64,000 bases of DNA from Cantharellus purpuraceus. Its lineage: Eukaryota > Basidiomycota > Agaricomycetes > Cantharellales > Hydnaceae. The notes under the pieces were generated by a model. It did no database searches. It was not told where the DNA came from and saw nothing but the letters and a program-made list of their open reading frames with translations. Positions 1 to 64,000 of this stretch are shown one piece after another (positions within the stretch are counted from its first letter, which is position 1; the number at the start of each line of letters is the position of its first letter). Where the stretch lies: the NCBI GenBank assembly GCA_025174535.1, contig JALBUN010000017.1, forward strand, positions 124,001 through 188,000, written 5' to 3'. The translations under genes and the position numbers were made by a program.

Positions 1-99
1 TGGAGACGTGGAAGATGGGGTGTATGGAGCACATGCTTTCTTGGAGACGGAGGGTAAAGGAGTTAGAGCCTGCTTGAGCAATGATTTCGAAAGGACCAA
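1..99 (-). pseudogene. Ty3/Gypsy integrase, C-terminal fragment (distal part)
   Basis: Read on the minus strand, this stretch continues the Gypsy Pol reading frame that stops at 7947. It gives GPFEIIAQAGSNSFTLRL followed by SIHPIFHVS, the conserved C-terminal segment of fungal Gypsy integrases. Joining 7947 onward to this segment, and counting the duplicated CAA once, restores ..EKYLG-PFEII.. in frame, so the 100-7946 element landed inside this codon run. The retroelement is degraded elsewhere and is called a pseudogene. The rest of Pol and the other LTR lie left of the window. Confidence 0.85.
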
Positions 100-665
100 G
101 ACGCTTGTTCGGAATCATGTCAGTATACAATATTCTGATGTATATGAGATATACATCAGAATTTCAATGATACATAAAGCCAGGGAGTTACAATTTGGAT
201 ATCTTAAAAGATTTCGGATGTGTGAAATTTTCATAAATATAAACATATATTCTATATTTTAATAAACTTTTAAAGATAAGACATTTGGTTGAGATGAACA
301 TAATTATTTACATGGATATAATAGGAATGTATGTATTAATATAATTGGTATTATATAGGGTATTTAGATATACAAATACCAGGTGGGGATTAAAGATAGT
401 TCAAATTATGTTATAAGTATTGTATAAGAAAGAATCAATGATATTTGGATGTTCCTTCAAGAGAGTTGCCACCACTAAATCAGGAAAAAAAGAATTATTT
501 TTGAGAATTATGCCAAAATATCAAAATATGTTTTAATCTAGTATATTGTGTAAAATTTGAGAATCATGTTGAAATATGAAAATAAGTTTGAATTGAAGTG
601 TATTGTATAAAATTTGAGGAAAATAGGTTGTACATACGTATTTGTTGTATTTCTGAATAAGCGTC
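100..665 (+). repeat. 566 bp terminal direct repeat, left copy
   Basis: Starts GACGCTTGTTCGGAA and ends TTCTGAATAAGCGTC, so the repeat itself has about 15 bp imperfect inverted ends. It reads identical to 7381-7946 by eye. A perfect hairpin lies near the left end: 14 bp arms at 132-145 and 149-162 with a 3 nt loop. The left side has the CAA duplication but the right side (TTA) does not match it, so this copy was not inserted on its own. No coding capacity was seen; the short ORF across the left edge is chance. Confidence 0.85.
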
Positions 666-1204
666 TTAGGAAAGTCTTGGAAACAAACACCTTTAATGCA
701 GTGAAGCTATTTTTAAAACAAAGTAACTTAGTTAGGGCATAGTGGTAGATAATCTTGTTCTAACATAAGACTGTATGACTATCCCTCGTACTTTAGGGTG
801 CAATACCATCAGATTTTCCATCCAAAGTGGTGGAAAATAATGATCCTGCTCCATACTAGTATATAACTCTGTTAATTTCTGTTCCAGAAGTGTGCCATCA
901 GTACATCTGTATAAAGTCAGTGATTGGAACCTTGATATTTATAAAGGAACTTACCTCAGAAACAAATCATGGAGGGATCCTATCCGAGATATATACCAAT
1001 CATTAACTCTTCTATCAAACTCTATCTTGCATTGAAGCATAAAAGAGAGCATCTTCATAATGCTTATAACATAAAAACATAATAATCATTTTATTAAGAA
1101 AGCAAGATGTATATATCTACTGCCTATACAAAATATCAAATGTTCAGAAAAAATGATTATTATGTTTTTTCATTTCTGTTTTATAAGCAGAGAGGGATTT
1201 GAAA

Positions 1205-2418
1205 ATGCCACAAATCTTTGAAGATATAAAAGCAATCAAAGGCTGGATAAGTGACAATGATGCACTGATAAAAGCTATGGCAAGTCAAATGGAAGTAAAA
1301 GATGAATTAATATCTGATCTTATAAATGTCAAGTCTTGGATGAGTGAAAAGGATAGGCAGATCACTATGCTTGAACAACAGGTTAATTCCCAGAGTCAGG
1401 AAATTCAGGTGCTTAAGAAACAGGTTGAGGAAAAAAATACAATTATAACTACTTTGACAGACAGGAAAGAGAATTTAGATGAATGGATGAGTGAAATGAA
1501 TGATATTGTATCAGGATTTGGAACAGATATTCATAAACTTCAGAGACAGGTTAATAGGTGTGTTGCCACAATATCAGACCATGGAACAGATATTCATCAA
1601 CAGGTCAATACACATAATGCAGAGAATCTTATATTGGACTATAGAACAGATATTCATAAACTTCAGAAACAGGTTAATAGATGTATTGCAACAATATCAG
1701 ACATTGTGGAATGGAAATCTGAAGTGCATGAGTGGATTGTAGAAACAGATGATACTGTAGTGGAACTTGGAACAGACATTAATAAACTTCAGAAACAGGG
1801 TGATAAATATAAAGCAATAATATCTGAGATTGTTGACTGGAAATTTGATATGAATCACTGGGCTGGAAAACAAGAACAGGAGGTAACAAGGTTACAGGAA
1901 AATGGTACCAGAAAGGTGACATTTAAGATAGTGAAAAGAGGTGTAGACTATATACTTATAGACTCAGATCAGTCTTGTAGACTAAATAGAATGGAATTAT
2001 TCATAAATGGTGAGCCTAGAAAACTATCTACAATATATACTAGAAAGAATGAAATGTCATCATATGACGTAGATGGTAATAGGATTAATTTTCAAACATG
2101 GAAGCAAGGAATGACTCAAGGTTTAAGGCATCAAGAAAAAGGTCTAATGAACGATCTCAAACTCCTAGTTCAAGGCATCAAGAAAAAAGGTCTAAGGAAC
2201 GATCTGATTCAGACTCTGATCAATCTGATTCAGACTCTGATCAATCTGATTCAGACTCTGATCAATCTGATTCAGACTCTGATCAATCTGATTCAGACTC
2301 TGATCAATCTGATTCAGACTCTGATCAATCTGATTCAGACTCTGATCAATCTGATTCAGACTCTGATCAATCTCAAATTCCTAGTTCAAGAAAAAGATGT
2401 AGAGGGAGAACCCAGTAA
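1205..2418 (+). CDS. coiled-coil cargo ORF with acidic/Ser-rich repeat tail in a shifted frame
   Basis: The first frame, from ATG 1205, gives a long amphipathic coiled coil with at least four diverged repeats of the type GTDIHKLQ.QVNRC.ATISD, then a short non-coiled segment containing GVDYILIDSDQSCRLNRMEL. From about 2098 a second frame encodes a basic/Ser region followed by eight DSDSDQS repeats and stops at 2418. The original frame instead reads through the repeats as LIQTLIN and stops at 2476. The shifted frame looks like the natural tail, so either a frameshift, an unseen intron or programmed frameshifting joins them. I do not recognise the family. A structural or DNA-binding partner of the transposase is only a guess. 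Confidence 0.55.
2206..2373 (+). repeat. 21 bp tandem repeat, 8 copies (DSDSDQS)
   Basis: Eight perfect or near-perfect copies of a 21 bp unit (gattcagactctgatcaatc plus t) that encode an acidic heptapeptide in the frame of the tail ORF. A length that is a multiple of three keeps both overlapping frames open. It is a replication-slippage type of array and likely length-polymorphic. Confidence 0.9.
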
Positions 2419-2432
2419 TGTAAGCCTCCGAA

Positions 2433-3214
2433 GACGTAGGATACAAGGTCACCTTGGAGTGAATGGCTGTCCATGAGCAGTCTAATGATGTCCCTATCTG
2501 TCGTTTCATTTCTCCATGATTTCCCCTTTAGTAGCTCAACTTCACACGCTTCATCAGCTGGCTTGATCAGCATTTCTTGCATCATTTGCTCCTCATATTG
2601 TGTCGTTGTGCCCTGGGAATTTGTATATAAAGGGCGCTAGTTTTTGCCTTTGGAATCAAAAAACAAGTTTTCAGCCAACGCTCTAAGTCTACACTCTACA
2701 TCACAATCCATCATCTCTACACTGAGGTAAAACACCTTGGTTCAACGATCAGATTTCCCTCCGCCACCGAGAGGTTGCTTCTCCTGAAACCAGCTTTCAC
2801 GTACCTCCCAACCGGGCTCCGCATTGTCATCCAGTCACAGAGCACAATCAGCCATCGGGACCGACCTTTTGCTCCCATCCTCATCCAACCACAGAGCACT
2901 ATCCCACTTCCCTGTTACGTACCCCTCGCCCTGATTGATCTTTGGAGTGCTGAACAACTGCGTTACACACCGTCTGCTTGCTAGGACCATTGCACGCAGG
3001 CTTATAGGATCTATTCCATAAGCGAACTGACACCGAGTGACATCATCGGGCTGCTCAAGGACAACGATTCAATTATCTGGTACACCATGCCGCTGCAAAG
3101 TCTCACCTACTGTCTGCTCAGTAAGTGCATCATTATCAACCCTCACAGCCAAAAGGCTGTCCTTTGATAATGTGATCAAACTGCTCCTGACAAGGTGACC
3201 TTCCATCCGACGTC
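2433..3214. mobile_element. nested ~780 bp element with 24 bp inverted ends
   Basis: The left end at 2433-2456 and the reverse complement of the right end at 3191-3214 match at 21 of 24 positions, sharing GACGT and AAGGTCACCTTG. The interior has a TATA-like box (tatataaa near 2624) but no credible gene. It lies directly after the acidic-tail ORF and before the next cargo ORF. No target duplication is obvious. It could be a nonautonomous DNA element, or part of the large element's own intergenic DNA. Confidence 0.45.
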
Positions 3215-3524
3215 ATTACCATGATATGATAATATCCAATCGGCTGGTACACCTATTTAGCTATGCAGCAAAGAATTTGGAATGAAAGACTGGCAAGATA
3301 GGAAACAAGGAACTGGTAGAAGAATGATAGATGAAAGGACAGGGAATTCTGTATGGGACTTTGTTGTAGTATTCAGAACGAGTGCATGCATCTGGCTATT
3401 GACAACTTTAGAAAATATATATAATTCAATTTATAAATATTAGATAAAAATATGGACATTCTGCTCTTCAGAACTATGCACATATCTAGTAAATAAATTT
3501 TATATATCCTTCTTTATTGACATC

Positions 3525-4016
3525 ATGGGTAAAGATAAGAAGTGCAATGATTGGAGTTCTCATGATCTTTGGGATTATGGTATAATGGTTGACACACAAT
3601 GGACTAAACAGTTTTTTGAGACAGATTTTAGAGATATTACTTTAGATACTGATGATGAGATCCTCAGTTTTGATTACAAAAAAGATGATGTGAAATGTTT
3701 AAAGGAGTCTTCAAGAAAATTTTTACATACTTAGATAAGGAAGAATAAGGGAAAAAGTGCTTTAGAGGAAATGACAATACCTTGCATTCAAACATCGAGA
3801 AAAGTCCCCCAGTTTTACCTAGTAACTGTTACAAGAGAGCTTGATCATGCTATCACAGAAGGGTTGTTTTCAGAAGTGATAACAAATGTAAGGTGTTGTT
3901 TTCCTGTAACAGTAACAGGTATGAAACATATTAATAGTAGAAAGAATGTTCTACAGTGTTTTGAAGCATTTAAGAAGTTTGTAGATATACTTGATAGGAA
4001 ATTAGATGAGAAATAA
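3525..4016 (+). pseudogene. cargo ORF split by one in-frame TAG
   Basis: Two open stretches, 3525-3734 and 3771-4016, are in the same frame and are separated only by a TAG at 3732-3734, so they are best read as one product of about 163 codons. The N-terminal half is acidic, with DLWDYGIMVDTQWTKQFF. The C-terminal half contains VPQFYLVTVTRELDHAI and FKKFVDILDRKLDEK. I do not recognise the family. The stop could be a C-to-T change in a CAG (Gln) codon or a readthrough site. Confidence 0.45.
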
Positions 4017-4054
4017 TGAGTTTTGAAAATTAATATATAATAACCAGAGACACC

Positions 4055-4234
4055 ATGTTGAATATACCCGAGATTGGTGATAAGGTATCATTTATCAATG
4101 CAAGAACACAAATGACAGTGACAGGTATTGTTACATTAGTAACTGGCACTTTGTCAGATGACACTTTGCTAATAACTGTTACTTATGATGACAATGAGAT
4201 TCAGCTACCACTATGTGCACTACAACAAGTATAA
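4055..4234 (+). CDS. small 59 aa cargo protein
   Basis: Too short for a typical ORF cutoff. The ATG is at 4055 in the context caccATG and the stop is TAA at 4232-4234. The peptide starts MLNIPEIGDKVSFINA and continues with alternating hydrophobic strands (VTGIVTLVTG, LLITVTYDD), which suggests a small beta-barrel fold of the SH3/Tudor kind. It sits between two other ORFs on the same strand inside the transposon. The fold assignment is inference from pattern only. Confidence 0.4.
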   Translation: MLNIPEIGDKVSFINARTQMTVTGIVTLVTGTLSDDTLLITVTYDDNEIQLPLCALQQV

Positions 4235-4526
4235 GATAAATCAGATAAGTGAATATGCAATATTTTTATTCACTCAAATGAAGGCATGTGTGGTGATAGT
4301 GAAAAATTCAAATTACTTGGAAGTGCAATCATATAACTACTACATCTGTAGTTACAGATTGTAAGGATATTAAATGTCCTAAGAGCTCTGAACATTCAAA
4401 AATACTCATCATGATACTAATGGTACTTATTGTTGTGTGAACAAAAGTTCAAATCTTGAAATTATCCAAGTGAAAATAGATGAAAAATGTTGTGAGTGTA
4501 GAAACTAGGACTTTTAAATCAACTCC
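4235..4526. other. gap between cargo ORFs
   Basis: AT-rich spacer between the plus-strand cargo ORFs and the minus-strand ORF that ends at 4527. It has no open frame of note and no terminator-like structure that I could recognise. Confidence 0.5.
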
Positions 4527-5177
4527 TTATGAGGATTCTTTGAACATCTGATTTCTTATACTTTGGAATATAATGTCAATAGCATTAGAACACTCTTCAA
4601 ACTGAGCTTCTATGCTGTATCCAGAGGAAGGATATACAACAATTGAAACACCCTGATTGTTATTGGTGGTTTCATATAATTTTAACCTACCATCCTTAGT
4701 TATGATCATACCATAGATTGTGATTTTACTTTTCTTGAAAACTCTCTGCTGTTGTTTCAATGCAACAACCATTGATGTAACCAAATTGTTATACACATCA
4801 CAGTTCTTACAAGTTTCCCCAGCAATAGAAATATCACACTTCTTGCCAGTTTCTCTAGCAATAGAAATATTACAACTAGGCAGATTATCCTGTTGCATGG
4901 TTTGCAGACTTGACATACAATGATTTTGTTGAATCCAGGTTGAATTACTTATTTCATTGCCCTTTTCAATCATCTTATTGTACAGTGCTTCTGGTGTTTT
5001 ATCTCTTTCCTGAGAAACCAATCCAGCTGGAAAGAAGTCCTTTGGGGGATTTCTTAATCTGAATTTTATGTAGATGGTGTCAGAGTCTATATACAAAGGA
5101 TTTTCATCATCCTCTGGTTCTTTTTTAACAAAGACAGTAGATATTTTACTAACAACTTGCTTAGAGACAGACAACAT
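4527..5177 (-). CDS. cargo ORF, 216 aa, unrecognised
   Basis: A single open frame on the minus strand, opposite to every other cargo ORF in the element. The N-terminal third contains KKEPEDDENPLYIDSDTIYI. The middle has an internal duplication (CNISIARETGKKCD, then CDISIAGETCKNCD). The C-terminal part, KITIYGMIITKDGRLKLYE then GVSIVVYPSSGYSIEAQF, looks like a folded alpha/beta domain. No signal peptide or membrane segment was seen. The paired cysteines could bind metal, but the pattern is not a known finger. Family not recognised. Confidence 0.55.
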   Translation of the reverse strand: MLSVSKQVVSKISTVFVKKEPEDDENPLYIDSDTIYIKFRLRNPPKDFFPAGLVSQERDKTPEALYNKMIEKGNEISNSTWIQQNHCMSSLQTMQQDNLPSCNISIARETGKKCDISIAGETCKNCDVYNNLVTSMVVALKQQQRVFKKSKITIYGMIITKDGRLKLYETTNNNQGVSIVVYPSSGYSIEAQFEECSNAIDIIFQSIRNQMFKESS

Positions 5178-5273
5178 AGCTTCATAGAATAAATATTATT
5201 TAATTTAAAATTCAATTATCAAAAAAATGAACATATTTTTGTTTTACTGTAATATAAGAGTATCTTAGTCAAA

Positions 5274-5474
5274 ATGCCCTCAGACCAGCAAAAACGCACA
5301 AAGGAGCAAAAAGAGAAAGAGCAAAAAGAGAAAGAAGAAAAAGAGCTTCAGCAACTTAAAATGTGGAATGATCAAAGGGACAGAGCATATAATAAGTTGA
5401 TGGACAATCATTGGAATTTTCTATACACAAAGTGGCCTGTCTTAGAACACAAAAATATCATAGAACAAAACTAA
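5274..5474 (+). CDS. small charged helical ORF, 66 aa
   Basis: Starts ATG 5274 and reads as a highly charged Lys/Glu/Gln helix (QKEKEQKEKEEKELQQLKMW) followed by DNHWNFLYTKWPVLEHKNII. It may be a stand-alone small protein or a detached N-terminal exon of the transposase that follows. The two are separated by about 20 nt with stops in the transposase frame. Confidence 0.4.
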   Translation: MPSDQQKRTKEQKEKEQKEKEEKELQQLKMWNDQRDRAYNKLMDNHWNFLYTKWPVLEHKNIIEQN

Positions 5475-5496
5475 AAGATATGAATGACATGGATGA

Positions 5497-6748
5497 TGTA
5501 AAAAAGTAGTATATAACAAGCTTGGACCAATACCAGTATTTTTCTTTCTTGTGGTATTGTTTTCAGTTGAAGAACATTCTACACCTTATAGAGAGATAGA
5601 AAAAGGCTTGTTAGTACTATATCATCTACTCAAAGGTCCTACTTATGAATAAATAGGAAATTTCATGCCATCAAGTAGCTTTTATGATGTTCATAAGGAA
5701 TTTTATGGTCGTCTGCATCATCTTAACTTTGATCTAGATAAACAAGTTACTGATTAACTGCGTACAATGTTCTCAAATATAATAATAAGGATATTATCAG
5801 CTCTTATAAAGAATCCTCCAAAAATGGAATCAGTGACATTACTTCTTGATGGTCATGATACAAGAGGAATTTTGATTGGATCGACATCTGAAGAGGGGTA
5901 CTCACATAAATTTAAAAAGGCAGGATTTCGTACTCAAGTATGCATTGACATTAATCAAATGGTTCTATTCACCTCACCTTCATTGGCATGTAAACTAAAT
6001 CCTGATGCAAAAATGTTTGTAGAGATGGCTGTATGGAATAAAATAGATAAGAATGATCAGATAGGCTTTGATGGAGCTTATCCATCTGCTATTCCAGAAG
6101 TAGTAAAGGCAAGTATATTAAAGCCTAAGAACTTCTTTTATCCTTTTCGGAAGCCAAAAAATGTTGAACTTAAACCTGAAGAAAAGATTTTTAATAAGAA
6201 GTTTGGTGCCTTTCGTTCAACAGTAGAAGCATTCTTTGGAGGGTTTGCAATATTGTTTGAAAAATTTGATAATAAGAGATCTATTAGAACTACAAATCCT
6301 GCTGTCTTTAATCTGGAATTAAAGGTAGCATGTCTATTATGGAATATTAAGAAATTTGTAGAACTACGTAAGATCAAACCATCCCCTTATCATGAAAAAT
6401 GGTGTGAACAATATTTTGATTACCCTGAGGAAGAGGACCCAGATATTGAGCCACCCAGATCATTACTGGAAAGAGCAGAAGATGTTGACAAGATGACTCT
6501 ATCTCAACAACGACTATTAGAAAGATGTGAGTATGATGTGGAGATGCATTATGAGACTGAAAATGAAGTAGAACAAATAATAAGGCAAAGAAAAAGGAAA
6601 GTACGTAGAATATTTAGTTAAATGGAAATGTTATGCAGAGAAAACTTGGGAAGCAACATCAAGCTTTAAATCTACAGAATGTATTAAAGAGTATTGGAAA
6701 GACAATAGTAATAATATTATTGTATACCTATGCTACATTCAACTGTAA
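5497..6748 (+). pseudogene. Harbinger/IS5-like DDE transposase with C-terminal chromodomain (broken)
   Basis: From the ATG at 5767 the frame contains LLLDGHD, FDGAYP and FRSTVEAFFGGF. These give a D-D-E triad at about residues 28, 102 and 154, with the R..VE..F context typical of DDE_Tnp_4/Harbinger nucleases. The same frame continues upstream to about 5497 with credible sequence but two TAA codons (5650, 5755), both where Gln fits. At about 6590 the frame shifts, and the next frame gives YVEYLVKWKCYAEKTWEAT then ECIKEYWKD, a chromodomain core whose first strand (EVEQII) lies in the previous frame. The stop is at 6746-6748. It would cut and join the element's ends; the chromodomain would direct insertion to modified histones. 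As read it is broken in three places. Confidence 0.7.
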
Positions 6749-6803
6749 ATTTTTTTCCCAGAATAAAATTGAATATTTGTATGTTTTATACTTATAGGTA
6801 TCT

Positions 6804-7301
6804 ATGGAGACTGATCCATTACTGAAACAGCGTCTCAATCAACAGTTTTACCAAAAGCCTTTTCACAGCAATCCACACCGGCTAGCTAATTGTACAACGT
6901 GTGACTGGTACCCCTTTGGGCAGTATCTGGACCGTTCATATGCTGAAGGTGAAGTGTTCCAGCTTTCAAAGTATCCTCATATCAAATATGTATTTCTTGG
7001 TCTACAACCTGATAAAATAGGCTATAATGAAAGTGATCCTATTTTTGTAGCAGAATTTGCAGGTTTTCTGAATAAAACCAACAGATTTGTAAGTGGTTCT
7101 GATCCAACCTCTGGATATGCACACATTATAACCACACATGTGAATCAGGCGTTTGTTAGACAGCCAGGCCCAGATATAAATAGGCAGAAACTATATCTTG
7201 GCCGTACAGTGCACATGATCTACATAACTAGTATTGGTATACTATTGGCTTTGCTGTGTTGGACAGTGTCCAGACATACCAATGAAGATAAGAATTCATA
7301 A
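6804..7301 (+). CDS. cargo ORF, 165 aa, predicted C-terminal membrane anchor
   Basis: An intact open frame from ATG 6804. The N-terminal part is soluble and Cys/Trp-containing (NCTTCDWYPFGQYLDRSY). The C-terminus has a hydrophobic span, MIYITSIGILLALLCWTV, followed by a short charged tail, as in tail-anchored proteins. It is the last ORF before the right direct repeat. Family not recognised. A membrane-anchored protein is unusual cargo for a cut-and-paste transposon. Confidence 0.55.
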   Translation: METDPLLKQRLNQQFYQKPFHSNPHRLANCTTCDWYPFGQYLDRSYAEGEVFQLSKYPHIKYVFLGLQPDKIGYNESDPIFVAEFAGFLNKTNRFVSGSDPTSGYAHIITTHVNQAFVRQPGPDINRQKLYLGRTVHMIYITSIGILLALLCWTVSRHTNEDKNS

Positions 7302-7380
7302 TGGCATGTCTAAATCTATGGAGAAAGAAGCTTGTTGATGATATAAGGTGATGATTTTTGTTTTTAAAATGACCTCCCTA

Positions 7381-7946
7381 GACGCTTGTTCGGAATCATG
7401 TCAGTATACAATATTCTGATGTATATGAGATATACATCAGAATTTCAATGATACATAAAGCCAGGGAGTTACAATTTGGATATCTTAAAAGATTTCGGAT
7501 GTGTGAAATTTTCATAAATATAAACATATATTCTATATTTTAATAAACTTTTAAAGATAAGACATTTGGTTGAGATGAACATAATTATTTACATGGATAT
7601 AATAGGAATGTATGTATTAATATAATTGGTATTATATAGGGTATTTAGATATACAAATACCAGGTGGGGATTAAAGATAGTTCAAATTATGTTATAAGTA
7701 TTGTATAAGAAAGAATCAATGATATTTGGATGTTCCTTCAAGAGAGTTGCCACCACTAAATCAGGAAAAAAAGAATTATTTTTGAGAATTATGCCAAAAT
7801 ATCAAAATATGTTTTAATCTAGTATATTGTGTAAAATTTGAGAATCATGTTGAAATATGAAAATAAGTTTGAATTGAAGTGTATTGTATAAAATTTGAGG
7901 AAAATAGGTTGTACATACGTATTTGTTGTATTTCTGAATAAGCGTC
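7381..7946 (+). repeat. 566 bp terminal direct repeat, right copy
   Basis: Same orientation and apparently the same sequence as 100-665, including the 14 bp-arm hairpin and the GACGC/GCGTC ends. It is followed by CAA (7947-7949), matching the bases before the left copy. The bases before it (CTA) do not match, so the two copies share one target duplication. Confidence 0.85.
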
Positions 7947-8515
7947 CAAGATATTTCTCCAATAGTTTCTTGGAAGGTCTTGTAGTATGTATGCTGTCAG
8001 ATTTGACGAAAACCTTGTCTCCAACCTTGAAGTCCAGAGCCAGAGATCGACGGCGGTCAGTGGAGGTGGAGTAATGGAGTTGGGCATCAGAGATGGTCTT
8101 TTGGAGATGCTGGTGGAGTTCATGGAGATCCACAGTGAAGTCTCGAGCTCTTGAAGAAGTGAGGTCTCGTTCTGGATGTACAGAGATGTTTGGGTGGTAA
8201 CCCTTGTTGGCAAAGAATGGAGATAAGCCAGTAGTGGCGTTCGGAGCATTATTATACACAAATTCTGGGAGTGGGAGTAAGTCAGACCAGTTGTCCTGTT
8301 GGTAGTTGCAATAGACTTGGAGGTACTGTTCCAAAGTCTGGTTCATTCGTTCAGTTTGTCCATCGGCTTCTGGATGGTATCCGGAGGTGAAGTGGAATTT
8401 AATGTCCAAGGCCTTTCTGAGGGTTCAGAAGAAAGAGGACACGAACTCCATACCTCAGTTGGAGGTAATGTGTATGGGAACTGGTTTTCCCTTAAAAAAA
8501 GATCTTGTTTAAAGT
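7947..8515 (-). pseudogene. Ty3/Gypsy integrase core, degraded
   Basis: The minus strand encodes HFTSGYHPEADGQTERMNQ, then LPEFVYNNAPNATTGLSPF and KVGDKVFVK, the second half of a Gypsy integrase core and its GPY-like C-terminus. Upstream, two Arg codons have become TGA (CGA to TGA), and the conserved acidic residue of the ITSDRG-type motif reads as Asn. Around 8515 the frame jumps directly into gag-like sequence, so protease, reverse transcriptase and RNase H are deleted. The distal end continues at 1-99 beyond the inserted transposon. Confidence 0.85.
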
Positions 8516-8687
8516 CCCGAAACTGTACAATTTCGCTTCATGGCCTTAAAATATCAGCATATATCTGCTGCTTTCTCTTGATTCAGGGCCATTCAAATAT
8601 TCTCTATTTTTTCATATTTTTTTCAGGAATTTTCCATGCAGAAATGAGTCTATAAACTTATTGTTCTGCTGGGTGAAGTTTTGGGAC
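8515..8687 (-). pseudogene. Gypsy gag fragment, inner part
   Basis: The minus-strand reading contains NFTQQNNKFIDSFLHGKFL, with stops further on. It fits the gag segment after the N-terminal fragment at 9903-10053. The bases TTGGGAC at 8681-8687 recur at 9903-9909 on the other side of the intervening LTR-like insertion. Confidence 0.5.
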
Positions 8688-9902
8688 CCACATGGACCCA
8701 CAAACCTTCGCAGATGTCAGCAGCCCCAAAGTCAGCCAGAGTCACCCGGACTACTGACTCATTTTCGATCACATGACTCATTTCAATCTCCAACTCAATC
8801 TGGTCACCACTGCCAGTAAATGCTCAATATCTTCGCAACCACTGCACCTCCTGACTCCATTTTCAGTGGAGAGTTCAATAGAAGCTGTGCCTACCCATAG
8901 TTGTGCCAATCAGCCCGGGAAACGAAGTATTGACCGAGTTATTTGAGTAATGGTGACTCATGCAATGACTCCTGCCATGACTCATGCTATGACTCCTTCC
9001 ATGACTCATACCATGACTCCTGTGATTACTCATACTATGACTCCATCCATGACTCATGCCATGAGTCAGAGCAAATCCAAGCAGCTCATTGGCTAGGAAA
9101 CTTCCACCCCCTTCTCACATATTCCACTAGCTTCCAGTAGTTTCCATCTATTAATAGGTAGAAGTTTCCAGTAGTATTAGTCAGCTCCTGTAAATACAAT
9201 ATAAAAGGAGCCCATTCTGCCTCTGAAATAAATAACCATTTCTACCCCATCATTTGCACATCAGTGTGACTAGAGTGACATACAGTGTCATCCTCTATAT
9301 CTCAGTAACTGTTGATTGTCCAGTTCAAGGGTCGCTTACAGTTGTGTAACTGTATTCGATTGCACTCGAAGTAGTGATTGTCCTGCTTTGGGCGTGAGTG
9401 TAGTATCTACCTCACATGACTACGAATCTACAGGGTGAGATTGTCTGTCAATAGTCCTGCCATTAGTGCTCTTGTTTAAGTTACTAGTGTGTACTGCCTT
9501 TGCAGAGCATTAGAAGCTTGAACTCGTGTGAAGCAGTTGCTAGACTACTTCACACATTGCTGTTACCCGCTTCAGAGTGTCACTGGTTGGACGGTTGGAT
9601 TCATCCACCTACTTCCTCTAGCTTCTAAGTGCATTCCCTCTTTTTGGAATATCTGGACCCCTAAGCGTCCGTGAACTCTAGACTCTGGAAGTCTTATTCA
9701 TTCCCTACTGCTAAGAAACGTATTACCTTCCTGCGTATCGTCTGCATTGACCATTACAACGGATTGTAACCAAAGTACAAACGTTAAATTGTTTCTGGAG
9801 TTGTGCTGCAGTAGGATTTGATATTCTTCTCAGCTGTTCATTCACGGAATTGTGGTGATTTAGAGTTTGCCCTAACACCATAATTTTGCGGGTTCCAAAA
9901 CA
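8688..9902 (+). repeat. solo-LTR-like insertion inside Gypsy gag
   Basis: About 1.2 kb flanked on both sides by TTGGGAC (8681-8687 and 9903-9909), which splits gag. It has a TATA-like box (caatataaaag near 9200), AATAAA-like signals just downstream and an end reading GGTTCCAAAACA. Its 3' half (about 9346-9902) recurs at 29990-31685. It has no coding frames, so a solitary LTR of another retroelement is the simplest reading. The 7 nt flanking match is longer than the usual 5 bp duplication, so the exact ends are uncertain. Confidence 0.6.
8943..9070 (+). repeat. degenerate catgactc tandem repeats
   Basis: Repeated units of roughly 16-25 bp built on catgactcatg/catgactcc lie upstream of the TATA-like box of the solo LTR. 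GACTCA cores resemble bZIP/AP-1 (Gcn4-type) sites, so the array may be an LTR enhancer; that role is inference. Confidence 0.6.
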
Positions 9903-10053
9903 TTGGGACGGATGATGGATTGGCTGGAGGAGTGCCTTCCTGGAGGTTAGCCTCGAGCTCCTGGTCGGATGATGGTGCTTCTCCAGGGACTTCCTCAATG
10001 GTAGCGGGTGGTACTCCCGCTCCGATGGAGGTCTGGGTGCTTTGGGGTGGCAT
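9903..10053 (-). pseudogene. Gypsy gag, N-terminal fragment
   Basis: The minus strand starts at ATG 10053 with MPPQSTQTSIGAGVPPAT and continues through a Pro/Ser/Glu-rich stretch to NPSSVP, where the solo-LTR-like insertion begins. It lies just inside the LTR at 10084-10667, as expected for the 5' end of a minus-strand Gypsy element. Confidence 0.6.
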
Positions 10054-10083
10054 GACGATTTGAGGGTATTAGTTCGTATATAC

Positions 10084-10667
10084 TGTTAAGTGCTGAAAAC
10101 TTGGAGTTTAAAGGAGTAGCTGGTGTTCGGATACTAGTGAGGAAGGGGATGGGACTTTACTGTTCTAGTTCCACCAGAGACAGATGGGGACAAATAACTA
10201 TTGAGTCAGATCAAGTGGACTTGGCTTCAACTTATGTGTTGCGCCCCCTCAAATCGTCAGTCCAATATTTCGGAGTTTGGAGTACGGAGTTGGATCAAAG
10301 ATCCAGAGTTTGACTTGTCAAGAAGATACTTGTCAAGAAGCTGGTAACCAAGAAGCTGATGGGGAATCTTAGTCGATATACAAACTACTGTAACATACAA
10401 GAAGTAGCCTGTATAAGTATGTAGAGAATTGAATTGTAAAACTAAAAGCGATAAGACAATAAGACTAATATGGAATACAACATGGAAAGGAGTTCGGAGT
10501 TCGGACTCACGTCTGAACTAATACTAAACAATTAGAAAGTATAACGGTTGTTGTAACCCATAAGAAGAAGACTACTAATGAGGAGAACAATGGCGGGGTC
10601 CGGAGTTGATGGAGGTGGAGTTGATGGAGGTGGAGATGGAATCCAGAGATCGGAACTTGGTGTTACA
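10084..10667 (-). repeat. 5' LTR of the minus-strand Gypsy element
   Basis: Read on the minus strand it begins TGTAACACC and ends CACTTAACA, so it has TG...CA ends and is 584 bp long. Gag starts 31 bp beyond its inner end. The outer side abuts Copia coding sequence in frame at 10668, which shows that the Gypsy element inserted into the Copia element. The partner LTR should lie left of the window. Confidence 0.7.
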
Positions 10668-11880
10668 GGATGTAACAACAATCCAATCTGATTCCACAGA
10701 AGATCTACATGATGTCCCAATAATATTACAGGACATTATATATGTTCCAAAGCTCAACACAAACTTACTATCCATTGTACATATGACCAACACAAACATC
10801 AATGTATCTTTCAGCAAAGAGTATCCTACTCTATCAATGGACAATATCATACTCACTTGTGGATCAAGGGTCAACAATTTATTCCCATTCAAAGTCATCA
10901 TAGACATCAGTTAAAGAGCAGGTGAGTTGCTCTTTAGAGCCTTCAGAGTCAACTATTTGGCATCACAGGCTCGCACACACAAGCTATTCTACAATCAACA
11001 ATATGTATAAACTCAACACCATGTTGGGCCTACCCCCATGAACATCATTTGATCAGACTATCCAGTGTGCACATTGCCCATATGGAAAACAATCACAGGC
11101 ACCATTTTGAAATGTCAAGGATCTGCCACTCAACATTGGCAACATCATTGCATTGGACTTATGTGGCCCATTTGAATCTTCAATCTGAGGGTACAAGTAC
11201 TTTGTTACATGGATAGACTTGAAATCAAGATATGTCAGCATTGAATTCTCAAAGAGTGAAGAGTGCAAGACCATCACTGAATCCTTCAAGAAATACCTAA
11301 CATGGATTTCAAGACAAAAGGACATCCAAGTAAAGAGAGTTAGAACAGACAATGGTGGAGAATACACAGGCCATAAATTCATGAATATATGTGGTGAGCT
11401 TGGCATAGTTCATGAGACTACCTCATTGTATATGCCAGAGCATAATGGAATCGCTGAACAATATAATTGGATGCTGCAGGAGGGAGCCCTCACACTATTA
11501 CACAATTCTGAGCTGTCAAATAAGTTCTGGGTCTCAGCAATTCAACTTTGTCGAGAATCAATTATTACACAGTTGTAAATTGTGCCTTAGTTCACACCAT
11601 TGCACAGAACTCAACTAAGTATATTGGTTGGGCAATGTGTTGTACAGTGTGGTTTTTAGCTAAGTTCTATCTACTATAAGTGGACCCACACATATGCACC
11701 CTATGGGTGCATATATCTACCAAGAGGACAACATTCCTCAAGGGAATGCTACAAACGTTAAATTGTTTCTGGAGTTGTGCTGCAGTAGGATTTGATATTC
11801 TTCTCAGCTGTTCATTCACGGAATTGTGGTGATTTAGAGTTTGCCCTAACACCATATCAGTGCTATTGCTGCAGAGAAAC
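10668..11880 (+). pseudogene. Ty1/Copia Pol fragment (gag-pre-integrase and integrase)
   Basis: Plus-strand frames contain DIIYVPKLNTNLLSI (the protease-to-integrase linker), then LCGPFESSI, KYFVTWIDLKSRYVSIEFSK and VKRVRTDNGGEYTGHKF, the integrase catalytic core with the DNGGE motif. PEHNGIAEQYNWMLQEGAL follows. Several stops and frame changes break it, for example a TGA in the segment before GYKYF. It has no reverse transcriptase half. It is interrupted again at 11750 by a 107 bp repeat copy. Confidence 0.8.
11750..11856 (+). repeat. 107 bp exact copy of an LTR 3' segment
   Basis: Identical by eye to 9776-9882 and similar to about 31557-31660. It interrupts the Copia integrase remains. No clear target duplication. 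Confidence 0.8.
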
Positions 11881-13402
11881 AAAGTACCTTACCTTGCAGA
11901 GCTGCTTGTTCACTGTGGTGAGGGTGGGGGATGGCACACACAATTAGTGATGCACCTTATGGAAAAATGATATTTAAGGCAGTTGACTCAATCAATTCAG
12001 ACACAGGGTTCATTGAAAGTCTATTCATCAGATGGCCACTTGAGGTACATCTGTTGATTATGGGGAGATAAGGGGCTAGGAGAGAGGGGGAACAGGAGCA
12101 CATAGGAGGCTCAGGAGGATGAGGGGGAGGTGGGAAAGCAAGAGGAAATGGTTAGGAGGGAAGAGGAGAAGCCCCTGTAAGCTCCACACCCATCAGACTA
12201 TTCTTCTATATTTCTTTTATATTTTATTTCATCATTTTCCCCCTATTGGCTCCATCCCCATTTCATATTTATCACAAGTTTCTTTCCCAAGATTCACATT
12301 CTAAGGACCCATATCTTGTATAAAAAATGCCTAGCTAGATATGAAATGGGCTAGAGAATTAACTCTCACTTGCTTTTGTTATCTGTGTCTGAACTATTTG
12401 TTTCTGGAATAACTCCAGAACAAACTCAGATTTCATTGAACCTTTGCATACTCATCTAGAGTATTTCAGCATCTATTCAAATCCCAGTTTGCAAAGTCTA
12501 AGCTCCACTGGTTGATTTTATATTAAGCATTTACTCACATTCAAGTTATCTGCTCCTGATCCCTGCTCAAACTGTCAATATCTAGATGAGGACCACATTG
12601 AATCTCACCAAACTTTGTACAAAGATACTCCCAAGATATATCTTCAATTCAACTATGCATACACCCAGTTCCCATCACTCCCTCAGTCACCATTTGAATC
12701 CTACTCTCCATAGCCCCCCCCAGCAAGGCAAAAAATCTCAACATCCATGCCAATGCTAATAAATTGCATACCTATTAACCGTTTGCCGTGTGAAACATAT
12801 GATTTTCAGCAGTGAGGTGACCGCTGTATATTGTATGGGGACACGGAAGTACATATCTGTAGCGTCTAACCGCTACCTCGCCTTCTGCTTCCCCTTGGCT
12901 CCTCCCCGTTTCTTTCCCTCTTTGTTGACTTGGGTCGCGGGCATCAGCGAGCCCAGACCCGCGTCCATCCTGGCACGAGGTGCTCTTTGCGGTGACGCTA
13001 ACTCACTCACCGGCCGTCCTGACGCCTCGTCGCCTCTTCAACGGAGGTTTGTGATGCAAGCCGTCTGATTCCCTCTCTGGCGAAGGTGGATCGACGCGTT
13101 TGGCCAATGATGGTGAAAGCGACACTATATTATTGTACTATTAGTGCGCATACGTGCAAATAATTGTCAAAAACCGACTCACAACTGAGGCGGGGTGCAG
13201 GCATGTCACCATCGCCTTGATTGCCATCCTCGCCGACGACATTGATCTCAACGTCCATTGCAGACGCACACGTGGATGTGGTTTGGAACTGGCATTCGTC
13301 GTCGAAGTCACCACCGATTTCGGCGTCTACGGCATCTGCTGCACATGCTTCCGATACACAAGCGGATGTGCTTTGGATCTGGGATTCGTCTTTCCCTACC
13401 GT
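11881..13402. other. no gene recognised
   Basis: About 1.5 kb between Copia debris and the 3' end of the SNF2 gene. It is G-rich near 12070-12170 and pyrimidine-rich near 12170-12300. The short open frames show no family motif. The 3' UTR of the SNF2 gene presumably lies just left of 13403. Confidence 0.5.
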
Positions 13403-16400
13403 TTATGAGTATACAGAATCAGGTTCAGCATGGTTGTTAACCTCACTTATTGCATTATCTTGTTGCCAATTCGCCTCTCGCAGCGATGGCTCTGTAAGTG
13501 AGTCCATCGCAATATCACTATCACGGCTGTCCAGGGATAGGGGCTGCATGAGTCTCACGGCCGGTTCACGCGGTGCCAATGCATGTGATGGGTCAAGTAG
13601 TGTGTCACTCAATGGCGGTTGACTTTCCGGGACTAATGACATGTCTATAGTCAATGGCGTGTCATTCAATGGAAAAGAAGGCGGTTGACCTGGTGGGTCA
13701 CATGGCATGGACTGTTCCCCCAGCACTGATGACAGGTCTACAGCCATCAATGTGGACCCGTGCCCGGTGGCTGGCGTCTCCTCATCTAACTCCCGCTCTG
13801 CTCGTGGCTGCCGAGGTCTAGGCTTAGTCTTCTTGGTGGCCGTCCGCCTCTTACGCTTCGGTGGAGGGGGTTGATCACGTTCACTCGCGTCCTCCTCTGG
13901 GTGACTACAATCCATTTCCGCTACAAAGTCCTCTTCGCGAACCTCCTCGTCCGTGGCCAAGTCATCCGCTCCGTACACGAATTCACGCAACGTTGCGTTC
14001 ACCGTATCTATGTCAAACATAAGATGTTCAATTGGCTTGGCCACAAAAGAAGGAAAAACTCACCAGTTTGGAGAAACGTGCCAAGCATTTCTGCCTTTTG
14101 AAGAGAGACGGCCAGCATCATTTCGTCGGTGGTATCGCGGGCGAGCATATAGTATACGTGAACCACTTCTTGTTGAGGGATTCGCCACGCGCGACCGATA
14201 AGCTGCTCATCGTCTTGGGCGCTCCAGGTCTTGTCCTACAGGAACGTCAGCACACCCTGGTCCTGCACGCGTACAGGCGGCACTCACCAGGATAATGAGG
14301 ATGGTGGCGCGCGACAGGTTCAGGCCCGAGTTTCCGATCTTGGAAAAGACCAGGACACGGGGCTCCTTCTCGTACGTGAACCTTTTCACAACCTCATGCC
14401 GGGCATGAGGCGTGTCGTCGCCACTAATGCTCTCGACAGAAATTCCGTGTAAGTTTAATACCTGAAGCGATGTCAGCCGGGGATGGAAACATCCTCAATC
14501 ACATACACGTTTGAGGAGCTTTGACATTGAAGTGAACTCCTGATAAATTATAGCCTTGTGGTTTTTCGGAGCATCGGGCTGTGATTCGTAGGGGGGGATG
14601 GTGAGATCGATGGCCTTATCTCTAGAGTCGATATGGGGTGCGTTGTCGTCGGAGAGAAGATGGCATAACAATTTGGCGACAGCATCGAATTTGGTGGACT
14701 TGATCGCCTCCCAGTCCTCCAGCGTCTTCGGTGTGGCTACGGTTGCAAACGGGGGGCCCAATTTGTAATGGCTGATGGTTTTCCGGTACTCCAAATAAAA
14801 TTTCTGAGATTCGTCATCAGCGAGAAACGAGGAGGATGGATTGTCACTTACAGATCCTTCGTAAATTTTGGACTCCGGGTTACTGTGAGTGGAGTCAGCG
14901 CGATATTCGTCCAGGACGAGTACTGCTGGACTCACATGTTCGCCAGCTGACTGATTGCATCAACACAATCCCGCTCTGGAGGGCTGAGCGTAATGAATGT
15001 GGGGTGAAGAACGTAGTCGGGGATGTCGCATAAGAAAGCTCCACTGTAAGTCTTGGAGTGAGGCCGCCGACGGATGATGTGACCATCAAATTGACTGCGC
15101 ATCTTGCGTACTTGCTGCAGCTGGATCTCTCGGACTTCCGCCAATGGATCCTTAAGGGGATCCAAGGTTCCACGTTTTTTGGCATCGCGCATGCGTCGAC
15201 GAGCCCGAGTAAGTTCACGTCTAAAGTCACTTTCCTGATCGTCTAAATCGGACCCCCAATCGCCGATGCCACACACGCGCTGGATATTGAGGAGGTCCTA
15301 GAAGAATAGATGAGCATGGCATTGACTGCTTGAATCTCAAGGCTCACCGTCGACTCGGTGTAGAGGGGCGTCGCCGTTGCAGCAATGACGACGCGGCTTT
15401 TGTCGCGGAGCGCGATTGTCCCCCAGTAGAGGGCGTTCCGGGAACGGATATAATGCGCCTCGTCGATGGCAAGGATGGCGAATTCGAGGTTGAAGAGTGT
15501 CTTTTTGAGGCGATCGCGACTGTGAGCCAAGATTTTTCGAACTTCGCCATGGTTGCGGTGCCCGTCGACGCGCCGAAGAAAAATGCTACTTGAATCATAT
15601 TGGATGGCCTGCCGGAGATGGGTTAGCGACAGCTGCGTCCTCAAGCTTGACGACTCACCGGTTGTGACGCGACGATGACCCGACGATGGAGTGGCTGCAT
15701 GGATTTCTCCCAGGGGCCCTCAGAATCAAAGAATGCGTCGTGCTGTGCTTTTGCCCCCACGTACTCAAAGATATCGATGGCCCCTTTTTGAAAGAAACGC
15801 TTGAGCTCGACTATCCATTGCCCAACGAGCGTGGTGGGGGCTATGATCAGCAAAGGAGCGTCGGGAAACCCTTCTCCAGCGCCGAAATCGGAGACAGAAC
15901 CTGGGAGAGATGAGCTAATGGACCTCAGGGGCGTGCAAGGGGCGGGGGAGCACTCACTGATAATGGGGGGCAGAGCTTGTTTGGCTTCTTCAAGTGCCTT
16001 GACGTGCATCAAGAGGACGCCGAGACCCATGATGGCGCCAGACTTGCCGACACCTACCTGATCGGCGAGCAGGCAGCCTCGACGAGAGGCCTGGAGTGGG
16101 CCGACGGTGAACATTTTGAGCATGGCTGCGATGGCGGTGAGCTGGCACCATCGCAGATGACAGGGGTACATATCGCCCGGAGCGTGATCATCCACCTGCG
16201 CAAACAGCTCGGCGTCATCCCATGGGGTAATCCCGGAATTGGTGACCCAGGAGTTCCAGAACGGTACGCGGCCATCGTCACCAAGGCCTAGCAAACGGTG
16301 GAGTTCATGTTCTGTCATGTGGGTGAAATCGCCGGTGCCAAGGTCGCCGTCGGTGTCGAAGGATGGTAAGGCCGCCAGATCGTTTGGGTCGCGGGGCAAA

Positions 16401-17457
16401 TCATCGCTATGTTGTTCGACGAAATGCTCGGTATACACGTCGAGGACACCACGGATGTCATCGGCGGAAGCGAGGATAGCAAAAGCTTTCCCGAATCGCT
16501 TCGTCTTGGCTGGATAGTGGGTTGAGCAAAGGATGACTGGGCGGGACGGGGATGAGCACGCACATTTGCCTCCCTTCAACTCCTTGATTAGCTGTTCCAG
16601 GGTTGCCTTCTTGTCGATGGCGGCTTGAGTGGTGGCATCGACTTGAAAAAGGCTACTGCCATGAACAACACGGGCAGTTAATTCGATGGCTTCGCGAACG
16701 GTTTTGCGCAAGGCATCCGGGTTGGTGGGATTGTCGATTTCTGTGTATAAGGATTAGCGGTGTGGGTTGTGAAAGGAGTCTACATACCATTCCACAGGGT
16801 GTTTAAACAGTCGCACCAGCCCTGCCACTTGTCCTGCCATCGTTTCCCCCGCACGTAGACTCGGCGCCATGCAAGGGATAGGATGGAGTCGGCGAGCGGC
16901 CTATAGACGGGGGTGGCAAACAATGCCGTCTGGCCAAGTTCAATTGTGGCTTCAGGACCAAAGAGGGCATGGGCTATGCAACCAGCTAGGGGAGCCTGAA
17001 CTGCATCGAGGCCACCCCCCTGATATGGTGAGGTGAGAAGAGAGGAATCAGAATAAATAAACAAGAAACTCACCAGGCCTTGAAGTTGTATCCTGGTTGG
17101 ATGATAACCGCTCTCGCTGATCGCTGAGTCCACCAATTCAGACAACTTCATCATGACGGCGAACTTAGTCCACCACGTCCAAAAAAAGTGGCGACCGGGG
17201 TATTTGTCACTTTTCCGCACGGTTGTGAAGGTATAAAGATCGGCCTGAGACAAATTCAGGCATTTTTCATAAAACAGGTGGATGGCTCTGGACTTTTCAG
17301 GGGTGATGCCTTTCGGGAGTTTGGCGTCGTCGTCGGGCCAGAACCCGTGTCGAGGATAATAGTCCCCTACGCATTGGGTTGCCTGGTCACGCCAGAAGGT
17401 GTTGTCCCAGAGGTTGGGCAAAAGCAGGACTCGGACGTAGATGGGAATGCTGGGCAT
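13403..17457 (-). CDS. SNF2-family DNA-dependent ATPase/helicase, 11 exons
   Basis: My exon model on the minus strand is 17457-17074, 17019-16788, 16740-15958, 15900-15659, 15608-15348, 15297-14936, 14882-14852, 14803-14507, 14461-14288, 14235-14064, 14007-13403. All introns are GT-AG and 45-57 bp, and the CDS totals 3543 nt (1180 aa). Residues ~415-435 hold ADQVGVGKSGAIMGL (Walker A), ~596 IDEAHYIRS (DEAH box), then ATATPLYT (motif III). The C-terminal helicase lobe at ~865-975 has GNSGLNLSRATILIIL and QLIGRAWRIPQQEVVHVYY (motifs V and VI). A Lys/Arg-rich stretch near 1026 is a likely nuclear signal, and the tail is acidic/Ser-rich. It would remodel chromatin or DNA-protein complexes in the nucleus. 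It lies in transposon-rich DNA and a relative's N-terminus recurs at 28483. No breaks were seen. The 31 nt exon is the least certain. Confidence 0.85.
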
Positions 17458-18129
17458 GACTTAGTGGTAACGATGGGAAGAGTGGGCGGCAGTTGAAGAG
17501 GTGAGAAAGGGAGCTAGCTGTCTGGTGCGAGAGGACCTTGAAAAACTTGGCCGCGCAACGTGCAATAGATACAGATCGAGATCGATTCCCTGCGCCCACG
17601 TCTGTTACGCGGGATTGAGGCTTTCAAGCCATTACAATTCTCATCTCCGCGGCGGCAGTGGAATGATTGCTGGACCAAAAGGAAGTTCCCCTGAACCGCC
17701 CTACGACGATGAGCCTGGCACTATTAAAGTTATGAATTAGGGAAACGACAACAGGGATTGCTTGCTTAATATATTGGAAGTTGCGGCTGCAAGTGCAGAA
17801 GGAGAAGGAAAGTTTGAGGGTACACATGGCACGGACATAAACTTGTTGGTTATGAATCATAGCGGATCTCGATCCGTTCGGAACCAAGCTTATATGTACA
17901 TGAGTTCCTGGGGATATGATGCCCGGTTGTAGAAAAGGCAGGACACGTGTATGTGAATCATCTCATCATATAATAAAAAGGCCATGGTGGGTCCATGGGT
18001 GCTTTCTGACATAAGCTTATGTAAGCTTACTTAATATTGCATAAGCACAGGTCAGGTGACAAGTCGCGGCACGCTCAATGCGCGCTTGCGAAATGAAAAT
18101 TTTCATTCGCTTTCTACTCCCGACCTCCA
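17458..18129. other. upstream region of the SNF2 gene
   Basis: Holds the presumed promoter of the minus-strand SNF2 gene. No convincing TATA box or further gene was recognised. Around 17990-18060 the sequence changes to short repeated motifs (aagcttatgtaagctta). Confidence 0.4.
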
Positions 18130-18415
18130 CAAGCTCGCTCGCCGTCTTGCTGATAGCTGTCGCTCTCCTGGCTCTCCCTGTCTGTAGCTCTTGCTCTCTG
18201 TTGCTGTCTACTAGCTCTTGCTGTTGGTCGCTGTACTAGCTCTTGCTGTCTGTTGCTGTCTACAATCTGACGCTGTCCGGTGTTGCTGATAGCTGTCGCT
18301 CTCTCTTGCTGTCTGTCGCTGTCTACAATCTGACACTGTCCGGTATATTTTCACTTGATGATACTAGCTTTTGCTGTCTGTCGCTGTCTACAATCTGATG
18401 CTGTCCGGTTTATTT
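18130..18415 (+). repeat. imperfect tandem repeats (ttgctgtctgtcgctgtct type)
   Basis: Three clear copies of a block reading ttgctgtctgtcgctgtct, then acaatctgacgctgtccggt, starting near 18242, 18310 and 18371, with shorter tagctcttgctgtc units before them. The array directly abuts the larger minisatellite. Confidence 0.75.
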
Positions 18416-19290
18416 TAGCTTGCACTCGCGTCCGCACTCGCACTCACGCCTCCTCCAGCCCACACTCGCATCCGCACCCGCACTGACGCCCCTCCAGCTC
18501 CACTCGCGTTCGCGCTGCACCGCACTCGCGCCCCCTCCAGCCCGCACTCGCGCCCGCATCCCCTCCAGCCCGCACTTGCGCCCCCTCCAGCCCACACTCG
18601 CGTCCGCACTGGCACTCGCGTCCGCACTCGCACTCGCGCCCCTCCAGCCCACACTCGCGTCCGCACTCGCGCACCCGCACTCGCGCCCCCTCTAGCCCGT
18701 ACTCGCGCGCCCCCTCCAGCCCAAACTTGGGTCCGCACCCACACTCAGGCCTCCTCCAGCCCAGACTCGCGTCCGCACCCGCACTGACGCCCCTCCAGCT
18801 CCACTTGCGTTCGCGCTGCACCCGCACTCGCCCCCTCCAGCCCCCACTCGCGTTCACGCCGCACCCGCACTCGCGCCCTCGCACTCGCGTCCCTACAGCC
18901 CACACTCGCGCCCCCTCTATCCCGTACTCGCGCCCCCTCCAACCCACACTCGCGTCCGACGCGCACTCGCACCCTCTCTATCCTGCACTCGCGCCCGCTC
19001 CCTCCAGCCCACATTCGCGTCCGCACCCACACTGACGTCTCCTCCAGCCCTCACTCGCGACCCCTCCAGCCCACAGTCGCGTCCGCACCCGCACTCGCGC
19101 CTCCCCTCCAGCCCACACTCGCGTCCGCACTCACACTCGCGCCTCCTCCAGCCCACACTCACGTGCACACCCGCACTGACGCCACCTCCAGCCCGCACTC
19201 GCGTCCGACTCACACTCGCGCCCCCTCCAGCCCACACTCGCGTCTGCACTCGCGCCCGCACCCCCTCCAGCCCGCATGGGTGCCCGCTGA
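18416..19290. repeat. GC-rich minisatellite (cactcgcgtccgcactcgcg / ctccagccc)
   Basis: About 870 bp of interspersed short units, chiefly ccctccagcccacactcgcg and tccgcactcgcg. Both strands lack stops over long distances because of composition, which produces spurious Arg/Gly/Ala-rich or Pro/His/Ser-rich open frames. No protein is proposed. A few Cys/Pro-rich codons continue to about 19490 without repeats. Confidence 0.85.
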
Positions 19291-19599
19291 CATGCACCGT
19301 GTTGTCCCCGCCACCCAGTCCGTCCCACATGCCCCGCCAGCATCCACCCCGGCGCAGGTGGCGACGACGCATACGGTGTACCCCCCGACGACAGAGACGA
19401 CGACGGCCCGGAGGAGGGCGCACCACTTTCGCCTGCGCACTAGCGCCCGCACTCGCACCTGCCGTACTTGCCCCTGCCAACATGTATTTAGTGAAAAAAT
19501 AGTTTAATTCTTTGTTATTACTTTACTTTTTTGAGCAAAGAGTTATTCAGAGATTAATGGTATTTAAGTTGACAAACGCTAAGGACAAATGGAAAATAA

Positions 19600-19690
19600 A
19601 AATGACATGAGAGAGATTTGAACCTCCAACCAAATAAAAAAACATATGCACCTGACCACTGATCCAAGACACTCAGTGCAGCTGCTCTGC
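19600..19690 (-). repeat. tRNA-related sequence (SINE head or degenerate tRNA)
   Basis: On the minus strand there is a box resembling an A box (tggatcagtggt, 19656-19667) followed about 35 bp later by a near-consensus B box (ggttcaaatct, 19614-19624). The acceptor and anticodon stems do not fold well, so this is more likely the head of a SINE than a working tRNA gene. Confidence 0.4.
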
Positions 19691-20099
19691 ATCATGCTAT
19701 ATATTATAGTACTGCCAAAGGAATATGTATGGACAGATCAGAGGAGGGTTTGATGTGGTGTATCTGAGTGCATCAAAAGATGTACAAAATCACATGTACA
19801 CATCCAAATCAACACATACATATCCATGATGACCTCCTGAACCCAATATACAATGTGTGCATATATGCATTTCTAATCCACATGTAAAAGCACTTTCTAT
19901 CCTGTGCGTAAAAGCACTATCTATCCCATGTGTAAAAGCACTATCTAACCCGTGCGTAAAATTCTAATCCATGCATAAAAGCATTTTTTAATGCACTAAA
20001 ACCATTTCTAATCCATGCATATAAGATCTACTTGGGTCCTTCCGAAGGAAGGGGTACTCTGCTAGTTCCAAATAATCAAGCACATGCTAGTATGAAAGT

Positions 20100-20850
20100 G
20101 ATGGTGGACCATCCACAAAAGACTAGCCCATATCAGATCAGACCATCTTCAGCATCTCATATCCTACCAAATGGCCAGTGGAATTGATATCAAATCAAAC
20201 ACACCAATTCCAAATCCTTGTGAACCCTGTGTTGCAGCTAAACAACATTGTGACCCATTTTCAAAAGCAACAACTTATCAATCATCAAAGCCCTTACAGC
20301 TCATTGCATCAGATCTGCATGGACCTCTTCCAATTTCCACTGCTGCAGGACATAAGTATTGGATAGCACTCACAGATGATTGCATGCAATATAGGATGGT
20401 TCATCTACTAAGAATGAAAGATGAAGCCTTTGGTGCATTTCTAATCTATAAGGTGCTAGCAGAGAACCAGACCAGTGAAAAAATCAAATGATTCAGTGAT
20501 GACAAGGGTAGAGAATACATTAGGGAAAAGTGGGACAGATACTTCTTGGAACATGGTATGATCTATGAACACACAACTAAAGGCATACCCCAATAAAATG
20601 GTATAGCTGAGCACACAAATTGCACACTTGTTGAGGGAATAATAGCAATGCAGCAACAAGCATGGCTATCATTATCAACATGGAGGGATACCCTATGCCT
20701 ACTGACTCAATGCAACTCCCACATCAGTGCTGCCTAGGCCTACATGACCCCATATGAGGCTTGGCATGACAACAAACCAGACCTTGGCATGTTACATGTC
20801 TTTGTCGTGCCTATGTTCACACACAGAAAGACAGCTAGTCAGGACTCCAA
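20100..20850 (+). pseudogene. Ty1/Copia integrase remnant
   Basis: Plus-strand frames give PCEPCVAAKQHCDPF (zinc-binding HHCC end), LIASDLHGPLPISTAAG and KYWIALTDDC (core start), FSDDKGREYI (the DNG.E region, degraded) and MTPYEAWHDNKPDLGMLHVF. Several stops interrupt it. It differs in sequence from the Copia fragment at 10668-11880, so it is a separate element. Confidence 0.75.
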
Positions 20851-20994
20851 CCCCTCACACACAAATGCATATACCTGGGATTTGAAGATGGCTATAAGGG
20901 CTATACCTCAGGCACAGTTTGACACTATCTTGGCCACACATCCTTGGACAACTGATGTAGAAGCTCAAATGCCTATGTACACCTTGTTATGACT

Positions 20995-22148
20995 ATGTTC
21001 ATTAATTCCCAGATCCCCATGCACATGAAATCTATACTCCATATGGAAACTGCCACATCTCCATCAGTTCATCCAATCATTACCATTGCTCCTGCTCATC
21101 TGTCTCTGGTTCTGCTGATGCACTAGTATCACCATAGGAACCTGGACATCTGTCCCAGTCAGACTTGGACATACTCATGTAAGGCCATTGGCCTTAGAGA
21201 TCCATCACTGGAGTAATTATTATTAGATTTCAAATATGTATTTAAGTTGTACTACTGGGGACTTCATTCTCCAGTTCAAATATTGAATCATGTCTAGGTC
21301 CTAAGTCCAATCCTACCTACTTAAGTCATACTCCATCTCTGAAATCTCAGACACTAACATTAGTGCAGGTGCAGCACATAAGCTGAAGCCAAGTCCATCC
21401 TGACCCCAACTCTGACTCTGACTCTGCCAGGACTACAGTTATCTGTATACATTTTATCATTACTTACACAATGTGCAGCCTGATGTAGTACAGGTAATAC
21501 AGCAGTTGTCTATCAAACAACTGAGCTTGATGTAGTACAGATCTCAATACTGTGAACAATAACAAAGGCAAAGGCTTTATTCACATTCAGTATATTTGAT
21601 CTTGACATTCCCTATGAGAAACTAGTGCTTCCATTCACTGTTCTCCCAAGAATCCACAATCCTCCTGATAGGGTAAGTCTTCTTCAGCCATGATTAAACT
21701 TTTGCACAGGAATTTATCTAAACCACTCTTAAGGGGCAACAAGACATGGTCTTCCACTCCATCTTCACTGATGAAGGCAATCAGGACCGCAGATGATCAA
21801 CCAACCACATATACAGAGCTTTGCAGGATGCACGGTCGTGCAATAGACATCTCTTGATGTTTTGTCAGTATAAACCCTTTGTATAAGCTATCTTGTAGCC
21901 GCCATGGCATTGTTTTGTGCTTTTGCTCTTTGTGCTTCACTTTCATAGGTACTATACCTATACAACTTGCTAATTGCTTTCATCCTTGATCTATCGCAGT
22001 TTGATCCATCCAAGCCAGTTGATCATCAGCCTTGATCTGCATGCACCTTCATTTTGATTAGAAAGGGGAGGTTTCTACCAGAGCGAAGAGACAGCATGTA
22101 GCAGAGTTCATGCTCTGACGATCTGAATCAACGGTGCTTCAGGCACCT
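20995..22148. other. no gene recognised
   Basis: About 1.15 kb of moderately AT-rich DNA downstream of the Copia remains, with a short ctctgactctgact run near 21410. I see no open frame with family motifs and no LTR ends I can define. Confidence 0.5.
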
Positions 22149-23423
22149 TCAACGCATACGGTGGTTCATCATGGATGAAGTGGCGTCCCAAGGGAGGTGG
22201 TCATCGCCAATGTCGCAATGCATCATACAAGTGATCACAATCGACTCCAGGGTCGAGCACTGATGACGCGTGAGAGGGTGCTGCAGAAGAGACAAGATCA
22301 TAACTTTGGAGACGCATTGAACGGTAAACGAGATGTGAAATCCATGAGACGATAGTGTAAGGAGGTTGATAATGCGTGAAGGCATTATGAAATGGACGAT
22401 AGGCAAGGTCACAGCAATGGACAGTTTCAACCAAACTTGGAAGTGAAGACCTGGAGACCTCCGAATGGTGCCAACTAGTAAGTGCTGTGGACATTGGAAA
22501 GGCAACCTTCAAAACATCAAGAATACGCTCAACTCAAAATGAAATTCCTATTTATGCTCATCAGCATGCCTGTAGATACTGTACTCCATAAGCTCTTGAG
22601 TCGATTTTTAAAGTGCGTTCCGTCATGTGATGCACGACCATTCCTCCTTAAATGATCATACATTCGATGACAGTAGTCAGCGAAAGTCTCATGTTCTGCA
22701 CTTGCATTCTCCATTGCAGCTGGAAGGTCTAGACAAGACCAATATATTCGCTGCGTGTGACTCGGCTTGCTCAAGTCTGGGACCATGAGCTTGAGAAGCC
22801 TGGCACAACTTGACCTCATTGATCTGATTTCCGGAGCCAGGTTGCGCCACCGTTGAAAAGACATCGGCTCCCGAGGGGAGGGAATCAATAAGAAGCGAAA
22901 GGTGCGAAGACGTCATATTAAGCTCCTAGACGGCATTGACTTTGAGATATGAGAAGAGCATCAAGACTACCCACGTTGCGGATTTGCATGAAGTCATGTT
23001 TAAATTCTCCTGCAACAGGTGCCATCCAGAACTTGCGGAATATTTTAGTACCTTCTCCCTGTCCTTTTCAGCGTCGGATTTAGGGACACTAAGGGTGGGA
23101 GAATTGCGTCTGGAGGAGTGGGCGAGCGAGATGGGTGACGACCAAGTGTCTGAGTTGGAGGACTAAAATTTGTATGTTTTGTGGGTTCAATAGGTCGAGC
23201 AGAAGAGGTGGAAGATGAAGATGAAGGTGAAGATGAGGAAGACACATCCAAGTCTGAATCCGAGACGTCGCCATTGGTGGGTAGCATTGCGGGAGGTGGG
23301 ATAACGACACAGGGGAGATCCTCCCTCGGAATATGGAGGCGAAAACGACAACGACGAGGATACGTTTCGCCGTTTGCGCTTTCTGTTGCGCTTTTGTGCT
23401 TGTGACGCAATGGCAGGAGCCAT
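22149..23423 (-). CDS. possible multi-exon hypothetical gene
   Basis: Three minus-strand open stretches are candidates for exons. 23045-23410 encodes IPREDLPCVVIPPPAMLP then a Ser-rich acidic run. 22529-22916 has two overlapping frames. 22149-22512 contains LVETVHCCDLAYRPFHNAF. An ATG at 23423 would start a Lys/Arg-rich peptide (MAPAIASQAQKRNRKRKRRN). I could not find splice sites that join these confidently and do not recognise the product; it may be a pseudogene. Confidence 0.3.
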
Positions 23424-23599
23424 TGTGTGACCCAGCGCGTGACGACAAATTCGGGTTAGCCGTAGAGCCCAGCGTTCAGTCTGTGCTCCAGCTCATTGTC
23501 CACGTCGCTTAGTAGCAGAAACGGAGCAGGTCAACTTTTAAAGTCCCGCATCATCTATGGAATCCAACGGTGTTCTAGGTTTTTTCTCTCATCCTCCAG

Positions 23600-24205
23600 T
23601 GACCTCCACACGTCCATCGCCCAAGTCTTGCATCGGGTGGTGGCCGACTTGGTCGCGTGCTCGCTGCCTCTGCCTCACTCCCCGATATTCCCTGTGTTTT
23701 TCTTGATCCTTCACCCTCAACTCCTCCACCCCTGCTTACCACCCCCGTTTACACATGTTACTGATTCTTTCACCGCGCCTGACGCCATCTACTCATTTGC
23801 ATCCCAAGTGGATATCCTCGCCGTCTACATAGAACACGTCGACGCCGAGGTCCTGGATGATATCCAGGAAGTGACCGGCATACAAGTTCATCCAAGTCCA
23901 CAGACACTGCGTATTGTCCAAGATAAGTTTCAACTAAAGGAGCATCTTCGCGCTCGGAGTTTGCATATCATGGATGGGGGCCACAATTCAGCGTGCACTA
24001 CTAGCCCTCGGAGGCGGGCCATTATGGTAAAGTGGGTCTCACTGACGAAATCGCGCCACACCCGCATAACAGGGCCACTACACCATCAAAGCCTGTCACC
24101 CTTCACAATACGAGAACCATCTTCGTGTGAAATTCTCTCCCTCCCCTCGGCTCCACTGCTGTTGTCACCCCCACCGCAGCCATGCTGAACCTCATTGGGA
24201 CCTCC
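23600..24205 (+). pseudogene. ADE2: phosphoribosylaminoimidazole carboxylase (ADE2-type) remnant
   Basis: Pieces of fungal ADE2 occur in order but in shifting frames: GGGRLGRVLAASASLPDIP (nucleotide-binding N-terminus, about 23630), then VTDSFTAPDAIYSFASQVDI, IEHVDAEVLDDIQ and VHPSPQTLRIVQDKFQLKEH, a degraded KSR...RGHYTIK segment (about 24045-24085), and QYENHLR followed by LPLGSTA and AMLNLIGT near 24105-24200. The middle of the ATP-grasp domain and the whole C-terminal PurE-like mutase domain are missing, with several frameshifts. It is a decayed partial copy of a purine biosynthesis gene and abuts the rearranged DUF89 copy. The functional gene must lie elsewhere. Confidence 0.85.
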
Positions 24206-24216
24206 TCCTCCTCTAT

Positions 24217-25168
24217 AAGCCCATCCATCCATCAAAAAAAACGTAAAAAGATAAAGGGGAGGCATTTAAACCACCTCGCCGGCTCCGGGGAACAGCTGTC
24301 CGTATACCATCGTGTTGAGGAGCCAGTTCCAGTCCTTGCGCGTCACGTCGCTGACGAACCATGCAAAGCGCTTGCCATGGAAGTGGATCTGCATCGCCAG
24401 GCCGGATTGCATGAGGTAGTCCGCTGCCGGGAAGAAGGTGGGGGAGGTGCGAGTCCGTGAGTCTGTGTGTGTCAAATGCAAAGAAAACGTGGGGGCGCAC
24501 CAAAGACACAGTCGCAATACAGCTCAAACCCTGTGTTATCCAGCACAAAGTCAATCCGACCGCCTTTTACTTCCGAGATGGTGTTCCACAGCTGGGGGAG
24601 GTGGTTCCCGAGGATGCTGCGCAAAATGTAATATGAGGCGAGGGGTTGTCTGTTGGGGGGTGCACGTACTTTTTCTCGGTAGCGGCGAGGTGTTCACCGC
24701 CTGTACTTTGCAAGCTCTTGATCTGCTCCTCGCTCATATTGATGAGCAGACTCAGATCCGTCGAGTTTCCCCATAGACACACTTGCCATGCCATGTCAGA
24801 ACACGTTCACATTGAACGGCGCAACACCGCACCTTGCGCGAGCTCCAAAAACATGAGCCGCTCCCGCTCCCGACCGGCCTCCGTGTCGTCCGTGTGCACA
24901 AACGGCTCGACGAAGCGCGTGGAGAACTCAAACACGGCCTCGGAGGAGCGGGAGAAGGTGTCGCATTTTTGGCGAAAGAAAACGTCATAGTCCTAAGACA
25001 GGAAATCAGTAAATGGGTGGGGGGTGACGCGCATACATGGCAGGCGCACCTTCCAGTACCTACTGACGCTAAAACATTCGTGAAGACGACGATACTTGTA
25101 CGCTTCGGCAAAGAGCCATGGCGCGTTCATAAAGTCTTTGCCTGTTACACGGTCAGCGAACATGGTGT
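24217..25168 (-). pseudogene. DUF89 gene, duplicated internal segment
   Basis: About 950 bp closely match 34687-35632 of the intact DUF89 gene in the same orientation, including its introns. Encoded pieces include [40 protein letters not shown] and [10 protein letters not shown]. Both ends stop abruptly: the left end within an intron next to the ADE2 remnant, the right end inside the exon encoding [14 protein letters not shown]. The C-terminal exons are not next to it but at 27270-27860 on the opposite strand. It has no start or stop of its own. Confidence 0.85.
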
Positions 25169-25356
25169 ATGTTGATGGGTATTTCGGGAGGACACCCAGG
25201 CTTTGTATTCGTCACGGAATGGCACCTCGTGGTACCTAAAGCCAGGGGTTTGTCAGAGTATATATAAGAAGGGGGAATTTGACTGACTTTCACCAAGTGA
25301 TTTCTGCCCTTCACCTTTTCTTGTCTGAGCTACTCCCAACACTTGGTGCTTTTATC

Positions 25357-26730
25357 ATGCCTCCGTTCACTACCAATTTTGAAGAGTTTGACGCGCCCTG
25401 TTACGCGTCCGACGCGCCTAGCAGTTCGACAGACTTTGATTATCCGACATCCCTCGTATGCCATCCCCCCCGACGCGGCCCCTTCAACTTCCATGGCCGG
25501 TCTAGATGGCAGTTGCGTGAGCTCCAATGACTACCCCTTCTCCCAACCGCACCAACTAGAACCGTTTGACTCAAGTGAGTCAAAACCCTAGTACAGTGTC
25601 TAACATGAACAGCCTCCTCATCTTCAATATACAGCTTTCCCACAGCCATCTGACGTGTCGCAAGAGTCATTATATTCTACTTGCTCAAACCCTCAGTGTC
25701 AACAATGTCTGGAAACAGTATGGGCAGGCGCAGGAGTGCCATTGGAGGCCGTGGCGGGTGAAGGGTCGGAAAGTTTAAACCAACAACTAAGCCCAACCCG
25801 GCTCATGGCTACGCCCTTCCTCCCGCAAGTTCCACTGGCTACTCCCTCGGTTTCCCTGTCGACCATTCCTACCTCCGATACAGGGCTAGGGAGTAGCGTG
25901 ATACCCATGGACCCCTACTGGGAGGGAGGCCTTGCACATCCACGACTCTCCGAGGAGAATGAGTACAAGTGAGCCACCCCTCGTGTGCTTACACATTCGG
26001 CCATGCTGACGTTGCGAATTGCAAGTGATACGTATATATCCGAGGATTACTCGAGTCACCTCTCTGCGCTACCCATGCAACTCGGGTATTTAGCAGGGCA
26101 GATGGCTGTTGTAAACCAGGGAGGCGATGCGGCTGGCATCTTCGCTGGGGTTCTGAACCAGTGAGTGCATTGTAGAGTCATGGACGCAAGTTTTGACGGA
26201 TCGAGTTTGACAGACCACACGGAGCTCGGTACAGTTGCTTTAGAGCAGCTGGATGGATCATCCGCGGGGATCCCCAAATCCCGCCCGACGGCTGCAGCAT
26301 GGACTACAACCCCGTCACATTCCATCCTGGGGCCTTCAGTCCCGGCCCCTTCTACTCCGCATTTCAGTACACCGTCAGATATTATCCTAACTGCAGACCA
26401 CGAATGTAGCTATGTAGGCCCTGGCGGCAAGGCATGCCGGCGGAGTCTGGCATCGAGGAGTAGCAGGAATGCTGCAAGACACTGGCTCACCTGCCACGCA
26501 ATGAAGGAGCTCATCCGTGTTCGCGCAAAAAAGTTGGCCATGTCACGAGCAACAGTCATCAATTCCACGGCGAGGAAGTTGGTTGCAGAAGGATATCTGG
26601 GATTTGTCCACTGGAGACATGTGTGGACAAAGGAAGACCCGGTGCCGAATTCATGCGCGAAGATAGCCTGATTCGCCACATGGCAAAAACCCGAGGAGAC
26701 ACAAGGGGATTGCCATGTCAAGACGCGAAG
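25357..26730 (+). CDS. possible C2H2-like zinc-finger protein gene (multi-exon, maybe broken)
   Basis: A start at MPPFTTNFEEFDAPCY (25357) begins a Ser/Pro/Asp-rich N-terminal region that continues through several frames, as in a spliced gene. Near 26400 the sequence ECSYVGPGGKACRRSL then RHWLTCHAMKEL has Cys-Cys and His-His/Cys spacing. About 150 bp further another frame gives ICPLETCVDKGRPGAEFMR then DSLIRHMAKTRG, again finger-like. The layout fits an Agaricomycete C2H2-type regulator, but I could not join all exons and the two fingers are in different frames. It sits between the two scrambled pieces of the duplicated DUF89 gene. Confidence 0.4.
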
Positions 26731-26959
26731 CGAGCAGATGGGCTCACGCGAACATGGAGGTCCTCAGGATCTCGGACGAGTTCGGCAGTGTATACGAGGA
26801 GGCTGTTTCGAGGATATGGCACGGATACTGAGAGGACTGGAGAATTGATATGGAGCTCTGGTGTTCTTGAGGGGGTTTATATGGTCTGGCAGAACAAAGG
26901 GAGGGGAGGACAAAGGGATGTGAGTCACGTGATGAAGTGATGATCGGTCATGGCATATC

Positions 26960-27242
26960 GCCGTGAATGAATATAGTCGCCTTTGAAGTTTTTTTATAGA
27001 AAGACTATCCATTCAACTGGCATCGCCTGGTATGTGTTGATTGGACATCTCATAGTATTTTGTTGGCCCAGGGAAGTAAGCGCTAGTTTATTGACGAATG
27101 CAACGTGTTATAATTGCTCACGTCTAGATAGCAAGCTCTATTGAGGGAGATCTCAGTTATCAATTACAGAAGCGTGGTGTACAACTCGGATGATCTGAGA
27201 GGAAACACTGTGTCGCTCAGTATGTGCTGACAGTATCTCTAT
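26960..27242 (+). repeat. dispersed duplicate of 32622-32895
   Basis: Shares long near-identical stretches (tgaatgaatatagtcgcctt..., gcaacgtgttataattgctc..., ggatgatctgagaggaaac...) with 32622-32895. In both places it lies next to DUF89 gene sequence, so it marks a segmental duplication. No coding potential was seen. Confidence 0.75.
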
Positions 27243-27269
27243 GTCCGCATAATTATGTACGTCATCCAA

Positions 27270-27860
27270 CCTCGTGTTCTTCAAGGGCGACCTGAACCAC
27301 CGCAAGCTAGCATACGACTGCGCGGCGCCGAGCACAACGGCGTTCGAGGAGGCGATTGGGCCGATGGCGAGTCATGCGGGGGCGCCGAGGTTGCGTTCGA
27401 TGAGGACGATCAAGGTGGGTGGTTTGGTGCGGCTGACACCCCCACAACTGACACCTTTTTGGTGGATGATTGATGGCGGGGTGTGTTGCGTGTGATAGCT
27501 GATGATGGCTGATTGTCTTTTTTTTTCTTGTGTGTGTGGGGTAGTCGGATGTGGTGGTGGGTCTTCCGGACGAGTCGATTGCGGAACGCTTGGATCGAGA
27601 GGAACCCGGGTGGAAAATTAGTGGGAAATATGTGCGTTGTTGTCTCGCCTTAACTCTCCATGTCTCCCCTCTCCTGCCGTGGTGCCTGCCATCACCACCC
27701 GAACGCGCATTCGCCTCATCAAGCACCATTCATCATGCTTATTCACCATTCACCGCGCTGGCACTTTTTTTTCATGGATAAGCAGGCGGTGGTTCTCCTC
27801 TCCGAAGGGTCCGGCCCATGGAAAAAGTCCGTTTTGCGTGAATTTGTCCCGTCATTCCTA
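27270..27860 (+). pseudogene. DUF89 gene, duplicated C-terminal exons in inverted position
   Basis: The plus strand encodes [35 protein letters not shown], then [19 protein letters not shown] and AVVLLSEG. It corresponds to exons 8 (part), 9 and 10 of the intact gene at 33950-34414, introns included. Small changes in the last exon alter the C-terminal frame. It has no upstream exons on this strand; the middle exons of the same duplicate are at 24217-25168 on the other strand. Confidence 0.85.
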
Positions 27861-27865
27861 ACCCG

Positions 27866-28165
27866 TGTGTATCTCATATACCTACGCAATGCTTACCAAA
27901 ACTGTAAGCTTTGGGCCCTTTTACACGCCAGTGTCAAATCGTGTCGCCATCGTTTGTTGAGACCAAAGGGCGACGTCTACATCCGAGGATGCCTGGTCCG
28001 GGAAGTCGGCGATACCAAACATTTTGGTCCCGATCCGATCTAAATGAATCTCATTCCAAACAGCATGTATCTAATGTCTGCATGAGAAAGCATGCCAAAA
28101 CCGTACAATTTGGGCCCATTACACACTGGTGTCAAATCCTGTTGCCATGGTTTTTGGAGTGTGTG
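27866..28165 (+). repeat. diverged tandem duplication (~180 bp spacing)
   Basis: The block reading ccaaaactgtaagctttggg then cacgccagtgtcaaatcgtg (from about 27896) recurs in diverged form from about 28093. A gene origin was not recognised. Confidence 0.55.
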
Positions 28166-28482
28166 TTCAGGACGGCAGCCTCATAGCCCCCCATGACTTC
28201 AACACTGAGGCCTCATCCTGCCTCATGGCTGCCTGCAACTTCAGCACTTGGGGCCCCATGCCACCTTATGGCCCCCCATGACACATATTTCCTCTGTTCA
28301 ATCATTCATGTGCACATTAAATGTTTCAGCAGCAAATTCTCCTCTGGTGGGTGCAAATTTTGCAGCCTGCTGTTCACTGGTCACTATTCACTCTTCATAT
28401 AAAGTCTGTTCGCCATACTTGTCCTCATGCCAAACATTCCCCCAATGCCACTAGAAACCAAAGTCTCATACATTTGATAGTG

Positions 28483-28663
28483 ATGCCCAGTGGCCCCATT
28501 CATGTCTGTGTCTTGTTGATGCCCACACTCTGGGATAACCCTGTCTGGTGTCAGATTGTGCTAAGTCGAGTACCTGAATCAAATTATCCCACTCATGGTT
28601 TTTGGCCAGATGAGGATGATAAACTCCCAAGCAAGATCTCATGCAAAGACTCCAATGCAATCT
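28483..28663 (+). pseudogene. SNF2-family gene, N-terminal scrap
   Basis: MPSGPIHVCVLLMPTLWDNP, then HGFWPDEDDKLPSKI, aligns with residues 1-60 of the SNF2 protein encoded at 13403-17457 (MPSIPIYVRVLLLPNLWDNT, then HGFWPDDDAKLPKGI). It ends at a stop before the next LTR-like repeat and has no helicase motifs. It is a truncated paralogue fragment. Confidence 0.75.
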
Positions 28664-28672
28664 GATTATTGT

Positions 28673-29989
28673 TGGGGTATATGCAGTTCTAAACTACTTC
28701 AAATAAGGACTATTATTTAGTAGTTTAAAGGTATTTCAAATGTTCTATTAAATGTACTTATATTTCACATTTTTGTGTATTTGAGCCCACAAGTGTACAC
28801 AAGGGGTCAGTTGCTGATATAATCTGTCATTCAACTCCAACGAGCACAAGCATGTGAGCGAACGACACACACATTACATAATCATCAGAGTTCATGCACT
28901 TCAGCCAAAAGTTCTGACACCTTCCTGGACCTTCCACAAGGTTCCCCGGCCTTCTCTTTCCTTCCAGGGGCTTCCCTAAGCACCAGGAATGTTCTCTGAT
29001 TAGTTACATAAGCTAGATAGTCCATGTATATAAAAAGGGCTGCAACAGCAGTGCAATAAATAAGATCTTTTTTACCACACACACAGCAGTGTCTACTCAA
29101 GCATTGAGTAATCATCACATAAGCATCACGCTTATATCAGCTACTCTTAGTGTATATTAACTTTGATTGACTCTTGGAGAAGCCAGAAATTATTATATTA
29201 CAAGCACAGCAGGCGCTAATATTAATCAAACTCAGAGAAGAGGTTAATACAGAGTAACTGATTAGTAATTAACACACTACAAGCCCACTTGGAGCAGTAA
29301 CTTGAAGTGTATTAATTGTTATTCATTGATCAAGAACCTTACATGTGTAATTGAGACTCTGAGGTTAGTCAAATTATCACATATCGGGCTATTGGTTATA
29401 ATCAAGAATCTTGCACGTTTAATTGAGACTCTGAGGTTAGTCAGGTTAACACGTACTTTGCTATTGATCAGTTGGTTCAATTGTGGGCATTTCAATAAAT
29501 CAACAACACTGTCTATTAACTCACCTCTTTGAGACGAGATTAATATCCCTTGACTGTTGATTCTATCATGGATAAACACGTACAGTGAATACACTTGTTC
29601 AGAAGGAAGTGTTCAAGTGCATATCTATCTTTTTATGTGAAGGGATTATTGTTAGCTTTAATCCACTCAATCCACTCAACCTGTGGTACTAAGGCACTAG
29701 GTTACTTCCCCCTTTGAAGTATCTGAACCCTTGAATGCCTGTCAATCTTTGACTTTACATTGCATCAGCAGTAAAGCATGAACTACATGTGACAAGCATA
29801 AATCTCTATTGCTCCACTTCCTGTGGCAACATTGATTGTGATTGCTCACCGGAGTATAATTTCTTAATTGGGTTCTCCATTAAAATAGTTTCAAGCTTAT
29901 TGCTAGCCTTGAAAGGTCATACATCCTTGGGCTAAACTTAGATTGTGATTAACACCACAGTTTAGGTTGAAGTTCACGGTTCCAAAACA
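28673..29989 (+). repeat. LTR-like region
   Basis: Begins near TGTTGGGGTATATG and ends GGTTCCAAAACA, the same terminal motif as the solo LTR at 8688-9902. It has a TATA-like box (tatataaaaag near 29030) followed by AATAAATAAG. No coding frames. Boundaries are approximate and it may itself be composite. Confidence 0.45.
29329..29470 (+). repeat. two tandem copies of a ~71 bp unit
   Basis: atcaagaaccttacatgtg... (29329-29400) is followed by atcaagaatcttgcacgtt... (29401-29470), both containing aattgagactctgaggttag. Confidence 0.8.
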
Positions 29990-30164
29990 GTAACTGTACT
30001 TGATTGCACTTGAAGTAGTGATATTTCTGCTTTAAGCATGAGTGTAGTATCTGCCTCACATGACTATGAATCTACAGGGTGAGATTGTCTGTCAATAGTC
30101 CTGCCATTAGTGCTCTTGTTTAAGTTACTAGTGTGTACTGCCTTTGCAGAGCATTAGGATCTTG

Positions 30165-30730
30165 GATGCTTATTCAGAATCATGTCATTATACACTATTC
30201 TGATGTATATGAGATATACATCAGAATTTCAATGATACATAAAGCCAGGGAGTTACAATTTGGATATCTTAAAAGATTTCAGATGTGTGAAATTTTCATA
30301 AATATAAACATATATTCTATATTTTAATAAACTTTAAAAGATAAGACATTTGGTTGAGATGAACATAACTGTTTATATGAATATAACAGTGATGTATGTA
30401 TTAATATAATTGGTATTATATAGGTTATTTAGATATACAAATACCAGGTGGGGATTAAAGATAGTTCAAATCATGTTACAAGTATTGTATAAGAAAGAAT
30501 CAATGATATTTGGATGTTCCCTCAAGAGAGTTGCCACCACTAAATGGGGAAATAAAGAATTATTTTTGATAATTATGCCAAAATATCAATATATGATTTA
30601 ATCTAGTATATTGTGTAAAATTTGAGAGTCATGTTGAAATATGAAAATAAGTTTTAATTTAAGTGTGTTGTGTAAAATTTGAGGAAAATAGGTTGTATAT
30701 ACATATTTGTTGTATTTTTGAACAAGCATC
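30165..30730 (+). repeat. solitary 566 bp element, copy 3
   Basis: Homologous over its full length to the terminal direct repeats of the 100-7946 element. The ends read GATGCTTATTC and GAACAAGCATC, with C-to-T changes in both GACGC ends. It is flanked by TTG at 30162-30164 and 30731-30733. The empty site is visible near 9523 (gaagcttgaactcg). The hairpin arms are preserved. Confidence 0.85.
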
Positions 30731-30776
30731 TTGAACTTGTGTGAAGCAGTTGCTAGACTACTTCACACATTGCTAT

Positions 30777-31341
30777 GACGCTTGTTCGGAATCATGTCAG
30801 TATACAATATTCTGATGTATATATCATATACATCAGAATTTCAATGATACATAAAGCCAGGGAGTTACAATTTGGATATTTTAAAAGATTTTGGATGTGT
30901 GAAATTTTCATAAATATAAACATATATTCTATATTTTAATAAACTTTAAAAGATGAGATATTTGGTTGAGATGAACATAATCATTTACATGGATATAATA
31001 GGAATGTATGTATTAATATAATTGGTATTATATAGGGTATTTAGATATACAAATACCAGGTGGGGATTAAAGATAGTTCAAATTATGTTACAAGTATTGT
31101 ATAAGAAAGAATCAATGATATTTGGATGTTCCCTCAAGAGAGTTGCCACCACTAAATGGGGAAAAAACAGTTATTTTTGAGAATTATGCCAAAATATCAC
31201 AATATGTTTTAATCTAGTATATTGTGTAAAATTTGAGAATCATGTTGAAATATGAAAATAAGTTTTAATCTAAGTGTGTTGTGTAAAATTTGAGGAAAAT
31301 AGGTTGTATATATGTATTTGTTGTATTTCTGAACAAGCGTC
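30777..31341 (+). repeat. solitary 566 bp element, copy 4
   Basis: 565 bp from GACGCTTGTTCGG to GAACAAGCGTC, flanked by TAT at 30774-30776 and 31342-31344. The empty site corresponds to cattgctgttacccg near 9565. The hairpin arms are intact while the loop differs (atc instead of gag). Confidence 0.85.
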
Positions 31342-31685
31342 TATTACCTGCTTCAGAGTGCCACTGGTTGGACGATTGGATTCATCCACCTACTTCCTTT
31401 AGCCTCTAAGTGCATTCCCCTCTTTTTGGAATATCCGGACCCCTAAGCGTCCATGAACTCTAGACTCTGGAAGTCTTATTCATTTCTTGCTGCTAAGAAA
31501 TGTATTACTTTTCTGCATATAGTCTGCATTGACCAATACAAGGGATTGTAACCAAAGTACAAATGTTAAATTGTTTCTAGAGTTGTGCTGCAGCAGGATT
31601 TAATATTCTTCTTAGTTGTTCATTCACAGAATTGTGGTGATTTAGAGTTTTCCCTAACACCATAATTTTGTGGGTTACAAAACAG

Positions 31686-32621
31686 GAGCTGCTTTCCTCC
31701 AGCTTACTGGGATTTCTCCATAGGAATGCTCAGTCCCATCAAAGTCACTCCAGTAGGCTCATTCACTGTTGGAATCTAATTGTAGCTTTTCTTTTCTATT
31801 CCCTATATTCAAATTCTTAAACCATTTAAAGATTTACCTTGTAATGTCTATAACACCTCAGTTCATTTTAGTAATAGCAGATTCATGGAGGTGTAATATA
31901 TCTGCTAAGATCCATATGTCTTTTGCTACCCTTGGGATAGTCAGTTTTTTTGACACAGCCTTATCCTTGGGGCCTTCTCCCTATCAAAGGGTACAGCTCT
32001 CACCTCTGCTGCATTCTCAGAGGCAGTATCAAAGCTCTCCACACAGGAGACCTCCCCAGGCACATTAACTTGCACCTCTGCTCCATTCTCAGAGGTGGGT
32101 AAAGCAATATTTTCAGGAGTTGTGTTACCTGTTATGGTGGCCAGGGAAGTATCTTCCCTGCCTGGCTTCAGACTGTGACTATGGCCATCTAGTACTACAT
32201 CCCTCTGGGATGTGACAGATCTAGCCCTCTTATATGAGTCATCCATCATCTGGTACATCCTTCCTCTTCCAGTTGACATTTCTTATAATAATTTTCAGCT
32301 ATGGGTTTTTGGTTAATGGCTCACTGGGTGATCAGTCTGGGGGGCTTGACCAATACTTCTTGGGTTTATAGAGAGGTCAAAAAAGATGTAATGAGTTGGA
32401 GTTTGGACTTTGAAGACTTGGCACAACCAGCAGACCAGTCATAATCAAGTTTATATTGAGGTCAGGTTCTCCTATCACTAACATACACGTAACTACTCTA
32501 CCTACTTATATATCACAGACATGGGCCTGTCTCCTGTCTCAGAACTGAGTTGGAGCGCCTAGTTAAGTCAGAGCTATTGCTATATGTCTGCCAAGTGGAC
32601 TAGCTCCTTACACATGTCACC
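31686..32621. other. no gene recognised; one weak minus-strand ORF
   Basis: About 0.9 kb. A 112-codon minus-strand frame at 31941-32279 starts MSTGRGRMYQMMDDSYKRAR and is polar, with a repeated SENGAEV/SENAAEV phrase. No family recognised; it could be a retroelement remnant or a chance ORF. Confidence 0.3.
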
Positions 32622-32895
32622 ATGAATGAATATAGTCAGTCACCTTTACAGTTTTTTTATAAAAAGACTTTCTTGCCACAACCTGCATCACCTGGTATGA
32701 TGGTTGATTTTGGACGATCATGGCTCACAGTATGTAAGCGCCAGTTTATTGATGAAATGCAACGTGTGATAATTGCTCACGTCTAGATTGGAAAGCTCTA
32801 GTGAGGGAGATCTCAGTCACAGAAGCATGGTGTACTACTCGGATGATCTGAGAGGAGACGCTGTGCCGCTCAGCATGTATTGACAGTATCTCTAA
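32622..32895 (+). repeat. dispersed duplicate of 26960-27242
   Basis: Near-identical partner of 26960-27242, on the 3' side of the intact DUF89 gene. Its position supports a segmental duplication that included the DUF89 locus. Confidence 0.75.
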
Positions 32896-33949
32896 AGAAG
32901 TGTAGGAAGGCCACGATTCACAGGCTCATATACGGTATATAGTGTACAGATAAATATCACCGAATCACATTGCCCGAATCAAAGGTATACCCTCCGCGTC
33001 CCCTCGACTCGGACTCACTCACCATGACCGCATCAACCCCCCCCCCACCCCCCCTCAAAAAAAACAAAAAGACAAAAAATCCACTTCAACCCCCAGACCT
33101 CAAAAGGCCTCACGCCAAGCGGACCAAATCTATACAGTTTGTACTAATGTATCACACACACACACGCGCGCGCGCGCGCACAAGAAAAAAAAAAAGCAAC
33201 CAACAACCAACAACCAACGACCCGAGCGCCACAGAAAAAAAAAAAAAAAACAACACCCACCCCAACGATACCCCCTCTCTTGAGCTTTTCACCACACACA
33301 CACACACACAATGACACGGACACGGACATGACGCGTATACACAACACACGCATGACAAAGAAAGCGGCGAGGGAAGGAAGGGATTTGGGAGGGCAGGTGT
33401 GGGGGGGAGAAAGGGATGAGGGAAGGTGGGGGGGGGGAGGAGGGGGAGGTTGAGGTGTCTAGCGAAAACCTATTTGACTATTAACACGACGCGGAGCGTA
33501 ATCCGACGCAAGCAAGCAATGAAACAAAAAAATATTTATCAAAGGTGAATGGAGGGGTTGTTTGGGATGGGATGGGATGGGATGAGAGTGTATATAAATT
33601 CGTGTGGGTTGATTGAAGGGGAAAGGAAAGGGCGTTGTGAAGAGTGCAAACGTGCGGGGGGTGTAGAAGAGTTCAGAGTGGGGTAGTCCTGGCTGAGGCT
33701 GGCTGGCTGGGCTGATGATCATCGGGGTCTAACAAACAACACCAAAAAGAAAAAGAAAAGAAAAAAACAAGGCGGGGGGGGGGGGGGCATTGCGTTTTTC
33801 TGAAAAAGGCGCGCCGTACGGTGTATGTGGTCTCTCCTCTCGTCCATCAATGCGAGAGTCGGCGGCCTGACGGGTGAAGGGTGGACTAATGGTGTGGTAG
33901 ACAGACTGAGAGAGGGAAACGAAAAACACACCCGCAGAACGGGACGAAT
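32896..33949. other. low-complexity tracts downstream of the DUF89 gene
   Basis: Contains poly-C (33039-33055), (AC)n and (CG)n near 33150-33180, poly-A (33184-33250), (AC)n at 33292-33310, poly-G at 33428-33450 and 33773-33787, and ggatgggatg repeats at 33565-33585. No gene. Such tracts may include the 3' UTR of the minus-strand DUF89 gene. Confidence 0.7.
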
Positions 33950-36326
33950 TCACGCAAAACGGACTTTTTCCCCAGGCCGGCCTTCGGAGAGGAGCACCAC
34001 CGCCTGTCCAGACATTGAAAAAAAAAAAAAGTGTCAGCGCGGTGAATAGTGAATAGGGCATGATGCACGACGCACATATTTCCCACTAATTTTCCACCCG
34101 GGCTCCTCTCGATCCAGCCGTTCCGCAATCGACTCGTCCGGAAGACCCACCACCACATCCGACTACCACACACACCAAAAGCAAAAAAAAAAAAAAAAGG
34201 CATCAGCCATCAGCCCTCACACGCACACACACACCACCACCACCACCACAGGAAAAGTGCATTGCCACCACCCACCTTGATCGTCCTCATCGAACACACC
34301 CTCGGCGCCCCCGCATGACTCGCCATCGGCCCGATCGCCTCCTCGAACGCCGTCGTGCTCGGCGCGGCACAGTCGTACGCCAGCTTGCGGTGGTTCAGGT
34401 CGCCTTTGAAGAACACGAGGTTGGAGCGGGAGAGGTGCAGGAAGAGGTCGGGCGCTTCAGAGTGGAGATCCCACTGCGAGGGGGGGTAAGGAGTGTGCGT
34501 GTGTGGGAGGGGGGGAGACTTACAAAGGTATAACCCGTACACCAAAACGGATGCTGCTCATACACCCACTTTCCCTCCTTCTCATACTGTTTCCAGCGCA
34601 TCCCCATCCGATGCAGCGTCTCCATCTCGGCCTAAAAATAAGATTAAAAAAACCGTCCCGCACATCACCGCCAACAAAGTTGAAAGCCCATCCATCCATC
34701 AGCAAACACGTCAAAAGAGAAAGGGAGGTCATTTCAAGCACCTCGCCGGCCCCGGGGAACAGCTGTCCGTATACCATCGTGTTGAGGAGCCAGTTCCAGT
34801 CCTTGCGCGTCACGTCGCTGACGAACCATGCAAAGCGCTTGCCATGGAAGTGGATCTGCGTTGCCAGGCCGGATTGCATGAGGTAGTCCGCTGCCGGGCA
34901 GAGGAGGAGGAGGTGCGAGTGCGTGAGTCCGTGGGTGTCAAATGCAAGGAAACAAGGGGGCGCACCAAAGACACAGTCGCAATACAGCTCAAACCCTGCG
35001 TTATCCAGCACAAAGTCAATCCGACCGCCTTTTACTTCCGAGATGGTGTTCCACAGCTGGGGGAGGTGGTTCCCGAGGATGCTGCGCAAATGTATAAGCC
35101 GAGGGGGTTGCCTGTTGGGGGGTGCACGTACTTTTTCTCGGTAGCGGCGAGGTGTTCACCGCCTGTACTTTGCAAGCTCTTGATCTGCTCCTCGCTCATA
35201 TTGATGAGCAGACTCAGATCCGTCGAGTTTCCCCATAGACACACTTCCCATGCCATGTCAGAACACGTTCACATTGAACGGCGCAACACCGCACCTTGCG
35301 CGAGCTCCAAAAACATGAGCCGCTCCCGCTCGCGACCGGCCTCCGTGTCGTCCGTGTGCACAAACGGCTCGACGAAGCGCGTGGAGAGCTCAAACACGGC
35401 CTCGGAGGAGCGGGAGAAGGTGTCGCATTTTTGGCGAAAGAAAACGTCATAGTCCTAAGGCAGAAATCAGTAAATGGGTGGGGGGTGACGCGCATACATG
35501 GCAGACGCACCTTCCAGTACCTGCTGACGCTGAAACATTCGTGAAGACGACGATACTTGTACGCTTCCGCAAAGAGCCACGGCGCGTTCATAAAGTCCTT
35601 GCCTGGTACACGGTCAGCGAAAACATGGTGCATGAGCGCAGGACGCGCACCCTGGAAGAATTTGGCAATCTCCTTGTTCCACAAGGCAACGTCGCCCTCT
35701 CCGTCGTCCATAATCGGGCGCAGCTGACTGCAAAACGCGCGTCACCACCGCATATATCTCCCCCCCAGCCGCGCAGCCACTCACTGATTTCCGCTCAGAT
35801 TCTGCATGAGCTGCTCCATCCTGCCCACGCAGCCGACCAGATCCTCGATCCGCTCCACCTCCCACTCGCTGTTCAGGGTGCGGACGACGTCCTCGATGGC
35901 CTTGCCGAGGATGGTGGGCAGACGCACGCCCATGGTGGCGTGCGCAAAGGAAAACTCGTGGTAGCCGCGGTAGGCGGGCCAGGGGGGGTTGTTGGGGTCG
36001 ACGCGGGAGGGCGTGCGGGGACAGACGGGGACGACGTGCGTGCGGGAGGGCATGTTCCCGAGGGAGAGCGTGACCTTGTTCACCATCATCATCATGGGGA
36101 GGTCGTCCGCGGCGGCGTCGGGCTCGTCGCCGGGGTGGGTCGAGTGCGCGGAGGAGGAGGGCACGGTGTCGGACGCGGTGGACGCAAAGGGGGAGTCGTC
36201 TGCGCACGAGCCCGGGGAGGAGGAGGCTTCCTGGGAGTCTGGGAGATGCGGGGCTTCGATTCCCGAGAAATAGGACGCCAAGTCGGCGGGTGGAGCCTGT
36301 TTGGCAGCAGGGGCAATGACGACCAT
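33950..36326 (-). CDS. DUF89/ARMT1-family damage-control phosphatase, 10 exons
   Basis: My exon model on the minus strand is 36326-35785, 35727-35511, 35454-35295, 35243-35132, 35081-34966, 34890-34742, 34631-34524, 34473-34276, 34162-34076, 34003-33950. All introns are GT-AG and the total is 1743 nt (580 aa). The core shows [25 protein letters not shown] (metal-binding D and N near residue 370), [15 protein letters not shown] and [11 protein letters not shown], the hallmarks of DUF89 enzymes. These are metal-dependent phosphatases acting on damaged sugar-phosphate metabolites. The N-terminal ~110 residues are Ser/Asp-rich and extend beyond the usual family length. I chose ATG 36326 (context gccATGg) over an upstream ATG at 36365 because a TATAA lies just upstream. 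It is duplicated in pieces at 24217-27860. Confidence 0.88.
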
Positions 36327-36368
36327 GGCACAAGAGTACAGAACAGGGCGGTGCATGAGACACACGGG

Positions 36369-36375
36369 TTATATA
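36369..36375 (-). promoter_or_regulatory. TATA-like box of the DUF89 gene
   Basis: The minus strand reads tatataa about 43 bp before the chosen ATG, which leaves a short leader. The position fits a core promoter; no other elements were identified. Confidence 0.4.
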
Positions 36376-36399
36376 CTCGTGATTGCGCTCTCTTTTGTC

Positions 36400-39300
36400 T
36401 AACACGGCTCATATTTCCCTGTCCCCATCCCAAACCCCGCCGTCTGCTGTGAAACTACCCTCCTTTCGCCAGAAATGGCAATTTCTCCTGGTAGACGCCC
36501 GCAGCGGCGGACGCTCCTCCTCCTCCGTCCTCACGTGACATAGGGGGTGTTTCGCAGCACTCTCGGAAGATCTCTGCGGTGACGCCCACCGGGCGGCGGC
36601 GTCCCCGTCCCCAGCGACCCCATCTGCGGCGGCCGCGGCGCGTCCCGTGAACTTACATACAAACACCTCCCCATCATCGATGTGCGCGGTTCGCCCGAAC
36701 GTGGATACTCGCTCCAGTTACTGGCATGCCTTTGCGGGCAAGCATCACCCCGGTGCACGCATCGCACGTGCGGAACGCCCTAATCCACAGTCTCTTCATC
36801 CGAATCCGGTCACACGCTGCCATCGCCATACATACTGCCAACCATATCACGCATCCCTATCTGATCGTACCTCCCCATACCGCTATGCACGGCGTCCCAG
36901 CTCACGTCCAAAATCGCCCGCCCATCCCGCTAACGCGTGCCTTCATACGGTCACAAACATAAGCGAGTCATTATCCTTACTTGGCATGTATCGCTTAGCC
37001 TTTACCACGCACGCACGATCATGTTCACAAGCGGCCCTTCTCTCATCCGGCCCCAGACCCGGGACCCGTCACTCCAACAAGCCCTACACGCCCAAAGGCA
37101 ACCGAGTGACGGATCCCTCCCATCTCGTATCATCAGTCCACATGGAGGCTATCGATTGACGCTGCGGCCACCGCCACTGGTATACTCGGGACTCGGGGAC
37201 TCGGATCTTTTGCATGGCACGTCCAAAACGTAAACACCCCCGTTGTGTTCCACACGCGTGCGAGGGCCTTGGAGTGTGGAGCCTCTGTCATCCCAGGTCG
37301 GTTTCCAGACCCGAGGGGTCGGATGTTACCGCTCAGCTAGAACTTGCTGTGCGTAGAGAGGCTCCACTGCAATATCTGTGTGCAGAACGAAGCTCGGTTT
37401 CGAGATGTGGTGTATTGTGTGACATTTACACATTTACATAGGGGGTCGGTTTTCTGCGCTATGTGCCTGATCTCAAATCACACACTCCATGCCACTGGGG
37501 GTGTATCTCTAGCCTTTTATCTCAATGGCCTACGCAATCACATCCTTTCCGTCTCACTTCCCATTCTTCTTTCATTCTGACTCTTCGACCGCCCTTATGG
37601 AAGAAGGCGGCGTTGGCGCGCGATTCGAGTTCGTACATCACCCTCATCGTCACGAGGGATATCACTTGCCGTCAAGAGCTCCACACGCTCCACCACTGCA
37701 CACTTGGACGAGACCGGCAAATACATTAACATGTCGAGATTATTGAGAATCCGAGAAAAAATCCCTGTTTTTGTTTGGGTCTCGATTGTCGTGCTGCAAC
37801 ACCCGGGAGCGCTTTTTCCTATGCCGTTCACATTGCGTTAAATTCGCACAAAAGTCAACGTACATATATTCCCCCTTGCATAATTACAAGTAGGAACAGA
37901 ATGGCTAGATGGAATTTAATTAGCTAAACATCTGAGTGAGCAACAATGATGGATTTGGCCAGACCCATGGCATACATGCCCTAGCGAGCTACGCGCTCCG
38001 GAATGCGTCTGTGGGTGTATTTGGCTGGAGCTGACCTTCCACACTTGCTTCCTGTGCATCAGCTACTCAATGCTGTACCTCCACCGCATTCACCTCAAAA
38101 ATTGCTTTGCTTGAAAAATTTCCTGGCCCGTTTTCACCGGTCACCCTTCTTGACCCTAGGGTTAAGGTTAGCTCACTATGTTTCGACTCGGTCAATTTGG
38201 CCACTCAACAACGTGAGCGGTGGGTGGGCTTGGTGAACGGCTCCATATGAGCATGCATCCAAGCCGTCGTTTTTTTTTTTTTTTTTGTGACGGTTGGATC
38301 GAATCCAATCATCATTCACACCCGAGCACATCACGCGCACGGCAAATCCATGGTTGAAACGTCACGAGCACGAGCGGCGCGTTGTCGTTCCAATAAATGC
38401 CAACAACGCCAACAACGCCAATACTCCCATAATACTCCAACTCCAACTACCACACAATACCATACCATACCATATTGAACGGCGCTATAAAGCGCATCGC
38501 GATCGACCCCTGGATCCCACGGTGATGATGGCATCACATATAGAAGTGGCGTGTCATAATAACAAAGGTATTAATTATTACACTGATGGACTCTGGACCC
38601 GTGCACGGTCATCGATGTCGGCTGGAGCACACACCTGATCAGACAGCTGGGAGGGAGGGGATCAGAGTCTCTGGGCACATACACGTTTTAGAGCAAGACC
38701 ATAAAAGACTGTCGAGCCACCCCCGATGGGCGATACAGCGTCCCAAGCATCTCATGACGCACCAATGTCCACGCCGCCCAAGGGACCAAACCTCACGCTA
38801 GACACACCCTCACCCGAGCTTTCATAGTTGGCTCAACAACAAAATAAAAACCCTCCAAACACTATCCCACAAAAGGTACTGGCACCGGTTCGTCACATTC
38901 GCGAGGTCTGCAGAACGCACATGATGTGACTTCCCGAGGCTGGTATTTGTCATCAGAGTCAGATTACGTAATATCATGCACTCGTGCTCAAATACGATCC
39001 GTCACAAAGTCAGTTGTATAACAAATATACTGCGCGCCTCGTCTCTCGCTTCCCGACTCCTGTGCAGAATCCGTATGTACAAGCCCGTTGTCTCAGCAAC
39101 AATCAGGGCGCGCTCGCATGATCAGCCCAGAAGCATAGAAGGAGACATTATCTGAGTCTGAGACACCTCATCGATAATGTGCGCCGTTTTTCAATAAACG
39201 TCGAATAATGATCATCAGAGCGCCAGTTTTTGACGTGTTTGTTGTCGATCTATTACACCGTCCCCTGGTAATTGCTCGCCACGGCGTCCCGCACTCTGTA

Positions 39301-40140
39301 CCGGGAAGACGCCGTGGCCGATGCGATAGCAATCGGTATCCCATGGACTCCGCCCGTCTCCCTGGGGGTTTTGGTGCATCGGCAGGAATCCCAATTATGA
39401 CACGCCAGAATGAGGCAGGCTTGGACGAGCCAGGGCGGGCGGCTGTGGGAACGGAGCGGGGCATGATATGAGAGAATGGGTTAGGAGCCTGTCATTTGGA
39501 ATCTGTTTGGGCGTGTGTTCTCCCTGATGACGCTGCCATCCTCAAATACTACATCCACACCCCTCGAGCCTTGTCAGCTTGTGACAGCCTTTTTCCCCTG
39601 ACAAGCTAAACTCCCATCCGAAGCAAAGTCGTCCTCGACATTTTCGTTCGACTGTCATCTTGTGCAATAAGCAGGGAAAACGGGAGTTCGGTGCGACCAC
39701 GTAATAGGGGGAGGTCGAGCTCCAGTATTGTGTTGGTTGTACTACGTCCTCAGATCGGTTCGTGTTGTCTGTCAGTGGCTTTGACCTAGAAACCAGTCCG
39801 AAACTCTTGATTCAACGCGACCTATGTATATGCATGTTACCTATAAGGTACGTGAGTGAACGACTGTAGCATGCGATCCATTTCGGTTTTTGGGTGAGGA
39901 GTCCACAGCGGTAACTTGCAACCGAATTTGGCGAGCGTAATTGCGGAGAACAGACCACCAACGACCAAAGCTTGTATTACACTAGACAAAGACATGTCCA
40001 TTGATGCTTGTAGCGCGATTACTTTATAGTAACAAGCTGACGTTTTACATCAGCAAGGTGCATCGTGTCTCCTGTCGGACACTTACAGCAGCATATAGGC
40101 CTTTTCCCAAATCCGTCTGCTGATGGACACCAAAAGCAAT
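36400..40140. other. no gene recognised (3.7 kb)
   Basis: Several open frames (such as 36647-37159 plus and 39168-39464 minus) show no family motif and their codon use looks random. A poly-T run is at 38270-38286, and short caacaacgc and ccatac repeats are at 38400-38475. This may be decayed repeat DNA. Confidence 0.45.
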
Positions 40141-40256
40141 TCCTTTGATCGGCTCGGTAATGTACAGCTAGGACAGGCTAGGTGTGCCTCGTGCCCCTTC
40201 CTCCCCAACCAAGACCATTAGCTGCTCTAAGAAAATCCAAAGCCATGAACAAAGCT

Positions 40257-42230
40257 TCAAACGCTGTTCTTCTTCTCGCATGCTGACAACCACCGAGCAA
40301 CGGCTGAGTTAGGCGGTGAAGAACCAGCCTCACTATTGCCGGGGGACCACTGCAGACCACCACCCTCAAACCATATCTCATTCATGTCCGTAATGTCAGA
40401 GGGAAGAGGTGAGGTGATCCCTGTAACCTCTCGTTCCATGATCTGTTCAGCGTTTTCAATCTCCCACGGCCACACGACACGCTCCCATAGAGATGAGAGC
40501 CGAAATGCGTGCTTTTGCAAAGTCAAGAGGGCCATCGCCAGCCGTAATCGATGCACCATCCACGCCGCGTCTGTCTTGTCGGCCTTGGCTGGAAACGGAA
40601 GGGAATCGATCACAATTGAAGCATACCGATACGTCATTGATCCTGAAGATCGGGGAGAGGATGCATCACGTTCGTTTGCGATGGGAATATGTGCTATGAT
40701 GTTGACGGCATGCGCATCATATTGAATTCCAAATAAAACAGCCCAAGGAGGCAGTCGTGGCGTGGCTGCAGCAGGATCATGTGGGGATTCAACCCCCTGC
40801 TGGTGGCGAAGAAAGCAGGTAATGATGAGAGCTTCAAGGTTGGGCTGTGCGAGATACGCCATGTCTTCTCTTGAACAACACCCGGAACTATATCCAGTAG
40901 TACTCGTTGAAGAAAACCAAGGGTCTGGTGACTTGGCCGCGAATATCAGGGCTGGGCTCAACAGACTTATGGGTAAAACCTTTGCACGTCGGATCGTCGT
41001 GGTGCGAATAGCTTGGATGGGATTCAGGGCCACTGCAAACTCCAATTCGCCTGTGGTGGGTCCGTGCCAAAGCATGATGGGAAGTGGAATGTGGGAGATC
41101 TACGTAGATGTTGGTAGACATGGGATAGAGGGCTTGACGAGAACTTACTTTCTGATCCAACAGCCAGGGATTCCGTCGAACATGGATGAAATCACAAAGT
41201 CTGCCGACATCTGATCCCCTTGATACAAAAATAGCTCCATTATTTGCTGAAGAGCCCGATCCGTCTTGACGTGAAGAGCGTCTTCCATACTCACAAGCTT
41301 TATAGAGGTTCGATACACAGCCAATGCGAAATCAGGCTCAAGCGCATCCAAAGATCTATGTCTGACTACGACCTCTTCGTGGCTAAGACCAATAACATGG
41401 GTACGCAGGAGGTGTAAGAGAATGGCACTGTGCACGCGGGATATGTCCGGGTCATGTTCCAGAAGGTTCAAATCACGTCCCACAAGGCTCAGATCAAGCT
41501 TATCCGTCTTGGGCTAATAATTTGTCAGCGGTAAATAAAAACATAGTTGCATAATCAATATGCATATACTTACGATCCAGTCTGCAGGTAGGCGATGTAC
41601 CTGGTCGCGCGGTCGCCACACAGCTTTGATTGATTTAAGGAAGTGGAGCTGGGCATGTGTGACACCTAACTTGAGAGAGAGATCGCCGTTGAGTATGTTC
41701 TCGTGGTGGAATGTCCAAGCATCTGGAGAGCTACCGGGTGTCACGTTCAGTGCTTCCCTTTTGAAGAGTCGATACACTCTGCACTCACACAGAAGATATA
41801 ATCCCAGCTCTTCTGCGGAGATCCTTGAGAGAATCGTCGGCAGATTTTTCAAATTCAGACATGTGCAATAGGGGAAGTTGAGATAGACTCTCTAGTACAG
41901 CGATCCTGGCAGGTCCTGGCGGAGCGCCATTCGAGCAAGCGCCCGAACCTTGGATCGCCGCTGCCACGTGGCCTGGGGAAAACACTGGCACCCCCTCAGC
42001 TGTATTGTCCCTTCTGAGATTCACTCTCAATTTGATAGCTTTATGGATTCATTATAATCTATCACATCGATAACATCTCCCTCCTTTGGATTCTTCCTGT
42101 TTGGGGAGTTCATTGAATCAGAATCTATATATACGAGCGAAAGTAGCACAACATGTCCTTCACTTTCCTCGACAATACCACCAAAAGCTTCATCCCTCGA
42201 TGCAATCTCTTTAGAACTTGGGATACCCAC
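40257..42230 (-). CDS. uncharacterised multi-exon protein
   Basis: Minus-strand exons join well in the 3' part. The last exon (to the stop at 40257) begins ISHIPLPIMLWHG after a GTAAGT...TAG intron that starts right after GCWIRK. The exon at about 41145-41515 contains LHLLRTHVIGLSHEEVVVRH and MELFLYQGDQMSADFVI. The one before it encodes SPDAWTFHHENILNGDLSLK and RPRDQVHRLPADWI. Upstream, the frames at 41803-42030 and 42027-42230 (start ATG 42230) are probably the first exons, but their junction is unsure. The protein is helical with no signal peptide or membrane span. I do not recognise the family. A related fragment lies at 43748-43905 on the plus strand. Confidence 0.6.
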
Positions 42231-42291
42231 CGGGGATTCCAGTAAACCGGCAAGGTCTGAAGCTTGTCGAGACTCTGATCATATTATACTG

Positions 42292-43652
42292 ATGTTTTTC
42301 CCCAGTCAACTGTCCCAAAGTGACTCTGAACGGGCAGGCTGTTTCCATGAGCATTTGGCAGGGATAGTATGGGCAACACAAGAGATAGGTTCCATTGAAC
42401 AGGTTGTGAGCTTCGAAACATCAGTCGCCAGGGATGCGGTATCGTTCATCACAGAGATCCGCATGGAGTGGATGTTTGGCAGTCCAAAGACAAGCATCGA
42501 CTTCCCAAGCTCGCTTCGCGTTAACGAAGGTGCCTCAGCTGAGGCAACGTTGGCCTTAACCCTACATTAATTTTTGACGATCATGAGACGGCGAATGGTG
42601 TCCAGGAAGGTGATATTTTGGACTTTAGAAACGTCAAACCGCATCAATTAGAACCCACGCTGTTCAGGGTTTTTTAATATTTCATTCATCGCTCCATGTC
42701 CGATAATCCAAGAAGTCGCAACATCAACTGGGTGAAAAAGTATCGCGCAGCCCCGCACCCAGCACCAGATTGGTCTTGGATGATTCTACGAAAATCCCTC
42801 CTCAGAACGAGGAGATTGCTTTCAAGGCGCAACCGACCATGACGTCTTTGCTGCGACTGTCACCTTCGGGAAACCATAGCGCCGAGTTAGCCATTGAACG
42901 GCTCGTGGGGTCAGCATTGGCAGGGATATTCCATGTCCACGGATGCCAGGTTCTCTCGTAAGTGGCTTTGCTATCAACTTTTTTTCATTCTTTCATCATT
43001 TCTCACAGTGGCCAGTCACTGCGGTTTCCCTCAAGGATCCGCACATCACGTTCATCGCCCCATCCAGACTTGCCGACTCATGTCGTCAACAAACACTTCC
43101 AGCTTGTGCAGCCTGTAGTGATTTCCGGAGAGTGTAAACAGTCGAAGCGTAGGATCAAAATCCCGTCATCCTCCACTACTAGTAATACCTTACACGTTCC
43201 TCGGCCCACAAATGGTGTGACATCCAACGCCCCAAATCCAACACCATCTCCTCTTGCTCAGCTGTCTTCCAGTGTCCATGGAACGATGATACTCCTGCTT
43301 CTTTATCACTACAGCAACAATTGTCTCTTGGAAAGAGAAAGATGAAACGAAACTGGGGAAGCTGGACAAGCGGTCCTTCGTATACACTATTTATTACGAT
43401 GAGGCACAGGTGGTAATTTACGTGAACTTTCCAGTTATTATGGTCAATCGCTAGCGATTTTTGATGACCCCGGTGTTTCATGCCTCCCTTATTTTCCCCC
43501 TTTTGCAGATGCGTTTTAATCTTGCAGTTGCACTGGTGAAACGACATGCAGAGGAACTAAGGGATTGGTTTAAAGATTTTCCCTGGGACAGATTCCAGTG
43601 TTTGTGCCTTGTCACATGCCTCTACTTGCTTACCTTAATCGCCATACCATAG
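42292..43652 (+). CDS. possible hypothetical gene, exons uncertain
   Basis: Plus-strand open pieces include 42292-42570 (CFHEHLAGIVWATQEIGSIE, then FITEIRMEWMFG), a frame at 42770-42955 (TSLLRLSPSGNHSAELAIER, then ALAGIFHVHGCQV, followed by a GTAAGT donor), a piece encoding DPHITFIAPSRLAD near 43040, and 43508-43652 ending in a hydrophobic stretch. Splice signals such as gtaagtggc after 42958 suggest one or two spliced genes, but I cannot assemble a full model or name a family. Confidence 0.3.
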
Positions 43653-43747
43653 GGCCTGCGGAATGATCTTCTTGACTCGATACCAATGCTTTCGGTCGAT
43701 TATGTCCTAGCTACCTCTGTGTCATAGTTCTCACATAATCCACATAC

Positions 43748-43905
43748 TGTAGCCCTCCAGATGCTTGGACATTCCACCACGAGAACATACTTAAAGGAGA
43801 GTTCTCTCTCAAATTAGGTATCCCAACTCCGCTTCCTTCTGTCAAAGCTGTGTGACGACCGCGTGACCAGGTACATCGCTTGCGCAGACTGGATTATAAG
43901 TACAT
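43748..43905 (+). pseudogene. fragment related to the 40257-42230 gene
   Basis: The plus strand encodes PDAWTFHHENILKGEFSLKL, then VKAV, a stop, and RPRDQVHRL. It is a close match to the exon of the neighbouring minus-strand gene that encodes SPDAWTFHHENILNGDLSLK. It is an inverted partial duplicate broken by a TGA where the intact gene has Trp. Confidence 0.7.
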
Positions 43906-44552
43906 ATCAATCATGTAACTATCTCTGTATGCACCGGTGACAAATTATTAGCCCAACATCTTGTAATACAAACAGCCTTCTGATATCATCACCGTATGCA
44001 AGGTGGTAAGTTATGTCGTCCGTGTAGCAGTGTACAGTAGCTAGCTGGTAGCAAATTGGTAGCAAATATGAAACCAGGTCCCTGTCTAGGCTCACCGCTA
44101 TCAATAAAGATAAACCCCAGTCTCGCCCGAGCTCTAATCGAATCGACAAACGTGGGTAAACGTGGTCAACTGAGCAGTTGCACTGTTATAGATCCTAATA
44201 GTGAGGACCTCTCCCCCGGACTTCAAAGAGATTTAGTCACCGTGAACAAGATCCAGCACAATATACAGCGCCAGCTGGTTCTTTTGGATATCACCCGCAT
44301 CAAGGATAGATCAGCACCAAGACTATTAGGTCAAAGAAGCACAAGAAGAACATGTGAACGAACGTGCGTCCAAGTTCTGTGCGAGTTGACTGCCTGATTA
44401 AAACATCCGATACTCCCACATGTCCTGAGTCGACTATCCGTTAACTTCATATTTATATGATAAGACTCTTCTGGTTTCGGTGTGCTTGCACTTGACCCCG
44501 GCTTCAAGGCTGCCCACCGTGATACCCTCGACGGTCCACCTGCATGCTCGCA
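43906..44552. other. no gene recognised
   Basis: About 650 bp before the MFS gene. It contains a 113-codon open frame at 44056-44397 without family motifs. The promoter of the MFS gene should lie at its right end. Confidence 0.4.
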
Positions 44553-47396
44553 ATGGTCGACGGTCCAGACGACATGATCAAGCACTCAATAGGGGACGCA
44601 GCGTCTCTCGTAGACGAGAAGTCTGAGGTGCCTGCTTCGCAACCTGCGCTGGAGACTCACAAACGTGAGCAGTGCAGGTTCATAGGTTCTTCTTGCTGAC
44701 CCTCCCTCGTTGAAACATACAGGGCATGTCCTAACGCGCAGGACCAAAATAAGCGCAGTCCTCACCGTGATATTCGCTGGAATAGTGCGCATTCCATCCC
44801 TACAACGATCATGACGGGATACTGTTCACTTACGCAGAAAACGATCAGGCATTCTGTTCCGATGGCTATCAGGCTGGCGTAATTGGCAATCTTAATCTGC
44901 TATTTGCGGAGAGTAAGTTATGCCTCGTTCTTGAATGTTATGTACAGCGCCGACGTGGATCTCACTTGCGTGATCCAGTTTTTCCCAAGACAGTGTTTAC
45001 AGCCACCATTAAGACACGTCTGAGCAATAGTTTCTTCATCGGTATGCATCCCCTCCCTAATCTCATGCATACAAATTCACACGGGGGATCACGTTCTGCT
45101 CATTCACAGGCGAAATAGTCGGCCAACTCTTCTTTGGAGCCTTTATTGACCGCATTGGGCGCAAAGCGGGTGTCCTTATGACCACAGGTTTCCTTGTTCT
45201 TGTGAGCACCACTCGCACTCATGCATGAACGAGGACATCACATCCCTTCCCTTCTTTACTGACATTCCATCTAGGGAATCATATTATCAGCTGCCGCACA
45301 TGGCAAGTCCGAGCTTGGTCTGTTGTGGATGCTGATCGTGGCCAGAGGTAATCTGGACCTACTAGTATGATGAAGATCGCTACTGACACTCTCGACAGGT
45401 CTGGCAGGAGGTCTGAGTATATGTCCCTACCGGATCTGTATGTGCTAACACTTTCTCCACCCATGCAGTCGGCGCAGGAGGTATCTATCTATCGTGTCCT
45501 AGTTTAATCCTCTGACGCACCGCATGTAATTTTGCAGGCGAATACCCTGTGTGAGTTTGGATTTACCATATGAAATTTCGTTGAAACTAAAATCGAATTC
45601 ACAGATGCGGCACTAGCTCCATAGAAGCAGCGGATGAGACACAATATGTACGGAAAAACCGTGGCCTGCTAATCGCATCGTACGTCCCGCTTGTCCGCAG
45701 TTTCCCTGCAGTCTCCCTGACATTTGTTTCTCCTTGCCTTCCGCCATGCTTGTCCCACTTCTGCCCCCCATATCCCACCCTGGATTCCTCAAGAATCGGA
45801 GACTTCGCAGTTGACTTTGGCTTTGTGGCCGCGGGCATCATCCCCCTCATCGTCCTCGCAGCCTATGGCTACACAACATCTTCCCAATCCACGTCCACAC
45901 ACGGGTTCAACGGTATCTGGCGCATCTGCTTTGCACTAGGCCTCGTGCCCCCACTTGCCGTGCTCTACTTCCGCATCAAAATGTTTAATAGCACGGCGTT
46001 CCGTAACCATGCCATGAAAAACGGTCAGCTCACGCCCAAGGTGTACATGCTCGTTTTTAAGAGGTACTGGAAACGGATTATCGGGACGTGCTTATGTTGG
46101 TTTTTGTATGATTTTTGTTCGTATCCGTTTGGGTTGTTTAGCTCGACTATTGTGGCGCAAGTGAACCCACAGAATACACTTATACAGAATGTGAGTAGAT
46201 GCTGCATTTTTTTTCTATGCTCTCTTTCGCTTCCTCTGCTCACGAAACGTCTAGATTGGGTGGGGCACCGTTATCAACTCGTGGGCACTTTCCTAATTCC
46301 ACTCGCCCATGTTCTCTCCTCATTCTGTGCCTAGATTCTACCTCCCCGGATGCCTCGTTGGCGGATATCTTCTCGATAAGATCGGTCGTCGCTATACCCA
46401 GATGGTGGGGTTCTTCGCCCAAGGGGTTATAGGCATGATCCTCGGCGGCGCACTTGGACCGATACAAACAAAGCTGCCTTTGTTTATTGTTATATATGGT
46501 AAGTGGGGCATATTGGTTTTGTGTTTTGTTGCACAGAACATGATATTGTATTGCGCTGTGTGACATGCGTGGCTCCCCCGCCCCCACTAATCACTGTCAC
46601 CCCTTGCCCACAGGGATATTCTTGAGTGCTGCAGAAGCAGGGCCCGGTGTTGCTACGATTCTCATCGCGGGCGAAGTCTTTCCGTACGTCGTCTCTGTGA
46701 TACCAAATGTTGACAGTGATGTGACATTTGAATAACCTAGAACTCCTGTCCGAGGGACGATGATGGGCTTTGCAGCTGCGTGGGGAAAGGCTGGGTAATG
46801 CCATTCTTCCCAAATCTATGTACGGGAGTCTGTGGCTGTGCTAATATCAGTGTTGCAGGGCTGCCATTGGGACCCAAGTGTTCACACCCATTCAGGTTCG
46901 TTCCATACATGCTGTACTCTTTACACCCGGCACCATTCAAAATCTGGAAATGATTGATCTGTGACATGCCCGCTTACACGGAAAAACGTTCCTTCACATT
47001 ACACAGCTAGCCTTTCCAGATGCGTTCAAAGGCCAGCAGGCTGTGTTTCTGATCGGCTCCGCCGTGAGCCTGTTGGGCGCCATAGCGACCCACTTCCTCA
47101 TCCCAGACGTACGTCTGCAATTTAATCTGTCATTCATTGATTTGCGCATATAATGAGGTGTTGATTTTGTGACTCGGCTCTTTTTCTCGTCGCATTGGTG
47201 ATTTGACTTCCTACTGGAATTCTTGTCAAATTTGGCGGTTGACTGGCAGATGTCTCGTGAGCTGGAAAATGAGGACGAATCATGGCGAGCGTACCTCGAG
47301 GCCAATGGTGTGTCGACTGCGAATATGGGAGAGCCACTTGAGATGTCGGCGTCAGGGAGTTTGAAAAGGGTCATTGCTAAGGATGTGGAGATGTGA
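44553..47396 (+). CDS. MFS transporter, GIT1/phosphate-permease-like, 18 exons
   Basis: The exon joins I derived (44553-44664, 44723-44784, 44849-44912, 44979-45041, 45110-45201, 45275-45347, short exons at 45399-45416, 45469-45480 and 45538-45550, then 45605-45679, 45794-46190, 46255-46280, 46335-46498, 46614-46683, 46741-46794, 46859-46895, 47007-47108, 47250-47396) total 1581 nt (526 aa) with consistent phases. Motifs include FCSDGYQAGVIGNLNLLFAE (TM1), IDRIGRKAG (MFS signature), GAGGEYPV, FDFCSYPFG-like TM7, and PGCLVGGYLLDKIGRRY (second signature). The family imports glycerophosphodiesters or phosphate with protons at the plasma membrane. The substrate is not certain. Start ATG 44553 has the context caATGg; an in-frame ATG at 44574 is the alternative. 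The exact ends of the 18 nt exon are uncertain. Confidence 0.87.
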
Positions 47397-48255
47397 GAGT
47401 AGATGTGTATATTTTCCAGGTGAGAATCGCATGCTGCGAGGACTTGTTTCTGTTTGCTGATTATTGTCAGTGTGGTATTTCATATGAAACCTCTTACGTA
47501 GGGTTGTTTATGTGCATCATGTGCATCACGCTCTCTTACGCTTTCTTCAACGACGTTTTCGGATGCCAAACGCAAACCGTATCACACTTTAGTAAATTTT
47601 CTCACGGATGTCGCTAGGTGTGTAACGTGCATACGATCACATTGAGTGGCTGGAGGCACAGAATGTTGAGGATATCCGTGGAAGTTTACGACGAGCAACT
47701 CGATTGTTTCAAGCGAAGTTTGATGTCTAGTCAGTTTTATGCTGACAAGTATTAGATGCCGCATGAGGGCTTGAGGTACAGGAATGTGAGGACTCGTTCA
47801 CGGAACCTTGGTGAGTAGGTTACCAGAGTTGTTTGTTATCAAAATCATTGGATCCTATGAGCACGTCTTTTACTAGCGACGCACGGCCTAGACTCATTGA
47901 ACCGGACTCCCATGCATCGTGTGCCTAGTCCAGGGTTTCCAAATGTGTTCTCATTTTCCATCGTCTAGGTTTCTTGGCCTTATGTGTGCATATATGCACT
48001 GTTTTTGCTCGTCATCTCGATAGGGAGAGCTGTTTCACCTTGTTTGGTAGTGGAATGATACAAGACAAAGTTCCAATTGGCGGAGTCACCATCTAATTTA
48101 GAAGCACTTTTCCCCATGACGTCACGTTTTGAACACGCATAAGTACTGGCTGGCAAGCAGTGGCACTAGGAGACAACACTTCCACACCCTTCATCACAAG
48201 CATATCCTCGGAAACTAAACCGCTTCCCGGATACTCGTCATAACAGTCGCGCAAA
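47397..48255. other. intergenic, no gene recognised
   Basis: Between two plus-strand genes. It holds the 3' UTR of the transporter gene and the amylase promoter. No TATA box was clear within 100 bp of the amylase ATG. Confidence 0.5.
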
Positions 48256-50537
<2,282 letters not shown>

Positions 50538-51904
50538 ATTGCAGCTTGGCTTTAATTACTGGGGAAAATGTCGATAATCCTCCCGCGCAAGAAATTGTGA
50601 CAATGTTGATATCGAGGAACCAGCTTACCCGCTTCCTGGACAGCGTCAAATCCTTCGAGGTTCTTTATGCTATCAGCGTAGTATACAGGAATGGCGTATG
50701 GAGGATAGCTGGAATAGTGCCGCCTACCAGCACTATCAAAGCCTGAGATTCGCTTAAAATTGACATTAAACTTCGCTTTCTCATCTACAGACTCATATAA
50801 CTAGGCTGAAGACTCAGGTGTACTCATGGACATAAAAACCTGAAAAAAAAAGATGACAATGCCGTCTTACCTGCAGAATACAATCTAGTCAGCATCACGA
50901 CCTCCCTAAACCGCTGAAGTGAGACCCCCGACAAACCAACAGCTTCCATACAGGCATATGGAGCCCAGATCAAAGAGGATGTGGCGAAAGTTTCAGCAAA
51001 GTCAATCCTCAGACTACAATGCAGATCGACTCGGACATCACCCATCTATGGCATGTAAACCGTTTACAAACCTCGCGGCTATATATCCTTCCTAGGAAAC
51101 ATGTCGTCTTACCCACCCAACTGCAGACAGGCCATTTTCCCTGAAATCAGCACTAGCATCGAATTAGCAAGACGGAGTGGCCACTGTGCCCAGCATGCGT
51201 CATAAGCATATAGGACAGTGCACCACTACTTTATAGAATGCAACTCCGAGACAGGAAATGGAAGAAAACAAATCCGACGCAATATCCATATGTGCGAACA
51301 CAACTATCGAATCCGCTAGCCACGGCTGTCCGTTCCACTACATCGGCGAAACTGTAAGACCATGGAGATGCCGAAGGTTTTCATGTTCACGGGTGACGAA
51401 CTGCGAGGGTGGAAGAAGAAACCGAAGAAAAAGGGAAGGGCGGAAAGGTAGAAAGAGGAGAAACACGCGCACAGGCACACTCAGGGCCCAACCTGTGAGA
51501 TAATGCAGAGATTGGACGAAAAAGGAGGAATAAGATGAGAAAGGAGAAAAGAAGTGTAGTGTACTCCAGACAATAGGGCACGGCCCCAAAAAAATAGATT
51601 GGAGGGAGAAAAACTCGAGAAAGAGTAGAATGAGAAATCGACCCAAAATGTAAACACGGCCCCAAAAGATTATAAGCTTGAGGGGAGAGGGGGGAGGGGG
51701 GAGAAATAGAGTGAGAAAGTGACCGACGAAACTGTACATGCCTCACGTAAGGCGCGGCCCCGAGACATTAAATTTCAGGAGAAGAGAAACAGAAAGCAAG
51801 AGCCTGGCTCCTGTAATCCAGATAGAGCATGCGCGCCACAGGCGAGTCCACTGATGTGTCCATGCTTCGAATTGAGCAGAAAAGACCTTATTGTGCATAC
51901 GCTA
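50538..51904. other. intergenic, with purine-rich imperfect repeats
   Basis: No gene recognised. From about 51400 the plus strand is strongly purine-rich. About three imperfect copies of a ~80 bp block begin with cacggccccaaaa near 51577, 51653 and 51751 (cgcggccccgaga), each followed by a GA-rich run ending in gagaaa...gacc. Long minus-strand open frames here are compositional. Confidence 0.55.
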
Positions 51905-54051
51905 CTAGCGCGCAATCGCCCAAAGTAATTTCCATGTAACGTCCTTCATCTTCGGCCTCTGGCCTGGGATGGTCTTCCAGCATTCATCCATGAGAGCCCA
52001 GACGTGATCGTTTAATCCCCGGTGACGAACGATGGGCTCTGTGGGTCGGAGTGGGAGCTCTCCCCTGGCGATTTTCATAAGGGCTGATGGTTCTTTCAGA
52101 TCACTGTATGGTGGTTTTTCCGTGTATGTCTAGCGCGATGTTGATATGAACCAGCATATCCAGAAAGCAGATGGTATGGTGTGGCAGTTACCTGTAATAT
52201 TAACGAGGCAAAGGCGTATACGTCACTTTCCTTTGTCGGCTTAGAGCTGAAAGGGACGTTTTCACGACCGTTTAGGAGCTCGGGTGCCATGAAGCGACCT
52301 GTTCCCCGTGGGTTGGAGGAGCTCCCCGATGAGATGCATGCTTCGGCGTGGCGGGATAATCCAAAGTCGCATAACAGAGCCTGTCCACTCCGTGATACGA
52401 GTACATTGTCCTACCACGGTATGTGAGCTTTCGCTGATACGTCAGGGAATGGTGCTACACGCACTGCTTTCACGTCTCCATGAACGATTTTTGCAGAATG
52501 GAGATAGTCGAGTGCACATGCTGTTTGATGGAGCTGAACAGGGAGCGAGTTAGTAAAGGCGTCAGGAGTCTCAGCATGGGACCAATCGTACCAATCGTCC
52601 ACGGCGCACATGTGGGTTCCGCTGAAGGTACTGCAGTAATTTCCCACCCTCAGCCCATGGAGACACCATGAAAAGATGATTTTCATCATATTCACAAGTC
52701 CCATAGAACGGTAACACGTTCTCATGCCGGAGAAAGCACCAAATTCCGACTTCTCGTCTAAAATTCTAAGATCGAACGAACTTCAGCCGGGGTTGATCAG
52801 GGACAGCTATAGCCGAAATCCTGGCCTTTTTGACTTTCTCGATGTGGCTCTTCTTATTTACTACGCGAAGCAACTTTAGTGCTACACGCTCTGATCCACG
52901 GGGGGTTGTCAAAACCGCCGAATAGATTTCGCTGTATCCACCAGCGAAATGGGTGTGTAGGATGGAGCTGATGCGTTCCGTTAGATCGGGCGCAGCCCTG
53001 CGTTTCAATGGAGAGAAAAGGTTACGGGAAGGAGACCGGTCGCTTCCGATAGGTGATCCGATACGTGGTGGTTCGGCGGGAGAGAAGCTGTCTGAAAGGT
53101 CAAAGATGTAACCCCCCGAGGGAACATCAGGATGCGGGCTGGGAAAGGGTGTGGCATCTTTGTTCAAAAACACTATCAACGACGGGACGTTACGAGCTGA
53201 TGTGAGAGACTAGTAATACGACCTTTTTCAGATCCAAAATGTGGTTTCAGATCCCTGTTACGCGGTAACGGAGACTTGCGCAGAAGAGAAGAGAGCTCAG
53301 GACGGTGGGAGACTGTAGTTGTCCCAGGGCGTTTGATGGCAAATCCTGTGTGGGAACGAGTGCTCGTGACAGTTTGAGGACGATGGACAGACATTCCGAT
53401 CTGAGAGTTGACATCTCTTGTTGGAGGGAAAATTCCTGGTAAAATATTATTATGCGAATGAAGAGACTTGACAAGGAGAAGATGCCTGTCAGCGCCAGAT
53501 TCAACTGCATCATTGCTGGACGGCTCACGAAAATAGAGGTTTGAACTTCTAGCAAGCGTTCCTCAAGCGTTATTATATCTTTGTCTCTTTCTGGAGCAGA
53601 CTTCTGAGACTCTTCAAGAGATAAATTAGAATACTTCTGGATGGCGAGTGATACGTCGTGAAGAACACTACAGTGAGTAGTCAGCGAAAGACCTGCCAGG
53701 ACATTAATGGGATAAATTGTCACCGTTTAAGGTCAATAATAAGCTCTGAAAGCCTTGCTGAGACCGCACCATAGCCGCTCGACTGTCCATGCATGCATTT
53801 TGCGATGTTAACAATGTGATCTGCTGTGGAGTGCGCCAGGCTCTGCAGTCTCAACTTGTTGCAGCCAGAAAGCTGTCACCAATGACGGTTCGTTCAAAAT
53901 TAGAAGCGCACACAAGTCGAGAAGGACTACAGGATCGAACCTGCGCAGCTCTGATGATACCCAAAGCGAGAGCACAAACGTCGCCGAGCCCCGGCTCCCC
54001 TTGTACCAGTTCCGAGAGCCTGCGTGTGTCCCTTGCAAGGTCGACTGGCAT
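51905..54051 (-). CDS. protein kinase (TKL-like) with N-terminal helical region
   Basis: The minus-strand frames include ERVALKLLRV (ATP-binding Lys), LRREVGIWCFLRHENVLPFY-type sequence, YLHSAKIVHGDVKA (catalytic loop with HGD in place of HRD), NVLVSR, LLCDFGLSRHAEA (DFG), RFMAPELLNG (APE) and SDVYAFASLILQ. After the 52130-52191 intron come EKPPYSDLKEPSALMKIARG and QRPKMKDVTWKLLWAIAR, with the stop at 51905. Upstream exons encode a helical region (MPVDLARDTRRLSELVQGE, then LTTHCSVLHDVSLAIQKYS and a Glu-rich heptad stretch). A Ser/Pro-rich linker precedes the kinase domain. This layout is common in expanded mushroom kinase families. The exact joins between 52770 and 54051 were not all resolved. 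Confidence 0.75.
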
Positions 54052-55324
54052 TATGGGGGATGGGAGAACGGGATCAAGCCATCCATACTATAGAGGTGAC
54101 AATTTAAAAGTAGTTCTGGCACTGTGACATGCTAGTGACACGTGCCCTGGGACTGGAGTCGGCTCCACCGCGCAGAGAGCGTACATACGCATGTCATGAT
54201 CCCGTGTGAAACGTTTCAGAAGCAACGTGTAATAGAATCAATCGATAGAAGCGGTGTTTGATGGAGTAAAGCTAGGGGCGATGGCATTTTTGACAGTAAA
54301 CAAGGTTCTTTGTAATCGCCCAGTCAAAGTCGCCTAGAGCACTGCGACGAGAACATGCTACCAACTGAAAGAAATATGTTTTACACTCAAAAGCAACAAT
54401 CGTCGATGCTTAATAATAATCGATATCAGATGCCTCGCAGCATCCTGCTGGTCAAAGGCTCAATACACTGCCATGAGAATCACAACGCCAACATAAATAT
54501 ACACGTATCAATTGGACATGCTGCAGGTAAGCAAGCCAGTCTTCAAGCTATTCTGGACGTGTTGCCCATGAAAACAACGTGTAGTCAACATTACATCAAA
54601 TCAGTGGCGAAACATCGATTCGGGTTATCTTTGAATTATGTTATGGCTTGTGACCTCTCTCAAATGGTGTTTGGATGTATGCAGACGACAAAGGATCAAT
54701 GCTGTCCTCTTTCCCTGCTAAGACCGGGGATTCACTCTATGCACAGTAATTATGCCTTGAAAACTAGTATATCTTTGTAGTCAGTGACATCCTTACTACG
54801 CCATCCATGCCAGCGGTCATGACACGAGTTGCTACCGTGCTTACACGGGCACAGTGACTGTGAAACACCAGCAGACTTCTTCGGGAATAATGCATGTCTG
54901 AAATGGCGTTATACCATCCGTGCACTAGTCAGTCAGTCAGACACTGCATCTGGGAACACAGAACGGATCGAGGATGATGCAGTGCAGCCGCAGTCGACAG
55001 CTATCGAGCTGGGGGGTTACTCTGACAGATCCTCACTTACAATAATCAATTGTTACACAGGGACGACTATGCAAGCGATGATACACACGTGGATCGATGA
55101 CTGACTTCTGAATAGCATCGGAAGAGATAGGTCATGCGAGTTACATATACGACTGGAGGCTGTACGGAGTTGAATGTGAATAAGGTTGTAACACTCGGCG
55201 TTTCAAAGGAAGAAATCTGAGATTTATATGCATACTCGTACACACCAGAAATCATGTCAATCGTCCTCAGAAAATTCCTGGTTTTCTATGATGCTTGGAG
55301 TCATTCCGTGTCAGGAGGTCTTGG
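54052..55324. other. intergenic, no gene recognised
   Basis: Contains a 141-codon plus-strand open frame at 54355-54780 without motifs or a convincing start context. No repeat ends were seen. Confidence 0.4.
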
Positions 55325-56053
55325 CTACTTGTTGTCTGGAATGCATAGCACGTCTCCTGGCTTCAAGCGCTCGCATTCCAAACCAGGATTGAGAGTGTCA
55401 TTGAGAAGAGCGCCAACACTTGTGTTGTATACCTGTGCAATTTTCCAGCAAGTATCTCCCTCCTTCACACGGTGTTTCGTAGCATTTGGGTCGCCGACAC
55501 ACATCCGCTCCTGCGACGGCGGAATGGGCGCGGTGGGTCCGACGACAAAGCGCCAGACGAAGAGAAAGAACACGCAAACGAGAAGAGCAAATGGCATGAA
55601 CATGCGGTATGCGGTGTTATTGGAAGGGACAGGGTGTGCACCCTGTTTGTAAGTTAGTATCAGCAATAGCTTTATGAACTCTGCACGTACACTTTCTAGA
55701 GGAAGTGGCTCATAGCCATCTGCGCGACTCGAAGGAGAGAGTCTTCCCTCCAACTCATCATCATCCGCTATGAGAGACCTTAACTTGGAGCCCTCTTGTC
55801 TCGAAAGAGAACAACTGAGCTCACCAGGAACAGTTCCCATCCTAGTCAAATTCCCTCCATATTCTGAACCAGGTTCCCCGACCCAAATCTCGTTCCCTCG
55901 TTGAAAAGTGTATCGCTGCGTATCAGCATCATACCCTACGCGTTTCATGCCTTCTGGAAGGCGGTGGTCATCCTGAGTTCAATGCTAAACAGTTGGGCAG
56001 CAAAGAGGTGGGCTGTGGAATCATACCTCATCGTATTGTGTCCACCGTCCCAT
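55325..56053 (-). CDS. LysM-domain membrane protein, 3 exons
   Basis: Exons 56053-56027, 55972-55691 and 55642-55325 give 627 nt (208 aa) with GT-AG introns of 54 and 48 bp. The N-terminus is MGRWTQYDE, then LPEGMKRVGYDADTQRYTF, a conserved opening of a basidiomycete LysM family. A single hydrophobic segment (MPFALLVCVFFLFVWRFVV) lies at about 117-137. The C-terminus is one LysM domain (HRVKEGDTCWKIAQVYN, then LNPGLECERLKPGDVLCIP) at about 155-205. There is no cleavable signal peptide, so a type II topology with the LysM outside is likely. LysM binds chitin or peptidoglycan-like N-acetylglucosamine chains. The small first exon fixes the start. Confidence 0.85.
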
Positions 56054-58226
56054 ACTCAAGCTACCGACGGGTTTCCTCGTGCTGTGAAGGTTCAATGACG
56101 GTCGGCGGTGTAGCTCGCCATCAATTTCCCGCTTTCATATTCCGGAATAGGAAATCGAAATATTGCAACCCCGATTTGCACCTCTTCCCAAAAGTATCTC
56201 CTAGGCACTTTCTCACAGCCTCCTTTGCTCTGTCAAAGTAAATTATTTCTTATAATAAGTAATATAGGTGTTTTGGCTTTGCTATCTGCTATTAATTTCC
56301 TGCCGCGCAATGAGTCAGACATCGCAGCTGGTAAGGATCACACTAGTGAAATATCCGGGATCTTAAGATCTCAAACCTCAGTACTTGTTCGCCAAACTTA
56401 CCATATAACCCTAAGTGTGTGTTAATGAATAGCTTTCAATAAGTGGATGCCGTCTTATTTGGTGATCGACCAGAAGCAGCGCCACTGCAGTCAAAAGCGC
56501 CATCGTCTTGGGAATCTCCTCGGTAGCTTAGGTGAAAAAGGTTATCGATAATATTGACTTGGACACGCTAACACCTGATTGTTTCACTGACTTCCTAAGG
56601 GACAGAAAATGTCCTGCATGGGAGGCTTGAAACTATGTGGGTAGTTGAATAAATCTCCCGTATATACCCATCTTCCCACTGTGCACTTGCACTGCTGCTT
56701 ACTATTGTAAGTCTAGACACCCATTGTTCAGAAGCATTCCATATTCTTGCACTTTCATTCTTAACTCACAATACAATTCGGGGGTGCGGCCGGGGAGCAT
56801 ATGGTGGTGGCAGCAGCGACACATAAGACTCCCTTCGTTTACCTCAACTAATCGCATGTTGCTTCCGGTGCCCGAAGCCCCGAATTGGAGTACTATCTCA
56901 ATATTTCTTTACATCACATGCACATATCCAAGCCTCCCAGGCTGTGGGCATCAAGTATCGCATAAATTCCTCAAATTCTGACGGGGATATACCTCGTGAT
57001 TATGCAGAGGAAGCGCTGTGATGAAGGGACTCCCACGTACAGACGGTTTCTGTTGACACGAATGGGACATGTACAATACGCACAATACACATGAGGCTGG
57101 GCTGATAGGGAGCGCACCCTTGTCCATGCTCCTCAATGTTCACTCCTCGCTTGAACAGATCAAGACGAAAGAATAGTCAGTCGTCGAAGGGAGATAATCT
57201 CCTACTGGTGCAAGCAGGGGCAGGGGCACCAGCGAGTTCTTCGCCATGAAAAACGGCACGTATCAAGCAGCAGCGGTCATGTGTTATCTGCAGAATCGAC
57301 AAGGTGGAACAAAGAGGTAATACCATGGTGATTTGGGAACTGCATGTCATTTGGACACTGATGCAAGGCAAGAATACGAGAATAAGGCTACACGAGAGCT
57401 AGTAATAGACAACTGCTCACCTCATTTCCAGACTAATCGAGTCAAAGTACCCCTTGAAAGACATTCACGTGAGCAGGAGACTATTAACACGGCCATGGCA
57501 GGGTGATCCGACAGGTCATCACCATACGTGCCTAATAGGAATTGCCTTGAAGCAGCGTTTGTGGGGGTTCTTCCAAAATGACAGGCTCAATTAAAGTGGT
57601 TGAAAATGTTGAAAGTAAAAGAGATGCGTGGAAGTATGGAAAGAAAGGCTATTAAAGCAAAGACCGTGGTGTTTGCAACTTTGTGATTATAATGTGAAAG
57701 GACAGTCAAAACGAAGACTCAAGATACGTACTTTATGGAAAGCAATCACCGTCCAAACAGGACACGGGTTTGAGATGATTAAATTCACGTTCTCCTTATA
57801 GCACTGGCAACCTTCGTGATCGTCTTCGTCGCACCCCAACGTGAGGTACGTTGAAGGACGTTATCTTCCGGTGATTACGACATAACATCCAGAACTTGAA
57901 ATGCAACCAAATGATTCTGAGAGAGTACCATGGGGCACAGAATTGAATCAGTATCTGTAACTTCTGACGGCGCCATCAATGATGGTTATTTTGTTATTCG
58001 GACGCCTTCGAGTGTCCAACGTTCTGACCCGAACTATTGTGCATTGGCTTTCGACTTAATCAAACAAAACCATTGAGTCAAAATATCCAGAGCAGCCTAA
58101 CGTACAATCTCTTATTCAGCCGGGCCGTCGTGCTTGCATTCGTGGTAGTGGAAGATGTTCTGCGAAGCGTGACCTGAAAGTCACGGCCCGATCATCCGGA
58201 CCCAAATCCCTTGCACATACTACAAC
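56054..58226. other. 2.2 kb without a recognised gene
   Basis: Short open frames on both strands (for example 56724-56981 plus and 57177-57371 minus) have no motif and no clear splice partners. No repeats or RNA genes were recognised. It includes the divergent promoters of the LysM and GH3 genes. Confidence 0.5.
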
Positions 58227-60294
58227 ATGGCTTCTAGCAATGTTGCGCTCACAGAGGAAGTGAAGAAGGAAATTGGACAAGTAAATAAAAGTTTCAAGCA
58301 TATTTTATCAATATCTGATCTACAGTTGAACTTTATCAGCATTTTATCCCAGGATTCGTTGGTCAGGAAGTCACAGAAGATGTAGTCTCGCTCATTCGAG
58401 ATTATCATGTTGGGTGATTGCTTTTATAATGTTTTTCTTCACTGTTTTTAATATTGGATTCTGTGTCACGCTCAAGTTCAATAATCATGATGAAGCGCAA
58501 CATCAAGGGTCGGTCTATAAAGGGCATATCAGTATCTCCCTACGAATGCTCATAGTTGACCAGATATCCCGCACGTGCGCAAGCTAATCTCCGGCCTCCA
58601 GGCTGTGGCGAAAGATGCTGGTCATGAAAGGCCTCTAATGATTGGCATTGATCAGGAGAATGGTATGAAACCAGCCTATGTCAATGAACCCTTGGATTCA
58701 AAATTCCCCGTGATCAGGACTTGTATCTGCCTTCACAACCGGCGCGCCTCTTGGCGGAACACAATTGTTCGAGATAGAATATATTCTAAATTGCTTGGAC
58801 TGACTATGATTCTGTGCAGCCCTGGTGCGATGGCCCTTGCTGCTACGAATAGCACCGAGACGGCGGAGCTGGTAAACGAGAGCACCGGTCGTGAAATGAA
58901 ACTCGCCGGCATAAATTGGGCCTTTTCTCCTGTGTGCGACATCAACTCGGATCCACGCAACCCCGTGATTGGTACGTCGTCTTGCAAATGTATTCATGCT
59001 GCTGTTTAAATTGGCGCACTTTCCTTAGGTGTTAGATCTTTTGGAGACGGTAAATTTCAGTATGATCAATTCCACCTGCATATACTCACAGAAGCCCGTA
59101 GACCCCGACAATGTAGCAAAGCTCTCCGCTGCAGTCGCTCGCGGCCTCACATCCTCAGGAATAGCCCCCTCTCCTAAGCATTTCCCTGGACATGGTGACA
59201 CCCATGTAGACTCCCACCTCGGCCTCCCTCGCATACTAAAGACAAAGGAACAATTAGAAGCGACGGAGCTCGTGCCTTTCAAGCAGCTCGCCTCTTCCGG
59301 CGTGGCCACGATTATGACGGGACACATGGCTCTGCCACTGATCGTAGGGGACGATACACCTTGCTCGCTCTCACGAAAGATCACAACGGATCTTTTGCGT
59401 ACAGAGTTAGGATACGAGGGCGTCATCGTCACTGATTGCCTGGAGATGGACGCTGTGGTCGATTCGTACGGCTCTGAGATGGGAGCTGTAAAGGCACTTC
59501 TTGCTGGTGCTGATGTGGCGATGATTTGTCATCGTATAGACAGGCAAAAGGGCGCGATTGAGGCGACGTATGAGGCGGTTCAGTCGGGAGCGCTGTCACT
59601 CGAAGAGTTGAGAGCAAGCGGCAAGCGGGTCCAAGCGTTAAAGGATCGATTCGCAGGTTCCTGGGACGAAGTCCTCAAGAAGGATGTGGACTTGAGTTTG
59701 GTAGAAAAAATCAAGCGTGACAGTGTGCAGATCAGCGAAGACGCGTACAAGCGCACCATCGCCGTGGTCAGAGATACATACAAGCTTCTTCCTTTACTTT
59801 CCTGGAAAGAGGAGCCCGTCCTCGTCTTTACACCGGTGATGGAGACTTTGAACAGGGCGGTGGATGATGCAGAGAATATTATTCGAACAGCAGATGGAAA
59901 GTTGAGAAACACTGCAGGTCCTTCATACATAACATTCGCTGACGCCATCCATGAACGTCTCCCTAATTCGACACATGTCGTTTACGGGCCTGGCGACGAA
60001 CCACCTGCTGGGTTCGACAGCGCAAAGCGCATTGTATTCGCGACCCGGAGTGCCGATCGAAGCACCTGGCAATTGGAGTATCTCCAGTCTCTGCTCAAAA
60101 TCGTGGAGAATTTGGAAGTGGTGGTGCTGGCGACGCTGACACCGTACGAGGTTCTACTTCCTGTGGCGGGCACACGTGCGGCGTACATGTGTTCGTTTGA
60201 ATTTACACCGCAGGCGTTGCGGGCGGCTGTTGGGGCGATGTTTCATGAGTCGCCGATTGTAGGGAGTGTACCGGTCAAGTATGAGAAAGCTTGA
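58227..60294 (+). CDS. GH3 beta-N-acetylglucosaminidase (NagZ-like), 8 exons
   Basis: Exons 58227-58280, 58340-58413, 58477-58508, 58564-58662, 58718-58766, 58820-58971, 59029-59049 and 59102-60294 total 1674 nt (557 aa). The sequence shows IGQHFIPGFVGQEVTEDVVS, IGIDQENG, then FPGAMALAAT, FSPVCDIN, GVRSFGDDPDNV, PKHFPGHGDTHVDSHLGLP (the NagZ signature) and VIVTDCLEMDAV with the nucleophile Asp near residue 272. It removes terminal N-acetylglucosamine from chito-oligosaccharides or modified proteins. No signal peptide, so it is cytosolic. The C-terminal ~200 residues form a second domain. A 21 nt exon encodes part of GVRSFGD. Start ATG 58227 is in a good context. Confidence 0.9.
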
Positions 60295-61481
60295 GAAGCA
60301 CACCGGGGGAGCTGCTTTGTATCATTCAGTGTAACGATTTGTGTAGTCTTTCCATGCCATCAATTGCACCGGTAGCTCCTTGATTAGACTTCAGATTGCG
60401 AATTACGAGTTGCGTGAAACCGACTGCATTGCAGTAATAATTGGAAAATAGTCATCTTATGACATGTTGATCCCAACCTTTCCTTGCAGTTGATCTGAGA
60501 TATATATGTCCGGATGTAACCATGTCTCGAGAATGTGCAACCAGAAGCTTCAAGCCTCAACTATTATTCCTTTTGAAAGGAGCCCATCAACACCCAGCGG
60601 TCCCAGGAAGAGTGAGAAAAAGTCACAAAATGGAATTCCAAGTCATGAGAGTAAACCACTCACGTGCATGCTGTTGAAATATTGGATGTTGCGAGCAGCG
60701 TCCAGTTGCTACGCAGTCTAGGCTTACCACGTACACATGACACACATAGAACTACATCATTCCACGTCTTTCATTTTTGTTGCGTGTATGTCACCCACCA
60801 CGTAGTTAGTGCTGGCGCAGTGTCGCTCCCGTCGCGCATCGTTAGACGCAGAAACCAACTCTCAGAACACTCAGTATATCCGCGAATGGAAGTTGCGATA
60901 CTCTGAGCAAAAGTCTACAGCCTGCTTCACATTAGGGCGTATATGGAGCCAGCTTAAGCTGAGTTTCGCTAGCTATGATAGCCGTGGTAAAAGCTGCAGT
61001 TCCACACATGCCGCTTTGAAGCTCCGTTCAAAAAGAATGTCAAAGCCTCACTCCCACGCCGAAGTGAAGCTACCATAACCGATGAGGGTGCTCAGGCACA
61101 GGGCAGAATATTCTGAAAACCAGAGAGGTGGGTTTGGGAGGAGTGGCCAGGAGGGCTTCACGAACACTGGCCACAAGTCGCACTTACAAAGAGGTCCCAT
61201 GCCGTTCGGCTTGCATTCGGCGGTCTGACAAGTGCCGGCCTGGGCCTGGACCGTTGCTCCACTTTGGGCTCAACGTCGGATTAAGCTGAGAAGTGGAGCA
61301 TCAAAAGGCCGGGTCTTCAGCTCAAGCTGGTTCCATATACGCTTGAGCGGCAAGAATTGGTATTACGTAAGAGCTCCCACGAGATTGCATGAGAGCAAGT
61401 CTTATATTTGACCTCACAGCAGACGCTTGTACGGCTCTTCGAATCGCGTGCAGGTTTGTATAATCTGTCGTACGAACCACC
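60295..61481. other. intergenic, no gene recognised
   Basis: About 1.2 kb with short frames only. It carries the 3' end of the GH3 gene and the promoter of the WW/FF gene. Confidence 0.5.
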
Positions 61482-64000
61482 ATGTCGACTGTACCCCCTG
61501 GCGTTCCTCCGTTTGCAGCTTACGTACCTCCTCCACTGCCGCCGGGTTGGACAGAACACCAAGGCACGCATGGCTTGACATTTTATCATAGAGTCACTAC
61601 TGAGAACATGTGACAGCTCCTGGTGGACATGCCTACTATTATAATGCCTCCACGAAGCAATCAACGTATACACGGCCGTTGCCAGTGTTTCCTGTTCCGG
61701 GTGGGATGCCATTCGTCGCACAGGGTGCCGTCATACCAGGTGCTGCTGCACCCAAGGAGAAGAAGAAGAAGGAACGTCCGCTTGTCAAAACGCCTGTTCC
61801 TGGGACGCCTTGGATCAGGGTAAAGACAACAGAGGGTAATGTGTTCTGGACGCATAAGGAGCGGAAGGAGAGTGTATGGGAGGTGCCAGAAGAGATCAAG
61901 GAGAAAGCGGAGGAGATGGAACGAGAGGAGAAAGAGAAGGAAACGAAGGAAACGGAAGCGAATGCGCAACAGTTGTTGGAGGACCAACGGGACGCGGAGG
62001 AGATGAAGCGGAAGGAGAGGGAGGAGGTGGAGAGGGTGATGGAGGAAGTGAAGGATGCCGTAGCTGCGGGGAAAAGGAAGGCAGTTGAACCTGCTGATGA
62101 AGATAAGAAAAATGGGCATAAGAAATCACGTGTTGAGGAGACAGAGGAGACAGACGAACAATGGCAGCGGGAGATTGCAGATGATATGGCGCAGGAGGCG
62201 GAGGCTGATGTCGGTGATACAGAGGCTCCGGAGGTAAATGATGCAGAACATAGTCTTGCTTCTGACGGGAAGGAGTCTCGCCGGGGCTCGACTGCTCCTC
62301 CAGAAACTGCGAACAGCACTCAAAAATTCTTCAAGGTTCCCGACCGCGTCGATCTTTCCATCGACGAAGCAAAGGCCCTTTTCAAGGTGCGTTTACGCGA
62401 TACATCATATCAGTTTACAATTGAAGACATTTCGTACGCAGACCCTTTTGCAAGAAAAGAATATCAATCCCCTACATCCATGGGATACTTCCCTTCCCTT
62501 GTTTATTTCTGATCCACGTTATGTCTTGCTTCCCTCCGTGTCAGCGCGTCGTGAAGCATTTGATGAGTACTGTCGTGACGCAGCACGTGCGCAGCGCGCA
62601 GCAAAGGCTGCGGCACTCAAGGAAGAAACAGATGGTGCAGATAAAGACAGGGAGGCATATGTAAAACTTTTGAAGGAGGAGGTGACGAGTACTCGAGCTA
62701 CGTGGCACGAATTCCGGAGAAAGTGGAGAAAGGACCGTAGGTTTTTTGGCTGGGCAGGTGATAGGGAGAGAGAGCGCGCATTTAGGGATTGGGTACGAGA
62801 TCTTGCGGATGGTGAGCACATGTCGTCCCTAGAGAGAGTTGGATTAACATGGCTTAATGCAGTGAAAAAGAAACAAGCTGAGAAGGCGGAACGCGAGTTC
62901 TTCCAGTTGTTAAGGGAACATAAGGAAATCAAGCCTGGCGATGTTTGGAAAGAGGTGGGTATACCACAGTGTCGACCCTCTTGTTAATATTGATGCATCT
63001 GCCTGCTCCATTACTCTTCCAGGTCAAACGAAGGATCAATTCAAAAGATCCACGGTACGACGCAGTGGGCTCACCGTCTCTACGAGAGGAGCTTTTTGCG
63101 ACGTACGTCAAAACCGTGGGAGGACCTGCTTCTCGCGATACCCCTAAGCAGTTAGACAAGGGTGAAGAGACTGCCCACCAGGACGACATACACGAGGATG
63201 CCGATGCCGACGCCGCTCGCAGAAAACGTGCTGAGCGTGCAGAACGCGGCCTCCGCGAACGCGAAGAAAAGGTGCGACGTGAACGCGCTGGACTCGAGCG
63301 TGAGCTCGGCCGCACGCGGGGGGCTGTCGGGCGTGAAGAGGGTGAACGTGAATTCATGTACGTGTTGAGGTTTATTCTTCACGCATGTTGTGGTTAGACT
63401 GATGTCGACGGCTGGGCTCGTGCCTTTTCTCTTTACAGGACGCTCCTGACGGATGCGGTGCGCGATCCACAGGTACAGCATCCCGCTCGTTCTGTACAGT
63501 GGCTGATCTCACTTGTTCCTATTCCATAGGCTGATTGGGATGGTACTGTATCTAGTCTCTCTCATGACCCGCGCTTTGTTCTCTGTGCATTGCCCCTTCC
63601 CGTACAACGAGGTCTCTTTTCAGCTCACGTAGCACGTTTGCGAGAAAAACAGCTTTCTGGGCTACATGCGCTGTTTGCTGCACACGCACCGCGGCTTGAC
63701 ACGCGATGGCATGGTTTGGATGGGAACGCTATCAAAGCCGTGCGGAGGAGTGTTGTAGTGGGAAAGCTGGGACTATCTGACCCGCATGGAGACGATGGCG
63801 ACTCGGACTCCGACGGAAGGACCACGAGACGCCGGCGTAGTGGTGGTGGTGGTGGTGAGGATGCGCTGGAGGCAGAGTTTGAGCGATGGCAGCGTACGCG
63901 GAATAGTGAGGCGCGGAAGGCGTTTGATGCGATGTTGAACGAGAATGCGTTTCTTGAGTTTTGGGGACGGATGGGGAAGGCGGGCGGTGATGGCGCTGGG
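61482..64000 (+). CDS. WW- and FF-domain protein (TCERG1/CA150-like), 3' end beyond window
   Basis: Exons 61482-61563, 61617-62386, 62442-62954, 63023-63357, 63439-63472 and 63530 to the window edge read in one frame. The first intron uses a GC donor (aag/GCACGC...ACAG). WW1 (~20-50) is PPGWTEHQAPGGHAYYY and WW2 (~92-122) is PWIRVKTTEGNVFWTHKER. A Lys/Glu-rich coiled linker follows, then FF domains starting near SIDEAKALFKTLL, DREAYVKLLKEEV, EREFFQLLREHKEI, EREFMTLLTDAV and GLHALFAAHAPRL. Such proteins couple transcription elongation to pre-mRNA splicing through the RNA polymerase II tail and Pro-rich partners in the nucleus. No stop within the window, so it is partial. Confidence 0.9.

Follow-up and report, generated by a model that had tools for sequence, protein, structure and literature searches.

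The 566-bp repeat that flanks a transposase core in Cantharellus purpuraceus is a TIR-bearing unit, which targets C-TWA-G, makes a 3-bp duplication on insertion, and occurs both alone and as a pair around a 6–7 kb core encoding a DDE transposase. The two repeats of one element have a more recent common ancestor with each other than with the repeats of other elements. Our best reading is that, whenever a core inserts, one repeat would serve as the source of both.

A TIR-bearing repeat, alone and paired around a core

The element lies in a window of 64,000 nucleotides (contig JALBUN010000017.1), and its features are collected in Table 1. The two direct repeats agree in 566 of 566 letters, the pair ends in GACGC...GCGTC, and the 3-mer CAA flanks it on both sides, all as the initial annotation had described. 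The ends of the repeat form a longer, imperfect TIR that matches at 13 of 15 positions, and a palindrome further inside is possibly a protein-binding site. The host sequence is a Gypsy copy, whose uninterrupted form is present elsewhere in the genome. Joined by a single CAA, the flanks give a 37-nt sequence found at 21 genomic places (≤3 mismatches; one exact; no control matches), which bears out the restored Gypsy site noted initially.

Table 1. Features of the element and of related solo repeats (positions within the window)
Feature	Position	Strand	Remarks
Target duplication CAA, left copy	97..99	.	flank comparison and empty site
5' long terminal direct repeat (LTR/LTDR), 566 bp	100..665	+	window alignment
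Left TIR of the repeat, 15 bp	100..114	+	13/15 match to right end
Imperfect palindrome in the repeat, 31 nt	132..162	.	90%
Right TIR of the repeat	651..665	-	
Core (internal region), 6715 bp	666..7380	+	6.06–7.13 kb in 21 copies
Inner flank TTA	666..668	.	identical in 47/47 elements
ORF1, coiled-coil-like protein	1205..2476	+	no family above cutoff
ORF3	4527..5177	-	216 aa in other copies; no homologue at E≤0.001
Transposase region, DDE_Tnp_4	5274..6621	+	interrupted frame in window copy
ORF5, 165 aa	6804..7301	+	one confident C-terminal helix; no homologue at E≤0.001
Inner flank CTA	7378..7380	.	identical in 46/47 elements
3' long terminal direct repeat	7381..7946	+	same letters as 5' repeat
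Target duplication CAA, right copy	7947..7949	.	
Old solo repeat, same family	30165..30730	+	flanks TTG/TTG
Second old solo repeat	30777..31341	+	flanks TAT/TAT; 38 differences from neighbouring solo

Across the genome, the first 30 nt of the repeat occur 490 times (≤3 mismatches; no control matches) and core junctions number about 60 on each side. Tandem arrays occur as well, and many repeats of the family stand solo within 3-bp duplications of their own. From the junctions we drew a set of 47 repeat-core-repeat elements at different places; the tandem arrays C45, C44, and C38 lie outside it, and the C37 pair was left out because its 5' repeat failed a 350-nt filter. The 3-mers outside the pair match in 38 of the 47; shuffling the flanks gives 8.4 units on average and never more than 18. 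Chance or an assembly artefact is excluded by the number of repeat starts and of matching outer 3-mers. Flanking 4-mers match in none of the 47 elements, and the duplication is therefore 3 bp long. Its sequence is TTA or TAA in 21 of the 38 matching elements, C-TWA-G being the preferred target of the repeat, and one site in a host repeat has received family repeats in both orientations. Among solo repeats, matching 3-mers were found in 22 of 28 in the first set and in 28 of 35 when later ones are included. The repeats L119 and L120, which lie beside elements and outside these counts, have matching 3-mers as well. In all, 139 repeats of the 490 repeat ends were aligned. The solo set leans young, since 20 of its members were chosen among copies whose 30-nt start is perfect.

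The initial annotation had proposed a single transposition unit and had named, as findings that would speak against it, a core moving without repeats and an assembly artefact. All 60 core starts and all 58 core ends that were found adjoin a repeat, leaving none of 118 core ends without one, and the 47 dispersed units contradict an artefact as do the repeat starts. The single unit is upheld by the copies, which share the Harbinger-type transposase, 3-bp duplications, and long direct repeats.

A profile search of the core ORFs confirms a PF13359 Harbinger-type DDE transposase, as had been suspected. The copies score just under the Pfam cutoff of 24.8 (L025 copy: E=6.5e-5, 23 bits), which the relatives P0001 and P0028 exceed. 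D193, D267, and E319 (L025 numbering) mark the transposase region and, together with D226, are invariant in 18 of 18 transposases. Stops interrupt the frame of the window copy itself. In Kolobok transposases, a C/DxxH motif sits after the second D; here, the whole stretch from D193 to E319 contains [CD]xxH in 3 of the 18, with no single conserved place by eye. Pfam searches matched neither a reverse transcriptase nor a His-Me finger nuclease among the scanned core ORFs, recognised no recombinase or homing endonuclease in the core, and, with weak sensitivity, found no Myb/SANT-type partner in ORF1, ORF3, or ORF5. The inner flank CTA is also present in the 47th element, where the alignment begins 2 bases late.

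Divergence of repeats and cores

Where the outer 3-mers match (38 elements), paired repeats differ at a median of 1 of 566 positions and are identical in 14 elements, while repeats of different elements differ at a median of 12 (mean 12.0). Within-pair differences sum to 65; over 20,000 partner shuffles the sum averages 435 and never falls below 335. Likewise, same-site r2 between paired repeats is 0.99 (17 elements, 20 sites) or 0.95 (38 elements, 25 sites). Five of the 38 pairs show 5–7 differences. In the nine of 47 elements whose 3-mers do not match, the median rises to 7 (p=4e-4), as expected of products of recombination between elements; two of the nine have just 1 and 2 differences.

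Neighbouring repeats within 10 kb that do not belong to one element differ at a median of 10 positions and a minimum of 3 (16 pairs, p=5e-8). These pairs were picked from listed coordinates, with three further pairs left out, and some include one repeat of a full element. Nearness alone thus does not homogenise repeats, and general gene conversion in cis is disfavoured as the main source of identical repeats.

Repeats and cores have different patterns of diversity. Between 21 elements, cores differ by 0.53% and repeats by 2.1%, and the two distances are uncorrelated (Mantel r=0.13, p=0.19); core divergence reaches up to 1.3% in the segment 2420–3520. Mutation may be faster in the repeats than in the core. 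Repeat diversity is 1.9% among elements versus 2.0% among young solos, and 2.2% between full elements and solos, for the 31 of 35 solos that lie less than 4% from the window's repeat; with all 35, the diversity figures are 2.6 and 2.5%. At a segmentally duplicated locus, the flanks of the two copies are near-identical (1 mismatch and 3 gaps in ~2 kb), but the cores are no closer than those of unrelated elements, ranking 13 of 21 with 18 mismatches over 3 kb; the 5' repeats also differ (4 mismatches, 1 gap). C29 carries exactly the repeats of the window element, but the cores of the two differ by 13 mismatches in 3 kb.

Recombination is strong throughout. LD in the core falls from 0.35 under 150 bp to 0.06 beyond 3.5 kb, and in 17 elements LD is undetectable between the two halves of one repeat (p=0.26) and between the last two 1.5-kb core blocks (p=0.34), and weak between the repeat and the first 700 core bases (p=0.04). 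Consequently, the decoupling of repeat and core is not sharply confined to their junction.

Possible origins of the paired repeats

We give slightly less than an even chance to a paired-end transposon of PIF/Harbinger type that passes through a one-repeat stage and whose core enters resident repeats with gap repair. The one-repeat stage would most likely be a circle of the core and one repeat. Recombination between the pair would release this circle and leave behind a solo repeat that keeps its duplication. This circle is a stage of the model rather than an observed molecule. The core would next move into a repeat site elsewhere, in most cases a resident solo, via homologous recombination with gap repair, whereby both new flanking repeats would copy the resident one. 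In this manner, the transposase would spread repeats to new sites and cores would spread among repeats. In favour of this model are the close agreement of repeat pairs, the uncorrelated repeat and core distances, the similar diversity of element and solo repeats, and the differing cores within near-identical flanks or between identical repeats. Against it stand the strong recombination, a possibly faster mutation of repeats, the five pairs with 5–7 differences, the differing 5' repeats of the duplicated locus, and a core in which no recombinase or homing endonuclease was recognised. A two-part system is a tentative second reading: a MITE-like repeat would colonise new sites, making a target duplication, and the 6–7 kb core, which carries the transposase, would home into resident solos and duplicate them through gap repair. 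If true, the retrovirus-like LTR-core-LTR form would be a product of DNA repair without reverse transcription, and the animal KolobokP elements may share the scheme.

Three further routes were rejected. A plain crossover between circle and solo, as drawn in Fig. 5b1 of PMC9587614, predicts pairs with about 12 differences, a level that no more than 5 of the 38 approach. A resident repeat jumping replicatively into a repeat-less core circle predicts equal inner 3-mers and is rejected because the inner flanks are TTA and CTA. Free exit of repeats as MITEs from full elements finds no counterpart among the 118 core ends.

Among rival explanations, a cointegrate would create the pair of direct repeats together with the outer duplication in a single event: the transposase would act replicatively on the single repeat of the circle and fuse the core-plus-one-repeat circle into a new site, and recombination between the repeats would regenerate the circle and leave a solo. 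Cointegrates are among the products that transposases of the IS5 and Tn3 types can form. Such an event would explain at once why the repeats are identical, why they point the same way, and why a 3-bp duplication lies outside them. Repeats have inserted at many C-TWA-G sites, and both orientations occur at a single site in a host repeat, which agrees with this. However, repeat and core should then travel together, whereas their distances are uncorrelated, repeats are 4 times more varied, and copies with identical repeats carry different cores. An extra exchange with solos would also be required. We regard a cointegrate as unlikely.

It seems equally improbable that the whole unit transposes, its repeats being made identical at that moment, and that cores are homogenised later by gene conversion among elements. 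With recombination strong throughout, unit transposition and heavy core conversion would fit too: cores recombine, as the decay of their LD with distance indicates, LD is low within the repeat as well, and the different cores at the duplicated locus could stem from conversion. What this leaves unexplained is why the agreement of the repeat pair is spared while the intervening core changes, and why the repeats of elements equal the solo pool in diversity.

A plain composite transposon, in which two MITE copies cut and paste the core, is very unlikely. Bacterial composites are built likewise, and of the initial suggestion that two MITEs were mobilised together the part that stands is the repeat as a TIR-bearing unit, found solo with its own duplication. 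The part that falls is the independence of the two copies, which predicts at least as much difference within elements as between them; the medians are 1 and 12, and in 1348 of 1406 ordered element pairs the 5' repeats of the two elements differ more than the paired repeats within an element do. Rescue by conversion in cis is disfavoured by the neighbour pairs, and repeats leaving alone should produce repeat-free core ends, yet none occurs among the 118. Still less credible is a non-autonomous LTR retroelement, reverse-transcribed in trans into an identical pair and integrated as cDNA by a Harbinger-type enzyme: identical pairs, solos, recombinants with mismatched flanks, and strong recombination are usual for LTR elements and fit it, but no reverse transcriptase appears among the core ORFs (a trans-acting enzyme being possible), TG..CA ends are lacking, the duplication is 3 bp at a palindromic target with a 15-bp TIR, one core ORF lies on the opposite strand, and solos could not feed diversity back.

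Comparison with known systems

Identical long terminal direct repeats are usually taken as a mark of reverse transcription. In the present family, a DNA transposon with a DDE enzyme shares the population signature of LTR retrotransposons, namely near-identical repeats at each insertion, solos, and recombinants without TSDs, which is a warning for annotation software that calls LTR elements from structure alone. It differs from them in that no reverse transcriptase is recognised and a transposase is present instead of an integrase, and in its 3-bp duplication and GACGC..GCGTC ends, compared with 4–6 bp and TG..CA. The window contains no tRNA against which a primer binding site could be matched. 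As in bacterial composites and IS26 translocatable units, direct repeats with their own TIRs flank a passenger, and a circle of one repeat plus passenger is proposed. In contrast to both, the transposase lies in the core and none in the repeat, and the two independently evolving flanks of bacterial composites are not seen, given the within-pair median of 1.

With PIF/Harbinger (PHIS) elements, the family shares the PF13359 transposase, 3-bp TWA-type duplications, and short TIRs; the weakly sensitive Pfam search recognised no Myb/SANT partner. To our knowledge, PIF/Harbinger members carry TIRs at the element ends and no long direct repeats, and no Harbinger element with long direct repeats appears among the titles and abstract openings listed by the literature searches.

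The architecture, initially taken as unusual, has a precedent in animals. KolobokP elements, of the Kolobok superfamily and described from 7 animal phyla, are built as LTDR-INT-LTDR with TIRs in the LTDR, a DDE transposase in the core, solos with TSDs, and (LTDR-INT)n-LTDR multimers (Kojima & Bao 2022, PMC9587614); each of these structural traits recurs here. Their TSDs measure 3–5 bp and their repeats about 450 or 660 bp, compared with 566 bp here, and no strong target preference is reported for them (PMC9587614), unlike the C-TWA-G preference of the present repeat. Forty-six elements of one KolobokP family had lost one repeat (PMC9587614), whereas repeat-free core ends number 0 of 118 here. 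Most KolobokP families have a His-Me finger nuclease, although in some none is visible, and a figure legend places the conserved C/DxxH motif of Kolobok transposases ahead of the last catalytic E (PMC9587614), where it is absent here (0/18 between D267 and E319). Since KolobokP already has paired long direct repeats, we regard the present element as a variant of that published architecture, apparently in a fungal host and another superfamily. KolobokP's question of how paired ends persist would thereby get a measurable answer, in that both repeats would derive from one.

Repeat pairs and their probable common source

On alignment, the two 566-bp repeats of the element in the window (C17:124001-188000) show no difference. 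The identity read from the sequence thus holds, as does the CAA duplication outside the pair. The Gypsy sequence that the element was said to interrupt occurs in uninterrupted, Gypsy-like form at 21 places in the genome searched (40.15 Mb, 50 contigs; ≤3 mismatches in 37 nt).

The initial annotation further raised the possibility of a composite formed by two copies of a nonautonomous element. If two MITEs merely carried the core, repeats should differ at least as much within as between elements. However, in the 38 of 47 elements with matching outer 3-mers, an element's own repeats typically differ at a single position (median 1; none in 14 elements, ≥5 in 5), while repeats of different elements differ on average at 12.0 positions, so that a plain composite is unlikely. 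A comparison over 1406 ordered element pairs puts the within-element difference below the 5'-5' difference in 1348, and 20,000 partner shuffles gave a minimum sum of 335 against the observed 65. Moreover, neighbouring repeats that lie ≤10 kb apart without belonging to the same element differ at a median of 10 positions (16 pairs). The median is 7 in the nine elements whose 3-mers do not match; two such elements have 1 and 2 differences. Near-identical pairs, shuffles, and differing neighbours argue that both repeats derive from one repeat at or near the insertion; each pair was probably copied from it when the core inserted.

Features of the window and of related loci
Feature	Position	Description
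5' repeat	100-665	566 bp
3' repeat	7381-7946	566 bp
Core ends	666-690; 7350-7380	GGAAAGTC and, reversed, GGGAGGTC following TTA/CTA; perhaps what is left of an older element's TIR
Tandem repeat in ORF1	2197-2385	21-bp unit; overlapping frame encodes a Ser/Asp-rich array
Inverted repeat arms	2433-2456; 3191-3214	24 nt
Enclosed stretch	2433-3214	possibly a nested element; overlaps the most variable part
Most variable core part	2420-3520	1.33% between copies
Two old solos	30165-30730; 30777-31341	46 bp apart, own 3-bp duplication each, 38 mutual differences
Apparent empty host-repeat site	L121:440-465	reverse complement of GATGCATCAGCATCACC-ATA-GGAACC; elsewhere occupied by repeat ends

Apparently separate histories of cores and repeats

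In a set of 21 elements, of which 17 have matching 3-mers and 4 do not, divergence is 0.53% between cores and 2.1% between repeats, with 0.38% in the transposase and 0.12-1.33% in core segments taken as non-coding; a repeat that mutates faster than the core is possible. Repeat diversity is similar to that of young solos, and core and repeat distance matrices are uncorrelated across the 21 elements. A segmental duplication between contigs C8 (stretch L026) and C29 (L004, L005) carries an element at the same site in both copies. Its flanks are equal at 1000/1000 bases on one side and differ by 1 mismatch and 3 gaps on the other, and its cores are as different as those of unrelated elements. The 3' repeats are equal save 1 gap, while the 5' repeats are 4 sites and a gap apart. 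Further, the window element and that on C29 have identical repeats, yet 13 core differences in 3 kb. Consequently, cores and repeats appear to change partners. Strong recombination in general could produce the same pattern, as linkage disequilibrium is likewise low inside the repeat itself and among certain blocks of the core.

Insertion sites and proposed mode of spread

A search for the start of the repeat gives 490 matches (250 + 240; ≤3 mismatches), with 63 repeat-core junctions on the 5' side and 60 on the 3' side. All 60 core starts and all 58 core ends found in the genome adjoin a repeat, none standing without one. For 59 starts and 56 ends this follows from overlap of core-end with junction matches; the start at C45:2948836 lies, by its coordinates, directly after a repeat with an altered junction, and two ends were settled by reading the DNA. 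Tandem (repeat-core)n-repeat arrays are present on C45, C44, and C38. Matching 3-mers flank 22 of 28 solos in the first set (28 of 35 including later ones). The target is C-TWA-G, with C at -4 in 26 and G at +4 in 23 of the 38 elements with matching 3-mers. For one host-repeat site, the junction with the repeat is matched nine times, in two cases with 3 mismatches; coordinates place the repeat inverted in one (C15), and thus independent repeat insertions into one site occur.

In L121 and L122, core ends adjoin divergent repeat copies starting GATGTTTG and GATGCTTG; by eye, the repeat in L121 is broken up by other DNA. These core ends suggest a paired architecture older than the present burst.

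We tentatively favour a mechanism, held at roughly even odds, in which the element would pass through a one-repeat stage, after which the core would enter a resident repeat with gap repair. Cointegrate formation and transposition of the whole unit with core conversion afterwards are live rivals. Reverse transcription is unlikely. The scan of the core ORFs revealed neither a reverse transcriptase nor a recombinase.

Transposase and comparison with KolobokP

The core encodes ORF1 (coiled-coil-like), ORF3 on the opposite strand, the transposase, and ORF5. Among 41 transposase homologues, 29 combine PF13359 with the chromodomain PF00385; three relatives with organism names come from Apophysomyces, Thamnidium, and Chlamydoabsidia. 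The predicted structure (mean pLDDT 82.8) has a DDE/RNase H-like fold. Several genomic copies retain open frames of ~450-500 aa; that of the window contains stops.

The same paired-repeat architecture is described for KolobokP in animals, for which a circle-into-solo model was drawn; the passages of that paper considered here contain no test of repeat pairs (PMC9587614). Kolobok transposases are assigned a C/DxxH motif (PMC9587614). In the transposases here, it occurs between D267 and E319 in 0 of 18 and between D193 and E319 in 3 of 18, at scattered positions. Unlike Kolobok, they thus lack a conserved C/DxxH and match PF13359 instead, so that, judged by motif and domain match, paired ends look to have arisen independently in the Harbinger group.
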